From positions 1-64,000 of the forward strand of contig JAIOOU010000007.1 of NCBI GenBank assembly GCA_021414245.1: 64,000 nt of DNA, read 5' to 3'. The position numbers and the translations under genes were made by a program. Positions 1 to 64,000 of the stretch are shown here, in pieces. The stretch's first letter is position 1, and each line of letters starts with the position of its first letter. The notes beneath the pieces are model-generated. The model saw nothing but the letters and a program-made list of their open reading frames with translations. It was not told where the DNA came from and did not search any database. Origin of the DNA: Chloroflexota bacterium. Lineage in GTDB: Bacteria > Chloroflexota > Anaerolineae > Anaerolineales > Villigracilaceae.

Positions 1-147
1 AAAGAAGAGTACTTGCGACATTTCAAAAAACCCACTTTTCAGCAGGCACAACAACTAATCAATGAATATATTTACTTTTACAACTATGAGAGAATACAAT
101 TGAAAACAAGACAGACACCTTACGAAACCAGGTGTCTGTCCTTCTAA
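1..147 (+). CDS. IS3-family transposase (OrfB), C-terminal fragment
   Basis: The reading frame is open from the first base of the window and stops at 145-147, giving the last 48 residues. They contain the typical end of IS3/IS150-group DDE transposases: a K-x-E-Y-L segment, then INEYIYFYNYERIQ and a final TPYE. The N-terminus and most of the catalytic core lie outside the window, so whether the enzyme is intact cannot be judged. The sequence is AT-rich compared with the chromosomal genes that follow, which fits a mobile element. Confidence 0.8.
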   Translation, partial: KEEYLRHFKKPTFQQAQQLINEYIYFYNYERIQLKTRQTPYETRCLSF

Positions 148-167
148 CTCGTGAGCGCTTTCTTTTT

Positions 168-193
168 GTGTCTGCCTTACAGGGGTCAATTCA
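168..193 (+). mobile_element. Probable right terminal inverted repeat of the IS3-family element
   Basis: The reverse complement begins TGAATTGACCCC and continues into GGCAGACAC, the layout seen at IS150-group ends (TG...GACCCC...GACAC). It lies 20 bases after the transposase stop, where the element should end. The matching left end and the target duplication are outside the window. A separate hairpin (110-119 with 131-140) overlaps the end of the transposase gene. Confidence 0.5.
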
Positions 194-280
194 GAAGGGA
201 GTCGTTTTGTTTTAACAGTGGAATATAATCTCTTCCGTGCCGGAGGTTGCGAGGAAGTTGGGAGGATAGGGTAGGTTCCT

Positions 281-312
281 GGGTAGGCTGCTTTTTCAGC
301 CTACCCGTTTTT
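281..312 (+). terminator. Rho-independent terminator
   Basis: A perfect 10-bp stem (281-290 with 297-306) has a short T-rich loop and is followed by GTTTTT. Its orientation suits transcription entering from the left, perhaps from a gene that the IS element separated from this end. Confidence 0.6.
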
Positions 313-389
313 CCAGTACCATCCCATCCCTTTCGGCGATACACTTCGGTTCTGCACTGGCTATACTGGGTCACAAGGAGATTTAAACG

Positions 390-1289
390 ATGAGCAATAA
401 CATGTTGGTAGAACTATCGAATGCAGTTGCAGATGCCGCCGAACTGGCGGGCAAGTCTGTTGTTATGGTGGACGCGCGCCGCCGTTTTCCCGCCAGCGGC
501 ATTGCCTTTGCCAAAGACCTGGTCTTGACCGCAAACCATGTCGTCGAACGCGAAGAGGATATTAAAGTGATTCTGGCGGACGGCAGTGAAGTCACGGCGC
601 GCCTCCTGGGCCGGGACCCGGGAACGGATCTGGCGGTATTGAAATTGGACAAGGCCTCGGCCGCTCCCGCCCAAGTCTCAGGCACGCCCGCGCGCGTGGG
701 ACAGTTCGTGCTGGCCCTGGGACGTCCTTCGAAAAACGGGATCGAATCCAGTTTCGGCTCGGTCAATTCGATCGGTGGACCGGCCCGCACCGGGCGCGGC
801 GGCATGCTTGAAAAATTCATCAAGACTGACGTGGTTTCCTATCCCGGTTTTTCCGGTGGACCTTTGGTCAACGGCGACGGTACGATCTTCGGCATTAATA
901 CATCCGGTTTCGGAAGCGGCTCTGCGATCACCATCCCTGCCGATGTGGCCTGGAAGATCGGTGAAATCCTCGCGAGGCACGGCAAGATCAAGCATGGTTA
1001 CCTTGGTATTCGCAGTCAGACGGTCAATATACCCGCGGAGTCTCAGAAGGCCTTGAAGCGCGAACAGGAGACCGGCCTGCTGCTTGTGGGTCTCGAAGAG
1101 GACAGCCCGGCGGGCAAGGCTGGTTTGATGGTGGGGGATATCCTCGTCAGCATTGCTGGTCAGCCGGTGGAGCACCACGACGAGTTGTTCGCACGATTAA
1201 GTGGCGACATGGCCGGCAAGTCCGTGGCTGTGGAGATCCTGCGCGGCGGCAAGGTCGAATCGGTCAACGTGGTTGTTGGCGAACGGTAA
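390..1289 (+). CDS. HtrA/DegP-like trypsin-family serine protease with PDZ domain
   Basis: This 299-residue protein has the S1C catalytic triad: His50 in TANHVV, Asp80 in GTDLAVLKL and Ser155 in GFSGGPL. A PDZ domain covers about residues 200-299 (DSPAGKAGLMVGDILVSI). There is no signal peptide or membrane segment, so unlike classical DegP it should act in the cytoplasm or at the inner face of the membrane. The ATG follows an AAGGAG ribosome site by 9 bases. The LuxR-type regulator 88 bases downstream may be co-transcribed. The role is probably quality control or a regulated cleavage; the substrate is unknown. Confidence 0.9.
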   Translation: MSNNMLVELSNAVADAAELAGKSVVMVDARRRFPASGIAFAKDLVLTANHVVEREEDIKVILADGSEVTARLLGRDPGTDLAVLKLDKASAAPAQVSGTPARVGQFVLALGRPSKNGIESSFGSVNSIGGPARTGRGGMLEKFIKTDVVSYPGFSGGPLVNGDGTIFGINTSGFGSGSAITIPADVAWKIGEILARHGKIKHGYLGIRSQTVNIPAESQKALKREQETGLLLVGLEEDSPAGKAGLMVGDILVSIAGQPVEHHDELFARLSGDMAGKSVAVEILRGGKVESVNVVVGER

Positions 1290-1377
1290 GTTCAACCTTA
1301 ACCGCCACGAGGAAGAAAAAGGCCTGAGGTATTCTTTGGGCTGCGTGGTACAGGTGTTTTTGAAGCAAGGAGCTTGA

Positions 1378-1986
1378 TTGATCCGAGTCGCGATCGTTTC
1401 GCCCAACTCCGCCCTGCGGATCGGCCTGCGGGAACTCTTAAGCCGGCAGGCCGATATCCAGGTGGTGGGCGAGACCCTGGACCTCGAAAGCGTGAATGAA
1501 GTCGAGACCGAGGTGGTGGTTCTGACCTCGGTCTCTTCTGCGCGGATGGTCAAGGGCAGTTCAGCCTATGCGATTTTGTTTTTAACAGAGGAGATCGAGT
1601 CCCTGCGGGGTGTTTTAAGTTCCTTCACGCAGGCCTGGGGAGTGTTGTCACCGGAAGCCACGGAAGAGGAACTGACGGCCGCAGTTCGTGCGGTGGCGGA
1701 AGGGCTGTGGGTGGGCGCACCCGGCCTGGTCCGGAGTCTGATGCGGGTGACCGGGCGCAGGGAATCTTCGAGCGAGGAGTCGTTGGTGGAGCCGTTGACT
1801 GCGCGGGAAATGGAAGTCCTCCAGTTGATGGCTCAGGGGCTCGCGAACAAGCAGATCGCTTTATCGCTGGGCATCAGCGAGCATACGGTCAAATTTCATC
1901 TATCGTCTTTATATGCAAAACTTGGCATCTCCAGCCGGACTGAGGCTGTCAGGCGCGGCATTGAGTTGGGGTTGATCCTCTTATAG
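1378..1986 (+). CDS. NarL/FixJ-type response regulator with degenerate receiver and LuxR HTH
   Basis: The protein has 202 residues. The C-terminal 65 form a clear LuxR-type helix-turn-helix (LTAREMEVLQLMAQG, then NKQIALSLGISEHTVKFHL). The N-terminal part has the fold pattern of a receiver (RVAIVSPNSALRIGLRELL), but the acidic pair after strand 1 is SPN and the phosphoacceptor strand reads VVVLTS with no Asp. It is therefore probably not phosphorylated in the usual way. The start is TTG, chosen because AAGGAG sits 5 bases upstream. A strong terminator follows. It may report on the protease gene before it, but its target is unknown. Confidence 0.85.
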   Translation: MIRVAIVSPNSALRIGLRELLSRQADIQVVGETLDLESVNEVETEVVVLTSVSSARMVKGSSAYAILFLTEEIESLRGVLSSFTQAWGVLSPEATEEELTAAVRAVAEGLWVGAPGLVRSLMRVTGRRESSSEESLVEPLTAREMEVLQLMAQGLANKQIALSLGISEHTVKFHLSSLYAKLGISSRTEAVRRGIELGLILL

Positions 1987-1996
1987 GCACTGACAA

Positions 1997-2035
1997 AAAG
2001 GTCCGCAGACATTGAAGTCTGCGGACCTTTTATAT
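1997..2035 (+). terminator. Rho-independent terminator after the LuxR regulator
   Basis: A 14-bp stem (1997-2010 with 2017-2030) with a 6-base loop is followed by a T-rich stretch. The flanking A-run and T-run make it usable from both strands, so it may also end the convergent gene at 2054-2308. Confidence 0.8.
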
Positions 2036-2053
2036 TTTAACAAACAGTCTGTT

Positions 2054-2308
2054 TTAGTTTCTATTCTTTCGCAGGATGACCGGAACCATCGTGATCAACA
2101 CGATCACGACACCCATGATCAGGATCCCATCCGTGGAGCCGATCTCAGACAAGCCGTCCGGGATGAGCGTGGGTGTAATTTGAACAAGCAGGGATGCGCT
2201 TGCGGGGTTTTGAGAAGCGTCCACCGGTACGCTGAAGTTTGCGGTAACCAACACGACCACAAACAGGATAAATAAGGCGGAAATTCCAAGAATGGTTTTC
2301 GTTTTCAT
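2054..2308 (-). CDS. Small exported membrane protein, function unknown
   Basis: I do not recognise this 84-residue protein. It has an N-terminal hydrophobic signal segment (ALFILFVVVLV), a short extracytoplasmic part of about 30 residues rich in Thr, Pro and Ser, a second hydrophobic helix (MGVVIVLITMVPVIL) and a basic end, RKNRN. The layout resembles a small surface protein held by a C-terminal anchor. The ribosome site is weak. A competing plus-strand frame over the same bases is Asp/His-rich and has no protein-like pattern, so the minus strand is preferred. Confidence 0.5.
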   Translation of the reverse strand: MKTKTILGISALFILFVVVLVTANFSVPVDASQNPASASLLVQITPTLIPDGLSEIGSTDGILIMGVVIVLITMVPVILRKNRN

Positions 2309-2445
2309 TGCTTTGTTGGATATAATTGTAACACGCCTGCAAACCCTACTATTTAACCCTTTTATGTACTTTTCTGCACTTCCGAAGTATAATGCGCCAG
2401 TTATTGGCTGGCGGGGTTCAGCGAGTGATGAAGATGGAGAATGAG

Positions 2446-2580
2446 ATGTCTGTGATTTTGCACGTCGCGGGTTTGTTTCTCGTCCTGATGGTTGTCGGGA
2501 CGGGTTTTATGTTTATTAAGACCGCCGCACTCTCCTCCCTCTTCGCAGCTGCCACTCCGTTTCAATGGTTTCTTTTATAG
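2446..2580 (+). CDS. Possible 44-residue single-span membrane protein upstream of actA
   Basis: This short frame encodes one hydrophobic helix (LHVAGLFLVLMVVGTGFMF) and little else. The ATG at 2446 follows a GGAGA site by 5 bases, a better match than the upstream ATG at 2392. It lies 152 bases before the complex III operon on the same strand. It could be a small accessory subunit or a chance frame; sequence alone cannot decide. Confidence 0.3.
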   Translation: MSVILHVAGLFLVLMVVGTGFMFIKTAALSSLFAAATPFQWFLL

Positions 2581-2732
2581 GTTAATTTACCCCTCGCCGC
2601 CGCTCCTTTGGCGGCGTTGCGCTTGCTGGTACTGCCGATTCGAAAACCAAAATATTGAGTTTTGCCTGCTCTTTCGTGTTGCAAATTTGGAAAATGATGC
2701 GAAGGGCAGTAAAGTCTATTTCAGGAGCATCC

Positions 2733-3287
2733 ATGATCAAAAAACTTTTTGACTGGCTGAGACAGCCGCTTGGCTTGATTGCGGTGGGGATCGCTTTCCT
2801 GGCGTTGTTCAGCCTTGCTGCGTATGGGATCCACTATACCCAGCAGGCACCTGCACAACCCGTCCAATTTCCCCATAAAACGCATGTTGCCTTCGGCATT
2901 CAGTGTTTATACTGTCATCCGGGCGCCGCACGCGGTCCCGCTGCCGGCATCCCGGCCGAATCCAAGTGTTGGGGTTGCCATAACCAGATCGCAAAGACCC
3001 AAACCAGCGCTTTGCTTGCGCCCTTAAAGGATTCAGTCCTGAGCGGCACCCCCCTTCAATGGGTGCCAGTGGCGCAGGTCCCGGATTTTGTTCAGTTTAA
3101 CCACCGCGCCCATATCGCCGCGGGTCAAAACTGCGAGAACTGCCATGGAGACATGTCCAAGGTAACCGTCGCTGAAAACCCGCAGATCTTCAACATGGGT
3201 TTTTGTCTGAACTGTCACAAGAAAGTCGCCGGCGATGACCATGTGAAACTGGTCAAACTGACCGACTGTGGCACTTGTCATTATTAA
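2733..3287 (+). CDS. actA: Alternative complex III pentahaem cytochrome c subunit ActA
   Basis: The protein has 184 residues, with one N-terminal membrane segment (about residues 13-32) and five CxxCH haem sites starting at Cys58, Cys79, Cys134, Cys158 and Cys179. Extra histidines (FPHKTH, FNHRAH) could serve as distal ligands. Five haems, one anchor and the position as first gene before actB match ActA of the menaquinol:cytochrome c oxidoreductase. The frame is open further upstream, but ATG 2733 has AGGAG 5 bases before it. It should sit on the outer face of the membrane and pass electrons from ActB toward the monohaem cytochromes. Confidence 0.9.
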   Translation: MIKKLFDWLRQPLGLIAVGIAFLALFSLAAYGIHYTQQAPAQPVQFPHKTHVAFGIQCLYCHPGAARGPAAGIPAESKCWGCHNQIAKTQTSALLAPLKDSVLSGTPLQWVPVAQVPDFVQFNHRAHIAAGQNCENCHGDMSKVTVAENPQIFNMGFCLNCHKKVAGDDHVKLVKLTDCGTCHY

Positions 3288-3307
3288 CCGGGCGAAAGGA
3301 TAACACA

Positions 3308-5536
3308 ATGAGCGACAAATTTTCCCGGCGTGATTTTCTCAAACTGGCTGGTGTGGGCGCGGCAACCACTGCGGTCCTCACAGGTTGCGGACCTGCTTCA
3401 CGATACGTCAAGCGCGAACCGTATCTGCAGATGCCCGAATACAACTATAACGGTCTGAGCACATTTTACGCCACCACATGCCGCGAATGCGCGGCCGGCT
3501 GCGGACTCGTCGTCCGCACCATGCAAGGGCGCGCCCTCAAGACCGAAGGCAACGCCAACAATCCGTTGAATCTCGGCAAGACCTGCGCCCGGGGACAGGC
3601 CACGCTGCACGGTTTATACAACCCCAACCGCGTACGCGGTCCAATCAAACATTCACGGGGTGACCGGTTGTATGAAACCGCCGCCGATCCCTTCAACGAT
3701 GATTTCAATGACTCTGAAGCCAATATGAATTGGGATGACGCAACCCAGGCAGTGGCCGACGTCCTCAAGAAATATCAACCTGGTGAGATCGCTTTCCTTT
3801 TGGGCATGGCCCCGGATCATCTTTTTGACCTGGTGGCTGATCTTGCCTCCGCGACAGGCATTAACGCCCCGGTTCGTTTTGGCGCCTTGAGCATGTTCGA
3901 ATCGCGCGCCACCCTGAGCCAGGCCGCTGAAAATCTTTTCGGAGAAAGCGGTCTGCCATTCTTTGATGTAGGCGGCGCACAGGCAGTCTTCTCCTTCGGT
4001 GCCAACTTCCTGGAGACCTGGCTTTCACCCGTTTCTTATACCCGCGGGTATGCCGGCTTGCGTCAGGCGCTGACGAAAATGCGCGGCACGCTTGTACAAT
4101 TCGAATCGCGTATGTCCTCCACCGCCGGCAAGGCTGATGAGTGGCTGCCGATCCGCCCCGGCACAGAAGCCATGGTGGCCCTTGCGATCGGCAGGCTGGT
4201 CTCTGAAAAGCGCGGTGGAACGATACCACGCGCCTTTGCCGATGTGGAGCCCGCGGATGCAGCTGCAGCCTCCGGCATCGCGCTCGAGACTCTTGAGCAC
4301 CTGGCCGAGACCTTTGCCAGTTCGGGCGCCCCTCTTGCAATTCCCGGCGGTGCGGCCCTCGGCCAAAGCAACGGACTTGCCGTTGCAGAAGCTGTGCTGG
4401 CTTTGAATGCACTGGCCGATAACTTCGGCAAGCCGGGCGGCGTGTTTTTCTCTGCACTTGCCCCCAATCAAGCCTCATACCAGCGCCCTGCTTCCGCCAG
4501 GGAAATGCAGGAATTCGTTCAAAAGATGGCGGATGGAAAGATCAAAGCCCTCTTCGTTCACGGCGTTAACCCGGCCTTTGAATTGCCCGCTTCCCTGGAT
4601 TTCAAGAATGCCTTGAAGAATGTGGAGCAGGTGATTTCCTTTGCGACCTTCCCCGATGAAACCGCCGTGGAAGCTGATTATGTCTTCCCAGACCACCACG
4701 GTTTGGAATCGTGGGGGTACCAGCGCGTAACCACAGGCTCTGCGCAGCCTGTTCTTTCCGGAGCACAGCCGGTCGTTTCCCCTTACTATGACACACGTGC
4801 AACAGCCGATGTCTTAATCACTGCTGCACAGCTTGCGGGTGGAAATTTTGCCTCCGCTTTGCCTTTCAAGGATGAGGTTGAATTCATCAAGAGCAAAGTC
4901 TCCAACCTGATGGGGGAGGCGGATGGTTACTTCTCCGCCCCGGATGCGGATACTTTCATGGCTTATTTCCAGCAGTATGGCGGCTGGTGGAAGACATCCG
5001 ACGGCCGAAGCACGCCCAACTCCGCGGAGGCGCTTAACCGCGATCTCTCCGGGGCTGAATCCGAATTTACCGGTGCGGGCGAATTTTTCTTTATCCCCTT
5101 CGTTTCTCCCACCCTGGCAGAAGCCGGCGCGAACAAGCCCTGGCTGCAGGAATTGCCCGACCCAACCACCACCGTCATGTGGAACACCTGGGTTGAGATG
5201 AATCCCGCGACCGCCCTTGAATTGGGTATCGAAGACGATGACGTGATCAGGATTACGAGCGATGCCGGGGTGTTGGAAGCGCCGGTTTACCGGTACCCGG
5301 CCATTCGTCCGGATACGATCGCGATGCCCTTCGGTCAGGGACACACCGCCTACGGCCGATACGCTGAAAATCGGGGTGTCAATCCCGTTGATCTAATAGG
5401 TCAGCACTTTAATGAAGCCGGTGACCTTGCGTTCGCCGGCATGAAAGTAAAAATCGAAAAGACCGGCAGGAAGCAACTGCTTTCCCGTCTTGAGAGCATC
5501 ATGGGCGTGTATGGCGTCGGTCTGGGTCAGGAGTAA
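3308..5536 (+). CDS. actB: Alternative complex III ActB, molybdopterin-oxidoreductase-like part (B1)
   Basis: The protein has 742 residues. It starts with a twin-arginine signal (SRRDFLKLAG) followed by a lipobox-like LTGC. The rest is a molybdopterin-oxidoreductase fold ending in the cofactor-binding beta-barrel-like domain (about residues 610-710). In most complex III operons I know of, this region is fused to the ferredoxin-like part; here the two are separate genes 5 bases apart. Cys58, Cys61, Cys65 and Cys93 form a complete CxxCxxxC...C cluster site, although the ActB1 part of characterised complexes is, to my knowledge, without cofactors. The start at 3308 was chosen for GAAAGGA upstream and for placing the Tat motif at the N-terminus. 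Confidence 0.88.
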   Translation: MSDKFSRRDFLKLAGVGAATTAVLTGCGPASRYVKREPYLQMPEYNYNGLSTFYATTCRECAAGCGLVVRTMQGRALKTEGNANNPLNLGKTCARGQATLHGLYNPNRVRGPIKHSRGDRLYETAADPFNDDFNDSEANMNWDDATQAVADVLKKYQPGEIAFLLGMAPDHLFDLVADLASATGINAPVRFGALSMFESRATLSQAAENLFGESGLPFFDVGGAQAVFSFGANFLETWLSPVSYTRGYAGLRQALTKMRGTLVQFESRMSSTAGKADEWLPIRPGTEAMVALAIGRLVSEKRGGTIPRAFADVEPADAAAASGIALETLEHLAETFASSGAPLAIPGGAALGQSNGLAVAEAVLALNALADNFGKPGGVFFSALAPNQASYQRPASAREMQEFVQKMADGKIKALFVHGVNPAFELPASLDFKNALKNVEQVISFATFPDETAVEADYVFPDHHGLESWGYQRVTTGSAQPVLSGAQPVVSPYYDTRATADVLITAAQLAGGNFASALPFKDEVEFIKSKVSNLMGEADGYFSAPDADTFMAYFQQYGGWWKTSDGRSTPNSAEALNRDLSGAESEFTGAGEFFFIPFVSPTLAEAGANKPWLQELPDPTTTVMWNTWVEMNPATALELGIEDDDVIRITSDAGVLEAPVYRYPAIRPDTIAMPFGQGHTAYGRYAENRGVNPVDLIGQHFNEAGDLAFAGMKVKIEKTGRKQLLSRLESIMGVYGVGLGQE

Positions 5537-5541
5537 TCGAT

Positions 5542-6276
5542 ATGATTGACTTAAAAGTAACCGAAATCAAAATGGGCGAAGAGCATGTGGGCAAGTGGGG
5601 CATGGTCATTGACCAGGATATGTGCACGGGCTGTCAGGCTTGCGTGGCCGCCTGCGCGATGGAAAATAACATCACGTTCGTGGGAGAGAAGGACTCGGGG
5701 TACGGCCGTTCCATGCATTGGATCCGCATCGAACGCTTCTGGCAGGGCGAGTATCCTGAGATCAAAATGACCCCCAACCAACCCATGATGTGCCAGCAAT
5801 GCGGCAGTGCAACCTGCGAACCGGTTTGCCCCGCGTTTGCCACGGTGCATTCACAGGCTGAGCAGTTGAATTTGCAGGTCTACAATCGCTGTGTAGGCAC
5901 CCGTTATTGCGCAAACAACTGTCCCTATCAGGTGCGTTCCTTCAACTGGCGCGACTACAAACGCCCCGAGCCGCTGGCAAATCAGTTTAATCCCGATGTA
6001 ACCGTACGCCGCCGGGGTGTGATGGAAAAATGCACCTTCTGCATCCAGCGCATTCACAAGGCCGAGGACAAAGCCAAGTCGGAGGGCCGCGAGGTTGTGG
6101 ACGGTGAATTCACCACCGCCTGCGCCCAGGCCTGCCCCGCGACTGCCATTACATTTGGCCGCGTGGATGATCCTGAATCGCTGGTCTCACAACTGGCCCG
6201 CAGACATGGCCACGGCGTAAAACATCTTGAAGAACTCGGCACGCTTCCCAACGTGACCTACTTCAAGGGAGGGTAA
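5542..6276 (+). CDS. Alternative complex III ActB, iron-sulfur part (B2)
   Basis: The protein has 244 residues and resembles the ferredoxin-like subunits of PsrB/DmsB/NrfC type. Cysteine groups CTGCQACVAAC, CQQCGSATCEPVCP, CVGTRYCANNCP and CTFC...CAQACP would hold up to four iron-sulfur clusters, making an electron wire from the membrane subunit to ActA. There is no signal peptide, so export would be by piggy-back on the Tat-exported B1 subunit. It follows B1 by 5 bases, with GGAG inside the end of the previous gene, and is 2 bases before actC, so the genes are translationally coupled. Confidence 0.9.
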   Translation: MIDLKVTEIKMGEEHVGKWGMVIDQDMCTGCQACVAACAMENNITFVGEKDSGYGRSMHWIRIERFWQGEYPEIKMTPNQPMMCQQCGSATCEPVCPAFATVHSQAEQLNLQVYNRCVGTRYCANNCPYQVRSFNWRDYKRPEPLANQFNPDVTVRRRGVMEKCTFCIQRIHKAEDKAKSEGREVVDGEFTTACAQACPATAITFGRVDDPESLVSQLARRHGHGVKHLEELGTLPNVTYFKGG

Positions 6277-6278
6277 TC

Positions 6279-7733
6279 ATGACTGGATATAACAAAAAAG
6301 AGGAAAAAGCCCCCGCCGGGGTGCACCATCATGAAAGTCATGGCGAAGAGCATCTGCGTGAACAACATTTGATGCTCGATCCGTTGCCCCGCGGACAGAT
6401 GAATGAAATGGTCATGGAGTCCATGCACGAAACCTCCTGGAAGTTCTGGGTGGTTTTCGCGATCCTGAGCGTGATCGTGGCTTATGGACTGTTCTTTTCG
6501 TGGGGAAAAATGATCGCGGAAGGTCTCGGCATTGCCGGCGTCAACCGCCCGAGTTACTGGGGTATCTTCCTCGTCAATACCGTGTTTTGGATCGGTATCA
6601 GCCATGCCGGCACGTTCATTTCCGCGATCCTGCGCGTTTTCCGCGCCGAGTTCCGGCGTCCTTTCACGCGCGCCGCGGAGTTGATGACAACCTTTGGCCT
6701 GGTGCAGGCTGGTTTCAGCATTTTTATGCACATGGGCCGGGTCTGGCTCTTCTACTGGCTGCTCCCGTATCCTAATGAACGCATGCTGTGGCCCAACCTG
6801 CATTCCCCGTTGTCCTGGGACTTGATCGCCATCACCACCTATTTGCTCTCGTCCACCATGTACCTGTTCCTGCCGCTCATTCCGGACCTGGCCATGGCGC
6901 GCGATCGTTCCACCGGCTGGCGCAAAACGTTCTACAAGGTTCTGGCATTGGGTTTCCGCGGCACGGAGGGGGAGTGGGCTCATTTGCGCAATGCAATGAA
7001 CATCTTTGCCTGGGCGATCATCCCGGTCATGTTCTCGGTACACACCATTGTGTCCTGGGACTTTGCGGCCGCCACCCGTCCCGGCTGGAATTCCTCCATC
7101 TTTGGTCCCTACTTCGTGATCGGCGCCCTGCATTCAGGCATGGGAGCTGTGATCATGGTGCTGGCTGTTGTGCGCGGCACGATGAAGAACATGAAATATT
7201 TCATCCGCCCCGAACATTTCGATGCGATTGGCAAACTCATGCTCCTGATTTCCATGGGCTGGGCCTATTTCTTCTTCAACGATTACATGGTGCAGTGGTA
7301 TGGCGGTGACAAATGGACGCATCAACTTCTGCATTTCCATGAGGAAGGTCCGATGGGCTGGATGTGGCTCTCCATGTTGGTGTTCAATATCGTCATCCCC
7401 TGGGCGGTCCTTTGGAATCGGAAATGGCGCTCGACTCCCTGGATTGTCTTCATCGTCGGTTTGCTCATCAACGTCGGCATGTGGTTTGAACGCTACATCA
7501 TCATTCCGGTTTCCCTGAGCATCAACCGCATGCCCTTCACGTGGCGCCTGTATCACCCGGGTATCGAAATTCCGCTCGGGATCGGCACGCTGGCCTTCTT
7601 CATTTTGCTCTACATGGCCGCCTCAAGGCTCATTCCTCTTGTCCCGGTCTGGGAAGTTCAGGAAGGCCAGATGGCGCACGAACTTAAGAAATTTGGACGC
7701 GAGACCGTTGTATCGGTCAGCGAATTGGAATAG
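6279..7733 (+). CDS. actC: Alternative complex III integral membrane subunit ActC (NrfD/PsrC family)
   Basis: The protein has 484 residues with about ten membrane segments, the expected size and topology for ActC. A His-rich cytoplasmic head (HHHESHGEEH, about residues 15-25) precedes the first helix. This family binds menaquinol and may take part in proton movement. Charged residues within the helices, such as those in SHAGTFISAILR, resemble the quinol-site region of NrfD-like proteins. The stop is 10 bases before the chosen actD start. Confidence 0.9.
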   Translation: MTGYNKKEEKAPAGVHHHESHGEEHLREQHLMLDPLPRGQMNEMVMESMHETSWKFWVVFAILSVIVAYGLFFSWGKMIAEGLGIAGVNRPSYWGIFLVNTVFWIGISHAGTFISAILRVFRAEFRRPFTRAAELMTTFGLVQAGFSIFMHMGRVWLFYWLLPYPNERMLWPNLHSPLSWDLIAITTYLLSSTMYLFLPLIPDLAMARDRSTGWRKTFYKVLALGFRGTEGEWAHLRNAMNIFAWAIIPVMFSVHTIVSWDFAAATRPGWNSSIFGPYFVIGALHSGMGAVIMVLAVVRGTMKNMKYFIRPEHFDAIGKLMLLISMGWAYFFFNDYMVQWYGGDKWTHQLLHFHEEGPMGWMWLSMLVFNIVIPWAVLWNRKWRSTPWIVFIVGLLINVGMWFERYIIIPVSLSINRMPFTWRLYHPGIEIPLGIGTLAFFILLYMAASRLIPLVPVWEVQEGQMAHELKKFGRETVVSVSELE

Positions 7734-7743
7734 GATGACTCCC

Positions 7744-8274
7744 ATGGCTGACAATATTTCCCTGTTAGCGGTCTTCCCTGACCTGACCCTTGCTGCGGAT
7801 GCAATCGATCAACTCCGCAGCCTCGGCCTCAGTGACGATCATATGAATGTAATTTCCGGCATCCCGGTCACGGAGGCCATGCTTGGCCGTCCCAATCAAT
7901 GGACGAATGTCCCCCGGATTGCCGGAGGCGGCGCGGCATTGGGTTTTCTGGCGGCCGTGCTGTTGACTTTTGTGACACCCTATATGTATCCGCAACCCAT
8001 TCAAGTGGGGACACAGGCGACCATCCCGGGACCGCCGACCATCGTGCTTTTGTTTGAGCTGACCATGCTTGGCATGCTGCTCTCAACATTCCTCGGCGTT
8101 TTTCTCGACAGTTACTTCCCCAACTATCGTCCCATGGAATATGTCAAGGAAGTCAGTGACGGCAAGATTGCCATCTTCTTTACCTGCCCGAAGGAAAGCA
8201 AGGATAAATTCACCAAAGCCATGACCGCCCTCGGCGCGGAAAAGGTTGAGGTGGCGGAGGTGGATCACCTATGA
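7744..8274 (+). CDS. actD: Alternative complex III subunit ActD (DUF3341)
   Basis: The protein has 176 residues. A soluble N-terminal domain (LLAVFPDLTLAADAIDQLRSLG, an ACT/ferredoxin-like pattern) is followed by two membrane helices (about residues 55-75 and 95-120) and a short soluble tail. This is the DUF3341 architecture that marks ActD and is nearly diagnostic for complex III. I chose ATG 7744, with AGGA 8 bases upstream; ATG 7735 in the same frame is possible and adds three residues. Its stop overlaps the next start by 4 bases. Confidence 0.87.
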   Translation: MADNISLLAVFPDLTLAADAIDQLRSLGLSDDHMNVISGIPVTEAMLGRPNQWTNVPRIAGGGAALGFLAAVLLTFVTPYMYPQPIQVGTQATIPGPPTIVLLFELTMLGMLLSTFLGVFLDSYFPNYRPMEYVKEVSDGKIAIFFTCPKESKDKFTKAMTALGAEKVEVAEVDHL

Positions 8275-8828
8275 GATTGTTCAAGCAGCTTGTATCAGTT
8301 TTTGCCGTCCTGGCTGTGATTGTCGCCGGGCTGATGATCTTTGCCTTCGATGTGATCAAGATCGACTGGATTTCCTTTATGGAGATCCAATCCTCATACG
8401 GCACGCAGGAAGAGCCGCGTTCCGTTCCGGCTCAGTCCATCCCCGTGGAGGGACCGGCTTATATTCCCGGCGCAGGAGCGCCTGTCAACCCGGTCCCCGC
8501 AGATGAAACCTCCATTGCGCGCGGTGCGGAAATTTTCGCCATTAACTGCGTGATGTGCCATGGCGAGACCGGACAGGGAAATGGCACCATTGCGGCCTTC
8601 CTGGTTAAGAAGAAACCCGCCGATCTTACCGGCGCTCTTGTTCAAACCAAGACCGATGGCAACCTTTTCATCTCCATCACCAATGGGGTATTTAACCCGG
8701 ATAACTCGCTCTTCCCCGATGTGAATTTTTCCGGTCAAATGCCGCCCATGAATGAAAACCTGACCGTTCGCGAACGCTGGGATGTGATCAACTACATCCG
8801 TACGCTCAAAGCGCCGCAAACACCCTAG
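8271..8828 (+). CDS. actE: Monohaem cytochrome c, complex III subunit ActE
   Basis: The protein has 185 residues. An uncleaved membrane anchor (residues 8-27) precedes a Pro-rich linker and a class I cytochrome c domain with CVMCH at 93-97 and a likely Met ligand in the GQMPPM motif near residue 150. The start overlaps the actD stop (ATGA), which ties it to the operon. In known complexes ActE receives electrons from ActA. Confidence 0.85.
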   Translation: MRLFKQLVSVFAVLAVIVAGLMIFAFDVIKIDWISFMEIQSSYGTQEEPRSVPAQSIPVEGPAYIPGAGAPVNPVPADETSIARGAEIFAINCVMCHGETGQGNGTIAAFLVKKKPADLTGALVQTKTDGNLFISITNGVFNPDNSLFPDVNFSGQMPPMNENLTVRERWDVINYIRTLKAPQTP

Positions 8829-8840
8829 GAAGGCAACAGA

Positions 8841-9470
8841 ATGAATGACGATGTCCGAAAATATATCTTTAATACGCTGACCATATTCATCGTGGGACTG
8901 ATCATCTGGATCGGCTTCCTGTTTATCAATGCCTGTGGATTCACATTGACTTGTAAACAGGGCGCTCCTGTTGTGGAACGCACTCCCATCCCCACGTTAA
9001 TACCAGCCACGCTGCCGGCTGCGGCCCGTTATATTCCACCAACGGCTACCGCACAGGTCGACATCGCGGATATGCAGGTTACCCCCACCGTGGAGGCGGG
9101 AAGTCGAGTTGCTCATCCCTCCAACCCCGGCGGCCCCGGCCCGGCAGTTGACCTGGCTGGTGACAAGGATGCCGGCAAGCTGATTTTTGAGACCAATTGT
9201 TCGGTATGCCATATGCCGGAAGGCAAGGGCGGCCATGTCAACCCCGGATCAACACTCGGTGTGATCCCCGCGCTCAACCCCATTGACGAGACGCTCAAGG
9301 ATTCCGACTATAAGACCTTTGCAGCCAACATTGATTTGTTCATCGAGCATGGCTCCATGCCGGCGGGACCCAGCCCTGTCTTCCAAATGCCTGCGTGGGG
9401 TGACTTGAAGCTTCTCACGTCGCAACAGATCGCTGATGTCATCGCCTACGTCATTAGCTTGAATCCTTAA
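8841..9470 (+). CDS. Monohaem cytochrome c, last gene of the complex III operon
   Basis: The protein has 209 residues with one N-terminal membrane helix (about 11-31), a Thr/Pro/Ala-rich linker to about residue 105, and a cytochrome c domain with CSVCH near 128-132 and a probable Met ligand in FQMPAW. It is 12 bases after actE with an AGGAAGG ribosome site. Complex III operons normally have ActF (a second ActC-like membrane protein) near here; none is present, so this operon carries a second monohaem cytochrome instead. It may be the exit point to a soluble carrier or an oxidase. Confidence 0.8.
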   Translation: MNDDVRKYIFNTLTIFIVGLIIWIGFLFINACGFTLTCKQGAPVVERTPIPTLIPATLPAAARYIPPTATAQVDIADMQVTPTVEAGSRVAHPSNPGGPGPAVDLAGDKDAGKLIFETNCSVCHMPEGKGGHVNPGSTLGVIPALNPIDETLKDSDYKTFAANIDLFIEHGSMPAGPSPVFQMPAWGDLKLLTSQQIADVIAYVISLNP

Positions 9471-9522
9471 TAAACAGAATTGTCTTGAAGGCAATCCAGG
9501 TTGATCGTCAGCCAGGATTTTT

Positions 9523-9569
9523 CCAGCAGTGGGTCCCCGTCCATGGACGAAGACCCACTGCTGGTTTTT
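9523..9569 (+). terminator. Terminator of the complex III operon
   Basis: A perfect 13-bp stem (9523-9535 with 9552-9564) encloses a 16-base loop and is followed by TTTTT, 50 bases after the last cytochrome stop. Confidence 0.8.
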
Positions 9570-9646
9570 CGATTAAATTCAAGGGCGCGGGCTTTTTGTC
9601 GGAGTGCGTGAGATTCGAACATTTTCCCCAATGGGGAGCGCGGACC

Positions 9647-9682
9647 AAAAAAAACGTCCCACGAAAGTGGGACGTTTTTTTT
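9647..9682 (-). terminator. Terminator of tRNA-Ser
   Basis: A GTCCCAC/GTGGGAC stem with a GAAA loop is flanked by eight A and eight T, so it works from either strand. It begins at the CCA end of the tRNA on the minus strand and should end that transcript. Confidence 0.8.
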
Positions 9683-9771
9683 GGCGGAGAGGGCGGGATT
9701 CGAACCCGCGAACCTTTGTGGGTTACACGCTTTCCAAGCGTGCGCGCTAAGCCAGACTACGCGACCTCTCC
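9682..9771 (-). tRNA. tRNA-Ser (anticodon GGA), CCA encoded
   Basis: Read on the minus strand, the gene begins GGAGAGG and ends CCTCTCC-G-CCA, giving a 7-bp acceptor stem. The anticodon stem GCACGC/GCGTGT holds the loop TTGGAAA, so the anticodon is GGA, which reads UCC and UCU. A long variable arm and the T-loop GTTCGAATC are present, as expected for a class II serine tRNA. It matches the serine-sensing T-box before serS at 46039. Confidence 0.95.
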
Positions 9772-9872
9772 AGTAATTCAGCGGGCAAATTATACCAACG
9801 TGTTGTGCATATGACAAGCGAATATATAAAGAACAAGCCTGGCATAAAAAAGCAGGCGAACGCGCCCTTTTT

Positions 9873-10790
9873 CTATTGACCTGTGATTGCCGTCTGTGCG
9901 CAGCGAAAACCACGGCTCAATCCGGCGGAGGCGGGTTCATGCCGTAAACGGCTGGTGAGGACGATTTCGCGTTCACCCTCATTATACGAAGTGCTGCGAA
10001 GCGAACGTTCGACGCCGGTTTCGGGTCCCATCGGATTCCTGCGGGGGGAGTGGGAATAATAATTGGGGTCATACCAGTCCGCGATCCATTCGCGGACATT
10101 CCCCGACATGTTGAGCACTCCGTAGGGGCTGGCCCCCAACGGATAGCGGTATGAGGATACAGCTTCGCCGATCAGGGCCCCGCTGTAATTTGCCAGGCGG
10201 GGGGTGGGCAGTTCGTTCCCCCATGGATAGCTTCGTTCGTCCGTTCCGCGGGCAGCCTTTTCCCATTCGGCTTCGGTGGGAAGGCGCCTTCCCGCCCATT
10301 GACAATATTCCTGCGCCTGAAACCAGGAGATGTAGACGATGGGGTGATCCCGGTAGATCCAGTTGTTGAATTCCGTATTGTTCGAAACAGGGGTTGTGCA
10401 CCGGTTGTCTTTCAGGCATTTTAAATACATGGCGTTGGTTACTTCAACGCGATCCATCCAAAAAGCATCAAGATAAACTTCATGCGTGGGTGAATCGGGA
10501 AAATCGTGATTATGGGCAACCCCCATCAGGAATTTTCCCTCTGACACAAACAACTGGATCATTCCATCGCTGGCCGATATCTTTTCCGCGATTGGTGTGA
10601 CCGGGGATTTTCTGCCCAGATTGAATGAGGCAATGTCAAAGCGCACCCTTTCCAGGGTCAGGGTGCCATTTTGATAGGCATGGATAAAACGCAGGGCAAC
10701 ATCCAGATTCCAAACGATGGTCCCCAGCGCGGATAACAGGCAAACCAGAATAACCATGTAAATAAAGGATTTGGTTCTCGATCTTTTCAT
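9873..10790 (-). CDS. Membrane-anchored SUMF1/FGE-sulfatase-fold protein lacking the active-site cysteines
   Basis: The protein has 305 residues: an N-terminal membrane helix (about 8-27), a spacer, then an FGE-like domain from about residue 75 to the end (RLPTEAEWEKAARG, YPWGNE, MSGNVREWIADWY, RGFRCA). True formylglycine-generating enzymes have two cysteines in the segment before the terminal GFRC motif; here that segment reads RSTSYNEGERE and has none. It is therefore more likely a binding or regulatory member of the fold than a sulfatase activator. No sulfatase gene is nearby. Confidence 0.8.
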   Translation of the reverse strand: MKRSRTKSFIYMVILVCLLSALGTIVWNLDVALRFIHAYQNGTLTLERVRFDIASFNLGRKSPVTPIAEKISASDGMIQLFVSEGKFLMGVAHNHDFPDSPTHEVYLDAFWMDRVEVTNAMYLKCLKDNRCTTPVSNNTEFNNWIYRDHPIVYISWFQAQEYCQWAGRRLPTEAEWEKAARGTDERSYPWGNELPTPRLANYSGALIGEAVSSYRYPLGASPYGVLNMSGNVREWIADWYDPNYYSHSPRRNPMGPETGVERSLRSTSYNEGEREIVLTSRLRHEPASAGLSRGFRCAQTAITGQ

Positions 10791-10909
10791 GAAATCATCC
10801 GATTGGACAAACTCTTCACTGTGATAAATTACCGAGCAGGCAAGGTGACAGTTGAATCGATTTTACCCCATTGGATTTGCCGTCAACTTGGATCCCGGGA
10901 CAGACAACC

Positions 10910-11830
10910 CTATTGCAGATGGATATAATCCGTTTTCTTTCCCCCAAAAAATCCGACGGCCAGATGATAAATAGCATATAGTTCAAGGGCAAAGGGAAGA
11001 TATCCGCCGTATCCCAGGAGCGGCATTTCAAAGACATGCAGCCAGTTGCCCCAGGCGACTTGATAGACCCATTTCGGATAGGAAAAATAGTTCCACATCT
11101 CCCAAAAGAAGGCAGTCAGCAAGACTCCCAGCCAAAGAGCCAGGACCGGACGCCAGTCGCCCTTTTCCGTCGAAGCGGCCAGAGACCGGTTTCCCAGCCA
11201 GACATTAATCGGTTCCAGGATGAAATAAATGGAGAGCCAGATAAACGGGAAACAGATCTTCGGCCAGAGCAGCAGCGACCCGAGCATGAGCCATCCGGCT
11301 ATAAAGAAGATGGATGTGGTGCGTAGGTCAGTGCCGACGACGGGTCCGCGGTTGAGGTGCTTTAGAAAGTTGAAACTGGCAAGGAGTTCCGCGCTGCCAA
11401 ATACGGCCGGAATCACGGTTGTAAAGCTCAATGTCGTCCAAAAGGCATATTGAAGGGGTGAAAAGGTCGCGGCACCGATGTAGATCCAATTTTGCGTGCG
11501 CAGGTTGAGTACTTCGAAGAGCCACCATCCGGGTACGGAGACCAGAAACAGGCCGATGTATCCGGATCGGCTGCGGGCCAGCAGGGAGGTGCCCGTACGC
11601 CGGAAGACCAGGCCATCGATGGCAAGGCAATAACCCAGCCAGAGCGGGAAGAAACCCCAATGCGTGCGTATCCCCGGCAGAGTCCAATTCAGGACCCAAA
11701 AAACCAACACCAGGCTTAATCCAAGCCGGCCATGCAGCGGGAATTTATGTTTTGTTTGATCGATGGTCAAATGGATCCTCTTTCCTTCGAATGGAAATGC
11801 TGTCGGGTACAGTCCGGGTTGTGAGTGCAT
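10910..11830 (-). CDS. Polytopic membrane protein, function unknown
   Basis: I do not recognise this protein of about 306 residues. It has seven or eight hydrophobic helices, many containing Trp, Phe and Tyr (LTAFFWEMWNYFSYPKW, VPGWWLFEVLNL). The N-terminus is uncertain. ATG 11830 was taken; the frame is open to a TTG at 11857, and a TTG near 11769 has a better ribosome site (AGAGGA) and would start just before the first helix. Glu, Asn and Trp residues inside the helices suggest an enzyme or pigment-type pocket, but this is only an impression. Confidence 0.7.
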   Translation of the reverse strand: MHSQPGLYPTAFPFEGKRIHLTIDQTKHKFPLHGRLGLSLVLVFWVLNWTLPGIRTHWGFFPLWLGYCLAIDGLVFRRTGTSLLARSRSGYIGLFLVSVPGWWLFEVLNLRTQNWIYIGAATFSPLQYAFWTTLSFTTVIPAVFGSAELLASFNFLKHLNRGPVVGTDLRTTSIFFIAGWLMLGSLLLWPKICFPFIWLSIYFILEPINVWLGNRSLAASTEKGDWRPVLALWLGVLLTAFFWEMWNYFSYPKWVYQVAWGNWLHVFEMPLLGYGGYLPFALELYAIYHLAVGFFGGKKTDYIHLQ

Positions 11831-11948
11831 TATAGGCCGAAGCTCCTCCAATTTCAATCAAATCCCATCCAAAGCAGATGGAAAACTCCTTGTTTGACCC
11901 GGCACTTGAAATTTTTGGTCACGGTGCTATGATGAGATTGGAGGCCCC

Positions 11949-12311
11949 ATGAGTAAAAACTTGAAGCAAACTCTTTTCTGGCTGCCACGCCTGGCGGGGA
12001 TCGCATTCGTGCTGTTCATCAGCCTGTTTGCCCTGGATATCTTTGACTTGCAGCTTGGTTTTTGGGGGACCGTGGTTGGGTTGTTCATGCATCTGATCCC
12101 GTCCATTTTGCTGGCGGTGGGGATCGCCCTCGCCTGGATCTGGAAACGGGAGTGGATTGGCGCAGTAATCTTTGCGGGCTGGGCGGTCTTTTATCTTATA
12201 AGTGTGCGCGGCTTTGACTGGACCGTTTATGCGATCATCGCGGGGATTCCGGCTGTGGTGGCTGCTTTGTTTTGGATTGGCTGGGTTTGGCGTGAACGGA
12301 TCCGGGAATAA
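11949..12311 (+). CDS. Small four-helix membrane protein, function unknown
   Basis: The protein has 120 residues with four hydrophobic segments (LPRLAGIAFVLFISLFALD, VGLFMHLIPSILLAVGIALAW, IGAVIFAGWAVFYLI and IIAGIPAVVAALFWIGWVW) and a basic end. Small proteins with this pattern are frequent in Anaerolineae and other bacteria as conserved hypotheticals. The ATG follows GGAGG by 5 bases. The PilZ gene starts 29 bases after its stop, so the two may form an operon. Confidence 0.75.
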   Translation: MSKNLKQTLFWLPRLAGIAFVLFISLFALDIFDLQLGFWGTVVGLFMHLIPSILLAVGIALAWIWKREWIGAVIFAGWAVFYLISVRGFDWTVYAIIAGIPAVVAALFWIGWVWRERIRE

Positions 12312-12339
12312 CCTGGCTGTCAAATCTGCGGAGGTGCGT

Positions 12340-12711
12340 ATGAACAAACTGCGAATGACCAAACGCAGGAAGGTAATGACGTTCACACCCGTCTATGACC
12401 TTCATGCCAAAACCCTTCTCGGCTATCTTGCGGACCTGACCTTGAAGGGGGCATTGATGGTGAGTGAAACACCTGTTGAGGTTGACCGGGCATTGACCCT
12501 GGCGATCGAGTTCCGGATCTCCCCTGATAAACAACCCATGCACATGACCGTATCTGCGCGCGTGGCCTGGTGCAAACTGGAGGAACACCGCACTTATTAC
12601 AATACCGGCCTGGAATTCCTGGGAGTGACCGATCAAACCAGGAATTTGATTGAATTGGTTTTGCAGACCCATCAATTCAGCCGTGAAATGCCGGCAAGGC
12701 AAAATCCTTAG
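12340..12711 (+). CDS. PilZ-domain protein, probable cyclic-di-GMP receptor
   Basis: The protein has 123 residues and is a single PilZ domain. It begins with a basic stretch (KRRKVMTF, the position of the RxxxR motif) followed by DLTLKGAL at the position of the usual [DN]xSxxG motif, and then the beta-barrel pattern through TGLEFLG. The Ser of the second motif is replaced by Thr, which may still bind. The start at 12340 was taken because GGAGG lies 5 bases upstream; the same frame is open earlier but overlaps the previous gene. Confidence 0.75.
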   Translation: MNKLRMTKRRKVMTFTPVYDLHAKTLLGYLADLTLKGALMVSETPVEVDRALTLAIEFRISPDKQPMHMTVSARVAWCKLEEHRTYYNTGLEFLGVTDQTRNLIELVLQTHQFSREMPARQNP

Positions 12712-12866
12712 CGCAGCGATTGGGGAATCAGCCTTATCGCCTGTCTCCGATATCATGATTGAATATGCCGGATAAACCGGATAGCGGGCGCGCCGCCCTA
12801 TGAGGTTGTATCGGTTGATGTCATAATATGACCGGTTTGGAATCCCTGCATACATGGAGAATTAAA

Positions 12867-14876
12867 ATGAATATCCGCCTAATCCGGTTCGTATGTCTGG
12901 CGTTAACCATGATTGTCCTGATATCCTGTTCAGGGAACGCTCTTCAGACGCCAGAGAAGTTCACGGAAATTCCCGTGACTGATACAGCCGCGAATGTTTC
13001 CCTGCCCGCCCTGTCCATTACCCTGCAAGCCGCGAATATTTCACAGGGCATTACCCTGGATACCGGTGGGGATGTGGATACGGAAGTGATATCCGCCGGC
13101 AATCCTGCGCAGGAGGCACGGGCAACCGGCAATGGGAAGGCCCTTTCCGGGAGCGGGAATAGCATTCCGGATGGTTACATGCAGTTCAATGTGGATGACA
13201 GCCAGCTTGCCAACGGAAAGCCCACTTCACATGTGAGCGTTGAAGTGGATTATTACGATCAGGGCCTGGATTCGTTTTCCTTGCAGTATGACGCCCTGCC
13301 CGGCAGCGGCTCGGACGGGTTGTTTGCGGGCGGCGGGTCAATTTTCAAGACCAATACGCTGACTTTCAAGACGGCGGTTTTTAATCTGTGCGATGCCAAT
13401 TTCGGCAATCGCGACAACGGGGCCGATTTTCGGATCTCCGATAATGGAGACGGCCGGGAGACGATTCATGCCGTGCGAGTAATGGGTCTGCCCGATTCGG
13501 CTTCGATCGTTAATGTGGATGATTTCGGCGCGAATCCTTTTGACGGGCAACCCGACAGCGGGGCGATCCAGTCGGTTCTGGATTCAACTTGCAGCGGAGC
13601 AACGATCGTTTTTACCTCGCCGGCAAACAACCCCGATTACAAAGGCTATCTGATCGACAGGACCCTGTTCCTGACCGGGATGTCTGCAAAACACGATCTG
13701 ACCTTTACCTCGAGCGACCCCAATGATCATGCCTTGCTGCGTGCCAGCGCGGACTTGAAGGGATTTGTTGTCCGGCTTTTTTCGCGCTCCCGTTTCAGCA
13801 ATGCAGGCGATATCGATGACATCAATTTTGGAAATATTGATGTGAATGGCGGGCGCGATGTGCGGGTTTGCCTGGGCCCGGATCAGGTCATCAACGGAGT
13901 GGGCGACAATTGGGGTTCGTGGCTCCCTGAATGTACGGTTGCCGGGGACCCGTGGTGTTCGCCCGGCAATATTGGCATGGACGGGGCGCTTGATAATTTG
14001 GATGTGACCCAGGATTATCAGGCCCATCCCTCGGGCTGGACCACCGGCGTGGTGGTTCATGACCTGGTGAACTCACAGGCGGAATGCGGGACGGCGCTGG
14101 CCTTTGGCGGCGCGGCGGGCACGATCCAGAATGTGACCATTGATACGGCGGGAGACCATGTGCATGCTCCCGGTTGTACCTATACGGATGACGATGGAGA
14201 TCAGACCGGCTGGTCGGATGGCATTACCCTGTTTGGGCCTGCGCACACGGTATCAAACAATACCATCATCAACCCGTCCGATGTGGGGATCGTTTATTTC
14301 GGCGGGAAAAATACATTGATCGCCAACAACACCATCCGTGTAACGCAGGGGAATTACGGGGCCTTTGCGGGGATCGCACTGCATCCGTGGTCGTTTGGGG
14401 ATGTGTCGGGTGTGCAGATCATGGGGAACCAGGTCACCAGCGAAGGTGACACGAAGTGCGGCGGATTGCATGCGGGCATCAATCTGGGTCCACAGATGTG
14501 GGGCGGAGCCTGTGTCAGCGAGGCGACTGGAGCTGTGTATGGAAACAGCGCGGCCTGTTCCAACGAGCCGGATGTATCGAAGGTCGCCGCCTGCACATCA
14601 CGCAAGTGCCAGCTGTGGGCATACCTGCCCGCGGACGGGACCCTTACGATGAAGGATAATACCGTGACTGGCGCGAACATCAATTATCTGGTCGAAGGAT
14701 TGGATGTCCTCGGTCAATTCATTGACCGAAACAACGTCAGCCAGGCACCGCGGGTTTCAGATTGGCAGGCGGCCAGAAGCGGCTGCAATGGGGTCACATG
14801 GGGCGCGCTGGACAAGGTCGCACATCACCCGTCGTTGACCGGCTATACGGACCTGCTCATTCACTGTGAAAGGTAA
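12867..14876 (+). CDS. Secreted lipoprotein with right-handed beta-helix (pectate-lyase-like)
   Basis: The protein has 669 residues. A lipoprotein signal ends in LISC, so it should be anchored outside the membrane. After about 200 residues of beta-rich sequence comes a pectate-lyase-like start (VNVDDFGANPFDGQPDSGAIQ), the usual opening of the Pectate_lyase_3 fold, and then repeated strands (NNTIINPSDVGIVYFGG, NTLIANNTIRVTQG) typical of parallel beta-helix coils. A Cys-rich region near the end may form disulfides. It may bind or cleave polysaccharide; no catalytic set could be assigned. The start at 12867 has GGAGA upstream. Confidence 0.8.
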   Translation: MNIRLIRFVCLALTMIVLISCSGNALQTPEKFTEIPVTDTAANVSLPALSITLQAANISQGITLDTGGDVDTEVISAGNPAQEARATGNGKALSGSGNSIPDGYMQFNVDDSQLANGKPTSHVSVEVDYYDQGLDSFSLQYDALPGSGSDGLFAGGGSIFKTNTLTFKTAVFNLCDANFGNRDNGADFRISDNGDGRETIHAVRVMGLPDSASIVNVDDFGANPFDGQPDSGAIQSVLDSTCSGATIVFTSPANNPDYKGYLIDRTLFLTGMSAKHDLTFTSSDPNDHALLRASADLKGFVVRLFSRSRFSNAGDIDDINFGNIDVNGGRDVRVCLGPDQVINGVGDNWGSWLPECTVAGDPWCSPGNIGMDGALDNLDVTQDYQAHPSGWTTGVVVHDLVNSQAECGTALAFGGAAGTIQNVTIDTAGDHVHAPGCTYTDDDGDQTGWSDGITLFGPAHTVSNNTIINPSDVGIVYFGGKNTLIANNTIRVTQGNYGAFAGIALHPWSFGDVSGVQIMGNQVTSEGDTKCGGLHAGINLGPQMWGGACVSEATGAVYGNSAACSNEPDVSKVAACTSRKCQLWAYLPADGTLTMKDNTVTGANINYLVEGLDVLGQFIDRNNVSQAPRVSDWQAARSGCNGVTWGALDKVAHHPSLTGYTDLLIHCER

Positions 14877-14909
14877 CAGGGCGGGGCTGCTCTCTCCAGG
14901 TTGAATATC

Positions 14910-14949
14910 AAAAAGGGACAGCCGCTAATTTTGGCGGCTGTCCCTTTTT
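14910..14949 (+). terminator. Rho-independent terminator
   Basis: The stem AAAAAGGGACAGCCGC pairs with GCGGCTGTCCCTTTTT around a short AT-rich loop, starting about 33 bases after the beta-helix lipoprotein stop. Confidence 0.85.
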
Positions 14950-14950
14950 G

Positions 14951-15182
14951 AATCTCCTCAAAAAAATCCTTGAACATGTGACTCGCGGTCATTTGGATTT
15001 CAGGATGCGCGCATTGCAGGTGAAACAATTCAGGATGTGAATCTGCATGGCTGGCATTATCAGCCTTCTTCGAGTTTATTGCAAACCCCTTCCGGGCAAC
15101 TCAGGCGATATTTTTTCCGGCGTTCAGGGACAAAAAGACCGCCTCATCCGTGGGGATTTCCCTGCGATGATAAAATCGGTTC
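14951..15182. other. Non-coding stretch upstream of the sigma factor
   Basis: I see no convincing gene here. The only signal noted is a -10-like GATAAAAT at 15169-15176. It ends 7 bases before the sigma factor ATG, so the transcript would begin at or next to the start codon (leaderless). Confidence 0.4.
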
Positions 15183-15743
15183 ATGGATCTATCTGAAGAT
15201 GATTTGCACCTGATTCAACGCGTGGCTCAGAACGACCAGCAGGCCTTTCTGGCTTTATATGACCGGTATGCCGGCCGGGTGCATGCGTTGACTCTGCGCA
15301 TCCTCAACGACCCGATGATGGCTGAAGAAGCTACCCAGGATACCTTTATGAAGTTGTGGAGTCGCGCCCGCTTGTATTTGGTCGAGCGCGGCTCGTTTGT
15401 CGTCTGGCTGTTGACCATTGCACGCCGCACGGCCCTTGACCGTTTGAGGATGGAGGGGCGCCGCCCGCTGCTCTCGGATTCGACCGACCCCGAAGGCATC
15501 TGGCCTGTGCTTGCGGACAGCAGCCGGAATGAGGATGAGGCCCGCTGGAGGAGTTTGTATTTCATGCTTCACGATATGCCCGGCGAACAAAGACGGGTCA
15601 TCGAGCTGGCTTATTATCAGGGGTTGAGCCAGAGTGAGATCGCGCAGGAGCTTGGCTGGCCGCTCGGCACGGTCAAAACCCGCATGCGGGCCGCCCTGGA
15701 ACACCTGCGCCGTGAATGGCTAAAAGATGAGTGCGCCGGCTAA
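15183..15743 (+). CDS. ECF-type RNA polymerase sigma factor (RpoE/SigK-like)
   Basis: The protein has 186 residues. Sigma region 2 is present (ALYDRYAGRVHALTLRI, EEATQDTFMKLW, GSFVVWLLTIARRTALDRLR), followed by a linker and region 4 (LPGEQ-type MPGEQRRVIELAYYQGLSQSEIAQ, then PLGTVKTRMRAALEHLR). The anti-sigma gene 47 bases downstream is the usual partner. There is no ribosome site; a -10-like box 7 bases before the ATG suggests a leaderless mRNA. The operon may also control the lipoprotein at 16672. Confidence 0.93.
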   Translation: MDLSEDDLHLIQRVAQNDQQAFLALYDRYAGRVHALTLRILNDPMMAEEATQDTFMKLWSRARLYLVERGSFVVWLLTIARRTALDRLRMEGRRPLLSDSTDPEGIWPVLADSSRNEDEARWRSLYFMLHDMPGEQRRVIELAYYQGLSQSEIAQELGWPLGTVKTRMRAALEHLRREWLKDECAG

Positions 15744-15790
15744 ATCCAAAAGCCGCCTTCCCATCGTAAATAGAAATAGAGAAAGAATAT

Positions 15791-16513
15791 ATGGACGAGA
15801 CACACCGCATTTTTCAGGAAACCATTTCCGCATATGCACTGGGCGCCTTGGACGCGGACGAATCGTCCGCGCTCAAGATTCACCTGCAGACCTGCGAAGC
15901 GTGCCGGGCGGAATTGGCCGGCTATCAGCGCGTCGGCATGGGACTTTTGTCGGCTTTGCCTCCGCAGGCTCCGGGTCCGCAGGTGAGGCGCGCTCTGCAA
16001 AAACGTCTCAAAGGAAGCCGTCCTTCGTTCCAATTGTCGTTTGGCCAGGCACTCTTATCCGGCGCACTGGCGCTCATGCTGGTGTTAAATGTGATTTCGA
16101 TCCGGCAGGTTGATTCGCTCAAAAAACAGCAGGCGGAATTGAACCGGGAGTTGTATTCCGGGCAGACTGCCATTGCGATGCTGGCCTACCCGGATACACA
16201 ATCCATTCCTTTCTATCAGGAAGGGATCTCAGGCAGTCTGCTGGTGGACCGGCAGCGGAATTTGGTGGCGGTCTTCGCCTGGCATTTGCCGCCGGTTCCC
16301 GCGGACAAGACCTATCAGATGTGGCTGATCGATTCGCAGGGCGATCGCACGAGCGGCGGTTTTCTCGTGCCCGAAATGAACCGGCCTTTTGAAACTGCCG
16401 TGATTTCGCTCTCGCTGCCCCTGACCGGTTTCACGGGCTTCGGCATCACACTCGAACCTTTCGGCGGAAGCCCAAAGCCGACCGGCCCCAGGATCCTGCT
16501 GGTTGATCTTTAG
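15791..16513 (+). CDS. Anti-sigma factor, RskA family with zinc-binding anti-sigma motif
   Basis: The protein has 240 residues. The cytoplasmic N-terminus has the ZAS motif HLQTCEACR (HxxxCxxC) and ALGALDADE, which together contact ECF sigma factors. One membrane helix (about residues 82-101) leads to an extracytoplasmic RskA domain (AVFAWHLPPVPADKTYQMWLI, and GFGITLEPFGGSPKPTGP near the end). It should hold the sigma factor encoded just upstream at the membrane until a signal causes release. Confidence 0.9.
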   Translation: MDETHRIFQETISAYALGALDADESSALKIHLQTCEACRAELAGYQRVGMGLLSALPPQAPGPQVRRALQKRLKGSRPSFQLSFGQALLSGALALMLVLNVISIRQVDSLKKQQAELNRELYSGQTAIAMLAYPDTQSIPFYQEGISGSLLVDRQRNLVAVFAWHLPPVPADKTYQMWLIDSQGDRTSGGFLVPEMNRPFETAVISLSLPLTGFTGFGITLEPFGGSPKPTGPRILLVDL

Positions 16514-16531
16514 AATTGACCTTTCCATCAG

Positions 16532-16562
16532 GCCCGTCATCCACGCGATGGCGGGTTTTTGC
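16532..16562 (+). terminator. Terminator of the sigma/anti-sigma operon
   Basis: A short stem CCCGTCATC/GATGGCGGG (one G-T pair) is followed by TTTTTGCTTTT, 18 bases after the anti-sigma stop. Confidence 0.65.
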
Positions 16563-16671
16563 TTTTCCTCATCAAAAACTAAGACAGGCGAAATCCAAAC
16601 CTAAAAGCGGCGGCGTAGTTATCAGTGAAGGCAAGCCTGCCTTAATTCACTCTTATTGGAGGAGACCATTC

Positions 16672-17241
16672 ATGAAAAACAAATTTACTTTGAGCATTTT
16701 ACTGGCTGCGGCGATCCTGCTGACCGCCTGCGGAGCACAGGCAACCTCTGCGCCTGTTTCCGTGCCGACCGAGGAGCCTTACACCCGTGGAGATGGCTCT
16801 GCGGCTGTTGCGACAGATACCGCTCCCGCTGCGGACGGTTATGAGAGTTATGGAAGTCAGTCCGACGCGCAAGCGACCACCGCATCCGAACCGGCCGCCG
16901 GCGCGGAGACGATCTCGCTGGGCGCGGGGTCCTTCCTGGTTGGCGCAAACGGCATGACCCTTTACCTGCTGGCCACGGACCCGAACGGCACAAGTACCTG
17001 CAGCGGTGGATGTGCCAATAACTGGCCGCCTCTTACCGTGACCGGTGGGGCTGCTGCGGGAGCCGGCGTGGACTCGTCCCTGCTGGGTACCACCACGCGG
17101 GCTGACGGCTCAACCCAGGTGACCTACAATGGCCATCCGTTGTATTACTTTAGAGGCGACTCCGCACCCGGCGATCAAAACGGGCAGGGCTCCGGCGGCG
17201 TTTGGTTTGTCGTTTCGGCGGCCGGTGAAGCTGTTAAATAG
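16672..17241 (+). CDS. Lipoprotein with secreted repeats of COG4315 type
   Basis: The protein has 189 residues. The lipoprotein signal ends in LLTAC, followed by a Ser/Thr/Ala-rich linker to about residue 75. The rest shows the PF03640 (Lipoprotein_15) pattern: FLVGANGMTLYLLATDPNG, CSGGCANNWPPL and QVTYNGHPLYYFRGDSAPGD. The function of this family is unknown. The ATG has GGAGGAG 7 bases upstream. It is often found next to ECF sigma/RskA pairs, which fits a regulon member here. Confidence 0.87.
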   Translation: MKNKFTLSILLAAAILLTACGAQATSAPVSVPTEEPYTRGDGSAAVATDTAPAADGYESYGSQSDAQATTASEPAAGAETISLGAGSFLVGANGMTLYLLATDPNGTSTCSGGCANNWPPLTVTGGAAAGAGVDSSLLGTTTRADGSTQVTYNGHPLYYFRGDSAPGDQNGQGSGGVWFVVSAAGEAVK

Positions 17242-17256
17242 AAAATTCTAAATCAC

Positions 17257-17296
17257 AAAAAGGAGCGGACTCTGAAAAAGAGTCCGCTCCTTTTTG
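17257..17296 (+). terminator. Rho-independent terminator
   Basis: A 16-bp stem (AAAAAGGAGCGGACTC with GAGTCCGCTCCTTTTT) with a 7-base loop lies 16 bases after the COG4315 lipoprotein stop. Confidence 0.85.
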
Positions 17297-17400
17297 TTTC
17301 CGGCCGCGGAAAAAATAAGACTATAATGCGGTTAAATCAGTTTGGCCCGGCGTGGAAGATATCGTTATTTCCCATTTTATTGGTAATAAGGAAGTGTGCC

Positions 17401-18381
17401 ATGAAAAAACGATCCTCTGCTGAATTTCCAGTTGTGTTTTTGCTGCTATCCCTCATCGCCTGCAATGTCTCAACCCTAACCTCCAGCCCGACCCCTTCCG
17501 TTCAATCCCCCGATCCCACAAGTAGCGCTCAAACTACATCCAGCGTGCCGCCTTCAACCGTGATGACGCCCGGTGACTATAAACAGAAGATCACCAGCGG
17601 CGGGGTGGTGCGCCCCTACCTGCTCCACATCCCCACCGGTTATGACGGTTCGTCCGCTCTGCCATTGGTATTCGTATTGCACGGAGCCGGAGGCAACGCA
17701 GGTTCCATGGTGAAGGCCACCGGCATGAACGCGAAGGCGGACCAGCAAAACTTTTTCGTCGCCTACCTGAACGGTACCGGGGACCGGCCGGGCTGGAACA
17801 CGGGTATCACGCCGAATCTGGGCATCACGGTGGACGATGTAGCCTTTATCCGGGAGCTGCTGGCCGATCTTGAACAGCGGGTTTACGTGGACAGTTCGCG
17901 GGTCTATGTCGCGGGCTTTTCGAACGGGGCTTTCATGGGCAATCGCCTCGCCGCCGAGCTCTCGGACCTGCTGGCCGCGGTGGCCGTGGTGGAGGGCACG
18001 ATCGGGATCAAGCAGGATGACGGAACCTGGAATTTAATCCCCGAACCGCGCGGACCCATGCCGATCATCATTATTAACGGAGAGAAGGATCCGGTTGTGA
18101 TCTATGACGGCGGCCCCGGCAAAGGCGGGGACAACTTTGAATCCATGTCGGTGGCGGATGCGGTCGCGTTCTGGACGGAAGCCGACGGTTGCACTGGAAC
18201 CCCTCAAGAGGAAAGCAGCGCCGCTTTCAGCTCGCAGGATTATCAAGACTGTGCCGGGGGCAGCGAAGTCCTTCTGTTCAGCATCGTGAACGGGGTCCAT
18301 GAATGGCCCACCGCGAATGGACGGGCCGGGTTTTCCGCCACGAATGCCATTTGGGACTTCTTCAGCCGCCATCACAAGTGA
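17401..18381 (+). CDS. Secreted alpha/beta-hydrolase lipoprotein, LpqC/PHB-depolymerase-like esterase
   Basis: The protein has 326 residues. The lipoprotein signal ends in LSLIAC, followed by a Ser/Thr/Pro linker. The hydrolase domain carries the oxyanion region FVLHGAGGNAGSM, the nucleophile elbow GFSNGAFMG, an Asp in NGEKDPVV and a His in NGVHEWP, so the Ser-Asp-His triad is complete. The family (COG3509) includes polyhydroxybutyrate depolymerases and feruloyl or acetyl-xylan esterases; the substrate here is unknown. The frame is open upstream, but ATG 17401 has AAGGA upstream and gives the signal peptide. Confidence 0.85.
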   Translation: MKKRSSAEFPVVFLLLSLIACNVSTLTSSPTPSVQSPDPTSSAQTTSSVPPSTVMTPGDYKQKITSGGVVRPYLLHIPTGYDGSSALPLVFVLHGAGGNAGSMVKATGMNAKADQQNFFVAYLNGTGDRPGWNTGITPNLGITVDDVAFIRELLADLEQRVYVDSSRVYVAGFSNGAFMGNRLAAELSDLLAAVAVVEGTIGIKQDDGTWNLIPEPRGPMPIIIINGEKDPVVIYDGGPGKGGDNFESMSVADAVAFWTEADGCTGTPQEESSAAFSSQDYQDCAGGSEVLLFSIVNGVHEWPTANGRAGFSATNAIWDFFSRHHK

Positions 18382-18391
18382 TTGGAATTCG

Positions 18392-18955
18392 TCAAATCCG
18401 TCCGCGAACCCATTTCCAAAATGCGATCAACACGGCTGCGACAAGAATCACAAAACTGCTGTCCACAAAAAACCATTTGACCAGTGTGAACATGGGCGCC
18501 AGCGCATCCACGATGGGAGTATGTTGTGGATAGTTCAACATTACGATAGAAGCCGCGATATTTTCGAGATAATCAAACAAAGCGCCAAAGACCGGAAATA
18601 GATTCAGGTGTCGCCAGCGGCTGTTCGAGTCCGGGATGGCCCGCTGCATCACCCAGGAGATGGATGTGGCAAGGAAGAATAAATACGTTAGCGGGAAAAC
18701 CAGATCGAACGTGAAGCGGGCGCGGACGTACGCAGCACGTCCATCTGCGCCATAGGCTTTCGCCATGTTGTAGAGATCCGAGCTGGAATAGAAATAGGAC
18801 GTGTCCGGCGAACCTGCACCCTGTGAAATGGTTCCGGCACGATCTGCCTGTTGGGGCAGAACGAAGCCGACGAAGAGCGCGAAGATTAACAGACCGAGCA
18901 AAGGAACAATTCCATTGGAGAAATGATATACCCTGTCTGAAAGTGTGTTCAGCAT
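18392..18955 (-). CDS. Membrane protein with four hydrophobic segments, function unknown
   Basis: The protein has 187 residues with about four helices (IVPLLGLLIFALFVGFVLP, LVFPLTYLFFLATSISWVMQ, VFGALFDYLENIAASIVML, and a last helix ending in a basic tail). A conserved-looking FPVFGALFDYLENI segment lies in the third helix. The start at ATG 18955 was chosen because GGAGG lies upstream; a frame open to 18985 would add ten residues. It follows the HsmA-like gene by about 30 bases on the same strand, so the two are probably one operon. Confidence 0.72.
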   Translation of the reverse strand: MLNTLSDRVYHFSNGIVPLLGLLIFALFVGFVLPQQADRAGTISQGAGSPDTSYFYSSSDLYNMAKAYGADGRAAYVRARFTFDLVFPLTYLFFLATSISWVMQRAIPDSNSRWRHLNLFPVFGALFDYLENIAASIVMLNYPQHTPIVDALAPMFTLVKWFFVDSSFVILVAAVLIAFWKWVRGRI

Positions 18956-18985
18956 GGTGAATTCCCGCCTCCACTCAACGTGCAA

Positions 18986-19360
18986 TTACTTTGCCGATTC
19001 CAGCATTCGAAGCGCCATCGGGCTGAAGTAGGGGATAAGCCAGACCAGCCAGACGAAAATGCTGAACTTGTGGAAGTTCACGATCATCCTTTCGTCTTTC
19101 TTGATCAATACATAAGTAGCCCAGATGGCGTGCACAAACATCAAAACGATCGCCAGCACCCCTGAAAAGCCGTGGATGTCATAGCTCATCCCGCCCACAT
19201 ACTCAAACATCATGCCCGTCCCCCATGTGTCACAGACGAGACCGAGCCAAAAGAAAACCGTGTGCCAGACCTTAAGCCTCCCCTGAATACGCTCGCTCCA
19301 TACTCCGATGGAATAGAAGAGCAGGGCTAAATTGATAATAATGGCTGCAGCAGGATTCAT
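18986..19360 (-). CDS. HsmA-like (TIGR03987-type) small membrane protein
   Basis: The protein has 124 residues and four helices, with His residues at helix ends (VWHTVFFWLGL, DIHGFSGVLAIVLMFVHAIWA, NFHKFSIFVW). The pattern fits the TIGR03987/HsmA group, whose role is unclear. The ATG follows GGAGG by 9 bases. It is likely the first gene of a two-gene operon with the membrane protein downstream. The family name is from memory of the pattern and is not certain. Confidence 0.7.
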   Translation of the reverse strand: MNPAAAIIINLALLFYSIGVWSERIQGRLKVWHTVFFWLGLVCDTWGTGMMFEYVGGMSYDIHGFSGVLAIVLMFVHAIWATYVLIKKDERMIVNFHKFSIFVWLVWLIPYFSPMALRMLESAK

Positions 19361-19430
19361 CCGTAGTATCCTCCAGAATTAAATTTAATATCAAAAGGAT
19401 TATATTTGCCTCTCCCAAAAATGGACCGTG

Positions 19431-19514
19431 TCAAACGTCACTTAAAGCCTGTTCGATTGCACGTAATACGCCTGTGACATCATTCTCAACACATATGATG
19501 AAGGGCAGTATGCG
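19431..19514 (-). pseudogene. Possible remnant of a methylmalonyl-CoA mutase 3' end
   Basis: Translated on the minus strand this stretch reads RILPFIICVENDVTGVLRAI and then ends QALSDV-stop. It aligns without gaps to the C-terminus of the mutase gene at 20248-21900 ([14 protein letters not shown]): 8 of 14 residues match, and by hand count 28 of 41 bases. No start or upstream homology was found. It looks like a decayed second copy of the gene end, separated from the intact one by the AT-rich gene between them. Confidence 0.4.
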
Positions 19515-19552
19515 ATTAATTATTTCAAAAAAGTGGCTACTTATTACTTGTG

Positions 19553-20215
19553 TCATTTGAAGTTAGGAATAGTTATTTCAGTAACTTCAGGAATTAAATA
19601 ACGATAAAAATCGTGCGCCATATCCAACCAATCATCCTTCATAAAAATACTTTTTGCATCAGTTTTTTGTTCAATAAATGTACAAAGAGATAAATATACT
19701 TTCGGTATATATTCAACAATTTCGCATGAGGGATGTCTAGCCAAAATTACCGTTTCCAAATTGTATCCCTCTATAATATCCCATTCATCCAAAACATATT
19801 CCGTGTCTCCGTATTTTGTTGCACCCCTAACTAGTTCCGACTGATTATGTTTGATAATATTCGAAAAGGCCCAGCAAGATTTCAAGTATTTTAAATATGG
19901 GAGATTAAGATTTTCTTGCTTAGGATGAAAGTCAATATTTAATTGACGCTTTAACTCAACTCTTACATCTTCTATAGTTTTTGCAAGCCCTATAAAGCTC
20001 ATTTCATGTAAAAATACTTCGTAATTCATTGCTGCACCCCATATTTCCTTGTTATCCCACTTACTCCATTTGCCAGTTTCTTCAGCCCTTTTTACTGGCA
20101 TTTCAATAATTTTATTGAGACGTTCGGTAGAGGCAAAATAAGACAATGCTAATGCCCCCATCTCATCTTCAAGGTGATTAATAATTTCTTCGCCATGAAA
20201 TTTCAATTCATGCAT
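19553..20215 (-). CDS. AT-rich gene of unknown function, probably acquired
   Basis: I do not recognise this 220-residue soluble protein. It is mainly helical by eye, with several Trp (TGKWSKWDNKEIWGAAMNYE) and no membrane segment or known motif. Base composition is far more AT-rich than every neighbour, which points to recent transfer. The ATG at 20215 has GGAGAAGAG upstream. It sits directly after the methylmalonyl-CoA mutase gene, with a mutase-like 3' fragment on its other side, so it may have been brought in by insertion at the mutase gene end. It could be an accessory or defence-type gene; nothing shown proves it. Confidence 0.7.
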   Translation of the reverse strand: MHELKFHGEEIINHLEDEMGALALSYFASTERLNKIIEMPVKRAEETGKWSKWDNKEIWGAAMNYEVFLHEMSFIGLAKTIEDVRVELKRQLNIDFHPKQENLNLPYLKYLKSCWAFSNIIKHNQSELVRGATKYGDTEYVLDEWDIIEGYNLETVILARHPSCEIVEYIPKVYLSLCTFIEQKTDAKSIFMKDDWLDMAHDFYRYLIPEVTEITIPNFK

Positions 20216-20247
20216 ATTTTCTCTTCTCCAAATATTAGAATAAATCT

Positions 20248-21900
20248 CTAAAACCCCTGCGCCACGTACTCCCCCCAAACCCCTCTAAGTGTATTGCAGA
20301 TCTCACCCAGCGTGATGTCGTGTTCCACACATTCAATGAAGAGCGGCATGAGATTGTCCGTCGAGGAGGCAGCGGCTTTTAGTTTGGAGAGCAGGTCACG
20401 GGCCGTCTGATCGTGACGCCCGGCCCGCAGCGCGGCCAGCCGTTGTCGTTGATTCATCTCAATGGCAGGGTCCACCCGCAGGCGTTCGAGCGTCATTTCC
20501 TCCTGCACCTGGAATTGATTAACGCCGACAACGATCTGCTCTTTGCGTTCGATCTCCTGCTGCGCGGCATAGGCCGCGTTTTGAATTTCGTTCTGCATAA
20601 ATCCGCGCTCGATGGATTGCAATGCGCCGCCCATCTCATCAATTTTGGCAATGTAGTCGAGCGCGCCTGTTTCGATCTCGTCGGTCAACTGCTCGATCAG
20701 GTACGAGCCCGCCAGCGGATCGACCGAATCGGCCACGCCAGATTCGTACGCGATGATCTGCTGGGTGCGCAGCGCCACTCGCACGGACTTTTCGGTGGGC
20801 AGCCACAACGCTTCGTCCATGCTGTTGGTGTGCAGGGACTGCGTGCCGCCCAGCACGGCCGAGAGCGCCTGCAGTGTGACGCGCACGACGTTGTTCTCGG
20901 GCTGCTGTGCGGTCAGCGTGGAGCCTGCGGTCTGCGTGTGGAATCGCAATTGCCAGCTGGCAGGCTTCTGCGCCTTGAAACGTTCGCGCATGATCCGCGC
21001 CCACATGCGGCGCGCGGCGCGAAACTTGGCGACCTCTTCGAGCAGGTTGTTGTGCGCGTTGAAGAAGAATGAAAGCTGACCCGCGAACGAATCGATATCC
21101 AGGCCGGCTTTCAGCGCGGCTTCGACATACGCGATGCCATTCGCGAGCGTGAAGGCCACTTCCTGCACGGCGGTGGAGCCCGCCTCACGGATGTGATAAC
21201 CCGAGATCGAGATCGTGTTCCAATACGGAACTTCCTTCGCACAAAATGAAAAGATGTCGGTGATCAGCCGCATGGAAGGCGCGGGCGGGAAAATATACGT
21301 GCCGCGCGCCACATATTCCTTGAGAATGTCGTTCTGGATCGTGCCGCGCAGCTGGTGCATGTCCGCGCCCTGGCGCTTCGCCACCGCAATGTACATCGCC
21401 AGCAAGACACCCGCGGGCGCGTTGATGGTCATCGAGGTCGAGACCTTGTCGAGTGGAATCTGGTCGTACAGCTGCATCATGTCGTGAATGGACGAGATCG
21501 ACACGCCCACCTTGCCCACCTCGCCCTGCGCGATCGGATCGTCCGCATCATAGCCGATCTGGGTGGGCAGGTCGAAGGCTACGCTCAGCCCGGTTTGTCC
21601 CTGCTGCAACAAATAGCGATAGCGCTTATTGGACTCCTCCGCCGTTGAGAAGCCCGCATACTGACGCATGGTCCAGAAGCGGGAGCGATACATGGTCGGC
21701 TGAACTCCGCGCGTATAGGGATATTCGCCCGGGAAGCCCAGCTTCGTCTCGTAGTCTTTCTCTCTGCTCGCAGGCAGCGCCACACGCGGGACCTCGATGC
21801 CTGCCGAAGTCTCGAAGCGCTCTTTCCGCTCCTTGAATTTCTCCAAAGACCTTTTGAGCGTGGATTCTTTCCATTTGTTGTATTGATCGTTGAAAGACAT
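20248..21900 (-). CDS. Methylmalonyl-CoA mutase, large (catalytic) subunit without B12 domain
   Basis: The protein has 550 residues and forms the TIM-barrel part of acyl-CoA mutases. The substrate loop [17 protein letters not shown] and the segment [19 protein letters not shown] keep the Tyr and Arg typical of methylmalonyl-CoA rather than isobutyryl-CoA mutases. The C-terminus ([19 protein letters not shown]) ends before a cobalamin domain, so a separate B12-binding small subunit must be encoded elsewhere. It interconverts methylmalonyl-CoA and succinyl-CoA in propionate or odd-chain metabolism. ATG 21900 was chosen; the frame also opens at 21912. Confidence 0.93.
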
Positions 21901-21916
21901 TTTCACCACCACGGAT

Positions 21917-21974
21917 CACAAAGGGTCACGAAGGTGTAAAGGTTTTTTCTTTGTGTTTCTTCGCGTCCTTTGTG
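21917..21974. repeat. Imperfect inverted repeat of CACAAAGG type
   Basis: CACAAAGGGTCACGAAGG faces CTTCGCGTCCTTTGTG across a T-rich loop, so the transcript could fold into a long imperfect hairpin. Similar CCACAAAGGACACGAAG strings are common dispersed repeats in many environmental genomes. It covers the region just upstream of the mutase start on the minus strand. Confidence 0.5.
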
Positions 21975-22079
21975 GTTAATTGAATTTCCTCAAGTATAAA
22001 GCCAACCCGATGGAACTTACAGGACAAGATGCATGTTTTTTCAAAGAATTCCTCCTGTAATACTTTCCCCGCCAAACCG

Positions 22080-22085
22080 TATAAT
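22080..22085 (+). promoter_or_regulatory. -10 box of the second ECF sigma gene
   Basis: TATAAT lies 8 bases before the ATG at 22094. The predicted transcript start is therefore 1-2 bases from the start codon, and no ribosome site is visible, which suggests a leaderless mRNA. No clear -35 was seen. Confidence 0.4.
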
Positions 22086-22093
22086 TCCATGAC

Positions 22094-22630
22094 ATGATAT
22101 CCAAAATCAAACCGACAGGCTGGTTCGCGGCGCAGGCCACTGAAGAGGAATTCGAGCAGTTCTACCATCTGCAGCTTCCGAAGGTCTATAACTTCTTCCG
22201 TTACCGCTTCGGCGACGGTCCGCTGGCCGAAGACCTGACCTCCGAGACCTTTGAGAAGGCCTGGCGGCATCGCGGACGGTACAAACGCGACCTGGGCGGC
22301 CTGTCCACGTGGATCTTTACCATCGCCCGCAACCTGGCCGTGGACCAGTACCGCAAAAAGGAGCAGGAAACCCCGCTGAACGAGGCGGCGGACCTGCCGT
22401 CCGATGAAATGCCCATGGACGAGCTGGCGCAGCAGCGTACGGACCATGCGCGCCTCTTGATCCTGCTGGCGCGCCTGACAGACCGTGAGCGGGAACTGGT
22501 GGCTCTGAAATATGGTGCAGGCCTGACCAACCGCGCGATTGCGGGCATTACCGGGCTAAGCGAATCCAATGTGGCTGTTATTTTGCACCGCGCCGTACAG
22601 TCTCTGCGTGGAGAATGGGAGAAACCATGA
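22094..22630 (+). CDS. ECF-type RNA polymerase sigma factor
   Basis: The protein has 178 residues. Region 2 is FEQFYHLQLPKVYNFFRYRF, then DLTSETFEKAWRH and GLSTWIFTIARNLAVDQYRK. Region 4 is LLARLTDRERELVALKYGAG, then NRAIAGITGLSESNVAVIL and HRAVQSLRGEW. Its stop overlaps the next ATG by 4 bases (ATGA), so the two proteins are translationally coupled. It is distinct from the first sigma gene at 15183 and probably has its own regulon. Confidence 0.93.
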   Translation: MISKIKPTGWFAAQATEEEFEQFYHLQLPKVYNFFRYRFGDGPLAEDLTSETFEKAWRHRGRYKRDLGGLSTWIFTIARNLAVDQYRKKEQETPLNEAADLPSDEMPMDELAQQRTDHARLLILLARLTDRERELVALKYGAGLTNRAIAGITGLSESNVAVILHRAVQSLRGEWEKP

Positions 22631-23376
22631 ACGACGACTTCCTTAACCGTTTTCAAAAATCACCCCGGCCGGATTTTGAATCCGCGCTGTATCAAAAAAT
22701 AAACAAGCCGCTTCGCAGTCCGGTCCCCGGCCGCATCCAGTTCACACTTGCAGCGGTGACCGCTTTGTTCGCGCTGACCGTGATTTTTGTGCCGCAGGCC
22801 CGGGCGGCGATTCAGTCTGTGATCCGCAAGATTGCGGGAATCACCTTCGACGAGCGCACCAGTCCCACGGTCACATGCGACCCGATGGATTGCGCGCCAC
22901 AGGAGGTGGCGGGCAGGATGTCTTTTGAAGAAGCGCAAAAGATTCTGCCTTTTGCTGTTCACCTGCCGGAATGGACCCCGCAAGGATACTGGCTCAATCC
23001 ACGCACGACCCTTGTCCACATCAACAATGGAGATGACTTGCTGCTCGAAGTGGAATGGTTGAAATCCGGGTTGGCCGGGGAAGATCAGGAAGATTATGTC
23101 CAGCAAATGGTTTTGCATGTCTGGCAGGATCGGGGTCAGGGCGAAACCTGGACTGTCGCCCCGGAGAGCATTAGTGAGGTCAGTGTGAATGGTGAACCCG
23201 CAGCCCTGGTCCACGGCGGCTGGATGCTCTTCAGCAATGACTGGAACAGTCCGGGCATGACGAACCTGGCCTGGAAAAAGAACGGGGTCTGGTATCAGCT
23301 CTCGGCTGTCTTTCATGACCCGTCAACTGCTATCCCGGACGAAGAAATGATCCGGATCGCGGAATCGATCCCGTAA
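22627..23376 (+). CDS. Membrane-anchored DUF4367-like protein, probable anti-sigma partner
   Basis: The protein has 249 residues: a short cytoplasmic N-terminus (about 35 residues, no zinc motif), one membrane helix (FTLAAVTALFALTVIFVPQA), then an extracytoplasmic domain with the DUF4367 pattern (LPFAVHLPEWTPQGYWL, LEVEWLKSG, VNGEPAALVHGGWML). Coupling to the sigma gene and this topology suggest it holds the sigma factor at the membrane, though its N-terminus has no recognisable anti-sigma domain. The start at 22627 was chosen because GGGAGA lies upstream. Confidence 0.82.
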   Translation: MNDDFLNRFQKSPRPDFESALYQKINKPLRSPVPGRIQFTLAAVTALFALTVIFVPQARAAIQSVIRKIAGITFDERTSPTVTCDPMDCAPQEVAGRMSFEEAQKILPFAVHLPEWTPQGYWLNPRTTLVHINNGDDLLLEVEWLKSGLAGEDQEDYVQQMVLHVWQDRGQGETWTVAPESISEVSVNGEPAALVHGGWMLFSNDWNSPGMTNLAWKKNGVWYQLSAVFHDPSTAIPDEEMIRIAESIP

Positions 23377-23394
23377 GATTTCCAAATGAATTAT

Positions 23395-23428
23395 GGAAGC
23401 CCTGTCCACTGGACAGGGCTTCCTGTTT
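23395..23428 (+). terminator. Terminator of the second sigma operon
   Basis: A perfect 13-bp stem GGAAGCCCTGTCC/GGACAGGGCTTCC with a 3-base loop is followed by TGTTTTT. Confidence 0.8.
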
Positions 23429-23565
23429 TTATCGCAGGCGAATTGGACACAGGCAGGAAGATTACCGGACGAAAGTCACATGCCTTAATGAGACGAAGAT
23501 GCTAAACTTTTCGTATATTACTCAGGTCGATTTGATTCCGATGGGTCATGAGGAGTTGTAAAGCT

Positions 23566-23967
23566 ATGGGTAACAGGACGTTAATGTATGTCGGAGCGGG
23601 GATCGTGCTTTTGATCGGCGTTTGTCTCTTTGGGTACGGGATTCTCAGTGTGATCGGTTCTACTTCCTCGCCGGAACGGGCTTCCTGGTTTGGGTATGGA
23701 ATTGTCTTTGCCATTGTCGGGGCGGTCTTTCTGGGGGGCGGGATCCTGCTGATTGTGCGGAACCAGGCCAAAGGTCAGGAGGGAGGCGGGGATAACATCA
23801 CCTACCAGATCGACCTGCCGTCCCAAACCAGGGTCGAGCAGATGAAGTGTCGCAGCTGCGGCGGGGCCTTGAAGGCCGACAACGTCAAAATGATCGCAGG
23901 CGCGCCCACCGTGGAATGTCCGTTCTGCGGGACCACCTATCAGTTAACCGAAGAACCGAAATGGTGA
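23566..23967 (+). CDS. Membrane protein with C-terminal zinc ribbon
   Basis: The protein has 133 residues: two membrane helices (about residues 5-27 and 40-62) and a cytoplasmic C-terminal zinc ribbon with CRSCGG and CPFCGT pairs. Such proteins often scaffold other membrane factors. The start at 23566 is preferred over 23548 because GAGGAG lies upstream. It is 33 bases before the next gene and looks like the first gene of the locus that includes the radical SAM proteins. Confidence 0.75.
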   Translation: MGNRTLMYVGAGIVLLIGVCLFGYGILSVIGSTSSPERASWFGYGIVFAIVGAVFLGGGILLIVRNQAKGQEGGGDNITYQIDLPSQTRVEQMKCRSCGGALKADNVKMIAGAPTVECPFCGTTYQLTEEPKW

Positions 23968-24000
23968 TCCGTTTCCGTTTGTGATCGGGCAGGAGTTCTC

Positions 24001-25668
24001 ATGACGAAAAGAATCCTCATCCTTTTGTTTGTTCTTATTCTCGCTGCCGGCCTGGCCGTGCACGTCTCCGCGCAGGACCTTCCATATTATTTCCAGGTCA
24101 ACCAGGAAGCGGTGCAGGTCTATTGGAATTCGGACGGTTCGCAAAGCCTGGATTACACCTGGACCTTCACCAACCAGCCCGGTTCGCATCCGATCGATTT
24201 TGTGGATGTGGGCATGCCCAACTACAATTTCGACATGAACACGATCAAGGCCGATGTGGACGGTGCGCCTGTTTCGGTCTCAAAAAGCGATTACCAGGGC
24301 GACGGCTCCGGTTTTGCGATCGTGATGGGGGACAGGACCATCCCGGCCGGCGGCGTCGGGATCGTACATGTGTACGTGGGCAGGATCACAGGGGTGTTGT
24401 ATCCCGACGACAAGGATGAGGCCTACGCCAGCGCCGTCTTTGTGCCGACTTATTTTGGCTCACAGTATGTGACCGGCAATACCGATTTGAGCGTGACCTT
24501 CCACCTGCCGCCCAACATGAACGAGCAGGAACCACGCTGGCATGCCGCGCCCTCCGGATTTCCTAGCGAGCCGCAGCGGGCCTATGATTCAAACAACCGG
24601 GTCACCTATACCTGGTATTTGCCAACCGCCAGCGCCTCCAGCAAATATGTATTCGGTTCATCCTTCCCGCGCAGTTATGTCCCTGCCGACAGTATTTACG
24701 TCGCGCCGGTCGAACCCCTGGTCAGTTCCGATACCATATTCACATTGTTCTGCTGCGGTTTTATTGTTTTTATCTTCATTGGAATCCCCGTCATCTCGGC
24801 CATCAGCGGTCAGCGGCGCAAGATGCAATACATGCCGCCCAAAGTGGCCATCGAAGGACATGGCATCAAACGCGGATTGACCGCCGTGGAGGCTGCCATT
24901 CTCATGGAACAGCCTCTCGACAAGGTCATGACCATGATCCTCTTCGGCGTGATCAAGAAGAACGCCGCCGAGGTCATCAGCCGCGATCCGCTTGAGATCA
25001 AATCCGCCACCCCAGTGCCGGATGGTTTGAACGAATACGAATTGAATTTTCTACGGGCGTTCAAGGAAGAGGATAAAAAGACCCGTCAGGGTCAGCTGCA
25101 GCAAACGATGGTCAAGCTGGTGAAATTGGTCTCCGAGAAAATAAAAGGCTTCAGCCGCAGGGAAACCATCGACTATTACCGCTCGATCATGGAAAAAGCC
25201 TGGCAGCAGATCGAAGCCGCCGATACGCCCGAAGTGAAAAGTCAGAAATTTGACGAAGCCCTCGAATGGACCATGCTCGACAAAAATTACGATGACCGCA
25301 CCCGCAGGGTTTTCAGTGGACCGGTCTATGTGCCCATGTGGTGGGGACGCTACAACCCGGCCTATGCCCCGTCTTCCGCGCAGCCTGTCAGCGGAGCCCC
25401 GAGGTCCGGGTCGAGCCAGCCCTCGAGCCGTTCCGCCCTGCCCGGCGCGGATTTTGCCGCGCAAGTGGTGACCGGTGTGCAGACCTTTTCGCAAAAGGTG
25501 GTCGGTAACGTCAACACCTTTACCGAGCGCGTCACCGGTGCGACCAATCCTGTCCCCAAACCCACTTCGAGCGGGCGCAGCATCGGCGGAGGCGGCGGTG
25601 GACGTTCGTGTGCCTGTGCATGCGCCTGTGCCGGCTGCGCCTGTGCCTGTGCGGGCGGCGGGCGCTAG
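24001..25668 (+). CDS. Large membrane protein (DUF2207-like) with a Cys-Ala repeat tail
   Basis: The protein has 555 residues. A cleavable signal peptide (residues 1-24) precedes a beta-rich extracytoplasmic domain to about residue 240, a membrane helix (TIFTLFCCGFIVFIFIGIPVI), a cytoplasmic domain (KRGLTAVEAAILMEQPLDKV) and a low-complexity Pro/Ser/Gly region. This order resembles DUF2207 proteins. The last 19 residues hold seven Cys alternating with Ala (537, 539, 541, 543, 546, 548, 550), after a run of Gly and before GGGR. The downstream gene is a PqqD-radical SAM-SPASM protein, so the tail may be its modification target. The function is unknown. Confidence 0.8.
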   Translation: MTKRILILLFVLILAAGLAVHVSAQDLPYYFQVNQEAVQVYWNSDGSQSLDYTWTFTNQPGSHPIDFVDVGMPNYNFDMNTIKADVDGAPVSVSKSDYQGDGSGFAIVMGDRTIPAGGVGIVHVYVGRITGVLYPDDKDEAYASAVFVPTYFGSQYVTGNTDLSVTFHLPPNMNEQEPRWHAAPSGFPSEPQRAYDSNNRVTYTWYLPTASASSKYVFGSSFPRSYVPADSIYVAPVEPLVSSDTIFTLFCCGFIVFIFIGIPVISAISGQRRKMQYMPPKVAIEGHGIKRGLTAVEAAILMEQPLDKVMTMILFGVIKKNAAEVISRDPLEIKSATPVPDGLNEYELNFLRAFKEEDKKTRQGQLQQTMVKLVKLVSEKIKGFSRRETIDYYRSIMEKAWQQIEAADTPEVKSQKFDEALEWTMLDKNYDDRTRRVFSGPVYVPMWWGRYNPAYAPSSAQPVSGAPRSGSSQPSSRSALPGADFAAQVVTGVQTFSQKVVGNVNTFTERVTGATNPVPKPTSSGRSIGGGGGGRSCACACACAGCACACAGGGR

Positions 25669-25688
25669 TGTAACTCCAGAGGTAAAGA

Positions 25689-27065
25689 ATGGCTTTGTTG
25701 ACCCGCTTTAAAAATATATTCAAACCATCGTCTGCGGTTCACGATCCGGCGGCGGGCCTGTATCACTACGTCCGCGAGGATGAGCGGGAGAAGGCCCGCA
25801 TCCACCTGCGCCTGGATGGCGACGGGACGGGCACGCTGATCGTCAATGCCAGCAGTGTCATGCATTTGAATCCCAGCGCGGCCTTGATGGCCTGGTTGAC
25901 CCTCGAAGGCAGGACCCGTGAGGAAAGCCTGCAGGTCCTTTCCAAAAAATACAAAGCGCCCAAAAGACTTTTACAGGAGGACCTTTCCTCCTTCCTGTTT
26001 CAATTGGATGAACTTCTGCGGCCCGACGGTGCCTGCGCCATTCACGACCTTGACCTTGAAATGAAGATGCCCTTTAGTGCGCGTCCCTCCGCTCCCTATC
26101 GCATGGATCTGGCGGTCACGTATCGCTGCAACAACGATTGCGCACATTGCTACAACGCCCGCGAGAGGAATTTTCCGGAACTGACTACGCAGCAATGGTT
26201 CACGATCATCGACCGGTTATGGGAATTGGGCGTGCCGCACATCGTATTCACGGGCGGTGAGGCCACCTTGAGGAACGATCTGCCGGAGTTGATCCAGCAT
26301 GCGGAATCGAACGGCCAGATCACCGGTCTGAACACGAACGCGCGCCGTCTGATGGATATGCAGTACGTCCAGCAGCTCGTGGACGCGGGCCTCGATCATG
26401 TGCAGATCACGGTCGAATCCTGTGTGCCTGAGATCCATGACCAAATGATGAGGTCCAAAGGCGCCTTCCGGCAGACCATCGCGGGCCTGAACAATGTCTT
26501 GAACACAAAACTGTATGTGATGACCAATACCACCATGCTGCGCACGAATGTCGCCACGATTCCCGCCACCCTCGATTTTCTGGCTGACACCGGCGTCCCC
26601 ACCATTGGATTGAACGCCCTGATCCTCTCGGGTCACGGCCTGACCGTGGGCACGGGTCTGCATGAAAATGAATTACAACCGCTCCTGGATGTAGCCGTCC
26701 GCAAGACCGCTGAACGCGGACAAAAACTGATCTGGTATACACCCACGCAGTACTGTCAATTTGACCCGACTGCGAGCAATCTGGGGGTCAAAGGCTGTAC
26801 CGCGGCCTTGTACAGCATGTGCATTGAATCCAACGGGGATGTGCTGCCCTGCCAGTCGTATTATCACCCGCTGGGCAATATCCTCGCCGATCCCTGGGAT
26901 TCGATCTGGAACCATGAACTGTCCACGCAGCTGCGCGAGAGGCGCAGCTTGCCCGGCAAATGTGAAGGCTGCTCGCTCGCTCCGGAATGCGGAGGCGGCT
27001 GTCCGCTTCAATTCGATGCCGAAACCTCACAAGCGGTTTCCAATCAACAGCCGGTGGTTTTATGA
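25689..27065 (+). CDS. Radical SAM/SPASM protein with N-terminal PqqD-like domain
   Basis: The protein has 458 residues. Residues about 20-110 form a PqqD-like domain (LHLNPSAALMAWLTLEGRTREE pattern), the fold that recognises peptide leaders. The radical SAM core has CNNDCAHC (Cys147, 151, 154) for the catalytic cluster and FTGGE at 187-191 for AdoMet. The SPASM region has Cys370, 378, 388, 425, 428, 434 and 438, enough for auxiliary clusters. This architecture is typical of enzymes that modify ribosomal peptides. It starts 20 bases after the Cys-tailed protein and its stop overlaps the PAS gene by 4 bases. Confidence 0.9.
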   Translation: MALLTRFKNIFKPSSAVHDPAAGLYHYVREDEREKARIHLRLDGDGTGTLIVNASSVMHLNPSAALMAWLTLEGRTREESLQVLSKKYKAPKRLLQEDLSSFLFQLDELLRPDGACAIHDLDLEMKMPFSARPSAPYRMDLAVTYRCNNDCAHCYNARERNFPELTTQQWFTIIDRLWELGVPHIVFTGGEATLRNDLPELIQHAESNGQITGLNTNARRLMDMQYVQQLVDAGLDHVQITVESCVPEIHDQMMRSKGAFRQTIAGLNNVLNTKLYVMTNTTMLRTNVATIPATLDFLADTGVPTIGLNALILSGHGLTVGTGLHENELQPLLDVAVRKTAERGQKLIWYTPTQYCQFDPTASNLGVKGCTAALYSMCIESNGDVLPCQSYYHPLGNILADPWDSIWNHELSTQLRERRSLPGKCEGCSLAPECGGGCPLQFDAETSQAVSNQQPVVL

Positions 27066-27403
27066 ACGCACATGCCTGGATCCGGGAATTTCCGGCTGCC
27101 ATCACCGTTTGTGACGGGCAGGGGATCATTCTCGAAATGAACGAGAAGGCCGCCAAAACCTTTGAAAAGGATGGCGGCTATAAACTGATCGGCTCCAACA
27201 TGCTCGATTGCCACCCCGATCCGGCCCGCGAAAAGACGGAAAGGCTGCTGGCTGCGCGTGCAAGGAACGTGTACACCATCGAAAAGAATGGCATCAGGAA
27301 ACTCATCTATCAATCGCCCTGGTATGAGAACGGACAGTATGCCGGCTTTGTCGAACTCTCCCTGGAGATCCCCTTCGAAATGCCGCATTTCGTCCGCTCG
27401 TAA
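27062..27403 (+). CDS. Small stand-alone PAS-domain protein
   Basis: The protein has 113 residues and is a single PAS fold (FPAAITVCDGQGIILEMNEKA, then GSNMLDCHPDP and a final beta-sheet YAGFVELSLEI). It has no output domain. The start overlaps the radical SAM stop (ATGA), so the two are made together, and it lies 12 bases before the second radical-SAM-like gene. It may sense a ligand or a redox state and act on the enzymes beside it; what it binds is not visible. Confidence 0.85.
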   Translation: MNAHAWIREFPAAITVCDGQGIILEMNEKAAKTFEKDGGYKLIGSNMLDCHPDPAREKTERLLAARARNVYTIEKNGIRKLIYQSPWYENGQYAGFVELSLEIPFEMPHFVRS

Positions 27404-27415
27404 TGGAGAAATCTC

Positions 27416-28558
27416 ATGAAAATCCTTGACCGTCTTGCCGAACGTTTTTCAAAAGTCGAGCCCCTGCCTGCGGGCACCCATCATCTGCAATCCATGCAGG
27501 ATGAGAGACCGTACCGGGTCCACCTGCGCCTGCAAAAGGATGGTTCGGGAGTTTTGATCTTGAACGCGTCCACGGTCCTGCAGTTGAATCCCAGTGCGGC
27601 GGAATGCGCATTCCATTTCATCAAAGGCACGGGACCCGAGGAAGCTGCAAGCCAGATCTCAAAACGCTACCGGGTCAACCGCAGGAAGGCACTCGAGGAT
27701 TATCAAAATTTTGTGGATCAGATCCAAACCCTGATCTCCACTCCGGACCTGGACCCTGTCACAGTGCTGGATTTTGAGCAGGCTTCCCTGCATTCAACGG
27801 ATATGAATGCGCCGCTGCGCCTCGATTGTGCGCTTACCTATCGTCTGCCTTCGAACAGCCGGGCCGAATACGCGCCCGTCAAACGCGTGGACCGTGAACT
27901 GACAACTGATGAATGGAAGATGATCCTGGGGAAGGCCTGGGCAGCCGGCATCCCGCACATTACCTTTACCGGCGGCGAAGCCACACTGCGGCCTGACCTG
28001 CCGGACCTGATCGCTCACGCCGAAAGCCTGGGCCAGGTCTGCGGGCTGTTGACCGATGGCATCAAACTGGCCGATAAAAAATATCTCGACCTGCTCCTGC
28101 AGACCGGGCTGGATCACATTCTCTTCATCCTTCAGCCTGAAAGCGGGGAATCGTGGAAGGCCCTTGAAACTATCCTGCCCGGGGATATCTTCGTTACGGT
28201 TCATCTGACTTTGAATGACGCGAATGGAAAAGTTGCTGCGCAATATCTGGAAAAATTGGCGGATATGAAGGTGCAAAGTTTTTCGCTGACGGTCACAAAC
28301 CCTTCCTTGTACAACACCTATAATACCTTGCTCAACAGGGCTGCCGAACTCGGCCTTACGCTTAAGGTGGACCTGCCGGTTCCTTATTCGGCCAATCATC
28401 CGGTCTCTTTTGAAAATCAGGAAGACAATCTTCCGGAAGGAGCAGGCAGGGCCTGGTTGTATGTGGAACCCGATGGCGACGTTCTGCCGACCCAGGGTCG
28501 GGCCGATCAGGTGTTGGGGAATCTCCTGAGAGATGACTGGCAGGCGCTTCACCTTTAG
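27416..28558 (+). CDS. PqqD-like protein with degenerate radical SAM domain (no cluster cysteines)
   Basis: The protein has 380 residues and is a paralogue of the enzyme at 25689: the PqqD-like part (LQLNPSAAECAF) and the TFTGGEATLRPDLPDLIAHAES block are conserved. At the cluster site, CNNDCAHC is replaced by LPSNSRAE (residues 144-151), so all three ligands are gone. The protein also stops at the point where the SPASM cysteines begin (GDVLPTQGRADQVLGNLL). It should not make a radical and is more likely a partner or substrate-binding subunit. The reading frame is undamaged, so it seems maintained. A GGAGA site precedes the ATG. Confidence 0.85.
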   Translation: MKILDRLAERFSKVEPLPAGTHHLQSMQDERPYRVHLRLQKDGSGVLILNASTVLQLNPSAAECAFHFIKGTGPEEAASQISKRYRVNRRKALEDYQNFVDQIQTLISTPDLDPVTVLDFEQASLHSTDMNAPLRLDCALTYRLPSNSRAEYAPVKRVDRELTTDEWKMILGKAWAAGIPHITFTGGEATLRPDLPDLIAHAESLGQVCGLLTDGIKLADKKYLDLLLQTGLDHILFILQPESGESWKALETILPGDIFVTVHLTLNDANGKVAAQYLEKLADMKVQSFSLTVTNPSLYNTYNTLLNRAAELGLTLKVDLPVPYSANHPVSFENQEDNLPEGAGRAWLYVEPDGDVLPTQGRADQVLGNLLRDDWQALHL

Positions 28559-28562
28559 AAGC

Positions 28563-29291
28563 ATGGATTGGCATACCCGTTATACCCAACAGGCAGGCTG
28601 GACCCGCGATCTTCGCGTCTATATTTTCAGCAAAATAAAACTGAGCAGGATGACGCCAGTACTCGAGGTGGGCTGCGGAACTGGCGCTATTCTTTCCGGG
28701 TTGCCGCCGCGTACCCCCATTCATGGTCTTGACCTTGATCCTGCCGCGCTCTCCGAATGTAAAGTCCACGCCCCGGCCGCCTCGCTGACTCAAGGCAATG
28801 CACTCCGTCTGCCGTATTCCAGCGCATCGTTTGAGGTTGTATATTGTCACTTCCTGTTGTTGTGGGTGGGTGACCCTTTGCAGGCCTTGCTGGAAATGAA
28901 ACGCGTTGCCAGACCGGGGGGACAGGTGATCGCTTTTGCCGAACCGGATTATTCCCGGCGCGTCGACAAACCAGACGAATTTATCCAACTTGGAAAATGG
29001 CAGACCGAGTCCCTCATCAAACAGGGGGCCGACCCATCTTTGGGGGCAAACCTGGCTGAATTATTTTTTCAAGCGGGAATCAAGATCGTCGAAACAGGAA
29101 CCATTCAAAATTTAAGCGGAGACACGTCGCCTGCGGGCTGGGAAATGGAATGGGCCGTGGCTGAAGCCGACCTGGCCGGGTCTGTCCCGGATGCAGACAT
29201 CCAAAGAATGAAATTGCTCGACCAAATTGCGCGGGCACAGGGGAAGAGAGTGCTGAGCGTGCCCACCCATTTTGCGTGGGGAAGTGTCTGA
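28563..29291 (+). CDS. Class I SAM-dependent methyltransferase
   Basis: The protein has 242 residues with motif I VLEVGCGTGAI, motif II IHGLDLDPAAL and motif IV VVYCHFLLLWV, a Methyltransf_11 type pattern. It begins only 4 bases after the stop of the degenerate radical SAM gene, with no ribosome site of its own, so translation is probably coupled. This ties it to the maturation locus, where it could methylate the same target. The substrate is not predictable from sequence. Confidence 0.88.
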   Translation: MDWHTRYTQQAGWTRDLRVYIFSKIKLSRMTPVLEVGCGTGAILSGLPPRTPIHGLDLDPAALSECKVHAPAASLTQGNALRLPYSSASFEVVYCHFLLLWVGDPLQALLEMKRVARPGGQVIAFAEPDYSRRVDKPDEFIQLGKWQTESLIKQGADPSLGANLAELFFQAGIKIVETGTIQNLSGDTSPAGWEMEWAVAEADLAGSVPDADIQRMKLLDQIARAQGKRVLSVPTHFAWGSV

Positions 29292-29332
29292 CTTTCTTGT
29301 GCTAAACTTAAGGGATTCAAGAGAGGAATCCC

Positions 29333-30343
29333 ATGGAAATTTGTTATCTACTCGCCTTCCCGGATACCGATGATGGAAGCGCTCCCCCGCCTGAACAATT
29401 CAAAGGATTGATCAAAGACGCCCCTTACTTTCAGCCCACCGATATCGACCTGGTGACCCTGGGGGAGGAGACTGTGGTGATCGAAGGCTATGCCGTTTCC
29501 ACGCTGCGCCAGAGATTCGACAACCGTGTGCAAATGGTGGAATGTCATTTTGATCTGCGCGACCCGTTCGCCAGTTCCGTGCTGAAGGACCGTCTTAAGA
29601 TCCAAAATGCACTGCAAAGCCGTTTCATTCCCGAAACCATCCGTCAGAGCGGCTTGTATGAGGAATACAGCATTCTGCTTGTGCAAAATGCCAAACCTTC
29701 ACCGGATCAATGGCTGGGGAAGAATGCGGTCGCCTTGGCCACCTTTATCCGCTCGCAGCGCGATACCCTGGACAAGGCGGAGATCGAGGAGATCCTGCGC
29801 TCGCGTACGCATTATTCAGCCCGCGAGGTCACCGTGGTGGACTGGGAGGGCGCGATCATTATTGCGCCCAATGACGATTATCAATCCGACATCGCCCTGC
29901 TCAAGATCGGCAACTATCAGCTGATTCGCTACCGCATGCTGGACAAATCCATCGAGTTAATGCTCGACCGCATCAATGAGACCTTCTTTCAGAACAAAAA
30001 GCGGCCCCGCCCGACGCGCGGCATGATCCGCCAGATCGCGGAACACCGGCTGGAAATGATGCTCAGCTTCGAGCGCGCCGAACAGAACATGCTCCTGATC
30101 GGCGACTGGTACACCTCGAATTTATACGAGGCCATTCACGACCAGTTCTATCTCAAGGATTGGAAGGAAAATGTCAAGAACAAACTGGACAACCTTGAAA
30201 ACATCGTCGAGACCATCAAGGATAATTTCTCCGTTTCGTTCGAGGGGTTGATGGACCGCCTGCAGATGATCGGCTGGGTGGTTCTGCTGATCGGCTACAT
30301 TTACCTGTATCTGCTGGATGCGGGCTGGATCCATTTTCCATAA
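29333..30343 (+). CDS. DUF155/RMD1-like protein with C-terminal membrane anchor
   Basis: The protein has 336 residues. The body is soluble with a helical C-terminal half (IAEHRLEMMLSFERAEQNM, then GDWYTSNLYEAIHDQFYLKDWKE and KLDNLENIVETIKDN), ending in one membrane helix (MIGWVVLLIGYIYLYLLDAGW). The layout resembles the RMD1/DUF155 family (mitochondrial RMND1 relatives), but the match is by pattern only. It is 41 bases after the methyltransferase with its own GAGAGGA site and may be outside that operon. Confidence 0.6.
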   Translation: MEICYLLAFPDTDDGSAPPPEQFKGLIKDAPYFQPTDIDLVTLGEETVVIEGYAVSTLRQRFDNRVQMVECHFDLRDPFASSVLKDRLKIQNALQSRFIPETIRQSGLYEEYSILLVQNAKPSPDQWLGKNAVALATFIRSQRDTLDKAEIEEILRSRTHYSAREVTVVDWEGAIIIAPNDDYQSDIALLKIGNYQLIRYRMLDKSIELMLDRINETFFQNKKRPRPTRGMIRQIAEHRLEMMLSFERAEQNMLLIGDWYTSNLYEAIHDQFYLKDWKENVKNKLDNLENIVETIKDNFSVSFEGLMDRLQMIGWVVLLIGYIYLYLLDAGWIHFP

Positions 30344-30363
30344 AACCCTAATCAGGACGATCC

Positions 30364-30468
30364 ATGCCCTCACAAGTCAAAGTCATCGGGGTTGCCGCCT
30401 CGCTTTGTACGGCAGTTGTGTTGGGTTGCTTGCCGGGCGCCAAATTTCCCCTGCCGGCCAAAAAATAA
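30364..30468 (+). CDS. Possible tiny lipoprotein (34 residues)
   Basis: The frame encodes a short hydrophobic stretch followed by VVLGC, a lipobox-like sequence, and a Lys-Lys end. AGGA lies about 8 bases upstream of the ATG. It is at the limit of what can be called; small entericidin-like lipoproteins have a similar layout. Confidence 0.3.
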   Translation: MPSQVKVIGVAASLCTAVVLGCLPGAKFPLPAKK

Positions 30469-30486
30469 TGAATCCGCAATTGGCTG

Positions 30487-30524
30487 CCCCTGGCGATGGC
30501 CGACATCATCCAAAGCGCCAGGGG
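30487..30524 (+). other. Stable hairpin in the intergenic region
   Basis: CCCCTGGCG pairs with CGCCAGGGG around a loop of about 19 bases. There is no T-run after it, so it is not a standard terminator. It could be an RNA element or the end of a small RNA. The rest of 30469-30640 shows no other feature. Confidence 0.35.
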
Positions 30525-30640
30525 GATGTTCCATCGTCCAATCATGGAGGAAATATGAAAACAGGATATTTTGAATTCGGCATGAAACCACTTGGTCGGA
30601 CTGGCCCAGCCTTCGCAGACGGAAGCTCAAAGAGGTCCGC

Positions 30641-31666
30641 ATGAAGCGATTATTTGTGTTTGCCCTGAGCATGCTTTTCGCATCCATCGCCTGTCAAACT
30701 CTGCAACCAACAGCACCGGCCGTGACCGCGACACCCGCGGTTGAGACCCTTGCGATCTCCACTGCACGTCCGACCCCTGTCCCGATTATCTGCACGGATG
30801 ATTCGTGCCTGGATGCCTGCCTGACGCGCATCAATTCAACCCTGGGGACTCGTCAATTCGAATCCCTGGGCGGAGAATATGCCGGGACCAGCGCAAATCT
30901 CAATCTGGTAATTTATACGGTGGAAAATGGGAATCTGGGCGAACCCGATATTCTATACGCGCCGGCCGAGTTCAAGCCTTTTCAGGAGGATTTTCAAGCC
31001 CAGGAAGTGGTCTGGAAATATGCCTCCTCGCTTTTGCCTGCGGATCAACTGAATCTCATCTCTGAATATGATATTTTTACGGATGGCACCGACAATGTCC
31101 TGGCCTGGGTGACGGTCCGGGACGATCTGGATCGCTCGCGCTGGCAGTTGGGCGTGGATATCGCCGACGCGCAAAACCCGGTCGACCTTACCTATACACT
31201 GATCCATGAATTTGGGCATTTGATCTCCCTGAATTCAGAACAGATCACCCAGACGGAGTTTTACTTCGGTTGGAATCAGAATCCCGCCACTTGTGCACAG
31301 CTCACCACCCCGGAAGGATGCAGCACACCCGGTTCGTATATAAATCTTTTTTATCAGGATTTCTGGACGGGAATCTTTGACGAATGGCGTGAAATGGTCG
31401 AGAAACCCCAAATCAATTCCGATGAGGAGTTCCGGGTGCTCGTGCACGACTTTTACCTGAAACACGAGGATCAATTCGTCCGCGAATATGCCGCCACCAA
31501 TATTCGTGAGGACCTGGCTGAATCCTTTATGCATTTTGTGCTCGAACCCCGCCCGGCTGGCACAGGCATCGCGGATCAAAAGATCCTGTTCTTATACAAT
31601 TTTCCCGAACTGGTGTCCATGCGCCGCCAGATGATCCAGAATGTCTGTTCGTATACGCAGGAGTGA
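30641..31666 (+). CDS. Secreted lipoprotein zincin-type metallopeptidase (tandem copy 1)
   Basis: The protein has 341 residues. The lipoprotein signal ends in SIAC. After a Thr/Pro linker comes a domain with HEFGH (TLIHEFGHLISL, about residue 188), the HExxH zinc motif, and later EDLAESF (about residue 287), whose Glu is a good third ligand as in gluzincin-type enzymes. It is a close paralogue of the next gene, with shared blocks YSIFTDG/YDIFTDG, FGHL and AATNxxEDxAES. Substrates are unknown; it should act outside the membrane. Confidence 0.8.
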   Translation: MKRLFVFALSMLFASIACQTLQPTAPAVTATPAVETLAISTARPTPVPIICTDDSCLDACLTRINSTLGTRQFESLGGEYAGTSANLNLVIYTVENGNLGEPDILYAPAEFKPFQEDFQAQEVVWKYASSLLPADQLNLISEYDIFTDGTDNVLAWVTVRDDLDRSRWQLGVDIADAQNPVDLTYTLIHEFGHLISLNSEQITQTEFYFGWNQNPATCAQLTTPEGCSTPGSYINLFYQDFWTGIFDEWREMVEKPQINSDEEFRVLVHDFYLKHEDQFVREYAATNIREDLAESFMHFVLEPRPAGTGIADQKILFLYNFPELVSMRRQMIQNVCSYTQE

Positions 31667-31721
31667 CCCGTGCCGCTTTCCTATGGTATCCTTGCCCAAT
31701 TCTTTTTTATCGGATGGGACC

Positions 31722-32738
31722 ATGTTGCGTTTGAAAACTCTTCTTGCCTCGTTTGCCCTGCTTGTCTCGACCCTGGCTTGCACCACTTTGCTGGGGACCC
31801 CCCAACCTGAATCTAACCCATCGATCGACAACCCGGGGTCTGAGATTACAGTCGAACCCACGATCGAAACCCTGCTTTCCTGCCCGGTCATTACGGACCG
31901 GATCATTTCGGTGGCAACCTCTGGTGGCGGGCAGGTCGATGAGGATTTACTGGATCAGGAGATCTATCTGGTCACGTATACGGTTTCAGGAAACGAAGTC
32001 GGGGACCCTGTTTACGAATCGATTTCCTCTGATCTGCAGGATGAACAGCAGGATACTTCCATGCATAAGCAGGTTTGGGATTATTTCACCGCCTTAATTC
32101 CGGAGGAGCGCAGGGGCATGGTTGCCGAGTATTCTATTTTCACGGATGGCCGCGGTGGCAGCCTGGCGGCGGTCGTTCAGACTTTTTCCGACCCCGACCT
32201 TTGGGCGTTGGAAGTGGACTTCGCGGATACCACGGATCCTTTTGATCTGACCTTTACCCTGGTCCACGAATTCGGGCATTTGCTGACGCTCGGGCCGGAT
32301 CAGGTGCCTCCCAGTCTGGCTGTTTTTAACAATCCCGATGATGACAATATTTACCTTGAAGAGGTATCCGCCTGTCCGCAATACTTTCCCGGCGAAGGCT
32401 GTGCCAATCCGGATTCCTATATCAATGCGTTTTACGGTCAATTCTGGGTGGATATCCACGATGAGTGGAATGCGATCAATCTTGAAGAGGATGAGGATGT
32501 TTATTATGAACGGCTTGACAGGTTCTATGAAAAATACAAGGATCAATTTGTGACCGATTATGCGGCCACCAACCCCGAGGAGGATATGGCTGAATCCTGG
32601 GCGTTCTTTGTTCTCGGTCCGCAGCCGTTTGACGATACGGTTGCCGGGCAAAAGGTGCTGTTCTTCCATCAATATCCGGAACTGGTGGAGTTGCGTGCAC
32701 GAATTCTGGATAATCTGTGCCGGATCTTCCCGGAATAA
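31722..32738 (+). CDS. Secreted lipoprotein zincin-type metallopeptidase (tandem copy 2)
   Basis: The protein has 338 residues. The lipoprotein signal ends in STLAC. The zinc motif is TLVHEFGHLLTL and the probable third ligand lies in EEDMAESW. It follows copy 1 by 55 bases and has clearly arisen by duplication, though the two are now well diverged. The in-frame region upstream of 31722 lacks a signal, so the start was set there. A phosphatase gene begins 9 bases after its stop. Confidence 0.8.
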   Translation: MLRLKTLLASFALLVSTLACTTLLGTPQPESNPSIDNPGSEITVEPTIETLLSCPVITDRIISVATSGGGQVDEDLLDQEIYLVTYTVSGNEVGDPVYESISSDLQDEQQDTSMHKQVWDYFTALIPEERRGMVAEYSIFTDGRGGSLAAVVQTFSDPDLWALEVDFADTTDPFDLTFTLVHEFGHLLTLGPDQVPPSLAVFNNPDDDNIYLEEVSACPQYFPGEGCANPDSYINAFYGQFWVDIHDEWNAINLEEDEDVYYERLDRFYEKYKDQFVTDYAATNPEEDMAESWAFFVLGPQPFDDTVAGQKVLFFHQYPELVELRARILDNLCRIFPE

Positions 32739-32747
32739 GGTTCAACC

Positions 32748-33275
32748 ATGATCAAGCGTCCCTTATCTGAATCCTACTGGGTGGAGGAAAATCGTTTTCT
32801 TGCAGGAGAGTATCCCGGCGGCCATGAATCCGGGATCACACGCCGGCAGATGGATGCCTTCCTTGAAAGCGGAATAAACACTTTTATAGACCTGACTCAT
32901 GCAAATGAACTGGCGCCGTATGAACCCATTTTGCAGGAGCAGGCTCATCAGCATGGCATGGATGCGTATTATCACCGCTTCCCGATACGGGATCATGGCG
33001 TCCCTTCGGTCGAATTGATGAGGGACATCCTGAATGCCATTGATACAGCCCTGCGCGCCGGCCAGGGTGTTTATGTTCATTGTTGGGGGGGAGTGGGACG
33101 TACCGGCGTGACCGTCGGCTGCTATTTGGTCCGCCATGGAATGCCCAATGAGGAAGCCCTGACCATGGTCAATACTCTTTATAAAACCAGATCCGCAAAT
33201 TTTCATTACCCCAATTCGCCAGAGACCGAGGAGCAGATTGAATTTGTCCGCAATTGGCGCGAAAATTCTCCTTAA
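32748..33275 (+). CDS. Dual-specificity/tyrosine phosphatase-like protein
   Basis: The protein has 175 residues. The CX5R active-site loop is HCWGGVGRTG (Cys112, Arg118), and the general-acid Asp is likely in PIRDHGVP (Asp82). The size and motif spacing fit small DSP-type phosphatases. There is no signal peptide, so it is cytoplasmic. It is 9 bases after the second zincin lipoprotein and may share its transcript, though a functional link is not obvious. Confidence 0.87.
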   Translation: MIKRPLSESYWVEENRFLAGEYPGGHESGITRRQMDAFLESGINTFIDLTHANELAPYEPILQEQAHQHGMDAYYHRFPIRDHGVPSVELMRDILNAIDTALRAGQGVYVHCWGGVGRTGVTVGCYLVRHGMPNEEALTMVNTLYKTRSANFHYPNSPETEEQIEFVRNWRENSP

Positions 33276-33519
33276 GCATCGCTTTCAAAGAAAGACTGTG
33301 CTTGAGGATATTTCTGCGCGTAGTCAGGCAGGCCTTTGTCTAAGATACGACAAGCCTTCTGTTTAACTCAGGAAACATCCCTTTCCGGGATGTTAAAGAG
33401 GACAATATGCACCTTCCATCAAAGGGAAGAGGATTTCATGGATTTGAAAGGTAAGACCAGGGCGTTAATTTACTTCGAAAAATGGAAGTATAATTTCACC
33501 AAGATTACGGAGGCGTTTT

Positions 33520-34107
33520 TTGGAAAATTTAGGACTGGAAGAGCAAAATGTGGAGCAACCTCCCTTGCAGGAAAAAGTGAATTGGGGGCGATTCGCTCTT
33601 GATATTATCGAGACTCTTGGATTGGCAGTCGTTTTATTTCTGGGAATCAATGCAATTTCCGCCCGTGTGCGCGTGGACGGGTTCAGCATGCGCCCCACGC
33701 TCGAAGATGGCGAGTTCGTACTGGTCAGTAAAATGAGTTATCGCTTCGGCCAGGTCGATCGCGGGGATATCATCGTGTTTCATTTTCCCATGAATCCCGA
33801 GGAGGAGTTGATCAAGCGCGTCATCGGCCTGCCGGGCGATCATATCAGTGTTCAAGCCGGCGTGGTTTCCGTCAATGGACAAATGATCAATGAACCTTAT
33901 ATTGCAAGCACACCCACCTACTCGGGAGAGTGGGACGTTTCTGATGGGCAGCTCTTTGTGCTCGGCGATAACAGGAACAATTCCAATGATTCAAAGGATT
34001 GGGGGTTGCTGCCCCTGGATAAGGTGGTCGGCAAGGCCGTGGTCATCTATTGGCCCCCGCCTTTTTGGAACGTTCTTGAACATACCCAGATCCTCACTGC
34101 ACAATAA
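33520..34107 (+). CDS. lepB: Signal peptidase I
   Basis: The protein has 195 residues. After one membrane segment (ETLGLAVVLFLGINAI), the catalytic Ser56 lies in GFSMRPTL and the general-base Lys99 in LIKRVIGLPGD; box E is FVLGDNRNNSNDSKDWG. It cleaves signal peptides of exported proteins at the outer face of the membrane. The start is TTG at 33520, chosen because ACGGAGG lies 6 bases upstream. It is 9 bases before the YgiT-like gene. Confidence 0.95.
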   Translation: MENLGLEEQNVEQPPLQEKVNWGRFALDIIETLGLAVVLFLGINAISARVRVDGFSMRPTLEDGEFVLVSKMSYRFGQVDRGDIIVFHFPMNPEEELIKRVIGLPGDHISVQAGVVSVNGQMINEPYIASTPTYSGEWDVSDGQLFVLGDNRNNSNDSKDWGLLPLDKVVGKAVVIYWPPPFWNVLEHTQILTAQ

Positions 34108-34116
34108 GGAATCAAG

Positions 34117-34419
34117 ATGAGCGACTTTGAAGGTGGCGTTTCACAATCCACTCCATGTAACGAGTGCCATGCGGGCGTCATGCAGCCCCGCCAGCTTACC
34201 TACTTCACCTGGCTCGGCGATGAACTGATCACTGTTCCGCATTTTCCGGCATGGATCTGTGATGTGTGCGGTAAAAGGGAGTATGACGAAAAGGCGGTCC
34301 TGTGGTTGAACATGATTCTCGACCCGAACGCAGGCAAGCCGACAAGGAACAAACGCAGCACACCGCCTCTGCCCAGACCCCGCTCCGGCGTGCCCCGCTC
34401 CATGCATGACTCCAACTAA
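34117..34419 (+). CDS. YgiT-type zinc finger protein
   Basis: The protein has 100 residues. Two CxxC pairs (CNEC near residue 14 and CDVC near residue 48) and the sequence VPHFPAWICDVCGKREYDE match the YgiT/MqsA-type zinc finger. There is no HTH and no toxin partner beside it, so it is not an obvious antitoxin. The C-terminus is a basic Pro/Arg tail. It lies between lepB and an unknown gene, closely spaced. Confidence 0.82.
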   Translation: MSDFEGGVSQSTPCNECHAGVMQPRQLTYFTWLGDELITVPHFPAWICDVCGKREYDEKAVLWLNMILDPNAGKPTRNKRSTPPLPRPRSGVPRSMHDSN

Positions 34420-34436
34420 AACAGGACACCCATTCC

Positions 34437-34985
34437 ATGTCGCATGACGCCTCCCCCCGTACGTATCGTTTTCTTACAGCGGACATCCTGACTTCCGGTT
34501 ATCGTGCAGTCGGCAAGATCATGGTCACCAGCCACGGGGCCATGGGCATGCTGAATGACCCCACACGTTCGGCGATCGAAGTCACGGACGCGCGTCTTGC
34601 GCGCCTGCACATGCCCACCAAATTGGTGGATCACTTCGAACTGGTGCGCATGATGAAGAAGCATGTCTTTGCAGTCTGCATGGCGCGCCGCGAAGACCTG
34701 GGCCCGCAGGGAATTGTGCGCGGCGGGTTCACCAGTGTCATCGAATACCCCATCCGGATCACCACACAAATGTTCGAGATCGAGGGTGTGATGGAACTGC
34801 CGGGCCGGTTTGATTTCGCGTCACTGATCAACGAGGGCTCGCGTGAATTCCTGCCCGTGTTCAATGCCACTGTGACGGGCATCCTGATCCCGAATTTGCG
34901 CGTGGAAAGCGCCGGCATCCTGATCAATCGAAATCAGATCGACCTTTTGGCCCTTCTAAATCAGCGTGTTAAACCCGAAAACTAG
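34437..34985 (+). CDS. Conserved-looking protein of unknown function
   Basis: I do not recognise this 182-residue soluble protein. It has a regular alternation of strands and helices (YRFLTADILTSGYRAVGKI, MFEIEGVMELPGRFDFASLI, VFNATVTGILIPNLRVE), suggesting two related halves. There are no catalytic motifs. It is 17 bases after the YgiT-like gene and ends just before the tRNA-Glu promoter. The lepB-YgiT-this order suggests one transcript. Confidence 0.75.
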   Translation: MSHDASPRTYRFLTADILTSGYRAVGKIMVTSHGAMGMLNDPTRSAIEVTDARLARLHMPTKLVDHFELVRMMKKHVFAVCMARREDLGPQGIVRGGFTSVIEYPIRITTQMFEIEGVMELPGRFDFASLINEGSREFLPVFNATVTGILIPNLRVESAGILINRNQIDLLALLNQRVKPEN

Positions 34986-34997
34986 TGTTCAAATTGC

Positions 34998-35026
34998 TTG
35001 ACTGGCCCAAAGGGGGATGATAGAAT
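34998..35026 (+). promoter_or_regulatory. Sigma-70-type promoter of tRNA-Glu
   Basis: TTGACT (34998-35003) and TAGAAT (35021-35026) are separated by 17 bases, 20 bases before the tRNA 5' end. Confidence 0.75.
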
Positions 35027-35046
35027 TCGCCCGCTCTAAAAATAGA

Positions 35047-35122
35047 GCCCCCATCGTCTAGAGGCCCAGGACGCATCCCTTTCAAGGATAAAACCGGAGT
35101 TCGAATCTCCGTGGGGGCACCA
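35047..35122 (+). tRNA. tRNA-Glu (anticodon TTC), CCA encoded
   Basis: The acceptor stem GCCCCCA/TGGGGGC, the anticodon loop CTTTCAA (TTC) and the T-loop GTTCGAATC are all present, and CCA is encoded at 35120-35122. The first pair of the anticodon stem (C-A) is mismatched, but the rest pairs well. A terminator follows. Confidence 0.95.
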
Positions 35123-35125
35123 CCT

Positions 35126-35157
35126 TGAAGACCTGCATTTTGCGGGTCTTTTGTTTT
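35126..35157 (+). terminator. Terminator of tRNA-Glu
   Basis: AAGACCTGCA pairs with TGCGGGTCTT around a short T loop (one A-G mismatch-type position) and is followed by TTGTTTT. Confidence 0.7.
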
Positions 35158-35197
35158 AAAAGCGCATTTCCCTTGAGCTGGAATATTTATTTGGGGG

Positions 35198-35689
35198 TCA
35201 GGATGAAATTTTATGAGGATGAAAGGGAATGAGCAGCAGGAATCCCAGGGCGATCACGCCCTGACCGATCAGGACCCCCGAAGCCTGCCAGGGGCCAAAA
35301 TAGGGAACGTGCGGAAAGGGCTGGGAACCCATGCCGAATATATCCGCCATGCCGGCAAAAACCGCGATCACATAACCGGTCCCCACCAGCCTGGAGCCGA
35401 TCTCGGATACGATGGTACGTTCATATCCCCACCATAAGATCAGCAGGCCCATGTATCCACCCAGACAGATGACGGCCAGCCCAAGTAGAAAAAATACGAT
35501 TTGAACGAATCCCACCACCGGGCTGCGGTCCCAACCGAAAAGGCCCGGTTTTGCCCCAATTGCAAAGATCATCAGACCCAGCAGGGTGATGGCGTAGCTG
35601 ATAAGGACCCGCGGGGTTGGGGGATTGTCGGTACTCCGGGGAAGGGTCGCTGTCGGGGTGGATGCGGGAATGGGTTGATCGTTGCTCAT
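35198..35689 (-). CDS. Four-helix membrane protein, function unknown
   Basis: The protein has 163 residues: a Thr/Pro-rich N-terminus of about 28 residues and four hydrophobic helices (VLISYAITLLGLMIFAIGA, GFVQIVFFLLGLAVICLGG, VGTGYVIAVFAGMADIFG, GVLIGQGVIALGFLLLIPF). I know no family for it. Its start overlaps the stop of the dipeptidase gene by 4 bases (ATGA), so the two are made from one transcript. Confidence 0.75.
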   Translation of the reverse strand: MSNDQPIPASTPTATLPRSTDNPPTPRVLISYAITLLGLMIFAIGAKPGLFGWDRSPVVGFVQIVFFLLGLAVICLGGYMGLLILWWGYERTIVSEIGSRLVGTGYVIAVFAGMADIFGMGSQPFPHVPYFGPWQASGVLIGQGVIALGFLLLIPFHPHKISS

Positions 35690-36783
35690 GAGCTGGGTAG
35701 GTCCCTTTTCAGGCGCGCAAGCCAGTTGCCGCTGAAAATATTGGTGATATCGATCTGGTTGTAGCCGCGTACTTCCAGCAAGGATACCAGATTTTGCAGG
35801 TCGGCCACCGTATCGATTTCAGGGGGGACGGATTGCAGGCCGAAGCCCCCGTCGAAGTCAGACCCAATGCCGGCGTGCAGGGCATCCCCGGCCAGCTGGC
35901 AGATATGGTCAATGTGATTGGCTACCAGGGCCAGCGGAACTTCGGAGCGCTCGCTTTTTCCTGCTGTCCAGCCAACCTTAAGATACCCGTTGAATGGCAC
36001 CACCCCCACGACTCCATCACGTTCAATGATTCCCTCAATGATGCGATCTGAAAAATGGCGGTTGGAATTTGAATTGGGCATGAGCGCCAGGCAGTTTGCG
36101 TGGGTGCCAACGATCGGTCCACGGTAAACATCCAAGGCTTCCACCGCGGCCTGCTCGTCCATGTGACTGAGGTCGAGGATGAAATTATCGTCCGCCATCG
36201 CGGAAAGAAGTTGTCGTCCGTCGTCTGTGAGCGGGCCGGGTTCGTTCCATCCACCGCAGTAGCGGGTTCCCACCCAGGCGGGTCCGATCAAACGAACTCC
36301 GAGTTCATGCCATTCATCCAGCTCGGACAGATTGCGAATTCCCTCTGCGCCTTCCATGAGCACCACCATGCCGACAGGGTGTCCGTTCGCTGCCGGGCTG
36401 GGGGAGGTCCAATGGTCCAGGACCAGATCCAGGTCACGCAAAGAGGCGATGAGACGAAACTTGTCCGGCGTAGAATCAGTCATCCGGTGATAAGTCATCA
36501 ATTGTTCGCGGTACAGGGCGTGAGCTTCGTCGAATGTTTTGTATACCTGCGACTTATTCTCGCTTTTGCTCCAGCGGGCAGGTGTTGCATACAGTGTCGA
36601 GAAAATAACCGCCACCTGTCCGCGCTGGTAATCAGGCCAGCCGAGGGTCGTATCGTCATTATGCAAAACCGCAGCGCTTCCCTTTTCCAGCAGACGTGTT
36701 TCGGCGGCCGAACGTGTGTAGTCACGGCCGTATTTCAGCATGTTCCAGGCAATATCTGCGTGAGCGTCAACAAGGATGGGCAT
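35686..36783 (-). CDS. Membrane dipeptidase (peptidase family M19)
   Basis: The protein has 365 residues. Zinc ligands are visible as HAD (residues 8-10, DAHADIA), a Glu in LMEGAEGI, and His residues in GTHANC and the later IDHI segment; GSDFDGGFGLQ is a family signature. There is no signal peptide, so the enzyme is probably cytoplasmic and hydrolyses dipeptides, including those with D-residues. It has a short hairpin before its start that ends the rpsA transcript. It is the first gene of an operon with the small membrane protein. Confidence 0.92.
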   Translation of the reverse strand: MPILVDAHADIAWNMLKYGRDYTRSAAETRLLEKGSAAVLHNDDTTLGWPDYQRGQVAVIFSTLYATPARWSKSENKSQVYKTFDEAHALYREQLMTYHRMTDSTPDKFRLIASLRDLDLVLDHWTSPSPAANGHPVGMVVLMEGAEGIRNLSELDEWHELGVRLIGPAWVGTRYCGGWNEPGPLTDDGRQLLSAMADDNFILDLSHMDEQAAVEALDVYRGPIVGTHANCLALMPNSNSNRHFSDRIIEGIIERDGVVGVVPFNGYLKVGWTAGKSERSEVPLALVANHIDHICQLAGDALHAGIGSDFDGGFGLQSVPPEIDTVADLQNLVSLLEVRGYNQIDITNIFSGNWLARLKRDLPSS

Positions 36784-36795
36784 GGGATATTATTG

Positions 36796-36822
36796 AAGAG
36801 CGCACCCTGCGGTGCGCTCTGT
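36796..36822 (-). terminator. Hairpin at the end of rpsA
   Basis: AGAGCGCACC pairs with GGTGCGCTCT around a 4-base loop, 10-30 bases after the rpsA stop on the minus strand. The following sequence (TTCAATAATATT) is only moderately T-rich, so this is a weak terminator at best, and the dipeptidase may be partly co-transcribed with rpsA. Confidence 0.5.
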
Positions 36823-36828
36823 GTGATT

Positions 36829-38043
36829 TTATTCCGGGGTTTCTTCTTCGTTCTGCTCGCCACCAAAGTCTTGTGTGAGCATTTTGAAATCTTTGTCGGC
36901 GAAGGCGGCCGAGTCCACTTTGCGAAGGCTCAGGCCGATGCGGTGCTGCTCGCCGTCGATGCGGATGACGCGCAGGGTCTTGACGTCCCCTTCGTGGAGG
37001 ACTTCCTTGGGATGTTCGACCCGATTCTCGCTTAACTCCGAGATGTGGATGAGACCCTCGATATCGCCTTCCAGACGGGCAAAGGCTCCGAATTTGGTCA
37101 GGCGGGTGATCGTGCCTTCCACAAGCTGCCCGACGCTGAATTTTTCAACCCGGCTCTTCCAGGGATCGTCCTGGAGGGCGCGCATGGAAAGGCCGATGCG
37201 TTTCTTTTCGCGATCGACATTGATGACTTTGACTTTGACTTCCTGGCCGACTTCGAGCATTTCCTTGGGGTGCTGAAGGCGATCCCATGAAAGCTCGGAG
37301 AGATGGACCAGACCGTCTGCGCCGTTGATGTTCACAAACGCGCCGAAATCCGCCAGGCTGGTGACCTTGCCAGTGTAGATCTTGCCTTCTTCCAATTCAC
37401 TGATAACGCGGTCCTTCATCGAAGAACGGGTTTCTGAATTGGTGGAGCGCTCTGAAAGGATCAGCCGGCGGCGTTCACGATCCACTTCAATGATGCGGAC
37501 GGAGATGGCCTGGCCGACCATTTTTTGCCAGCGCTGTTCGGGAGTGTCACCCGAGGACTGCGCACGGCGTACGCTGCTAATCTGGGAGGATGGAACAAAA
37601 CCACGCAGGTTTCCAACTGCAACGATCAAACCGCCTTTGTTGAAGCCGATGATCTTGGTATCGATCACGGTTTCCTCGGCGATCATCTTCTCCACGTTTT
37701 CCCAGGACATTTCCTCCTGTGCGCGCTTGAAGGACAGAACGACATTGCCGTTTTGGTCCTCCGGATTGAGCACAAAAACGCTTACTTCCTGGCCAACTTT
37801 CAACTCGGCGCGTTCTTCGGGGGTGAGTTGTTCCAACTCACGGCCGGCTACGACGCCTTCGGACTTTGCTCCGACGCTGATGAGAATCTGACTTGGACTA
37901 ATGCTTGCGATCATCCCTTTGCGAATCTCGCCCACCTGGGGCAATTCGACGCTCAGAGTTTCTGATTCGAGCAGTGACTCCATCGTTTGATTATTGGGTT
38001 GTTCTCCTGACTCTTGCCCGTTTTGGGCTTCATGTTCATCCAT
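36829..38043 (-). CDS. rpsA: Ribosomal protein S1 (four S1 domains)
   Basis: The protein has 404 residues with an acidic N-terminal head and four S1/OB-fold RNA-binding repeats. The third and fourth are the clearest (GKIYTGKVTSLADFGAFVNI and GQLVEGTITRLTKFGAFARL); the usual SELSWDRLQHP and SELSENRVEHP follow them. Four repeats instead of six is common outside proteobacteria. It helps bring mRNA to the 30S subunit. ATG 38043 was chosen over the in-frame TTG at 38058 because GGAG lies 9 bases upstream. Confidence 0.93.
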   Translation of the reverse strand: MDEHEAQNGQESGEQPNNQTMESLLESETLSVELPQVGEIRKGMIASISPSQILISVGAKSEGVVAGRELEQLTPEERAELKVGQEVSVFVLNPEDQNGNVVLSFKRAQEEMSWENVEKMIAEETVIDTKIIGFNKGGLIVAVGNLRGFVPSSQISSVRRAQSSGDTPEQRWQKMVGQAISVRIIEVDRERRRLILSERSTNSETRSSMKDRVISELEEGKIYTGKVTSLADFGAFVNINGADGLVHLSELSWDRLQHPKEMLEVGQEVKVKVINVDREKKRIGLSMRALQDDPWKSRVEKFSVGQLVEGTITRLTKFGAFARLEGDIEGLIHISELSENRVEHPKEVLHEGDVKTLRVIRIDGEQHRIGLSLRKVDSAAFADKDFKMLTQDFGGEQNEEETPE

Positions 38044-38078
38044 TACTTGCGGCTCCAATTAACTGAAATGTAAGTTTG

Positions 38079-38107
38079 ATTATACAAGTGAATGGAGAAC
38101 TTGACAA
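38079..38107 (-). promoter_or_regulatory. Sigma-70-type promoter of rpsA
   Basis: On the minus strand TTGTCA and TATAAT are separated by 17 bases, about 36 bases before the rpsA ATG. Confidence 0.75.
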
Positions 38108-38168
38108 CCCTGATATCCTCACTTCCTACATTATCATGCCCCCCTGTGTTGAAATGGAAATCTTCCGT

Positions 38169-38174
38169 TATAAT
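38169..38174 (+). promoter_or_regulatory. -10 box upstream of the chelatase gene
   Basis: TATAAT lies 20 bases before the ATG at 38194. A good -35 was not seen at normal spacing (TTGAAA is 14 bases upstream). Confidence 0.4.
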
Positions 38175-38193
38175 CACGGTTTGGAGTAAACAA

Positions 38194-39294
38194 ATGCCCG
38201 CTATTTTCCCATTTACCGCCATCGTTGGACAGGAGCGCATGAAACGCGCCCTCATTCTCAATGCCGTTGATACCCGTATCGGCGGTGTATTGATCCGCGG
38301 CGAACGCGGAACGGCCAAATCGACTGCAGCCCGTTCCTTGGCCGCCTTGCTGCCTCATGTAAAAATCGTCCAGGATTGCCGTTTCGGATGTGATCCCGAA
38401 AAACCCGGCACTTGGTGCACGGAATGCAAGGAACGTGCCCTGGGGAACAAAAAACTTCCCGTAGGCGAGCGGGCCACCCCCTTTATCAACCTGCCGGTTT
38501 CCGCCACCGAGGATCGTGTGGTTGGCACCCTGGATATCGAAAAAGCCATTCAAAAAGGTGAACGCCATTTTGAACCCGGCGTTCTGGCCGGCGCCAATCG
38601 CGGCCTGCTTTATATTGACGAAGTCAACCTGCTCGACGACCATGTTGTGGATATTTTGCTGGATTCGGCGGCCATGGGCGTGAACACGGTCGAACGCGAA
38701 GGTATTTCCTTCGCCCATCCGGCCCGCTTCATTCTCGTTGGGACGATGAATCCTGAAGAAGGGGATCTCCGCCCCCAGCTGCTGGACCGCTTCGCGCTGT
38801 CCGTGGAGATCGTCGGCATCCGTGATGCGCGCGAACGCGTGACCATCATGGAACGCAATCTTTCATTTGAGCGGGACGCCGAAGAATTTCGTAAGTTGTG
38901 GCTCGTAAAAGAAGACGAACTTTCACAGAAGATCGCCCGCGGACGCGAGCTGGTGGACAAGGTTACTCACACCAGCCGCGACCTGCTTTCCATTGCCGCA
39001 TTGACCTCCTCCCTGAATGTGGACGGTCACCGCGCGGACCTGGTCATTCTTAAGGCCGCCCGCGCAGAAGCCGCCTTCGAAGGCCGCACCAAGATCAACG
39101 ATCACGATATCGCGCTGGCTGCAGAGTTGGCGCTTCCTCACCGTATTAAACGCACCCCCTTCCAGCAGGCCGAAATGACCGCCGAACAGTTGCAGGAACG
39201 CATCGAGCAGCTGGCCGGCCAATCGGTCCCGGATGAATCGAACGACGAGTCCGAGAGCAAGCAGGACGGCGAAGGCGAGGAAAAAAAAACTTAA
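38194..39294 (+). CDS. Mg/Co-chelatase ATPase subunit (ChlI/BchI-like AAA+ domain)
   Basis: The protein has 366 residues and is an AAA+ ATPase of the chelatase family: Walker A GERGTAKST (residues 36-44), Walker B LLYIDEVNLL, sensor segment VGTMNPEEGDLRPQLLDRFAL. Four Cys between the two Walker motifs (CRFGCDPEKPGTWCTEC) are usual in ChlI relatives. The end is acidic and stops just after nine A residues. The same strand continues in the -1 frame into a VWA domain, so the natural product may be a ChlI-ChlD fusion like the putative cobaltochelatases. No photosynthesis genes are present. Confidence 0.9.
   Translation: MPAIFPFTAIVGQERMKRALILNAVDTRIGGVLIRGERGTAKSTAARSLAALLPHVKIVQDCRFGCDPEKPGTWCTECKERALGNKKLPVGERATPFINLPVSATEDRVVGTLDIEKAIQKGERHFEPGVLAGANRGLLYIDEVNLLDDHVVDILLDSAAMGVNTVEREGISFAHPARFILVGTMNPEEGDLRPQLLDRFALSVEIVGIRDARERVTIMERNLSFERDAEEFRKLWLVKEDELSQKIARGRELVDKVTHTSRDLLSIAALTSSLNVDGHRADLVILKAARAEAAFEGRTKINDHDIALAAELALPHRIKRTPFQQAEMTAEQLQERIEQLAGQSVPDESNDESESKQDGEGEEKKT
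39281..39289 (+). other. A9 run, candidate -1 frameshift or slippage site
   Basis: Nine A residues lie 2 bases before the stop of the AAA+ gene. A shift of -1 here would read past the TAA and continue in the frame of the VWA gene without any stop (KKNLKLEDEQQEG, then PQQGSPEPMQ). It may be natural slippage or an assembly error in a homopolymer. Confidence 0.55.
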
Positions 39295-39344
39295 AACTCG
39301 AAGATGAGCAGCAGGAAGGTCCGCAGCAGGGCAGCCCTGAACCC

Positions 39345-40256
39345 ATGCAGCAACAGGAAGTTTTTGCAAGTTCCAACGCGAACTGGTGGGACGGCGGACA
39401 AAAAGTAAAGGCCGGCGAGACCTTCCAGCCTCGTAAATTAAATACCCCGCTTGACAAATTAACCAGAAAAAAAGCCGGCCGCCGCTCGCTCACCAAAACC
39501 GAGCGCAAACATGGCCGTTATATCAAGGCGCGTCCGGCCGGGGATAACCTGACCGATATCGCCTTTGATGCCACGTTCCGCGCCGCCGCTCCTTTTCAAA
39601 ACCAGCGCACGGAGGAGCGCAAGAAGCTTGCCTTCTCCATCAAACGCAGCGATCTGCAGCGCAAGATCCGTGTCAAGCGCGTCGCCAACCTGGTACTCTT
39701 CCTCGTGGATGCCTCGTGGTCCATGGCCGTGGCGGAGCGTATGAATGCCACCAAGGGCGCGATCCTGTCCTTGCTTACGGATGCCTACCAACGCCGTGAC
39801 CGTGTGGGCCTGATCGTCTTTCAGAAGGATCGTGCCACTTTGGTTTTGTCCCCCACCAATTCAGTTCAATTGGCGCAGCGCGCCTTGATGGATATCCCCG
39901 TGGGCGGGAAGACCCCGCTTTCTGCCGGGTTGTTCATGGCTCATGATGTGCTTACGCACGAAAAACACATTCATCCGGATGTGGAGCCGCTTCTGATCGT
40001 GCTGACCGATGGGGCAGGCAATGTCTCCATTGGCACCCTGCCTCCGCAGGAGGAGGGCTTTAAATTTGCAGAGATGATCGCCCATGAAAAGACGCGTTCC
40101 GTGGTCATCAACATGGAACATGCAGCCTTTGACCAGGGCCTGGCCCAACAGCTGGCGGATCATCTCGAAGCGCCCTGCTATTCACTTAGTGACCTAAAGG
40201 CGGAGAGTTTGTACAATACGGTCCGCGACGAAATGTCCAAGCCGTCCAAGAAATGA
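39345..40256 (+). CDS. ChlD/BchD-type VWA domain protein
   Basis: From ATG 39345 the product has 303 residues; the frame is open upstream to the A9 run. The VWA domain has the MIDAS motif DASWSM (DxSxS), the Thr in KTPLSAG and the Asp in LTDGAGN. The upstream linker is rich in Gln, Glu and Pro, as in ChlD linkers. ATG 39345 has no ribosome site at proper distance, and no better in-frame start exists, which argues that translation comes from the upstream frame. It would bind Mg and couple the ATPase to the large chelatase subunit, which is not in the window. Confidence 0.85.
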   Translation: MQQQEVFASSNANWWDGGQKVKAGETFQPRKLNTPLDKLTRKKAGRRSLTKTERKHGRYIKARPAGDNLTDIAFDATFRAAAPFQNQRTEERKKLAFSIKRSDLQRKIRVKRVANLVLFLVDASWSMAVAERMNATKGAILSLLTDAYQRRDRVGLIVFQKDRATLVLSPTNSVQLAQRALMDIPVGGKTPLSAGLFMAHDVLTHEKHIHPDVEPLLIVLTDGAGNVSIGTLPPQEEGFKFAEMIAHEKTRSVVINMEHAAFDQGLAQQLADHLEAPCYSLSDLKAESLYNTVRDEMSKPSKK

Positions 40257-40262
40257 ACGATT

Positions 40263-40302
40263 AAAAGACCTCCGGGATTTCAAAAATCCCGGAGGTCTTT
40301 TA
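40263..40302 (+). terminator. Bidirectional terminator
   Basis: AAAAGACCTCCGGGATTT pairs with AAATCCCGGAGGTCTTTT around a short loop. It lies between the converging chelatase and oxidoreductase genes and can serve both. Confidence 0.85.
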
Positions 40303-40303
40303 A

Positions 40304-41719
40304 TTACGAATCAAATCCCAGTCCCAGAAAATCCAGTAGCTTCAACCAAAGGTTTCTCCTTCCGGCATTTGCATCTGCGCGGTTAAGGGACCATCTCGTA
40401 AAGTTGACAATCGGGGATCGGAACGGCTCAGGGGGAAATGGAAAGGGCCTGGATTTCACCATCTGCAATTCCGTCCGTTCGGTCTTTTGGTCGCCCAACA
40501 GGTCCAGCATCACCTGCGCACCAAAGCGCGAAGCACCCACGCCCAGGCCTGTATATCCCAGTGAATATGCGGCCTTGCCCCGGCAAGCCCTGCCCCAAAA
40601 TGCCGTGTAGCGCGAGCAAGTATCGATCACACCACCCCAGGCGTGGGAGAAACGCAACCCCGTCAGCTGGGGAAAAGTCTGGAAGAAGTGCTCAGCCAGA
40701 CGGGCGAAAGACTCGGGACGATTTTCCAGATGCGGAGCCACTTCATTGTTTCGATAATAAATGGCGTCGTATCCGCCCCATAGAATCCGTCCATCCGCCG
40801 TGGTGCGATAATAATGAAATTGATTCCCGATATCGCTTACGCCTTCGCGGCCCTTCCAGCCAATGGCCTCGCGTTGTGCTTTGGACAGCGGCTCGGTCAT
40901 CAGGACATAATCGTAGACAGGCACGACATAAAGGGAAAGACGGTTAAGCAGGGGCGGAAATGCATTCGTGGCAAGCGCAACTTTTTTCGCTTCGACCTGA
41001 CCTTGCTGAGTTTTGGCGAGGATGGTTCCACGCTTCTGCTCCAGACCGGTGACCTGCGTATCCTCAAACAAGCGGACTCCCAACTCCAGACAGGCGCGCC
41101 TCAATCCCCACGCAAGCCGCGCGGGGTTAACCATGGCAACATCCGCATCGTGCACTGCAGCGAGATAGCTGGGTGAGTTGACCCGAGCCCTGATCTGTTC
41201 CTGATCTAGGAATTGCACCCGCATGCCATGTTGCGCGGAAACCTGCGCGTCTTGACGTAATTCTTCGACTTGATAGGGCTCGTTGGCTACATTGATCTCG
41301 CCGGAACGTATGAAGTCACAGTCAATATTAAATCGTTTGATCGTTTCTTCGATCCCATCCAGATTCTGGCGGCCCAATTCGATTAGTTTGGGCATTTCGG
41401 CCGGCCAGCGGTTGAATCCATTTTGAAAGGAATGGGTCAGGGATGCGTCCATAAATCCGCCGTTGCGCCCGCTGGCGCCGATGGCCGCGCTGCCGGCCTC
41501 AAGCAGGACAACATCCCGGTCAGGATCAGCCTGCCTGGCAAGCAGGGCAGTCCACAAGCCGGTGAAACCGGCGCCGATCACGAGAAGGTCCGACTGGGCT
41601 TGCTCGTTCAATGCAGGCGCGTGCTCAGGCCTGTCCGGGTCATCCAACCAGAACGGCGTGAGCTTCACATCCGCAAGGGACTTTAATGTCCCTGCTTGCG
41701 GAGTGTTTGAGAAAATCAT
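40304..41719 (-). CDS. FAD-dependent oxidoreductase of the DAO family
   Basis: The protein has 471 residues. The FAD-binding Rossmann motif is VIGAGFTGLWTALL, followed by the Glu of the second strand (VVLLEAG) and the family signature GASGRNGGF. The sequence resembles gamma-glutamylputrescine oxidase/PuuB-like and glycine-oxidase-like enzymes, which oxidise amines or amino acids. Substrate not assignable. The start at 41719 was chosen for GGAGA upstream; the frame continues to 41839 without a ribosome site. It is a single gene ending at the shared terminator. Confidence 0.87.
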   Translation of the reverse strand: MIFSNTPQAGTLKSLADVKLTPFWLDDPDRPEHAPALNEQAQSDLLVIGAGFTGLWTALLARQADPDRDVVLLEAGSAAIGASGRNGGFMDASLTHSFQNGFNRWPAEMPKLIELGRQNLDGIEETIKRFNIDCDFIRSGEINVANEPYQVEELRQDAQVSAQHGMRVQFLDQEQIRARVNSPSYLAAVHDADVAMVNPARLAWGLRRACLELGVRLFEDTQVTGLEQKRGTILAKTQQGQVEAKKVALATNAFPPLLNRLSLYVVPVYDYVLMTEPLSKAQREAIGWKGREGVSDIGNQFHYYRTTADGRILWGGYDAIYYRNNEVAPHLENRPESFARLAEHFFQTFPQLTGLRFSHAWGGVIDTCSRYTAFWGRACRGKAAYSLGYTGLGVGASRFGAQVMLDLLGDQKTERTELQMVKSRPFPFPPEPFRSPIVNFTRWSLNRADANAGRRNLWLKLLDFLGLGFDS

Positions 41720-41890
41720 GAGGTCTCCAGGGGTCACGGCCTGTGCTCCCCGCGTGGGGGAGGCGCAGGTACATAGATTTTTCCAAGTGTACAGGGAAGG
41801 ATGCAATTCAGTCAAATCCCTGGTGTCAGACCTTGACAAAATAGAACAGTTGTTCTAAAATAAGGCCAATCTATCGACAAGGAGGTCGAA

Positions 41891-42739
41891 ATGACAGCAT
41901 ACCCTCGTAATTTTGGTGATCGGATCAAAACTCTTTGGTATCAATTCACTCACGATCGAAAATTCAACCGCGGCGCCACGTGGGGCATGATGATCATTGG
42001 CGCACTCTTGTCCTTTGAGATTTTCAATTTTAGCACCACCCAGTTTGCCCTGCATGACATGCTTGGCGACCTGACCTTTGCAGGTCTGCGCTGGGCCACC
42101 ATCCTCGCCATTGCCTTCTGCGGGATCGACTTTGCCGGCATCGCCCGCATTTTCACCCCCGAGCAGGGACGTGATGAGCCTGCTGAGGTCTGGTATCTCT
42201 TTGGGGCCTGGTTTTTGGCGGCCGGCTTCAACGCCACCCTGACCTGGTGGGGTGTCTCTGTTGCAATTTCGAATAATTCGAATTTGCAATCCAGTGCAGT
42301 CATGAGTGCAGCCACGCTTACCAAGGCTGTCCCGATCTTTATTGCCGCGATGGTCTGGCTGGTGCGTCTATTGATCATTGGCACCTTCTCCCTGGCTGGG
42401 GATCGTCTCTTTACCACAGCCGGCCCGGGCCAGACTGCATACAAACCGCAATACCAATCCCAACAGCAGGCCCAGCGTCCCTACGGCGCTTCACAACAAC
42501 GTCCGTCTTCATCCTACCAATCTCAGCGGCCTGTCAACCAACCGGTTAGCCAGCCTGTCCTGCGGCCCGCCTCCCAGATCAATCGTCCGGTAAATTCAAG
42601 CTCGGGTTCCTTCCGTCCTGCCCCCAAACCAACCATCAATTCCCAGCAGACCTCGTTCATTCCGCCGGAGCCCACCTACCATCCTGTCTCATATAATGCG
42701 CGAAATTCTGAAGGCTCCGATCGCCACTATGACGCATAA
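41891..42739 (+). CDS. Membrane protein with Gln/Pro/Ser-rich tail, function unknown
   Basis: The protein has 282 residues. The first about 165 contain four hydrophobic helices (WGMMIIGALLSFEIFNF, LTFAGLRWATILAIAFCGIDF, VWYLFGAWFLAAGFNATL, TKAVPIFIAAMVWLVRLLIIG). The remaining about 110 are disordered and rich in Gln, Pro and Ser. The ATG follows AAGGAGGTCGAA, a near-perfect ribosome site. The transglycosylase starts 70 bases later on the same strand, which could mean a shared cell-envelope role. Confidence 0.72.
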   Translation: MTAYPRNFGDRIKTLWYQFTHDRKFNRGATWGMMIIGALLSFEIFNFSTTQFALHDMLGDLTFAGLRWATILAIAFCGIDFAGIARIFTPEQGRDEPAEVWYLFGAWFLAAGFNATLTWWGVSVAISNNSNLQSSAVMSAATLTKAVPIFIAAMVWLVRLLIIGTFSLAGDRLFTTAGPGQTAYKPQYQSQQQAQRPYGASQQRPSSSYQSQRPVNQPVSQPVLRPASQINRPVNSSSGSFRPAPKPTINSQQTSFIPPEPTYHPVSYNARNSEGSDRHYDA

Positions 42740-42809
42740 CTAAATTTCCACAACTGAATTCACCCTTTTCGAGCCGGGTCCCCGATGACCCAGAAAAGAG
42801 AACTTAACC

Positions 42810-43496
42810 ATGCCCCGTGCTCGCTCCACAAAACCGTATCGGCAAACAGCCGCAACCCTGCAGGAAGAACAAGGGAGCGGCTGTTTGTCTGGATTTGCCC
42901 TGCCCCCGCTGGCAGTGATCTTATTCAGCGCCGTCTTTGCTTATTTTGTATTACGGCTGCCCGCGCCGAATCCTGAGTATCTGCCGCCTGCCATCTCAGC
43001 AGGCATTTCCCCCATCTTTAGAATTGAAGTCCTGTATTGGACAGACTCGATCACAAAGTGGGCGGCCGCTTCACAGCTGGACCCAAACCTGGTCGCCACC
43101 ATCATGCAGATCGAATCCTGCGGGGACCCGCGCGCAAGATCGAGCGCTGGTGCGATGGGACTCTTCCAGGTCATGCCTTTTCATTTTTACACCGCCGATG
43201 ATCCCTATAACCCGGATACGAATGCCGCACGCGGGTTGGCCTACCTGCTGAGGTCCCTTGAGGCTGCCGGGGGAAGTGCACGCCTGGCCCTGGCAGGTTA
43301 CAACGGCGGCATTGGCGTGATCGAACGCGCCGAATGGACCTGGTCAGCTCAAACAAAACGATATGTTCAATATGGCATGCCCATTTACGAGGAAGCAGCC
43401 AGCGGACTGGAATCGAGTCCAGCCTTGAGTGATTGGTATGAGAAATACGGGGTGAGTTTATGCCGGCAGGCGCATCAACGTCTCGGCCTGCCTTAG
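42810..43496 (+). CDS. Membrane-anchored lytic transglycosylase (SLT domain)
   Basis: The protein has 228 residues: an N-terminal membrane helix (about residues 31-49) and an SLT domain with the catalytic Glu102 in MQIESCGDP, then SSAGAMGLFQVMP and LALAGYNGG, the usual motif series. It cleaves peptidoglycan between MurNAc and GlcNAc outside the membrane. The ribosome site is weak. The context suggests envelope remodelling together with the preceding membrane protein. Confidence 0.88.
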   Translation: MPRARSTKPYRQTAATLQEEQGSGCLSGFALPPLAVILFSAVFAYFVLRLPAPNPEYLPPAISAGISPIFRIEVLYWTDSITKWAAASQLDPNLVATIMQIESCGDPRARSSAGAMGLFQVMPFHFYTADDPYNPDTNAARGLAYLLRSLEAAGGSARLALAGYNGGIGVIERAEWTWSAQTKRYVQYGMPIYEEAASGLESSPALSDWYEKYGVSLCRQAHQRLGLP

Positions 43497-43514
43497 TTCC
43501 CAGAAACAAGAATA

Positions 43515-44882
43515 TTATTTCAGTACGGAAAGCCAGATCGCGAAGGTGGTACCTTTGCCTTCCCTGGATTCAACCTTGATCTGTCCGCCGTGATGTTCGA
43601 CGATCCAGTGGGCGATGGAAAGCCCCAGGCCGAACCCGCTGGAAGTGGAGCGTGTGCGTGATTTCTCCGCGCGATAGAAACGGTCGAAGATATGAGGCAG
43701 GTCTTCGGCAGGGATGCCCGGTCCTGTGTCACGGATGAGGATGCGTGCCTGTTCGTTGATCTTTGCCATGCTCAGGAATACCTCCCCGCCTTGGGGAGTG
43801 TACTGAATGGCATTCGCGGACAGGTTTAACAACACCTGTTTCAGGCGGTCGCGGTCCCCGTTGACCATCACCTGATCGATCTCGTTCAGGTGCACCCGTA
43901 CCTTATTGCCGGCCAGAATGCGCATTTCCTGAAACACCTCGGTCAGCAAAATATCCAATTCGACGGGTCTGAGATTAAGAGTCAGCTTGCCGGTTTCCGC
44001 CTGGGCAAGCATAAGCAGGCCGCCCACAAGCCGGGTCAGACGACCCGCCTCCTGATCGATGCTGCTGAGGGATTCTTCATCCGCCTGTTTCATGCGCCGG
44101 ATCAGATCCACATTGCCTTTGATGACGGTCAGCGGTGTCCGCAGTTCGTGACTGACATCTGCAAGAAAACGCTGTTGCGAGGTAAAGAGGGATTCCAAAC
44201 GTTCCAGTGTCTGATTGAAGGAGATGATCAGGTCACCGATCTCATCTTCGCTTTGATTCTGATAGGGAATGCGCCGTGAAAGATCGTCGGCACGGTTGAT
44301 CTGGTCCACCGTATCGGTGATTGCTTCCAACGGCGAGAAAGCCCGTCCCAGTACGAGCCATGAACCGATCCCGGCCATCAGAACCGCCACCACGGCAATG
44401 ATCGCCATCACCGAGAGCAGGTTGCTGCGGGTTGCATCCACCACGCTCAAACTGGCGCCGACCTGTAGAGTCCCGATCATTCGCTCGCCATACTGTAGTG
44501 GCACGCTTAGCACGCGCAAATGCGCACCGTCCAGATAGGAATCTTCATAGTTGGTCAGACCCGCCTGAAGTCCGACAGGATCGAGGGATTTGGTCAGGCT
44601 GCCGATGCTGGGGGAGGTCGCCACCAATTTTCCATCCGGTCCCCAAACCTGTACATAAGCATTCGACGTCATATCCAGGGGCGGCAAACTGATCAAGCTG
44701 ATCTGTCCGACCGAGTTGACTTTGGTGACCTGGGTGATGTCGCGCACCACACCGGCCAGCATGCTGTCGACCTGATTGAGCAGGATCACGTTCACCAGGA
44801 TATAGACTGCTGCACCGAAGATCAGCAGAATTCCACCCATAAAAGTTGAATACAGCAGGGTAAGGCGCAGGCGCAGGGACAT
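43515..44882 (-). CDS. Sensor histidine kinase (HAMP, HisKA, HATPase)
   Basis: The protein has 455 residues. Membrane helices at about 12-34 and 156-178 enclose an extracytoplasmic sensor of about 120 residues. A HAMP segment precedes the HisKA box FLADVSHELRTPL (His245), and the ATPase domain has N (LNLSANAIQYTP), G1 (IRDTGPGIP), F (FDRFYRAEKSR) and G2 (GFGLGLSIA) boxes. Its partner is the OmpR-type regulator transcribed before it at 44958-45635. A terminator-like hairpin lies between the two genes. Confidence 0.95.
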   Translation of the reverse strand: MSLRLRLTLLYSTFMGGILLIFGAAVYILVNVILLNQVDSMLAGVVRDITQVTKVNSVGQISLISLPPLDMTSNAYVQVWGPDGKLVATSPSIGSLTKSLDPVGLQAGLTNYEDSYLDGAHLRVLSVPLQYGERMIGTLQVGASLSVVDATRSNLLSVMAIIAVVAVLMAGIGSWLVLGRAFSPLEAITDTVDQINRADDLSRRIPYQNQSEDEIGDLIISFNQTLERLESLFTSQQRFLADVSHELRTPLTVIKGNVDLIRRMKQADEESLSSIDQEAGRLTRLVGGLLMLAQAETGKLTLNLRPVELDILLTEVFQEMRILAGNKVRVHLNEIDQVMVNGDRDRLKQVLLNLSANAIQYTPQGGEVFLSMAKINEQARILIRDTGPGIPAEDLPHIFDRFYRAEKSRTRSTSSGFGLGLSIAHWIVEHHGGQIKVESREGKGTTFAIWLSVLK

Positions 44883-44926
44883 GAAGATAGTGTACCGGAT
44901 CGAGTTTAGGATTTACTGAGAATTAA

Positions 44927-44955
44927 AAAATGCGGCAGGAAAACTGCCGCATTTT
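44927..44955 (-). terminator. Hairpin between response regulator and kinase genes
   Basis: A 12-bp stem AAAATGCGGCAG/CTGCCGCATTTT with a 5-base loop has a T-run on the minus strand. It follows the regulator stop directly and precedes the kinase by 45 bases. It would reduce kinase expression relative to the regulator. Confidence 0.65.
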
Positions 44956-44957
44956 GA

Positions 44958-45635
44958 TTATGGATTTTCCCGGAGTACATAGCCCACACCGCGCACGGTG
45001 TGGATGAGCCGTATCTCGCCTTCACCTTCCAGCTTCTGGCGCAAATAGCGGATATATACTTCGAGCACATTGCTTTCGCCGCCAAAGTCGTATCCCCATA
45101 CCCGGTCAAAGATGACTTCACGGGTAAGCACCTGTTTTGGATGGCGCAGGAAGAGCTCCAGCAGTTCATATTCCTTCGCGGTCAGGGCCACCATGCGGTT
45201 TCCCCGCGAGGCCTGGCGGGAGCCGGTGTCCAGGGACAGGTCTGCAAATTTTAAAACCGGAATGCGCTCGGGTTGCGTGCGGCGCAACAGGGCGCGCACG
45301 CGCGCAAGCAACTCATCCAGATTGAACGGTTTGACCATGTAATCGTCGGCGCCCGCATCCAGGCCCTGAATGCGATCCTGAACGGTATCTTTTGCGGTCA
45401 ACATTAGAATGGGGATCGAACCGCCGGTCCGCAGGCGGTGACAGACTTCCAGTCCATCCATGCCCGGCAGCATCCAATCCAAAACAACCAGGTCAGGGGT
45501 GTGGTCGCGGGCGGCGATCAATCCCATGCGGCCATCCACTGCGGTATCCACGGTATAGCCTTCGTAGGCCAGCCCGCGCTGCAGCAACTTGAGAATTGCC
45601 TGATCATCTTCAATTATTAGGATTCGCTCATTCAT
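44958..45635 (-). CDS. OmpR/PhoB-family response regulator
   Basis: The protein has 225 residues. The receiver has the acidic pair EDD (residues 9-11), the phosphoacceptor Asp53 ([12 protein letters not shown]), the Thr in LTAKD and the Lys in VKPFNLDEL. The C-terminal winged helix is complete ([25 protein letters not shown], then [11 protein letters not shown]-type [13 protein letters not shown] and TVRGVGYVL). ATG 45635 was chosen because AGGAG lies upstream. It pairs with the histidine kinase downstream. Confidence 0.95.
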
Positions 45636-45730
45636 GGCAGTACTCCTGTACAAAATATACCATAATTTCACTTTGGGCTTTTAAGGTCTGCATATAAAAT
45701 ATGTAAGAATAATGCTAATCATGCCGGGCA

Positions 45731-45758
45731 TTGACATATCAAACAAGCCGCGTATAAT
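45731..45758 (+). promoter_or_regulatory. Consensus sigma-70-type promoter of the serS T-box transcript
   Basis: TTGACA (45731-45736) and TATAAT (45753-45758) are both perfect, separated by 16 bases. The transcript should begin near 45765, just before the T-box leader. Confidence 0.85.
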
Positions 45759-45764
45759 CCCATT

Positions 45765-46014
45765 TAATACCAGCGCAAAGACAAGTAGTCATGTCCCTGT
45801 TCAGAGAGTCGTCGGCCGGTGCGAGACGATCAGCCCAGTGATGAAATCCCCTTTGCCCGTGTCGTTCTCGCAGAGGCAGCGGCCATAAGAGAACCGGGAA
45901 TCGCCCGTTAACGCGAACACCAAGGTTGCGGCATGTTCAGGTTTTATGCGGCAGCAAAAGCAGGTGGCACCACGAGACGCCCCTCGTCCTGCAAACGGAC
46001 CGGGGCGTATTTTA
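45765..46014 (+). ncRNA. T-box leader controlling serS
   Basis: The region has the T-box order: a Stem I with AGAGAGTC and GGTGCGAGAC elements (about 45815-45832), a middle part, the conserved CAGGTGGCACCACGAG T-box sequence (45961-45975), then a terminator stem ACGCCCC...GGGGCGT followed by ATTTTATTA (45977-46014). Uncharged tRNA-Ser would bind and stabilise the antiterminator so that serS is read. A UCC at 45847-45849 could be the specifier; it would pair with the GGA anticodon of the tRNA-Ser at 9682-9771. The specifier assignment is tentative. Confidence 0.88.
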
Positions 46015-46038
46015 TTACCTGCACACGGAGGTGCAATC

Positions 46039-47310
46039 ATGTTGGATATCAATCTTATTCGCGAAACCCCGGAGATCGTCCGCAAGGCGCTCAGGGACCG
46101 CCAGATGGATCCGTCACCCGTCGATTCAATTCTTCAATTGGATGAAAAGCGCCGGTCCCTGCTCTCTCAGGTGGAAGTACTCAAGGCGGAGCGGAACACG
46201 GTCTCCAAGGAGATCGGGCAGATGAAAGAGGCGGCCGCCCGCCAGTCGAAGATTGAAGCGATGCGGCTGGTTGGTGAAAAGATCGCAGAGTTCGACATCC
46301 TGGTCGCCGGAGTCGAGACTGAACTGAATGCACTCATGGCTGCCCTCCCGAATATTCCGGATGCCCGTGTCCCGTATGGAAAGGATGACAGCGAGAACGT
46401 GGTCATCAAGACGGTGGGGGAGCCGCGGAAATTTGATTTCACGCCAAAACCACACTGGGATCTGGGACCTGCGCTCGGCATCCTGGATTTTGAGCGTGGC
46501 ACGAAACTAACCGGTTCGCGTTTTTATGTGCTGCAGGCAGCCGGCGCAAGATTGCAGCGGGCCTTGATCGCATGGATGCTTGATCTGCATATTCGCCAGG
46601 GATATCAGGAGGAGTACCTGCCCTTTATGGTGAAAACCGCGGTTGTATACGGTGCGGGCCAGTTGCCGAAATTCGCGGACAATTTGTACAAGGACCATGA
46701 AGAAGATTACTACTTCGTCCCGACCGCGGAGGTTCCTTTGACCGGGCTGCACATGGACGAGATCCTGAATGAAGCCGCCCTGCCGAAGCTGTATACGGCC
46801 TACACTCCCTGTTTTCGCCGCGAGAAAATGAGCGCAGGCCGGGATGTGCGCGGCATTAAACGTGGTCATCAGTTTGATAAGGTCGAAATGTACACCTACT
46901 GCAAACCGGAGGATTCGGAGTCCCAGCACGAAAAGATGCTCAAGGATGCGGAGGAGACTTGCGCCCTGCTGGGTGTTCCATACCGGGTGAAGCGTTTGTG
47001 CAGCGGTGATATTGGCTTTGGTGCAGCCTTAACCTACGACCTTGAACTTTGGGCGCCTGGTTGTGACGAGTGGCTGGAGGTCTCTTCGATCTCGAATGTG
47101 ACGGATTTCCAGGCGCGGCGCGCCAACATCAAATACCGCCCTGCTGATGGCGGCAAGGCGAAATTCCTGCATACCTTGAATGGTTCGGGCTTGGGCATGC
47201 CGCGTACACTGATCGCGGTCATGGAGAATTATCAACAGGCCGATGGCTCGATCGTGGTGCCGGAGGTACTGCGTCCGTGGATGGGCGGGATTGATATAAT
47301 CAAGCCATAA
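46039..47310 (+). CDS. serS: Seryl-tRNA synthetase
   Basis: The protein has 423 residues. The N-terminal coiled-coil arm ([20 protein letters not shown] and the following helices to about residue 100) is followed by the class II catalytic core: motif 2 in [28 protein letters not shown] and motif 3 in [18 protein letters not shown]. It charges tRNA-Ser. The ATG at 46039 has GGAGG 6 bases upstream; the frame also opens in the T-box leader, but that is non-coding. Confidence 0.97.
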
Positions 47311-47368
47311 AATCATGCATGGCACGGAGGCGATAATCCCTTTCGAAGCTTGCATTTGTGGAGATTGA

Positions 47369-47884
47369 ATGGCAGATTTTGAGTTCTGGCTTCAGGTAAC
47401 GGTTGAGACGCTGACTTTGTTTGTCCTGCTGGCTGGCCTGGCTGGATTGCTGATCCCCGTTTTTCCGGGGTTAACGGTCATGTGGCTGAGCACCCTGTTT
47501 TACGCCATCGTTGAGGCGACCAAGCATAAAATGACCTGGGTGGACTGGTTGCTCTTTACCCTGATCACCCTGTTAATGATCGGCGGTAACATCATCGATA
47601 ACATCATCATTGCCAAGCACGTGCGCGATAAGAATGTGCCCTGGAGTTCGATTATTTGGGCCTTTGCGGCGGGAATTATTGTCAGCCTGTTCTTTACCCC
47701 TTTGGCAGGGATGGTGGCTTCCCCGACAGGATTGTTTCTGGCCGAATGGCAGCGTCTTAAGGACAGACCGTCCGCATTGGCCAACACCAAGGCCTGGCTG
47801 ACCGGTTGGGGCTGGTCGCTGGCGGCGCGGATGGGTATTGGGGTGCTCATGATCATCTTATGGGCGCTTTGGGCCTGGTTGTAG
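47369..47884 (+). CDS. DUF456 family membrane protein
   Basis: The protein has 171 residues with about four hydrophobic segments. The pattern LAGLAGLLIPVFPGLTVMWLS, then GNIIDNIIIAK and FFTPLAGMVASPTGLFLAEW is that of the DUF456 family, which is of unknown role. It is 58 bases after serS and may be read from the same promoter. Confidence 0.85.
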   Translation: MADFEFWLQVTVETLTLFVLLAGLAGLLIPVFPGLTVMWLSTLFYAIVEATKHKMTWVDWLLFTLITLLMIGGNIIDNIIIAKHVRDKNVPWSSIIWAFAAGIIVSLFFTPLAGMVASPTGLFLAEWQRLKDRPSALANTKAWLTGWGWSLAARMGIGVLMIILWALWAWL

Positions 47885-47940
47885 CGGGCGTGCCAGGTTG
47901 TTAATGCAAATCCTTTTAACCTGGAAGGTGTTGTTTTGGT

Positions 47941-47956
47941 AGTGACATGAGTCACA
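47941..47956 (+). promoter_or_regulatory. Putative Crp/Fnr-family binding site
   Basis: AGTGA-CATGAG-TCACA matches the TGTGA-N6-TCACA palindrome at 9 of 10 positions. It lies 30 bases before the small gene at 47987, closer than an activator site would be expected, so if real it may block transcription. The regulator could be the Crp-type protein at 59824-60510. Confidence 0.4.
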
Positions 47957-47986
47957 CCGTTCATTCATTTTCAAAAGGAGAATAAT

Positions 47987-48277
47987 ATGCCACCTATTGT
48001 TCCTGAGATCTTTGGTTTCCTCGGTTTTCTGTTGCGGGCGCTTGGCTTCCTGCTCTTTGGGTTTGGAGGCGGGCGCTTCATGCTGGATGCTTTTCAGAAA
48101 GCGAACTGGCAACTGCAGATTGCTCTCGCTCTTGGTTTCTTCGGGCTGTTGATCGGATTGACCGATTTCTCCAGCCCGGGCTCGGCTGGCTCCTTTGCGC
48201 TTGGCGCGGGGATCGCCTTCCTCATGTCAGGTATGGCAAAGAAGGATCCGGGCGAGGACAGCGCCAAGAAAAAGTAA
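47987..48277 (+). CDS. Small membrane protein, function unknown
   Basis: The protein has 96 residues with three hydrophobic stretches (FGFLGFLLRALGFLLFGFG, LQIALALGFFGLLIGL, GSFALGAGIAFLMSGM) and a charged C-terminal tail (KKDPGEDSAKKK). The ATG follows AAGGAGAATAAT. The Crp-type palindrome upstream suggests regulation by oxygen, energy or nitrogen state, but this is inference. A strong terminator follows. Confidence 0.75.
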   Translation: MPPIVPEIFGFLGFLLRALGFLLFGFGGGRFMLDAFQKANWQLQIALALGFFGLLIGLTDFSSPGSAGSFALGAGIAFLMSGMAKKDPGEDSAKKK

Positions 48278-48280
48278 TCC

Positions 48281-48329
48281 ATCCATCAAAAAAGCCCGAC
48301 AGATTTCTGTCGGGCTTTTTTGATGGATT
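48281..48329 (+). terminator. Strong bidirectional terminator
   Basis: A stem of about 21 bp (ATCCATCAAAAAAGCCCGACAG with CTGTCGGGCTTTTTTGATGGAT) with a short loop. It serves the small membrane protein gene and the convergent peptidase operon. Confidence 0.9.
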
Positions 48330-48345
48330 TCCTTTGACAATGACT

Positions 48346-49347
48346 TCAGATCGAGACGGGTTTGTTGAGCAGGGATGTGAGCAATTTGACCGAGTTCTTC
48401 AGATCGTTAAGGTCCACCATTTCGGAGGCCGAATGGACATAACGAACGGGAATGGATAATGCACCTGTCATGACGCCGGCACGCGAAACCTGAATCTCGC
48501 GGGCATCGGTGCTGCCGATCAGCAGGACCTCACGCTGATAGGGGATCTTTGCCTTTTCCGCAGTGTGGATCATCCAATCCACAACCTTCGGATCGGACAA
48601 CATGCCAACATCGCGGAATTTTACGCACGGTCCCTTGCCGAGCTCCATCACCATTTTCAAGGAGCTCGGAGTATCGCCAGTGGGTGTGACATCCACGGCA
48701 ATGCCAATGTCGGGGACAATCCCAAAGGCTGCCGCGCCCGCACCGCGCGAGCCGACCTCCTCCTGGGTGGTGAATACAAAATACAGGTCGTTGGGTGTGG
48801 ACTTGATCGCGCGCAGGGTCTCGATCAAAACCACCACGCCCGAGCGGTCATCCAGAGATTTGGCAACCAGACGGTCTCCCATTTCCACAAAGGGGCGCTC
48901 AAACGCCGCCAGATCGCCAACCTTTACGGGACAATCCTCCCGGCTGGTCGCGCCTACATCAATGTACATTTTATTGATCGGCAGGGTCGCATCGATCTGT
49001 TCCAGGCGGTCATACCCGACCACTCCTGGCGTGCCATCCAAAAAGCGGACCCGCGCCCCCAGGGTATATCTTCCAAAAGTGCCGCCGACATTCGTGAAAC
49101 GCACAAATCCCTTTTTATCCACATGGCTGACGATGATGCCGATCTCGTCCATGTGCGCGGCCAACATGATCTTTCTTGAATTTTTGGCGTCAGGCGCCGG
49201 CTTTTTGCGAACGACCAGATTCCCAAGCGCGTCCACACGGACTTCGTCCGCGATGGGTTTTACCTCCTTTAGGATCACCTTTCGCACGGCATCTTCGTAC
49301 CCGGAGGGGCCAAAAGTTTCGGTAAGAGTTTTCAGTAATGATTTCAT
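48346..49347 (-). CDS. M42 family aminopeptidase (fourth gene of the peptidase operon)
   Basis: The protein has 333 residues. M42 hallmarks are present: AAHMDEIG (metal His and Asp), KSLDDRSGVVVLIETL (bridging Asp), TTQEEVGSRGA (catalytic Glu-Glu) and IAVDVTP; a His in PVRYVHS near the C-terminus completes the metal site. These enzymes form large tetrahedral complexes and trim peptides. It starts 3 bases after the stop of the S51 gene. Three diverged M42 copies in the operon may differ in side-chain preference. Confidence 0.93.
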   Translation of the reverse strand: MKSLLKTLTETFGPSGYEDAVRKVILKEVKPIADEVRVDALGNLVVRKKPAPDAKNSRKIMLAAHMDEIGIIVSHVDKKGFVRFTNVGGTFGRYTLGARVRFLDGTPGVVGYDRLEQIDATLPINKMYIDVGATSREDCPVKVGDLAAFERPFVEMGDRLVAKSLDDRSGVVVLIETLRAIKSTPNDLYFVFTTQEEVGSRGAGAAAFGIVPDIGIAVDVTPTGDTPSSLKMVMELGKGPCVKFRDVGMLSDPKVVDWMIHTAEKAKIPYQREVLLIGSTDAREIQVSRAGVMTGALSIPVRYVHSASEMVDLNDLKNSVKLLTSLLNKPVSI

Positions 49348-49350
49348 TGT

Positions 49351-50070
49351 TTATTTTCCCAGGGAGAATTTTTCGCCGGCAGCGTAGCTGGTGGTTTCGG
49401 TTTTTGTGAAGACATGCGCTTTTGCCTTTCCCAGAACGGTCCATTCTTCATTGACTTTCCCGACGATGGCCGTATCTTCATCGATGCCGATCATGATTTC
49501 GCCTTCCAATAAACGGCGGCGCAGGGTTGCCACAAGAGGTTTTCCAAATAAAGGAATCGCATCAAAGTGCGGCATGACGGAAGCGACCGGGATGACGCCA
49601 AATGCGGCGGTGGAACGGATTCCCAACGCACGGAAATCGGGCATTTCCCTGCCAAGGATCATGGCCCCGGCCGAACAACCGGCGTACACCGCACCGTGTG
49701 CCCAGGCCTTTTGTGCGGCCTGCCAAACCAGACTGTCTTTCATGGTCCGGTACAGGTAACCCGGGTCGCCGCCGGAGAAGTAGATCAGGTCCGCTTCTTC
49801 CACCGCCGACGCATGATTCAGATCGTTGGCGGATTTTTCGTCGATGACAGGGACAGCTTGAACGTCAGCCCCGAGCCGGGTGAAATGTTCCATCCCCATC
49901 CCAGACCAGCGCGAAACGCTCTTTTCGCCTTCCTGTCCCGCGGCAGTCGGCAGGCAGACCACGCGCGCTTTGCGGCCTTCCGCGCCGCAATGGGCCAGCA
50001 GGTGACGATCCACATCGTCCATGACGGGCAGGTATTCTCCGGAGCCGAGTAAAGCGATTAATCCATTCAT
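49351..50070 (-). CDS. Peptidase S51-like protein (peptidase E/cyanophycinase family)
   Basis: The protein has 239 residues. The nucleophile elbow is YAGCSAGAM (Ser133), preceded by YFSGGDPGYL and followed by GIDEDTAIV, the usual S51 pattern. Family members cleave Asp-X dipeptides or cyanophycin; no cyanophycin synthetase is in the window, so an Asp-dipeptidase-like role is more likely. It lies between two M42 genes in the same operon, with gaps of 3 and 19 bases. Confidence 0.87.
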   Translation of the reverse strand: MNGLIALLGSGEYLPVMDDVDRHLLAHCGAEGRKARVVCLPTAAGQEGEKSVSRWSGMGMEHFTRLGADVQAVPVIDEKSANDLNHASAVEEADLIYFSGGDPGYLYRTMKDSLVWQAAQKAWAHGAVYAGCSAGAMILGREMPDFRALGIRSTAAFGVIPVASVMPHFDAIPLFGKPLVATLRRRLLEGEIMIGIDEDTAIVGKVNEEWTVLGKAKAHVFTKTETTSYAAGEKFSLGK

Positions 50071-50089
50071 GTTTGCCTGAGCCCTTTAT

Positions 50090-51139
50090 TTACTTGTTTG
50101 TCAGGATGCCGCGTGTCATGCTCTTCAACGCGGAGTGCAATAAATTCAAGGTATTCTTCCAATCCTCCACCCGTGAAACGCTGACCGGGGAATGGGTATA
50201 ACGGTGCGGCACAGAGACGGATACAACCGGCACGCCTGCGCGGGATTGCTGGATCGCGCCTGCATTTGTACCGCCTCCGCCGGGCTGACGGAATTGATAC
50301 GGAATCTTTTCCCTTTCAGCAGTTTCCGCCAGAAAACGAACGAGACGCGGGTCGTCGATGGTGGAGGAGTTGGCCATGTAGATGGCGGGTCCAAACCCAA
50401 GCCTGGTGTTGTACGTGAAGTTCTCACCGCCTTCGTATTGGGGCAGGTCACGGGCAGGAGTGGAGTCGACTGCAATGGCGAGATCGGGCTCAAAGTAATG
50501 TGCCGCCACTTTTGCGCCGCGCAAACCAATCTCTTCCTGCACGCTGAATGCCAGGCACAGTTCAATATCCTTTGGCGCATGTTTGAGCAATTCGATCAGG
50601 ATGGCCACACCGATGCGGTCGTCAATGGATTTGGACATGATGGAAGGACCGACTTTCTTGAATTTTGTTGCGAAGGTGGCGCGGTCACCGACCTTGGCCT
50701 TGCCTTCCGGTCCGAGGTCGATTCGCATGGCATCGGCGCCAATGGCGTGCTTGAGTTCCTCCGGCGTGGCCAGGTGAATGGGCTTGGCGCCGATCACACC
50801 GATCGCATGGTCCCTGCCGACCATGACCTGTTTGCCGGCCAGATGACGTTCATCGATGCCGCCCACGACCTCGAATTGATAAAAACCCTCCTCGTCATCA
50901 TGCACGATCATGAAGCCCACTTCGTCCATATGGGCGTCCAGCAGGACCCGCAGGGGCCGTTTGCCTGTTCCCTTTTTTCGCACGAGAACACTTCCCAGCG
51001 CGTCCACTTTTACTTCATCAGCAAAAGGTTTGACCTGCTCCAGGACAATGCGGCGTACCTCGCCTTCGTCCCCGGAAACGGACACGGCGTTGCATAATTT
51101 TTCCAGTAATTTAATTTGCGGTGTGCCAATCGAAAGCAT
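50090..51139 (-). CDS. M42 family aminopeptidase (second gene of the peptidase operon)
   Basis: The protein has 349 residues. Metal and catalytic motifs are LLDAHMDEVGF, KSIDDRIGVAILIELL, FSVQEEIGLRGAK and IAVDST, with the last His in VSVPHRYTHSP. It is closely related in layout to the other two M42 copies but clearly diverged. It starts 4 bases after the stop of the first gene of the operon. Confidence 0.93.
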   Translation of the reverse strand: MLSIGTPQIKLLEKLCNAVSVSGDEGEVRRIVLEQVKPFADEVKVDALGSVLVRKKGTGKRPLRVLLDAHMDEVGFMIVHDDEEGFYQFEVVGGIDERHLAGKQVMVGRDHAIGVIGAKPIHLATPEELKHAIGADAMRIDLGPEGKAKVGDRATFATKFKKVGPSIMSKSIDDRIGVAILIELLKHAPKDIELCLAFSVQEEIGLRGAKVAAHYFEPDLAIAVDSTPARDLPQYEGGENFTYNTRLGFGPAIYMANSSTIDDPRLVRFLAETAEREKIPYQFRQPGGGGTNAGAIQQSRAGVPVVSVSVPHRYTHSPVSVSRVEDWKNTLNLLHSALKSMTRGILTNK

Positions 51140-51143
51140 TTGA

Positions 51144-52226
51144 TTAATCCCACGCGATCTTGTTCATAAAGTCCGTTTCGAGCGAAGCGACAAATTCAGC
51201 CAGCAGACGGCCCGCACGCTGGATGTCCTTCAGCGCCACCAACTCGACCGGCGTATGCATGTATCTTTCAGGGATGCTGACCACCATGGTCGGGATGCCT
51301 TCCGCGATCAACTGCATTGCATCCGCATCGGTTGAGGAATATTGAGGCATGGCTTCGTCTTTGACGGGAATTTCCGCGCGTTCGGCCACTTCCTTGAATC
51401 GTTTATGCAGGAACGGGTGCATGCTGGGTCCGATGCCAAGGGTCAGGCCCTTGCCGATCGGGAAGGAGGTATATTCGTTGGAGCCCGTGCCCTTGCCAAA
51501 GGTCATGTCCAATGCGATCGCGATCGTCGGGCGGAGTTGATAGGCAGAGGTGAGCGCACCGGCATAGGTTTCCTCCTCCTGAACGGAAGCCAGCGCCCAC
51601 ACATCCCAGCCATGCGACTTGGCTTGCAGTTCTTCGAGGCAGATCGTGAGTGCTGCGATTGATGCGCGGTTGTCCAAGGTGTGGCCGCTTACGCATCCGC
51701 CGGACATTTCAACTGGTTCCGTACCAAAGGCCACCCTGTCCCCGATGTGGATCCGCTTCGAGACATCCTTTGGGTTGAGACCGGTATCCACCAGCAAATA
51801 TTTCAGGTCAATGGCCCCCCCGCCTTCGCCTTCCGGCAATAAATTTGCCGGTGGCATGGCGATCACCCCATAAAGTTGCTCGCCGCTGCCCGAAGCATGT
51901 ACGATGACCGGGGTGCCGGGCAGGACGCGCGGGTCCACGCCGCCGATATTGGTGACGTGCAAAAAACCATCCACGATGCGGGAGACCATCAGGCCGATCG
52001 CATCCATATGGGTGGCGATCAATACGGACTGGCGTTTGTCTGGTTTGAGTTTGCTGGAGGAGGGCGAACCCTTTTTCAGTCCATGAATGGAACCGAGCCT
52101 GCTTCGGCTGATCTCATCCACGAGGGGAGACCACTTTTTCTCGATGAGGTCCGCCACGGGGCCCTCATATCCGGAAAGACCGGCCACTGATATGATCGAT
52201 TTAAGAAAGGGCAGAATGTCACTCAT
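51144..52226 (-). CDS. M42 family aminopeptidase (first gene of the peptidase operon)
   Basis: The protein has 360 residues. Motifs are IATHMDAIGLM, HTLDNRASIAALTICL, ASVQEEETYAGA and IALDMTFGKG, with the final VVSIPERYMHTP. The bridging segment has LDNR instead of LDDR and the catalytic pair is followed by ETYAGA, so it is the most diverged of the three. It is the first gene read in a four-gene operon whose gaps are 4, 19 and 3 bases. No ribosome site is clear before ATG 52226. Confidence 0.9.
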   Translation of the reverse strand: MSDILPFLKSIISVAGLSGYEGPVADLIEKKWSPLVDEISRSRLGSIHGLKKGSPSSSKLKPDKRQSVLIATHMDAIGLMVSRIVDGFLHVTNIGGVDPRVLPGTPVIVHASGSGEQLYGVIAMPPANLLPEGEGGGAIDLKYLLVDTGLNPKDVSKRIHIGDRVAFGTEPVEMSGGCVSGHTLDNRASIAALTICLEELQAKSHGWDVWALASVQEEETYAGALTSAYQLRPTIAIALDMTFGKGTGSNEYTSFPIGKGLTLGIGPSMHPFLHKRFKEVAERAEIPVKDEAMPQYSSTDADAMQLIAEGIPTMVVSIPERYMHTPVELVALKDIQRAGRLLAEFVASLETDFMNKIAWD

Positions 52227-52262
52227 TAAATGATTCCCGGGGTTTTGGAAATGGAATGGCTC

Positions 52263-52748
52263 TTAGCCGCCGAATGGAGTCAGCGTGGGCGTCGGTGTCA
52301 CGGATGGAGTTAAGGTAAGCGGGAAGGTGGATGTTATGGAGGGTGTGACCGTTATGGTAAATGTAGCCGAAGGGGTCTGTGTATTTGTGGCTGTACCGGT
52401 GGCTGTATAAGTGGCCGTGTTGGTTGGTGTGTGTGAGGGGGTTGAGGTAAACGTGTTGGGTTGGAATGGGGTTAAAGTGATGGTGGCCGTCATGGTTTGT
52501 GTCGGCGTATTCGTCACTGTCGGGGTGGGGGTAATGGTGCCGGTCAGAATAAGAGGCGTGCCGCTGAGGCTGATCGTGGCGGTTTCCAGCGTGCCGGTCA
52601 TGGTGATGGTGGGGGTGGCCGTCGGCACCTCCGGATTTGGTGTGAGACTTAATAAAATAAAACCAAGGCAATAACAGGGAATGGTGGCAACGATGACTGC
52701 AAGGATCCGCATGCGGCGGCGTGTGCGTGGTGATTCGGTTTCATACAT
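52263..52748 (-). CDS. Membrane-anchored Thr/Pro-rich low-complexity protein
   Basis: The protein has 161 residues. A basic N-terminus and one membrane helix (ILAVIVATIPCYCLGFILLSL) are followed by about 115 residues dominated by Thr, Pro and Ser, repeated loosely as TPTxT. The tail is likely disordered and may be glycosylated. Such Thr/Pro stalks are frequent in Anaerolineae. It is 36 bases upstream of the peptidase operon on the same strand and may be its first gene. Confidence 0.65.
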   Translation of the reverse strand: MYETESPRTRRRMRILAVIVATIPCYCLGFILLSLTPNPEVPTATPTITMTGTLETATISLSGTPLILTGTITPTPTVTNTPTQTMTATITLTPFQPNTFTSTPSHTPTNTATYTATGTATNTQTPSATFTITVTPSITSTFPLTLTPSVTPTPTLTPFGG

Positions 52749-52813
52749 ATTGGTCGATTATAATCCAACATCATGCATGGAATACTGAACACTGCCACAG
52801 GAAACACTCCGCT

Positions 52814-55375
52814 ATGATCCCCATTCACTTGCGCATTGCAGGATTTCTTTCCTATCGGGATCCGGTGGACTTAAATTTCGACTCCTTTGAGCTGGCCTGC
52901 ATCTCCGGCCAGAATGGGGCCGGTAAATCCTCCCTTTTGGATGCAATCACCTGGGTTTTGTTTGGGGAATCGCGCGGCAAAGGCACGGATATCATCAATT
53001 TGAATTTGGATGTCAAGGCTGCGGAAGTGGCCCTGACCTTTGGATACGAAGGTAATGTCTTTCGGGTGCAGAGAACACTTCCGCGCGGAAAAAGCACCGT
53101 CCTCGAGTTTCAGATCCAGGATCATGAGAATTGGAAACCGCTGACGGAGAAGACCACACGGGATACCCAGGCACGAATCGAGCAGACTCTCCGGCTGGAT
53201 TATGAGACCTTTGTCAATGCCTCCTTCTTTTTGCAGGGCAAAGCTGATCAATTCACCCAGAAAAAAGCCAGCGAACGAAAGGCCGTGCTAAGTACCATCC
53301 TTGGCCTGGAGATCTGGGACACGTATAAGGATCGTACCGCCGGGAAACGCAGGCAGATCGAGATTGAGGTTCAAAGCCTTGATGGCCGGGTCGCGGAGAT
53401 CGAGGCGGAATTGGGCGAGGAGGATGTACGCAGGAGCCGGCTAACGGAACTTGAAGATGCCTTAAAGCAGCTATCATCCACCCGTGCGGCGCAGGAATCC
53501 GCACTCGAGAACGTCAAAAAGAATGTAGCTCTGCTTGATCAGCAGCGAAAACTGGCCGAGACCTTGTCAAAATCACTGGAACGCGCCCGCTTGGATCATG
53601 CAACCTTGGAAGCGCGGCTTGCTCAAAAAGAATCCGAACGGAAAATTTATTCCGATCTTCTCGGCCGTGCAAAAGAAATCGAGTCCGCTTACCAGAACTG
53701 GCAAAAGGCAAGAGCGGAATTGGAAGAACTCGATAACGCCGCCGCGGAATTTCGTGAACATGAAAAGGAACGCGAACCCCTGCAAAAACAGATCGCCGTC
53801 GAAAAAGCGACTCTCGAAGAGGAGCAGCGCGCTCTTTTGATTGAACAGGAAGAGATTGGGCATCAAGAGGTCTCGGTCAATGCGTTGAACGCCGAGATCG
53901 AAAGGGAAAACCGTTCTCTTTTGGAAGTGGAAACCCGGATGGCAGAACGCGCCGATCTGGAAAAGAACAGAAATGAAGCCCGTGAGAGACAGGCAGCATT
54001 AAAAGCCGAAAATGAAGCGCTCAAGGAAAGCATGAGCGATTTGAAGGAACGCATTGAATCCCTGAAGGCCGCGAATGGTGCCACCTGTCCGTTGTGCGGA
54101 CAGGATTTAACAGAGAAACATCGCAAGACGACCCTCAAGCAATTGGAAGAGGAGGGCAAGCAAAAAGGGGACAGGTTCCGCGCCAACAAGACCGGATCGG
54201 AAAAGTTGAAGAAGGAACTGGAACAGCTTGCGTCCCGGATCACAAAGCTTGCAGATCTGGACCAGGACCGCCTGAAACATTCGAATACGATCTCACAGTT
54301 GACTGAGCGCATTGAATCCCTGCAGAGTGTTGCGAAGGAATGGGAAAAGACCGGCCGAAAGCGCCTGGCTCAATTGACCAGGGACCTTGAAAAAGACACC
54401 TTTGCTGTGGAAGCGCGCAAACAATTATCCAGGCTTGACAAGGAACTCGCCAAACTTGGCTACGATGCATCCGCGCATGACCGGAAACGCAAACAGGAGC
54501 TTGAACTGCGTAAATCGGGGGACGAATATCAAAATCTGGACAAGGCACGTGCAGTGACCGGGCAGATCGAGAATGAAATTGCCAGTCTGGGCTCAGAGAT
54601 CGGGAAGCGGAAGTTGGAAATCGTCGAGCAGGAAAAGGCTCATGATGCGGTTGCACAGGCCCTGGCTGAGTCTGAAGCGCTCACCCCCGACGTCCACAGA
54701 GCGGAGCGCGACCTGTTCTCGATCCGTGAAGATGAGAACCGCACACGCGATCAGGTGGGCGCGGCCCGGCAAAAAGTGGAGGTGCTGTCGACTCTGCGTG
54801 CGCGTAAGACCGATTACCTGATCCAGCGCGATGAACTCAATCAGCAGATTGTCCGTCACAAGACCCTTGAACGCGCTTTCGGCAGGGATGGCGTGCCCGC
54901 GCTCTTGATCGAACAGGCACTCCCGCAGATCGAACAAAAGGCCAACGACCTGCTCGATCGGCTGAGCGATGGGCATATGTCCGTCCGCTTTGTGACCCAG
55001 GCCGAATATAAGGATAAGAAACGTGATGACCTTAAGGAAACGCTCGACATTCAGATCAGTGATTCGGCCGGCTTGCGCGATTATGAAATGTACTCGGGCG
55101 GCGAAGCCTTCCGTGTGAATTTTGCGATCCGCCTGGCCTTGTCCGAGATCCTGGCCCAGCGCAAGGGTGCGCGCCTGCAAACCCTGGTCATTGATGAGGG
55201 TTTCGGTTCGCAGGATGTGCAGGGCCGCCAGCGGTTGATCGAAGCCATCAATCTCGTTAAAAATGATTTTGCGAAAATCCTGGTCATTACGCATCTGGAC
55301 GAACTCAAGGATGCCTTCCCGAATCGTATTGAAGTTGAAAAGACCGAACGGGGCTCGACGGTCAAAGTTATGTAA
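52814..55375 (+). CDS. sbcC: SbcC/Rad50-like SMC-family ATPase
   Basis: The protein has 853 residues. Walker A GQNGAGKSS (residues 32-40) lies in the N-terminal lobe. Two long coiled-coil arms (about 170-400 and 440-660) flank the zinc hook CPLCGQDL. The C-terminal lobe has the signature YSGGEAFRVNFAIRLALSE, Walker B LVIDEGFGSQD and the final His switch VITHLDEL. With SbcD it cuts DNA hairpins and ends during repair; sbcD is not in the window. ATG 52814 was chosen; earlier in-frame residues overlap the divergent promoter region. Confidence 0.93.
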   Translation: MIPIHLRIAGFLSYRDPVDLNFDSFELACISGQNGAGKSSLLDAITWVLFGESRGKGTDIINLNLDVKAAEVALTFGYEGNVFRVQRTLPRGKSTVLEFQIQDHENWKPLTEKTTRDTQARIEQTLRLDYETFVNASFFLQGKADQFTQKKASERKAVLSTILGLEIWDTYKDRTAGKRRQIEIEVQSLDGRVAEIEAELGEEDVRRSRLTELEDALKQLSSTRAAQESALENVKKNVALLDQQRKLAETLSKSLERARLDHATLEARLAQKESERKIYSDLLGRAKEIESAYQNWQKARAELEELDNAAAEFREHEKEREPLQKQIAVEKATLEEEQRALLIEQEEIGHQEVSVNALNAEIERENRSLLEVETRMAERADLEKNRNEARERQAALKAENEALKESMSDLKERIESLKAANGATCPLCGQDLTEKHRKTTLKQLEEEGKQKGDRFRANKTGSEKLKKELEQLASRITKLADLDQDRLKHSNTISQLTERIESLQSVAKEWEKTGRKRLAQLTRDLEKDTFAVEARKQLSRLDKELAKLGYDASAHDRKRKQELELRKSGDEYQNLDKARAVTGQIENEIASLGSEIGKRKLEIVEQEKAHDAVAQALAESEALTPDVHRAERDLFSIREDENRTRDQVGAARQKVEVLSTLRARKTDYLIQRDELNQQIVRHKTLERAFGRDGVPALLIEQALPQIEQKANDLLDRLSDGHMSVRFVTQAEYKDKKRDDLKETLDIQISDSAGLRDYEMYSGGEAFRVNFAIRLALSEILAQRKGARLQTLVIDEGFGSQDVQGRQRLIEAINLVKNDFAKILVITHLDELKDAFPNRIEVEKTERGSTVKVM

Positions 55376-55395
55376 TTACAAAAATATTGCCGATC

Positions 55396-56568
55396 ATGCC
55401 ATACCTGACCATTTCCACGTTCCTCTTTATTTTTGCCCTGATCATCATTTTCTGGATACACAATCAATATCATCTTGATATTGTGGTGAACCCCGCGCAT
55501 TCTCCGTCCTCGCGGGACGTTCCGCTCATTTCCATTTGCATTCCCGCACGGGATGAGGAACAAAACATCGGCAGATGTGTTGAGGCGGCACTCGCGCAGG
55601 ATTATCCAAACATCGAAGTGATCGTCCTGGATGACCGCTCAGCAGATGGGACCTCCGAGATTCTTCGCCTGCTTGCGGCCCGGAATGACCTGCTCAAAAT
55701 CATCAACGGTTCGGACCTGCCCGCTGGCTGGGCCGGAAAACCCCATGCCTTGTTCCAGGCTTCGGCAGCCGCCCGCGGCAATTGGCTGTGTTTTGTGGAT
55801 GCGGATACATTTCTCGAATCAAATTGCCTGTCCTCCTGTTATGCCAAAGCCCTTGAAACAAAGGCGGACCTGTTCACCACCATGAACCGGCAGCTCCTGG
55901 GTTCCTTTTGGGAGAAGGTCGTCATGCCGCTGGTCATGACCGCCCTTTCGGTGGGATTCTCCCCGCGCAAGGTCAATGATCCGGGCAGGCGCGATGCCGT
56001 GGCGAACGGCCAGTTCATTCTCATCAAGCGCAGCGTTTATGATGCGATTGGTGGACATGAAAAAGTAAAAGACCAGATCGTGGAAGACAAGGCCATTTCC
56101 GAACTGGTCAAATGGAATGGGTATCGCCTGATCGTCGCCGATGGCGCACAAGTCTTAAGCACGCGCATGTATACATCCCTGCCGGCCATGTGGGAAGGCT
56201 GGACCAAGAATATCTACCTGGGTTTGCGTGATCATCCGGCCATGTTGCTCCTGGGTGCTTTTGGCGCCTCCCTGGCTTTGATCGCGGCCGTTTTTCTACC
56301 CGTCTGGCCTGTGCTTGGCTTCCTATGGCTCTTCAATGGCGGAGGATGGCAGGCTGTTGTGATCGTTCTTCAGGCTTTTGGGGTTTGGATTTTCCTGCTT
56401 TTCGTGCGGGCAGGAGTTGCGACAAAAATGAATATCTCCGCCTGGTATGCATTGACCACGCCTTTGGGCGCCGGAGTTTTTGCCGCCATGATGCTCGCAT
56501 CCGCATGGAAGGTGCTTTCCGGTCAGGGTGTGACCTGGCGGGGAAGAAAATATCATTCTGATACATGA
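55396..56568 (+). CDS. Membrane-bound glycosyltransferase family 2
   Basis: The protein has 390 residues. An N-terminal helix (FLFIFALIIIFWIH) precedes a GT-A domain (ISICIPARDEEQNIGRCVEAA, VLDDRSADGT, FVDADTFLE with the DxD-like motif, and VEDKAISE), followed by three C-terminal helices. The layout resembles HpnB-type glycosyltransferases linked to hopanoid or carotenoid modification, but no such pathway genes are near. ATG 55396 or TTG 55387 may be the start; neither has a clear ribosome site. It follows sbcC by 20 bases. Confidence 0.87.
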   Translation: MPYLTISTFLFIFALIIIFWIHNQYHLDIVVNPAHSPSSRDVPLISICIPARDEEQNIGRCVEAALAQDYPNIEVIVLDDRSADGTSEILRLLAARNDLLKIINGSDLPAGWAGKPHALFQASAAARGNWLCFVDADTFLESNCLSSCYAKALETKADLFTTMNRQLLGSFWEKVVMPLVMTALSVGFSPRKVNDPGRRDAVANGQFILIKRSVYDAIGGHEKVKDQIVEDKAISELVKWNGYRLIVADGAQVLSTRMYTSLPAMWEGWTKNIYLGLRDHPAMLLLGAFGASLALIAAVFLPVWPVLGFLWLFNGGGWQAVVIVLQAFGVWIFLLFVRAGVATKMNISAWYALTTPLGAGVFAAMMLASAWKVLSGQGVTWRGRKYHSDT

Positions 56569-56605
56569 CCAATATATAATCAAACCAAAAAGGAAAGGCT
56601 GAAAT

Positions 56606-57070
56606 ATGAAAAATAGTATTGTGTTGATTTTGATGGGAATGCTGCTTCTGAGTGCGTGCGGGAGTGAGGGCAGGGATGTCGAGGCTCATGATTATTGGAC
56701 ACGGGCGGCTCTAAAGGATGGCAATGGCGTGGTTTATATGCTCCTGCATAACCATTCCTCGCAGGATGACGCGCTTGTGGGTGTCTCCTCGGATGCAGCC
56801 TTGACCGGGGAAATTCACCTGAGCCAAATGAATTCCAGCGGAGTCATGGAAATGACCCGGCAGGAATCCATTCCACTCCCGGTTGATGCTGAAGTCGAAT
56901 TGAAACCGGGCGGCTATCATATCATGTTGATCGGCCTTAAGAAGGATTTGAATGTAGGCGATAAGATCATGGTCACATTGCATTTCATGCATCACGCGGA
57001 TATTGTATTAACCGTTCCTGTCCTGGATGCGGCGAATATGGGCGGATCCGGGATGGATGGAATGCCGTGA
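56606..57070 (+). CDS. Copper chaperone PCu(A)C lipoprotein
   Basis: The protein has 154 residues. The lipoprotein signal ends in LLSAC. The copper-binding set of the PCuAC family is visible: EIHLSQMNSSGVMEM and later GGYHIMLIGL, that is two His and several Met with the usual spacing. The C-terminal Met/His-rich tail may add affinity. It delivers Cu(I) to the CuA or CuB site of cytochrome oxidases, or may serve other copper enzymes; no oxidase genes are in the window. It ends before a strong terminator and the nrfHA operon. Confidence 0.88.
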   Translation: MKNSIVLILMGMLLLSACGSEGRDVEAHDYWTRAALKDGNGVVYMLLHNHSSQDDALVGVSSDAALTGEIHLSQMNSSGVMEMTRQESIPLPVDAEVELKPGGYHIMLIGLKKDLNVGDKIMVTLHFMHHADIVLTVPVLDAANMGGSGMDGMP

Positions 57071-57100
57071 TGTTGGGTTAAATACGCCTGTAATCTCTCC

Positions 57101-57140
57101 AGTATTCGCCCGGCTGCACATGCAGCCGGGCGAATACTTT
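57101..57140 (+). terminator. Terminator after the copper chaperone
   Basis: A perfect 17-bp stem GTATTCGCCCGGCTGCA/TGCAGCCGGGCGAATAC with a 2-base loop region is followed by TTTAAATG. The T-run is short. Confidence 0.75.
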
Positions 57141-57237
57141 AAATGTGAAGATATTTTTTTGTTTGGCGGGGCTTTTTGATCTTCTACTTTCTTAATCGCG
57201 GCTGTTTTCAAGGAGGAGAGTGATTCTACTGAACAAA

Positions 57238-57280
57238 TGTGACAAAAGTCACAATATATATTCTGCACTTGATTTATATT
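57238..57280 (+). promoter_or_regulatory. nrfHA promoter with Crp-type site at -41.5
   Basis: TGTGA-CAAAAG-TCACA at 57238-57253 is a perfect Crp-type palindrome. A -10 box TATATT lies at 57275-57280, which predicts a transcript start at about 57287. The palindrome centre is then at -41.5, the class II activator position. The likely regulator is the Crp-family protein encoded at 59824-60510. Confidence 0.65.
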
Positions 57281-57311
57281 AAGCTTTAGCTAATCTTGTT
57301 TGAGGGTACCT

Positions 57312-57800
57312 ATGTTCAAGACACCTTTCATGCTTGCCGTCGTCTGTACTGTCCTGGCTTTGGGGCTATTCCTGTTTGTAACGGATGCCCCTGCGTACGG
57401 GGGCAGCGCACCGGAAACCTGTAATAATTGTCACGCCATGGATTCGCAATATGAAAACTGGTATCACGCTCCTCATGAAAAGGTGACCGAATGTGTCGAT
57501 TGCCATTTGCCGCACGCGAATATTGTGGTGTACTACCTGGAAAAGGGGCGGCAGGGGGCAAAGGATACCTTTGCGTTCACCACGGGAAACATCCCTGTCG
57601 CCATCCGCGCCAGCCTGCAGACCAAGAATATCATTCAGGAGAACTGTCTGCGTTGCCATCGGGAAACTGTTGAAAATATCATGATGGGTACGCCGTCTTT
57701 CGAACGTTATTGCTGGGATTGCCATCGTAGTGTGGCCCACGGAGACCGCGGTTCTTCGCTGGTTCCGTATCAGGATTCATCCATTTATCCTACCAAGTAA
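57312..57800 (+). CDS. nrfH: NrfH, tetrahaem cytochrome c quinol dehydrogenase
   Basis: The protein has 162 residues. An N-terminal membrane helix (about 5-23) anchors four haems at CNNCH (Cys37), CVDCH (Cys61), CLRCH (Cys112) and CWDCH (Cys134). The Met43 in CHAMD is the unusual ligand of the first haem in known NrfH. It takes electrons from menaquinol and passes them to NrfA outside the membrane. ATG 57312 was chosen; a TTG at 57300 in the same frame is less likely. Confidence 0.93.
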   Translation: MFKTPFMLAVVCTVLALGLFLFVTDAPAYGGSAPETCNNCHAMDSQYENWYHAPHEKVTECVDCHLPHANIVVYYLEKGRQGAKDTFAFTTGNIPVAIRASLQTKNIIQENCLRCHRETVENIMMGTPSFERYCWDCHRSVAHGDRGSSLVPYQDSSIYPTK

Positions 57801-57812
57801 GGAGCTATATCG

Positions 57813-59150
57813 ATGAAGAATTACACCAATCTTATTTTAGCTGGCCTTGTGATCATCCTGGCCGCTGCGCTCACAGGCGTGTTGGTTTATGTAAAAAACC
57901 AGCCTGTGCAGGAACGCGCTGTGCAACCCCTGTTCGAAATCGCGCAAATGGAACCCGATTCTTCCAAATGGGGCGTGAACTTCCCCAATCAATATGATTC
58001 ATTCCTGAAGACAAAGACGAATAATATTGACACAACATATGCAGGGTCTTCCCAATTTTCATGGCTGGAACGTGATCCCCGACAGGTGATCTTGTTTGCC
58101 GGATATCCATTCAGCAAGGACTATAACGATGACCGCGGCCACATGAATGCCCTGGAGGATGTTCGAAAGACAAAGCGGCTGAATCTGAATGATGAGGACC
58201 CCAAACACACACCGGCCACCTGCTATTCCTGCAAATCCTCGGATAATCCCGGACTGTGGGACCGGCTGGGCATGGAAGCCTACAACAAGATGACGTTCAA
58301 TGAAATGACGCCGAATATCAATAACTCGATCGGTTGCTCTAATTGCCACGAGGCAGGCACCATGCGTTTGATTGTGACCAATCCAGCCCTCAAAGAGGCA
58401 TTGGAACGCCAGGGCAGGGACTGGACCACTTTCACCCGCCAGGAAATGCGCACTGTGGTTTGCGCGAACTGCCATGTTGAATACTATTTCAAAGGGGATG
58501 GGAAATATTTAACTTTCCCGTGGGATAACGGCACCAAGATCGACGAGATCCTTTCCTATTATGAAAAATCCGGTTTTAAGGATTGGTCATATCCCGGGAC
58601 TGATACGCCCATGCTTAAGGCGCAACACCCTGAATTTGAATTCTTTACCGCAGACAGCACCCATTACAAGGCGGGGGTTTCCTGCGCAGATTGTCATATG
58701 CCATACACCCGCGACGGAGCCGCCAAATATTCCTCGCATGATGTTCATAGTCCATTGCTCAATCCCGAAGCCGCCTGTGGACAATGCCACACGGATACTG
58801 AATATGTCGTCCGCCGCGTGAACACCATTCAGGAGCAGGTGGCCACAACGAAATTATCGACAGAAGATGCGATTGTTGACGCGATCAATGCCATCAAGGC
58901 CGCTGTTGCCGCAGGGAATGCCGATCCCGCCCTTCTGGATCAGGCCCGCAAACTTCATCGCGAGGCGCAATTCATGTGGGATATTGTTTCCGCCGAAAAC
59001 AGCACTGGTTTCCATAATCCGGAATATGCCCTTAAAATTCTGGCCGATTCCGCCAACCGTGCCCGCCAGGCGCAGATGCTCGCGGCACAATCGATCGGAG
59101 ATGTAAGTCTGCTCAATACGGGCACCTATTATGTGACCCCTGTTCCGTAA
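57813..59150 (+). CDS. nrfA: NrfA, pentahaem ammonia-forming nitrite reductase
   Basis: The protein has 445 residues. The catalytic haem is bound by CYSCK (Cys137-Lys141), the lysine-ligated site that marks classical NrfA. Four further CxxCH motifs follow (CSNCH, CANCH, CADCH, CGQCH). A membrane segment at about 7-27 may be an uncleaved anchor. It reduces nitrite to ammonium with six electrons, also NO and hydroxylamine, in complex with NrfH. It starts 12 bases after nrfH with AAGGAG upstream. Confidence 0.95.
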   Translation: MKNYTNLILAGLVIILAAALTGVLVYVKNQPVQERAVQPLFEIAQMEPDSSKWGVNFPNQYDSFLKTKTNNIDTTYAGSSQFSWLERDPRQVILFAGYPFSKDYNDDRGHMNALEDVRKTKRLNLNDEDPKHTPATCYSCKSSDNPGLWDRLGMEAYNKMTFNEMTPNINNSIGCSNCHEAGTMRLIVTNPALKEALERQGRDWTTFTRQEMRTVVCANCHVEYYFKGDGKYLTFPWDNGTKIDEILSYYEKSGFKDWSYPGTDTPMLKAQHPEFEFFTADSTHYKAGVSCADCHMPYTRDGAAKYSSHDVHSPLLNPEAACGQCHTDTEYVVRRVNTIQEQVATTKLSTEDAIVDAINAIKAAVAAGNADPALLDQARKLHREAQFMWDIVSAENSTGFHNPEYALKILADSANRARQAQMLAAQSIGDVSLLNTGTYYVTPVP

Positions 59151-59167
59151 TCAATCTCGTCAGGGCA

Positions 59168-59200
59168 AACTCCCCGCCGGCATGACGGGGAGTTTTTGTT
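59168..59200 (+). terminator. Terminator of nrfHA
   Basis: AACTCCCCG pairs with CGGGGAGTT around a 9-base loop and is followed by TTTGTT, 18 bases after the nrfA stop. Confidence 0.75.
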
Positions 59201-59248
59201 ATCAGGAACTTTTTTCACATATAATCGTCCTATTCCCCAGGAGCAAAA

Positions 59249-59698
59249 ATGAAAAAACTAATTTTATTCACCCTTATTTTTATTCTCGCAGCATGTTCCA
59301 CCGGAGCATCGACTGAACTTGAAAAGAATCGCCAGACCTGGCAGGCTTCGGGCATCACTCATTATCGCTTTTCACTTAATATCGGATGCTTTTGCGCATT
59401 TCGCAACCAGGTCCCATTGACGGTGGAGGTGCAGGATAACAGGGTTGTTTCGATGGCCTATTCTGATGGAACACTTGTTGCAGAAACCGATCCAAACTTT
59501 CCGGTTTTCTCCCAGCATGCGACGATCGAGCGCATCTTCTCCGAACTCGAAGCAGGTCTGACAGGCGGCGCGGATGAGGTCACCGTCACCTATGACCCGG
59601 TCCGCGGCTTTCCCAGTGATATTTATTTCGACTACATCAAAGCAGCCGCAGATGATGAACTCTCATTGTCCGTTTCAAACTTCGAACCTTTGCAGTAG
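59249..59698 (+). CDS. DUF6174-like lipoprotein
   Basis: The protein has 149 residues. The lipoprotein signal ends in LAAC. The domain begins with the pattern NRQTWQASGITHYRFSLNIGCFC, an opening seen in DUF6174 proteins (W, then I-x-x-Y, then C-x-C), and has YDPVRGFPSDIYFD near the end. The function is unknown. A TATAAT at 59218-59223 with TTGTTA 18 bases before it may be its own promoter, so it need not be part of nrfHA. A terminator follows. Confidence 0.8.
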   Translation: MKKLILFTLIFILAACSTGASTELEKNRQTWQASGITHYRFSLNIGCFCAFRNQVPLTVEVQDNRVVSMAYSDGTLVAETDPNFPVFSQHATIERIFSELEAGLTGGADEVTVTYDPVRGFPSDIYFDYIKAAADDELSLSVSNFEPLQ

Positions 59699-59703
59699 AT
59701 GCC

Positions 59704-59748
59704 GCAAATCAAAAACGCAACAGAAAGCACTGTTGCGTTTTTGATTTA
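59704..59748 (+). terminator. Bidirectional terminator
   Basis: AAATCAAAAACGCAACAG pairs with CTGTTGCGTTTTTGATTT around a 6-base loop. It can end the lipoprotein gene and the convergent Crp-family operon. Confidence 0.85.
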
Positions 59749-59823
59749 ATGCTAGTTTGCCAATGTAATTTTCCGGGCGCCGGGGCATCGCAAGGCAGTT
59801 TAATAAGATGCCCTGAACGGCAG

Positions 59824-60510
59824 TTAATGATTTGGCTGCACCCATTGCTGAAATATTTCCTTGTCCGCGATCTGGATGCGCCGGTCTTCGATTTTGATCG
59901 CACCGCTTCTTTCCAATTCCTTCAGCGAGCGCGCAACAACTTCACGTACGGTTCCGAGCCGTGCCGCCAGCTGCTCCTGCGTCCAGGCCGGTTTGGATTT
60001 TTCCTGCGGAAATTCATCGATCAGTCGTGCCAGGCGGTGAGTTACCTGGTAAAACGCCATCTCGCTGACCATCCGCACCATCCCGCGCAGCATCTGACCA
60101 AAATTGACCAATACCTTTTGTGCAAATTGAGGATGTCTTTTGACAAGTCCGCGCAGCGTTTCGCTGTCTATCACCCAAACATGGCTGGTTTCCAGAGCTT
60201 CCACATTTGCGGGATTTGTTGCCCCGTCAAAAGCGGGAACTTCCGCAAAGGTATCGCCCTCCTGCAGGATGCGAACTATGTATTGCCTCCCTTGAGGGGA
60301 AACGCGGAAGATCTTTGCGCTGCCCTGCTGAACGATATTCAAACCATCACACGGGTCCCCCTCCCAAAAGAGCACATCCCCGCGTTGATATTCACGCAAA
60401 TGCATGTGTTCTGAAATCTCCCACAAAACATCTTCGGGCAGTTCATCGAAATATTCGTTGCCCTGTAAAGTCTGGATGCGGGACTCGGCGCTGGTTTCAA
60501 TGGTCTTCAT
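59824..60510 (-). CDS. Crp/Fnr-family transcription regulator
   Basis: The protein has 228 residues: a cyclic-nucleotide-binding-like domain (DVLFWEGDPCDGLNIVQQGSAK), a long helix, and a winged HTH (TQEQLAARLGTVREVVARSL). The recognition helix has R-E-x-x-A-R spacing like Crp (RETVGR), which reads TGTGA half-sites, the type found before nrfHA. It has only one Cys, so it cannot hold an Fnr-type cluster; the signal may be a nucleotide or another ligand. The frame is open to 60657, but ATG 60510 fits the domain start and lies 7 bases after the preceding gene. Confidence 0.9.
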   Translation of the reverse strand: MKTIETSAESRIQTLQGNEYFDELPEDVLWEISEHMHLREYQRGDVLFWEGDPCDGLNIVQQGSAKIFRVSPQGRQYIVRILQEGDTFAEVPAFDGATNPANVEALETSHVWVIDSETLRGLVKRHPQFAQKVLVNFGQMLRGMVRMVSEMAFYQVTHRLARLIDEFPQEKSKPAWTQEQLAARLGTVREVVARSLKELERSGAIKIEDRRIQIADKEIFQQWVQPNH

Positions 60511-60517
60511 AAATTCA

Positions 60518-61027
60518 TCAGATCTCGCCCAGCAGAACCTTGTCCGTACCGCGGCTGATCTCCCAGGGATATACAATGAAGGCATCGGTGACCGCGGCAT
60601 AATAATCAGGGCGCGCACTCCCAAAAAGACTGCGGTACGGGTTAAAGTGCAGTACACTGGTTTCGGGAAATCCGCCTGCTGCAGAGACCCGGTTTTTCAC
60701 CGCGGTAATGGTGCGGCCCGATCCCCAAACATCATCGATGATCAGGGTCGGGCGGCCGCGCAATTTATCCTCGGCCGGAAATTGAATGAATTCCGGCCAT
60801 GCCATCAGGCTGGATTTATCCGTTTTGGATTGGGCAGGAAAATCCACCGCGGCCGTCAGGATGTGTGTAATGTTCATGGCTTCCGCAAGCAGCCCGCCGG
60901 GGATGATACCGCCGCGCGTGATCATCACCATGGCGGTAAATTCACGGCGGAATTGAGGCAGCAGGTGGTCGATCAACTTATCCACCTCTTCCCAGGAGAC
61001 CATTTCGCGGCGGGGTTCAGGTTGCAT
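60518..61027 (-). CDS. Phosphoribosyltransferase (PRTase fold)
   Basis: The protein has 169 residues. The PRPP-binding loop is LIIDDVWGSGRTITA and the N-terminal part has VMITRGGIIPGGLLA. It resembles xanthine/hypoxanthine-guanine PRTases used in purine salvage, with the base specificity unclear. It lies immediately upstream of the Crp-family gene on the minus strand (7-base gap) and is probably co-transcribed with it. Confidence 0.88.
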   Translation of the reverse strand: MQPEPRREMVSWEEVDKLIDHLLPQFRREFTAMVMITRGGIIPGGLLAEAMNITHILTAAVDFPAQSKTDKSSLMAWPEFIQFPAEDKLRGRPTLIIDDVWGSGRTITAVKNRVSAAGGFPETSVLHFNPYRSLFGSARPDYYAAVTDAFIVYPWEISRGTDKVLLGEI

Positions 61028-61045
61028 GAAATTCCTTTTGATTTA

Positions 61046-61085
61046 TATCCTTGCGAAGGAAATGCCGGACCGACTTCGCAAGGAT
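61046..61085. other. Inverted repeat between two minus-strand genes
   Basis: ATCCTTGCGAAG pairs with CTTCGCAAGGAT around a 15-base loop, between the phosphoribosyltransferase and the membrane protein gene. There is no strong T-run, so it may be a weak terminator. Confidence 0.5.
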
Positions 61086-61096
61086 AATGATTTAAA

Positions 61097-61993
61097 TTAT
61101 GCGAGTGCAGCCGCAAGCGGTGCCGGGGCCATGACCTGCAGGGAGCTTCCCTGGGCCTTTGCGGTTTCCACATCACGCGCCCAGATATACAAACAGGTGT
61201 GATAGGCGGTGCTGGTATAGGAACTGAAAATGCTTGCCACCATGACAAACGCAAAGAAGATCAGCGCTCCAACGGCGATGCCAACAATGGAAATGGCGGT
61301 ATTGCCGCCCGAAACGTAGGCCGCTCCACCGCCAATGGCAAAGGCGATCACAAAACCGATCATTCCGAAGATGAACCCGATCAGCCCGGTGACCCAGCGC
61401 ACGCCGACCGTGCTGATGCCAATCAGCAGTAGGTTTTCCTTTACGATCTTACCGACCCGGGTGACGCCGTCCTTGAGATTTAAGTCGTCGATGACCATGG
61501 CGGGCAGGATCAGATAGGCAGCTTCCGTCCACAGCGTTTCGATCAGACCGGTTGCAGCACGGGCCATGTTGGAGGCAATCCCACGATTGCGATTGCGTTG
61601 AGCCGCGTTACGCAGCAGGCCCACCGCAGTGGAGACTGCGGCAAGAGTGAGAATATCGAAAAAATCACGGCGGACAATGGCCCATGCCTCATCCATACGC
61701 CCGTCGCCTTTGGTCAGATAACCGTAGATCAGGTACACGGTCATGCCTGAAAAAATATAACTGACTACGAATTGGGCAAACATCAGCACTGCGCCAAAGA
61801 CACCCATCACGATCCTGCCGAACTGGCCGTCGCCCAATACGAACGCGGCGATCAGGATCGGGATGATCCCGATCATGGAAACGATCATCCCAACGATCAG
61901 AGCATAGATGGATGGTTTGAGCAGGTCCTTGTCTTTAAAGGCCATGCTCCAGGCTTGTTTGAGGAAAGCCCAGCCACGTGAAAAGCTTTGCAT
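61097..61993 (-). CDS. DUF6159-like membrane protein
   Basis: The protein has 298 residues with about six hydrophobic helices. The opening MQSFSRGWAFLKQAWSMAFKDKDLLKPS and the later NLKDGVTRVGKIVKENLLLIGI resemble DUF6159 proteins, of unknown role. Ala and Gly are abundant in the helices (GGGAAYVSGGNTAISIVGIAV). It is transcribed alone or with the phosphoribosyltransferase downstream, with an inverted repeat between them. Confidence 0.8.
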   Translation of the reverse strand: MQSFSRGWAFLKQAWSMAFKDKDLLKPSIYALIVGMIVSMIGIIPILIAAFVLGDGQFGRIVMGVFGAVLMFAQFVVSYIFSGMTVYLIYGYLTKGDGRMDEAWAIVRRDFFDILTLAAVSTAVGLLRNAAQRNRNRGIASNMARAATGLIETLWTEAAYLILPAMVIDDLNLKDGVTRVGKIVKENLLLIGISTVGVRWVTGLIGFIFGMIGFVIAFAIGGGAAYVSGGNTAISIVGIAVGALIFFAFVMVASIFSSYTSTAYHTCLYIWARDVETAKAQGSSLQVMAPAPLAAALA

Positions 61994-62159
61994 AATTCAC
62001 TCTCCTTTTTAAAGATAGTTCGATTATAGCAAAGATGGGAAAAGATGGCAGAGAAAGCCAGTGAGGTGGTCCGGTGACCCAACATTTTTGTACGGATAAA
62101 AACATCGTTTTTCCATATGGCCCGTGTATAATCTGGCGACTCCAAAATCAGGATAAACC

Positions 62160-62540
62160 ATGAAAAAGATCATTTCCGTTATTTCCGTCTTGCTGATGTT
62201 TCTAATTGCCGCCTGTTCAGCCGGGACGAAGGCCGAGCCGACCCCCACCCCTGACCCGTTCGTAGTCAAAGGGCGGCAGGTCTTCAATGCGCGCTGCGCC
62301 ACCTGCCATGCCCTTGAACCGAATACCACGATCATTGGCCCCTCGCTCGCCGGCGTTGCCACGCGTGCAGAGACCCGCGTACCCGGGCTGAGTGCAGACG
62401 AATATATTCAAATATCCATTTTGCGGCCCGGTGATTATGTTGTGGAAGGTTACAACAATGTCATGATCACCAATTTTTCCAAGGAATTAACCAGTGAGGA
62501 TATGAACGCCCTCGTTGCATTCCTGCTCACACTGAAATAG
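62160..62540 (+). CDS. Monohaem cytochrome c lipoprotein
   Basis: The protein has 126 residues. The lipoprotein signal ends in IAAC. After a Thr/Pro linker the haem site is CATCH (46-50), with a likely Met ligand in NVMITNF and the helix MNALVAFLLTL at the end, a small class I cytochrome c. A TATAAT at about 62125 precedes it. The dihaem peroxidase-like gene begins 60 bases after its stop, so this could be its electron donor. Confidence 0.9.
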   Translation: MKKIISVISVLLMFLIAACSAGTKAEPTPTPDPFVVKGRQVFNARCATCHALEPNTTIIGPSLAGVATRAETRVPGLSADEYIQISILRPGDYVVEGYNNVMITNFSKELTSEDMNALVAFLLTLK

Positions 62541-62600
62541 AGTGCCCATGCGCGGGTCGCATCAGGATGCCGCGGTCATAAAAATTTCGGAGGAGAGTGT

Positions 62601-64000
62601 ATGAAAATCTGGATGAAACGTGTTTTATCAATGTTGGGAATTTTGTTGCTGCTGGGCGTTCTATATGCCGCCTTTGCGCCGATCCCGCAGGATGAAGTGC
62701 TGCCGCCGGAAAAGTGGGGGGCGGGATCAAGCAGTGTGGAACCAGCCTATAGCGGGCTTCAGCGGGATTTCCCGGCAGCCAATGAGACGGATGCGAATCC
62801 CACCACGTCTGAAAAAGCGGAACTCGGCCGCCTGCTTTTCTTCGACCCGGTTCTGTCCCGAAACAATGACATGTCCTGCGCGACCTGCCACAATCCCGAC
62901 CTTGGATTTAGTGATGGCATGCAGCAGGCCCTCGGAGCGAACGGTACAACGCTTCCACGCAGCACGATGAGTTTGTGGAATGTGGCCTACAACACGAATT
63001 TCTTTTGGGATGGAAGAACTGCCACGCTTGAAGAGCAGACGAATACCCCGATCACCAACGCGGACGAGATGGCTGCCACGCCCTCTGAAATTGAATCTGA
63101 GCTGAAGGCGATTCCCGCCTATGCTCCGTTATTTGAGAAAGCCTTCGGAAGCGCAGATTCCATCACGTATGCCAATGTGCAGAACGCGATCGCTGCCTTC
63201 GAGCGAACTCTGGTGACCAATAATTCCCCATTTGACCGTTACGCTGCGGGCGATGTGAATGCCCTCACCCCGGCCCAGCGCCGCGGACTGGCGACCTTCC
63301 GCTCGGCAGGCACACGCTGTTTCGAATGTCACTCCGCGCCGACCTTCGGGGATGATGACTTCTCCGTCACCGGTGTGCCCGATCTTCCCGGTCAGGCACA
63401 TGACCCGGGTCGTCTGCAGGTGGAGAGCACCAGTCTGGATGGCGCCTTCAAGGCTCCGTCCCTTCGTAACATCGCATTGTCCGCCCCTTATATGCATAAC
63501 GGCGCTTTCAGCACCCTGGAAGAAGTTGTGGACTTTTACGCGAAAGGCGGCGGCCGGGATGCAGGCGTTCAGAACGTGGATATTCATGTTCTGGGATTTG
63601 ACCTGACCGATCAGGAAAAATCCGATCTGGTTGCCTTTCTGTATGCATTGACCGATGAAACCAACCTGCCTGAATTTCCCGCGTCAGTTCCATCCGGTTT
63701 GCCTGTCGTCGAACATGTGGAGAATCCAGCGCGGACAACCGCCAGCCAGATGAATGCCGGGGGAACAGAAGCAGTTTCCACGTCCACGCATGAACCGGTG
63801 ACTTTGAGGGTTGAACCCGGCCAGACGATCCAGTCTGTTGTGGATCAGGCGCTTCCGGGCGACACCATTGAGGTCCCGTATGGGATCTACAAGGAGCATG
63901 TCATCATTGATATCAGCGATGTAAAGTTCCTCGGCATCCCAAATGACCAGGGCGAATGGCCAGTCATCGAGGGCGAAGGCAGCGGCTCCGATGGAGTGAT
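62601..64000 (+). CDS. Dihaem peroxidase (MauG/CcpA family) fused to a beta-helix domain, truncated by window end
   Basis: The frame is open from ATG 62601 (GGAGGAG upstream) to the last base, giving at least 466 residues. An N-terminal helix (about 7-26) precedes the peroxidase domain with haem sites CATCH (93-97) and CFECH (240-244), and with GAFKAPSLRNIALSAPYMHNGAF, a strong family block. A Ser/Thr/Ala linker (about 373-400) leads to LRVEPGQTIQSVVDQALPGDTIEVPYGIY, which is how NosD-type right-handed beta-helix domains begin. A peroxidase joined to such a domain is unusual. No stop was seen, so the end is unknown. Confidence 0.9.
   Translation, partial: MKIWMKRVLSMLGILLLLGVLYAAFAPIPQDEVLPPEKWGAGSSSVEPAYSGLQRDFPAANETDANPTTSEKAELGRLLFFDPVLSRNNDMSCATCHNPDLGFSDGMQQALGANGTTLPRSTMSLWNVAYNTNFFWDGRTATLEEQTNTPITNADEMAATPSEIESELKAIPAYAPLFEKAFGSADSITYANVQNAIAAFERTLVTNNSPFDRYAAGDVNALTPAQRRGLATFRSAGTRCFECHSAPTFGDDDFSVTGVPDLPGQAHDPGRLQVESTSLDGAFKAPSLRNIALSAPYMHNGAFSTLEEVVDFYAKGGGRDAGVQNVDIHVLGFDLTDQEKSDLVAFLYALTDETNLPEFPASVPSGLPVVEHVENPARTTASQMNAGGTEAVSTSTHEPVTLRVEPGQTIQSVVDQALPGDTIEVPYGIYKEHVIIDISDVKFLGIPNDQGEWPVIEGEGSGSDGV

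Follow-up and report, generated by a model that had tools for sequence, protein, structure and literature searches.

A radical SAM-SPASM enzyme as the probable maturase of a Cys-Ala tail on a widespread membrane protein

In a 64-kb window of DNA (the whole stretch analysed), the radical SAM-SPASM enzyme C is, with good confidence, a RiPP-type maturase, predicted to act on the Cys-Ala tail at the C-terminus of B, the membrane protein encoded just upstream. That C would modify the B tail, the core claim of the original prediction, gained support from genome comparison and is rated as highly probable. Maturation of the tail by C is proposed from i) the co-occurrence of B and C, ii) the letter-level constancy of the tail, iii) the tracking of enzyme lineage by tail type and iv) the likeness of C to peptide-modifying radical SAM enzymes in fold, recognition domain and cluster cysteines.

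The gene unit and its proteins

Six plus-strand genes had been predicted at 23566-29291, and all six are present: A (23566-23967), B (24001-25668), C (25689-27065), D (27062-27403), E (27416-28558) and F (28563-29291), with the predicted spacings of 33, 20, -4, 12 and 4 bases when the ATG at 28563 is taken as the F start. The proposal that they form a single transcript was kept with adjusted boundaries. The left edge is assigned to a plus-strand terminator-like hairpin at 23395-23423 (13 pairs, nine of them G-C, with a T-rich tail), which appears to close the upstream sigma-factor/anti-sigma-like pair; since the region holds 19 terminator-like sites versus 9.7 in shuffles, only the strength of this hairpin is counted. 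On the right, the unit probably extends beyond F to G (29333-30343, plus strand; a 336-aa protein without a Pfam or NCBIfam family match), as six relatives carry G between their C and E genes.

B (555 residues) is predicted to consist of a signal or first membrane helix (2-25), an extracytoplasmic beta domain (27-226), a membrane helix (~243-272), a helical cytosolic domain (295-437) and the C-terminal tail. A helix pair before the linker (residues 482-515; 25444-25545, plus strand; block pLDDT 85-91) is a candidate leader-like recognition site in the structural model. The tail itself, CACACACAGCACACAGGGR (residues 537-555; 25609-25665, plus strand), sits at the very end of the protein on the predicted cytosolic side, carries the seven Cys that had been claimed for it and is the predicted core of modification. 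Residues 27-226 matched the fold of the ribophorin I/OST1 lumenal beta domain (yeast OST chain 6ezn_A: Z 17.0, rmsd 2.7, 184 residues, 12% identity); a profile of 57 B proteins retrieved no OST chain at E 1, and no solved structure was a convincing sequence relative of B. DUF2207 or another Pfam family was rejected as a name for the window's B, which scored over no cut-off: DUF2207 (PF09972) matched one of the 57 B proteins, weakly, and not that of the window. A B relative with the CHSAC tail type reached 31.0 bits against DUF2207 (gathering score 24.4) and 38.3 bits against TIGR04222 (cut-off 43), a family to which the window's B gave no match.

C, the predicted maturase, had been described as a PqqD-radical SAM-SPASM protein, and all three domains exceed their Pfam cut-offs (PqqD 25.2 bits versus 23.4; SPASM 40.6 versus 21.5). 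The CxxxCxxC cysteines of the radical SAM core (C147, C151 and C154) are invariant in 36 of 36 aligned C proteins, rows that were picked for holding this motif; in the same alignment the SPASM residues C370, C388, C425, C428 and C434 are invariant and C438 nearly so. The seventh SPASM Cys is absent from the window's C. It is missing in 47 of the 53 C proteins whose locus includes E and in 45 of the 94 whose locus does not, a rough pattern in which kinship was not controlled and which is not leaned on here. Strands and helices of an RRE-like fold are modelled at residues 23-110, and this PqqD-like domain is a candidate peptide-binding RiPP recognition element. SkfB was both the best fold match of C, ahead of SuiB, CteB and PqqE, and its best sequence match among solved structures. 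By name, the best family was PqqE (TIGR02109; 125.1 bits versus a cut-off of 381.35); no NCBIfam family came near its cut-off for C, and a CHSAC-type C reached 100 bits against the 400-bit cut-off of TIGR04340 (ACGX). The fold of C does not fix its chemistry.

The other members of the unit are more variable. A is a small protein with a zinc-ribbon-like CxxC/CxxC end, the terminus EEPKW and, by eye, two hydrophobic stretches in its N-terminal half; all its Pfam scores are below cut-off, and its homologues lie 5' of B in most loci of tail type I and 5' of C in type II. D had been called a PAS protein; as its scores fall just under the cut-offs (PAS_4: 20.7 bits versus 23.1), it is labelled PAS-like. 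E proved, as predicted, to be a pseudo-radical SAM paralogue of C, with PqqD and radical SAM domains over cut-off and the cluster cysteines missing, and is likely a non-catalytic partner; type II loci hold C2, which is separately degenerate. F is the predicted methyltransferase (class I by Pfam). The exact six-gene set did not hold up as a unit across genomes: few loci contain D or G, E is limited to Chloroflexota loci, and F, often a neighbour where the tail is of type I or II, is absent with the CHSAC-type tail and in the Hungatella family. The conserved core is smaller than six genes, and its distribution far wider.

Co-occurrence of tail and enzyme

Among 298 genomes of the class, B was found in 62 and a C match in 78, while 220 had neither (the two genome lists were compared by reading). 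The comparative test of whether the tailed protein is accompanied by the PqqD-radical SAM gene came out in favour of the prediction, since all 62 B genomes also matched C. The tail was visible in 61 of the 62 (the copy in G095 is cut at a contig end), and an active C lay on the same strand within 3.5 kb of B in 49, including the window; tail and C stand side by side in Bellilinea caldifistulae GOMI-1, Ornatilinea apprima P3M-1 and Levilinea saccharolytica KIBI-1. In the window's genus, four genomes carry both B and C, and G111 and G179 carry neither. Seven genomes on the C list had no B seen (G005, G006, G128, G157, G192, G220 and G225); of these, G192 carries E alone, G220 yielded just a weak match, and the others are contig ends or incomplete. 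The B detected in G024 breaks off ahead of the tail.

The tail is far more constant as protein than as DNA. In 38 tail genes from the whole-protein search, 38 distinct DNA tails encode five protein tails, with codon differences of 0.04 at positions 1 and 2 and 0.58 at position 3. In types I and II each Ala between Cys is fixed while the codons vary freely; nearly all Cys of the CAC and CHSAC types have an Ala directly before them, and among the tail cysteines of the Hungatella family several adjoin Ser, Val or His rather than Ala. Placed on a tree of C (71 rows, one of them a duplicate, with the type I rows a random draw and long branches for Hungatella, L221 and L203), the three tail types required 5 changes versus 24.7 when shuffled. 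Tail type tracks enzyme lineage, an agreement that shared descent explains in part.

Seven DUF2207-like proteins encoded away from the system served as a control: none of them had a Cys in the last 60 residues read. They came from a TIGR04222 survey (22 matches in 18 of 251 genomes) in which a B-like protein could be read from 7 of the 22 loci; one (L333) reaches the end of its stretch, so that its final residues may not be the C-terminus, another (L341) is from a genome with the system elsewhere (G280), and flanks of 1.5 kb make the lack of a neighbouring C a weak test.

A DNA scan by the tail core alone found at least 118 places, also in Asgard archaea and one member of the Clostridia; because places were chosen by the core, its letters are constant by construction. 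Among the 118 listed, 113 end a frame in GGGR, and for 85 the stretch also contains a C that bears the motif. A genome-wide search for the other 33 gave a full or nearly full C for 26, pieces for four (L212, L229, L152 and L236) and none for three: for L185 and L192 the contig ends after B and the genome has E, and for L206 only a dead C2 was found, at a contig end. These searches covered 11 listed places whose own stretch holds only a cut C, a broken frame or a dead C2; two further full-length matches carry an internal stop. The expectation that the tail does not occur without a radical SAM partner thus stood at 111 of the 118 listed places, where a clear C lies next to the tail or at another site in the genome; four have only pieces, and the three without C go against it. 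In the Hungatella family, the tailed protein occurs in 12 of 150 genomes with C adjacent in 12 of 12. The recurrence of the tail and its neighbour in dozens of divergent genomes is more than chance.

Chemistry and fate of the tail

In the mechanism that we propose, the PqqD-like domain of C would bind the helical stretch of B ahead of the Gly/Ser linker, and the SAM-derived radical would abstract a hydrogen from an Ala near each Cys. The Cys sulphur would then bond to that Ala carbon, giving a ladder of sactionine or lanthionine-like thioether rings. E, or the degenerate C2 of type II loci, may be a dead enzyme retained as a binding partner, and F might methylate the product. The modified tail would remain on B at the cytosolic side, which we regard as probable; that the change is a Cys-to-Ala thioether comes close to an even call but stays short of it. 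For function, a soft-metal or redox role of the tail is the leading guess.

A sizeable minority possibility is that C acts on the tail with other chemistry, such as Ala epimerisation, Cys oxidation like that in sulfatase maturation, or carbon-carbon bond formation. The fold matches of C also include the epimerase EpeE and sulfatase-maturing enzymes, and PqqE gives C its best named-family score; against this, SkfB, SuiB and CteB head the fold matches and a thioether would fit the pairing of Ala with Cys, although the chemistries are not firmly separated. Alternatively, the tail might be modified and then cleaved to release a small molecule, with B as a membrane-bound precursor, by analogy with PQQ and mycofactocin, which are made from a peptide by PqqD-like and SPASM proteins. 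We consider this unlikely: no peptidase family match was found among the recurring neighbours A-G, B is large with its domains kept, and in the Hungatella family further residues follow the tail.

Slightly more doubtful still is that the tail stays unmodified and serves in metal binding or thiol redox, with C modifying another target, for example A, or producing a small cofactor. CxCxC repeats could coordinate soft metals, and A too is kept in most Anaerolineae loci with the end EEPKW or a near variant. Simple metal binding, however, needs no Ala fixed between Cys, and C accompanies the tail nearly always. The EEPKW end was dropped as a candidate substrate because two Asgard copies of A end in NPIW or NPVW and CHSAC-type A-like proteins have other ends; the Hungatella family showed no A next to C. 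Finally, hitch-hiking of B and C in a conserved membrane operon without direct relation is very improbable, for although most genomes carry one short operon, B and C persist unlinked (L148/L255, L194/L256, and on separate contigs in G100, G173 and G048) and in different phyla, whereas the presence of D, E, F and G (and of A in the Hungatella family) varies.

Relation to known systems and meaning

Modification of the B tail by C resembles several known systems in part. Like the sactisynthases and ranthisynthases SkfB and CteB, C is a radical SAM-SPASM enzyme with an RRE and has its closest fold in SkfB, but the known substrates are short leader-core precursors, whereas here the core ends a 555-residue membrane protein. 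PQQ synthesis (PqqE/PqqD) likewise joins a PqqD-like domain to a SPASM radical SAM enzyme, but C scores far under the TIGR02109 cut-off and, to our knowledge, the B tail bears no resemblance to PqqA. The ACGX system TIGR04340 ties a SPASM enzyme to an Ala-Cys bearing repeat, to judge by its family name; in contrast, the B tail has no ACGX repeat and the CHSAC-type C scores far under the cut-off. The available part of PMC8326336 mentions neither ACGX nor a membrane protein. Cluster 59, as described in the accessible part of PMC9062424, sets repeated Xaa-Cys pairs beside a radical SAM enzyme, but in a small peptide within a three-gene cluster with a recombinase, and as Asp-Cys rather than Ala-Cys.

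The nearest idea found in print, going by the portion of PMC12452194 available, is that TIGR04222 membrane proteins with Cys-rich C-terminal segments are substrates of MNIO (DUF692) iron oxidases. Both systems place an oxidative peptide-modifying enzyme next to a membrane protein with an extracytoplasmic domain and a low-complexity, Cys-bearing C-terminus. They differ in that i) the enzyme is radical SAM here and MNIO there; ii) the tail is strictly Ala-Cys and predicted cytosolic here, and predicted periplasmic there; iii) the enzyme association is near total here and loose there, with 490 of 1372 genomes lacking MNIO (Table 3 of the same partly available source). MNIO (PF05114) gave 0 matches in the window's genome (controls positive in 2 of 14) and was rejected as a hidden partner there. 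In the open-licence literature, nothing relevant was found on the tail strings, the tail letters with a radical SAM enzyme, DUF2207 with radical SAM, Chloroflexi with PqqD, or Lachnospiraceae SPASM proteins. Tentatively, and at somewhat less than even confidence, the system may be a radical SAM, oxygen-independent counterpart of the MNIO-TIGR04222 proposal and a new modification class, in which the cytosolic C-terminus of a ribophorin-like protein would become a permanent polycyclic Cys-Ala cap, often with an active and a dead enzyme, in Bacteria and Asgard archaea.

Most of what is known about peptide chemistry by radical SAM enzymes comes from small natural products. In the present system, an enzyme of this kind goes with the terminus of a large membrane protein that is widely conserved, across many bacterial phyla and in Asgard archaea, so its product is likely to be a functional component of the cell and not an antibiotic. 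A near-unchanging Cys-Ala string and a radical enzyme that nearly always occur together point to an undescribed modification of a membrane protein tail, and the repetitive, invariant tail would offer a clean substrate for finding what the enzyme does.

Gene content and limits of the locus

In the window, all six genes of the original prediction were present with the spacing claimed for them: A (a small zinc-ribbon-like protein), B (the predicted substrate, a membrane protein with a seven-Cys tail), C (the predicted maturase, which carries all three expected domains: PqqD, radical SAM and SPASM), D, E (a pseudo-radical SAM paralogue of C) and F (a class I methyltransferase, as proposed). Against Pfam, E exceeded the PqqD and radical SAM cut-offs, A gave weak zinc-ribbon scores only, and D, proposed to be a PAS protein, was indeed PAS-like but scored marginally below the cut-off.

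A strong terminator-like hairpin (23395-23423) separates the unit from the pair directly upstream, an ECF sigma factor and an anti-sigma-like membrane protein (22094-23376). This pair did not accompany the system in the listed relatives and is thus probably separate from it. Downstream, G (a 336-aa protein, 29333-30343) starts 41 bases after F; it is located between C and E in six listed relatives (L036, L037, L039-L042) and follows F in L038, so the unit is best taken to extend to 30343. At 30641-32738 lie two neighbouring, related proteins that look secreted; both have an HEFGH motif and are possibly metallopeptidases.

Tailed proteins and their candidate enzyme in Anaerolineae

The proposed co-occurrence of tailed protein and PqqD-radical SAM gene held in the 298 genomes of the class: whole-protein search matched B in 62 (E 1e-5) and C in 78 (E 1e-30), and comparison of the two lists placed 62 of 62 B genomes among the 78. 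In the window's genus, four genomes had both genes and two had neither. The remaining 16 C genomes comprised six with a CHSAC-tailed B adjoining C (G036, G063, G126, G162, G245, G251), three with B elsewhere (G024, where the copy is cut before the tail, G059 and G235) and seven that showed no B (G005, G006, G128, G157, G220, G225, G192), among which G192 has only E and G220 only a weak match. An orphan E gene, perhaps a relic, was seen in L119 (2598-3743, minus strand); the genome concerned yielded neither B nor C proper.

The tail was visible in 61 of the 62 B genomes, all read in this region; in G095 the region is cut at a contig end. Excluding the window, 27 genomes have type I tails (..GCACACAGGGR), 11 have type II (..GCACACACAGGGR) and 22 have type H (consecutive CHSAC units). 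In 48 of 61 genomes, plus the window, B has a predicted active C on its own strand no more than 3.5 kb away; in G219 and G187 the distance is 3.8-4.5 kb, again with both genes on one strand, and the other eleven genomes lacking a nearby C have contig ends or unlinked copies. Whole-protein search gave 38 type I/II tails, with 38 different DNA sequences but only five protein sequences: codon positions 1 and 2 differed in 0.04 of comparisons, position 3 in 0.58. Across 57 aligned B proteins, conservation was 94% in the tail, versus ~50% in the ectodomain and in the cytosolic domain; the 56 relatives were selected by the tail core, which conserves the core letters by construction, but GGGR and the pre-core Cys-Ala were absent from the selection pattern.

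In type II loci of one family (L064-L067), two tailed B genes in tandem follow an active and a dead radical SAM protein. In CHSAC-type genomes (L106, L108, L115, L116), the genes after C encode a ~390-420-residue protein and an A-like protein whose zinc-ribbon end is different.

Seven DUF2207-like membrane proteins of the phylum that match the TIGR04222 model (the readable loci, 7 of 22 fetched) served as controls; their ends are mostly glycine-rich, and none showed a Cys among the last 60 residues read. L328, a true TIGR04222 protein, ends in a Gly-Cys tail, and its short flanks showed no C-type enzyme. The Ala-Cys tail thus seems characteristic of the enzyme-linked branch. DUF2207-like paralogues also occur within a few kb of CHSAC-type loci: L288 (7530-8501, minus; plain glycine end), L110 (11351-13243, minus) and L113 (584-2515, plus).

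The tail beyond the class

A tail-core scan over a collection of 84,980 species returned at least 118 places, not all of them separate genomes (one isolate contributes both L160 and L188). Outside Chloroflexota, the matches listed included Asgard archaea (Hodarchaeota, Heimdallarchaeota, Lokiarchaeota, Sigynarchaeota), further bacteria (Aminicenantes, Armatimonadetes, Coatesbacteria, Zixibacteria, Fermentibacterota, Planctomycetes, Hydrogenedentes, Acidobacteria and some others) and one Clostridia member, Hungatella hathewayi. The tail closes the reading frame with GGGR in 113 of the 118 matches listed; four, at a stretch edge, had no frame, and Hungatella has extra residues beyond GGGR.

C with its CxxxCxxC motif was in the same stretch in 85 of the 118, and for the other 33 it was searched for genome-wide. 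Full or nearly full C was found in 26 (10/12, 8/10 and 8/11 in three successive batches; two in the last with an internal stop), and pieces only, mostly at contig ends, in four (L212, L229, L152, L236). No C was found in three: i) L192, where the contig ends just after B and an E-F contig end lies elsewhere in the genome; ii) L206, with only a dead C2 (a separately degenerate relative of C) adjoining B at a contig end; iii) L185, with a different gene upstream of B. In two Asgard genomes C and F were on another contig (L255, L256).

In Hungatella's family, 12 of 150 genomes encode the tailed protein, always with the gene for the enzyme directly upstream. These tails combine the two styles (CVHSSC alongside CACACAC, for instance) and continue into GGGRAGC, or in three cases SSGRAGC, which makes them a link between type H and the other two types.

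Proposed modification and the fold of B

The CxxxCxxC and SPASM cysteines were common to 36 C proteins. E has lost all of them, and C2 of type II loci has lost the whole CxxxCxxC segment, with the last four SPASM cysteines kept in seven of eight proteins read; thus a dead partner is a recurring feature, but not a universal one across lineages. C, modelled with a pLDDT of 85, shows a PqqD-like fold at 23-110 and is structurally closest to SkfB, SuiB, CteB and PqqE, with SkfB and PqqE leading by sequence. On a tree of C (71 rows, one duplicate), 5 changes account for the three tail types, versus 24.7 when the labels are shuffled, and type H forms a single clade; part of this agreement is due to common descent.

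The constant element of the three tail types is Ala adjoining Cys. Combined with the resemblance of the enzyme to sactisynthases, this suggests thioethers that connect Cys with a nearby Ala: C would form these links, and the helices of B before the tail would serve as leader. B was modelled (pLDDT 86.5) as a beta domain flanked by membrane helices, a helical domain, two more helices and a disordered tail, and charges around the second membrane helix predict the tail to sit in the cytosol, where C is. The Cys-to-Ala reading fits less well in Hungatella's family, where some tail Cys adjoin Ser, Val or His. Among the loci read, F was not found with type H tails or in this family.

No description of the B-C system was found in the open-licence papers searched. 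The nearest concept was a proposal that TIGR04222 membrane proteins with Cys-bearing ends are substrates of MNIO (DUF692, PF05114) enzymes (PMC12452194); the text of that paper mentions 'radical SAM' twice and not DUF2207. A radical SAM enzyme paired with Asp-Cys repeat peptides is reported in section 4 of PMC9062424. Thus there is a fair chance that the B-C system is a new class of protein modification.

The beta domain of B (24079-24678, B residues 27-226) has the fold of a ribophorin I (OST1) lumenal domain (Z 17.0), with M1 aminopeptidase N-domains as the next structural matches (Z ~12), and B gave no convincing match to solved proteins by sequence. OST1 is described in eukaryotes, TACK and Asgard archaea in PMC11417166, and tailed versions of B occur in Asgard archaea. 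The shared fold does not show shared function. The OST1-like ectodomain in bacterial B possibly bears on the origin of OST1.
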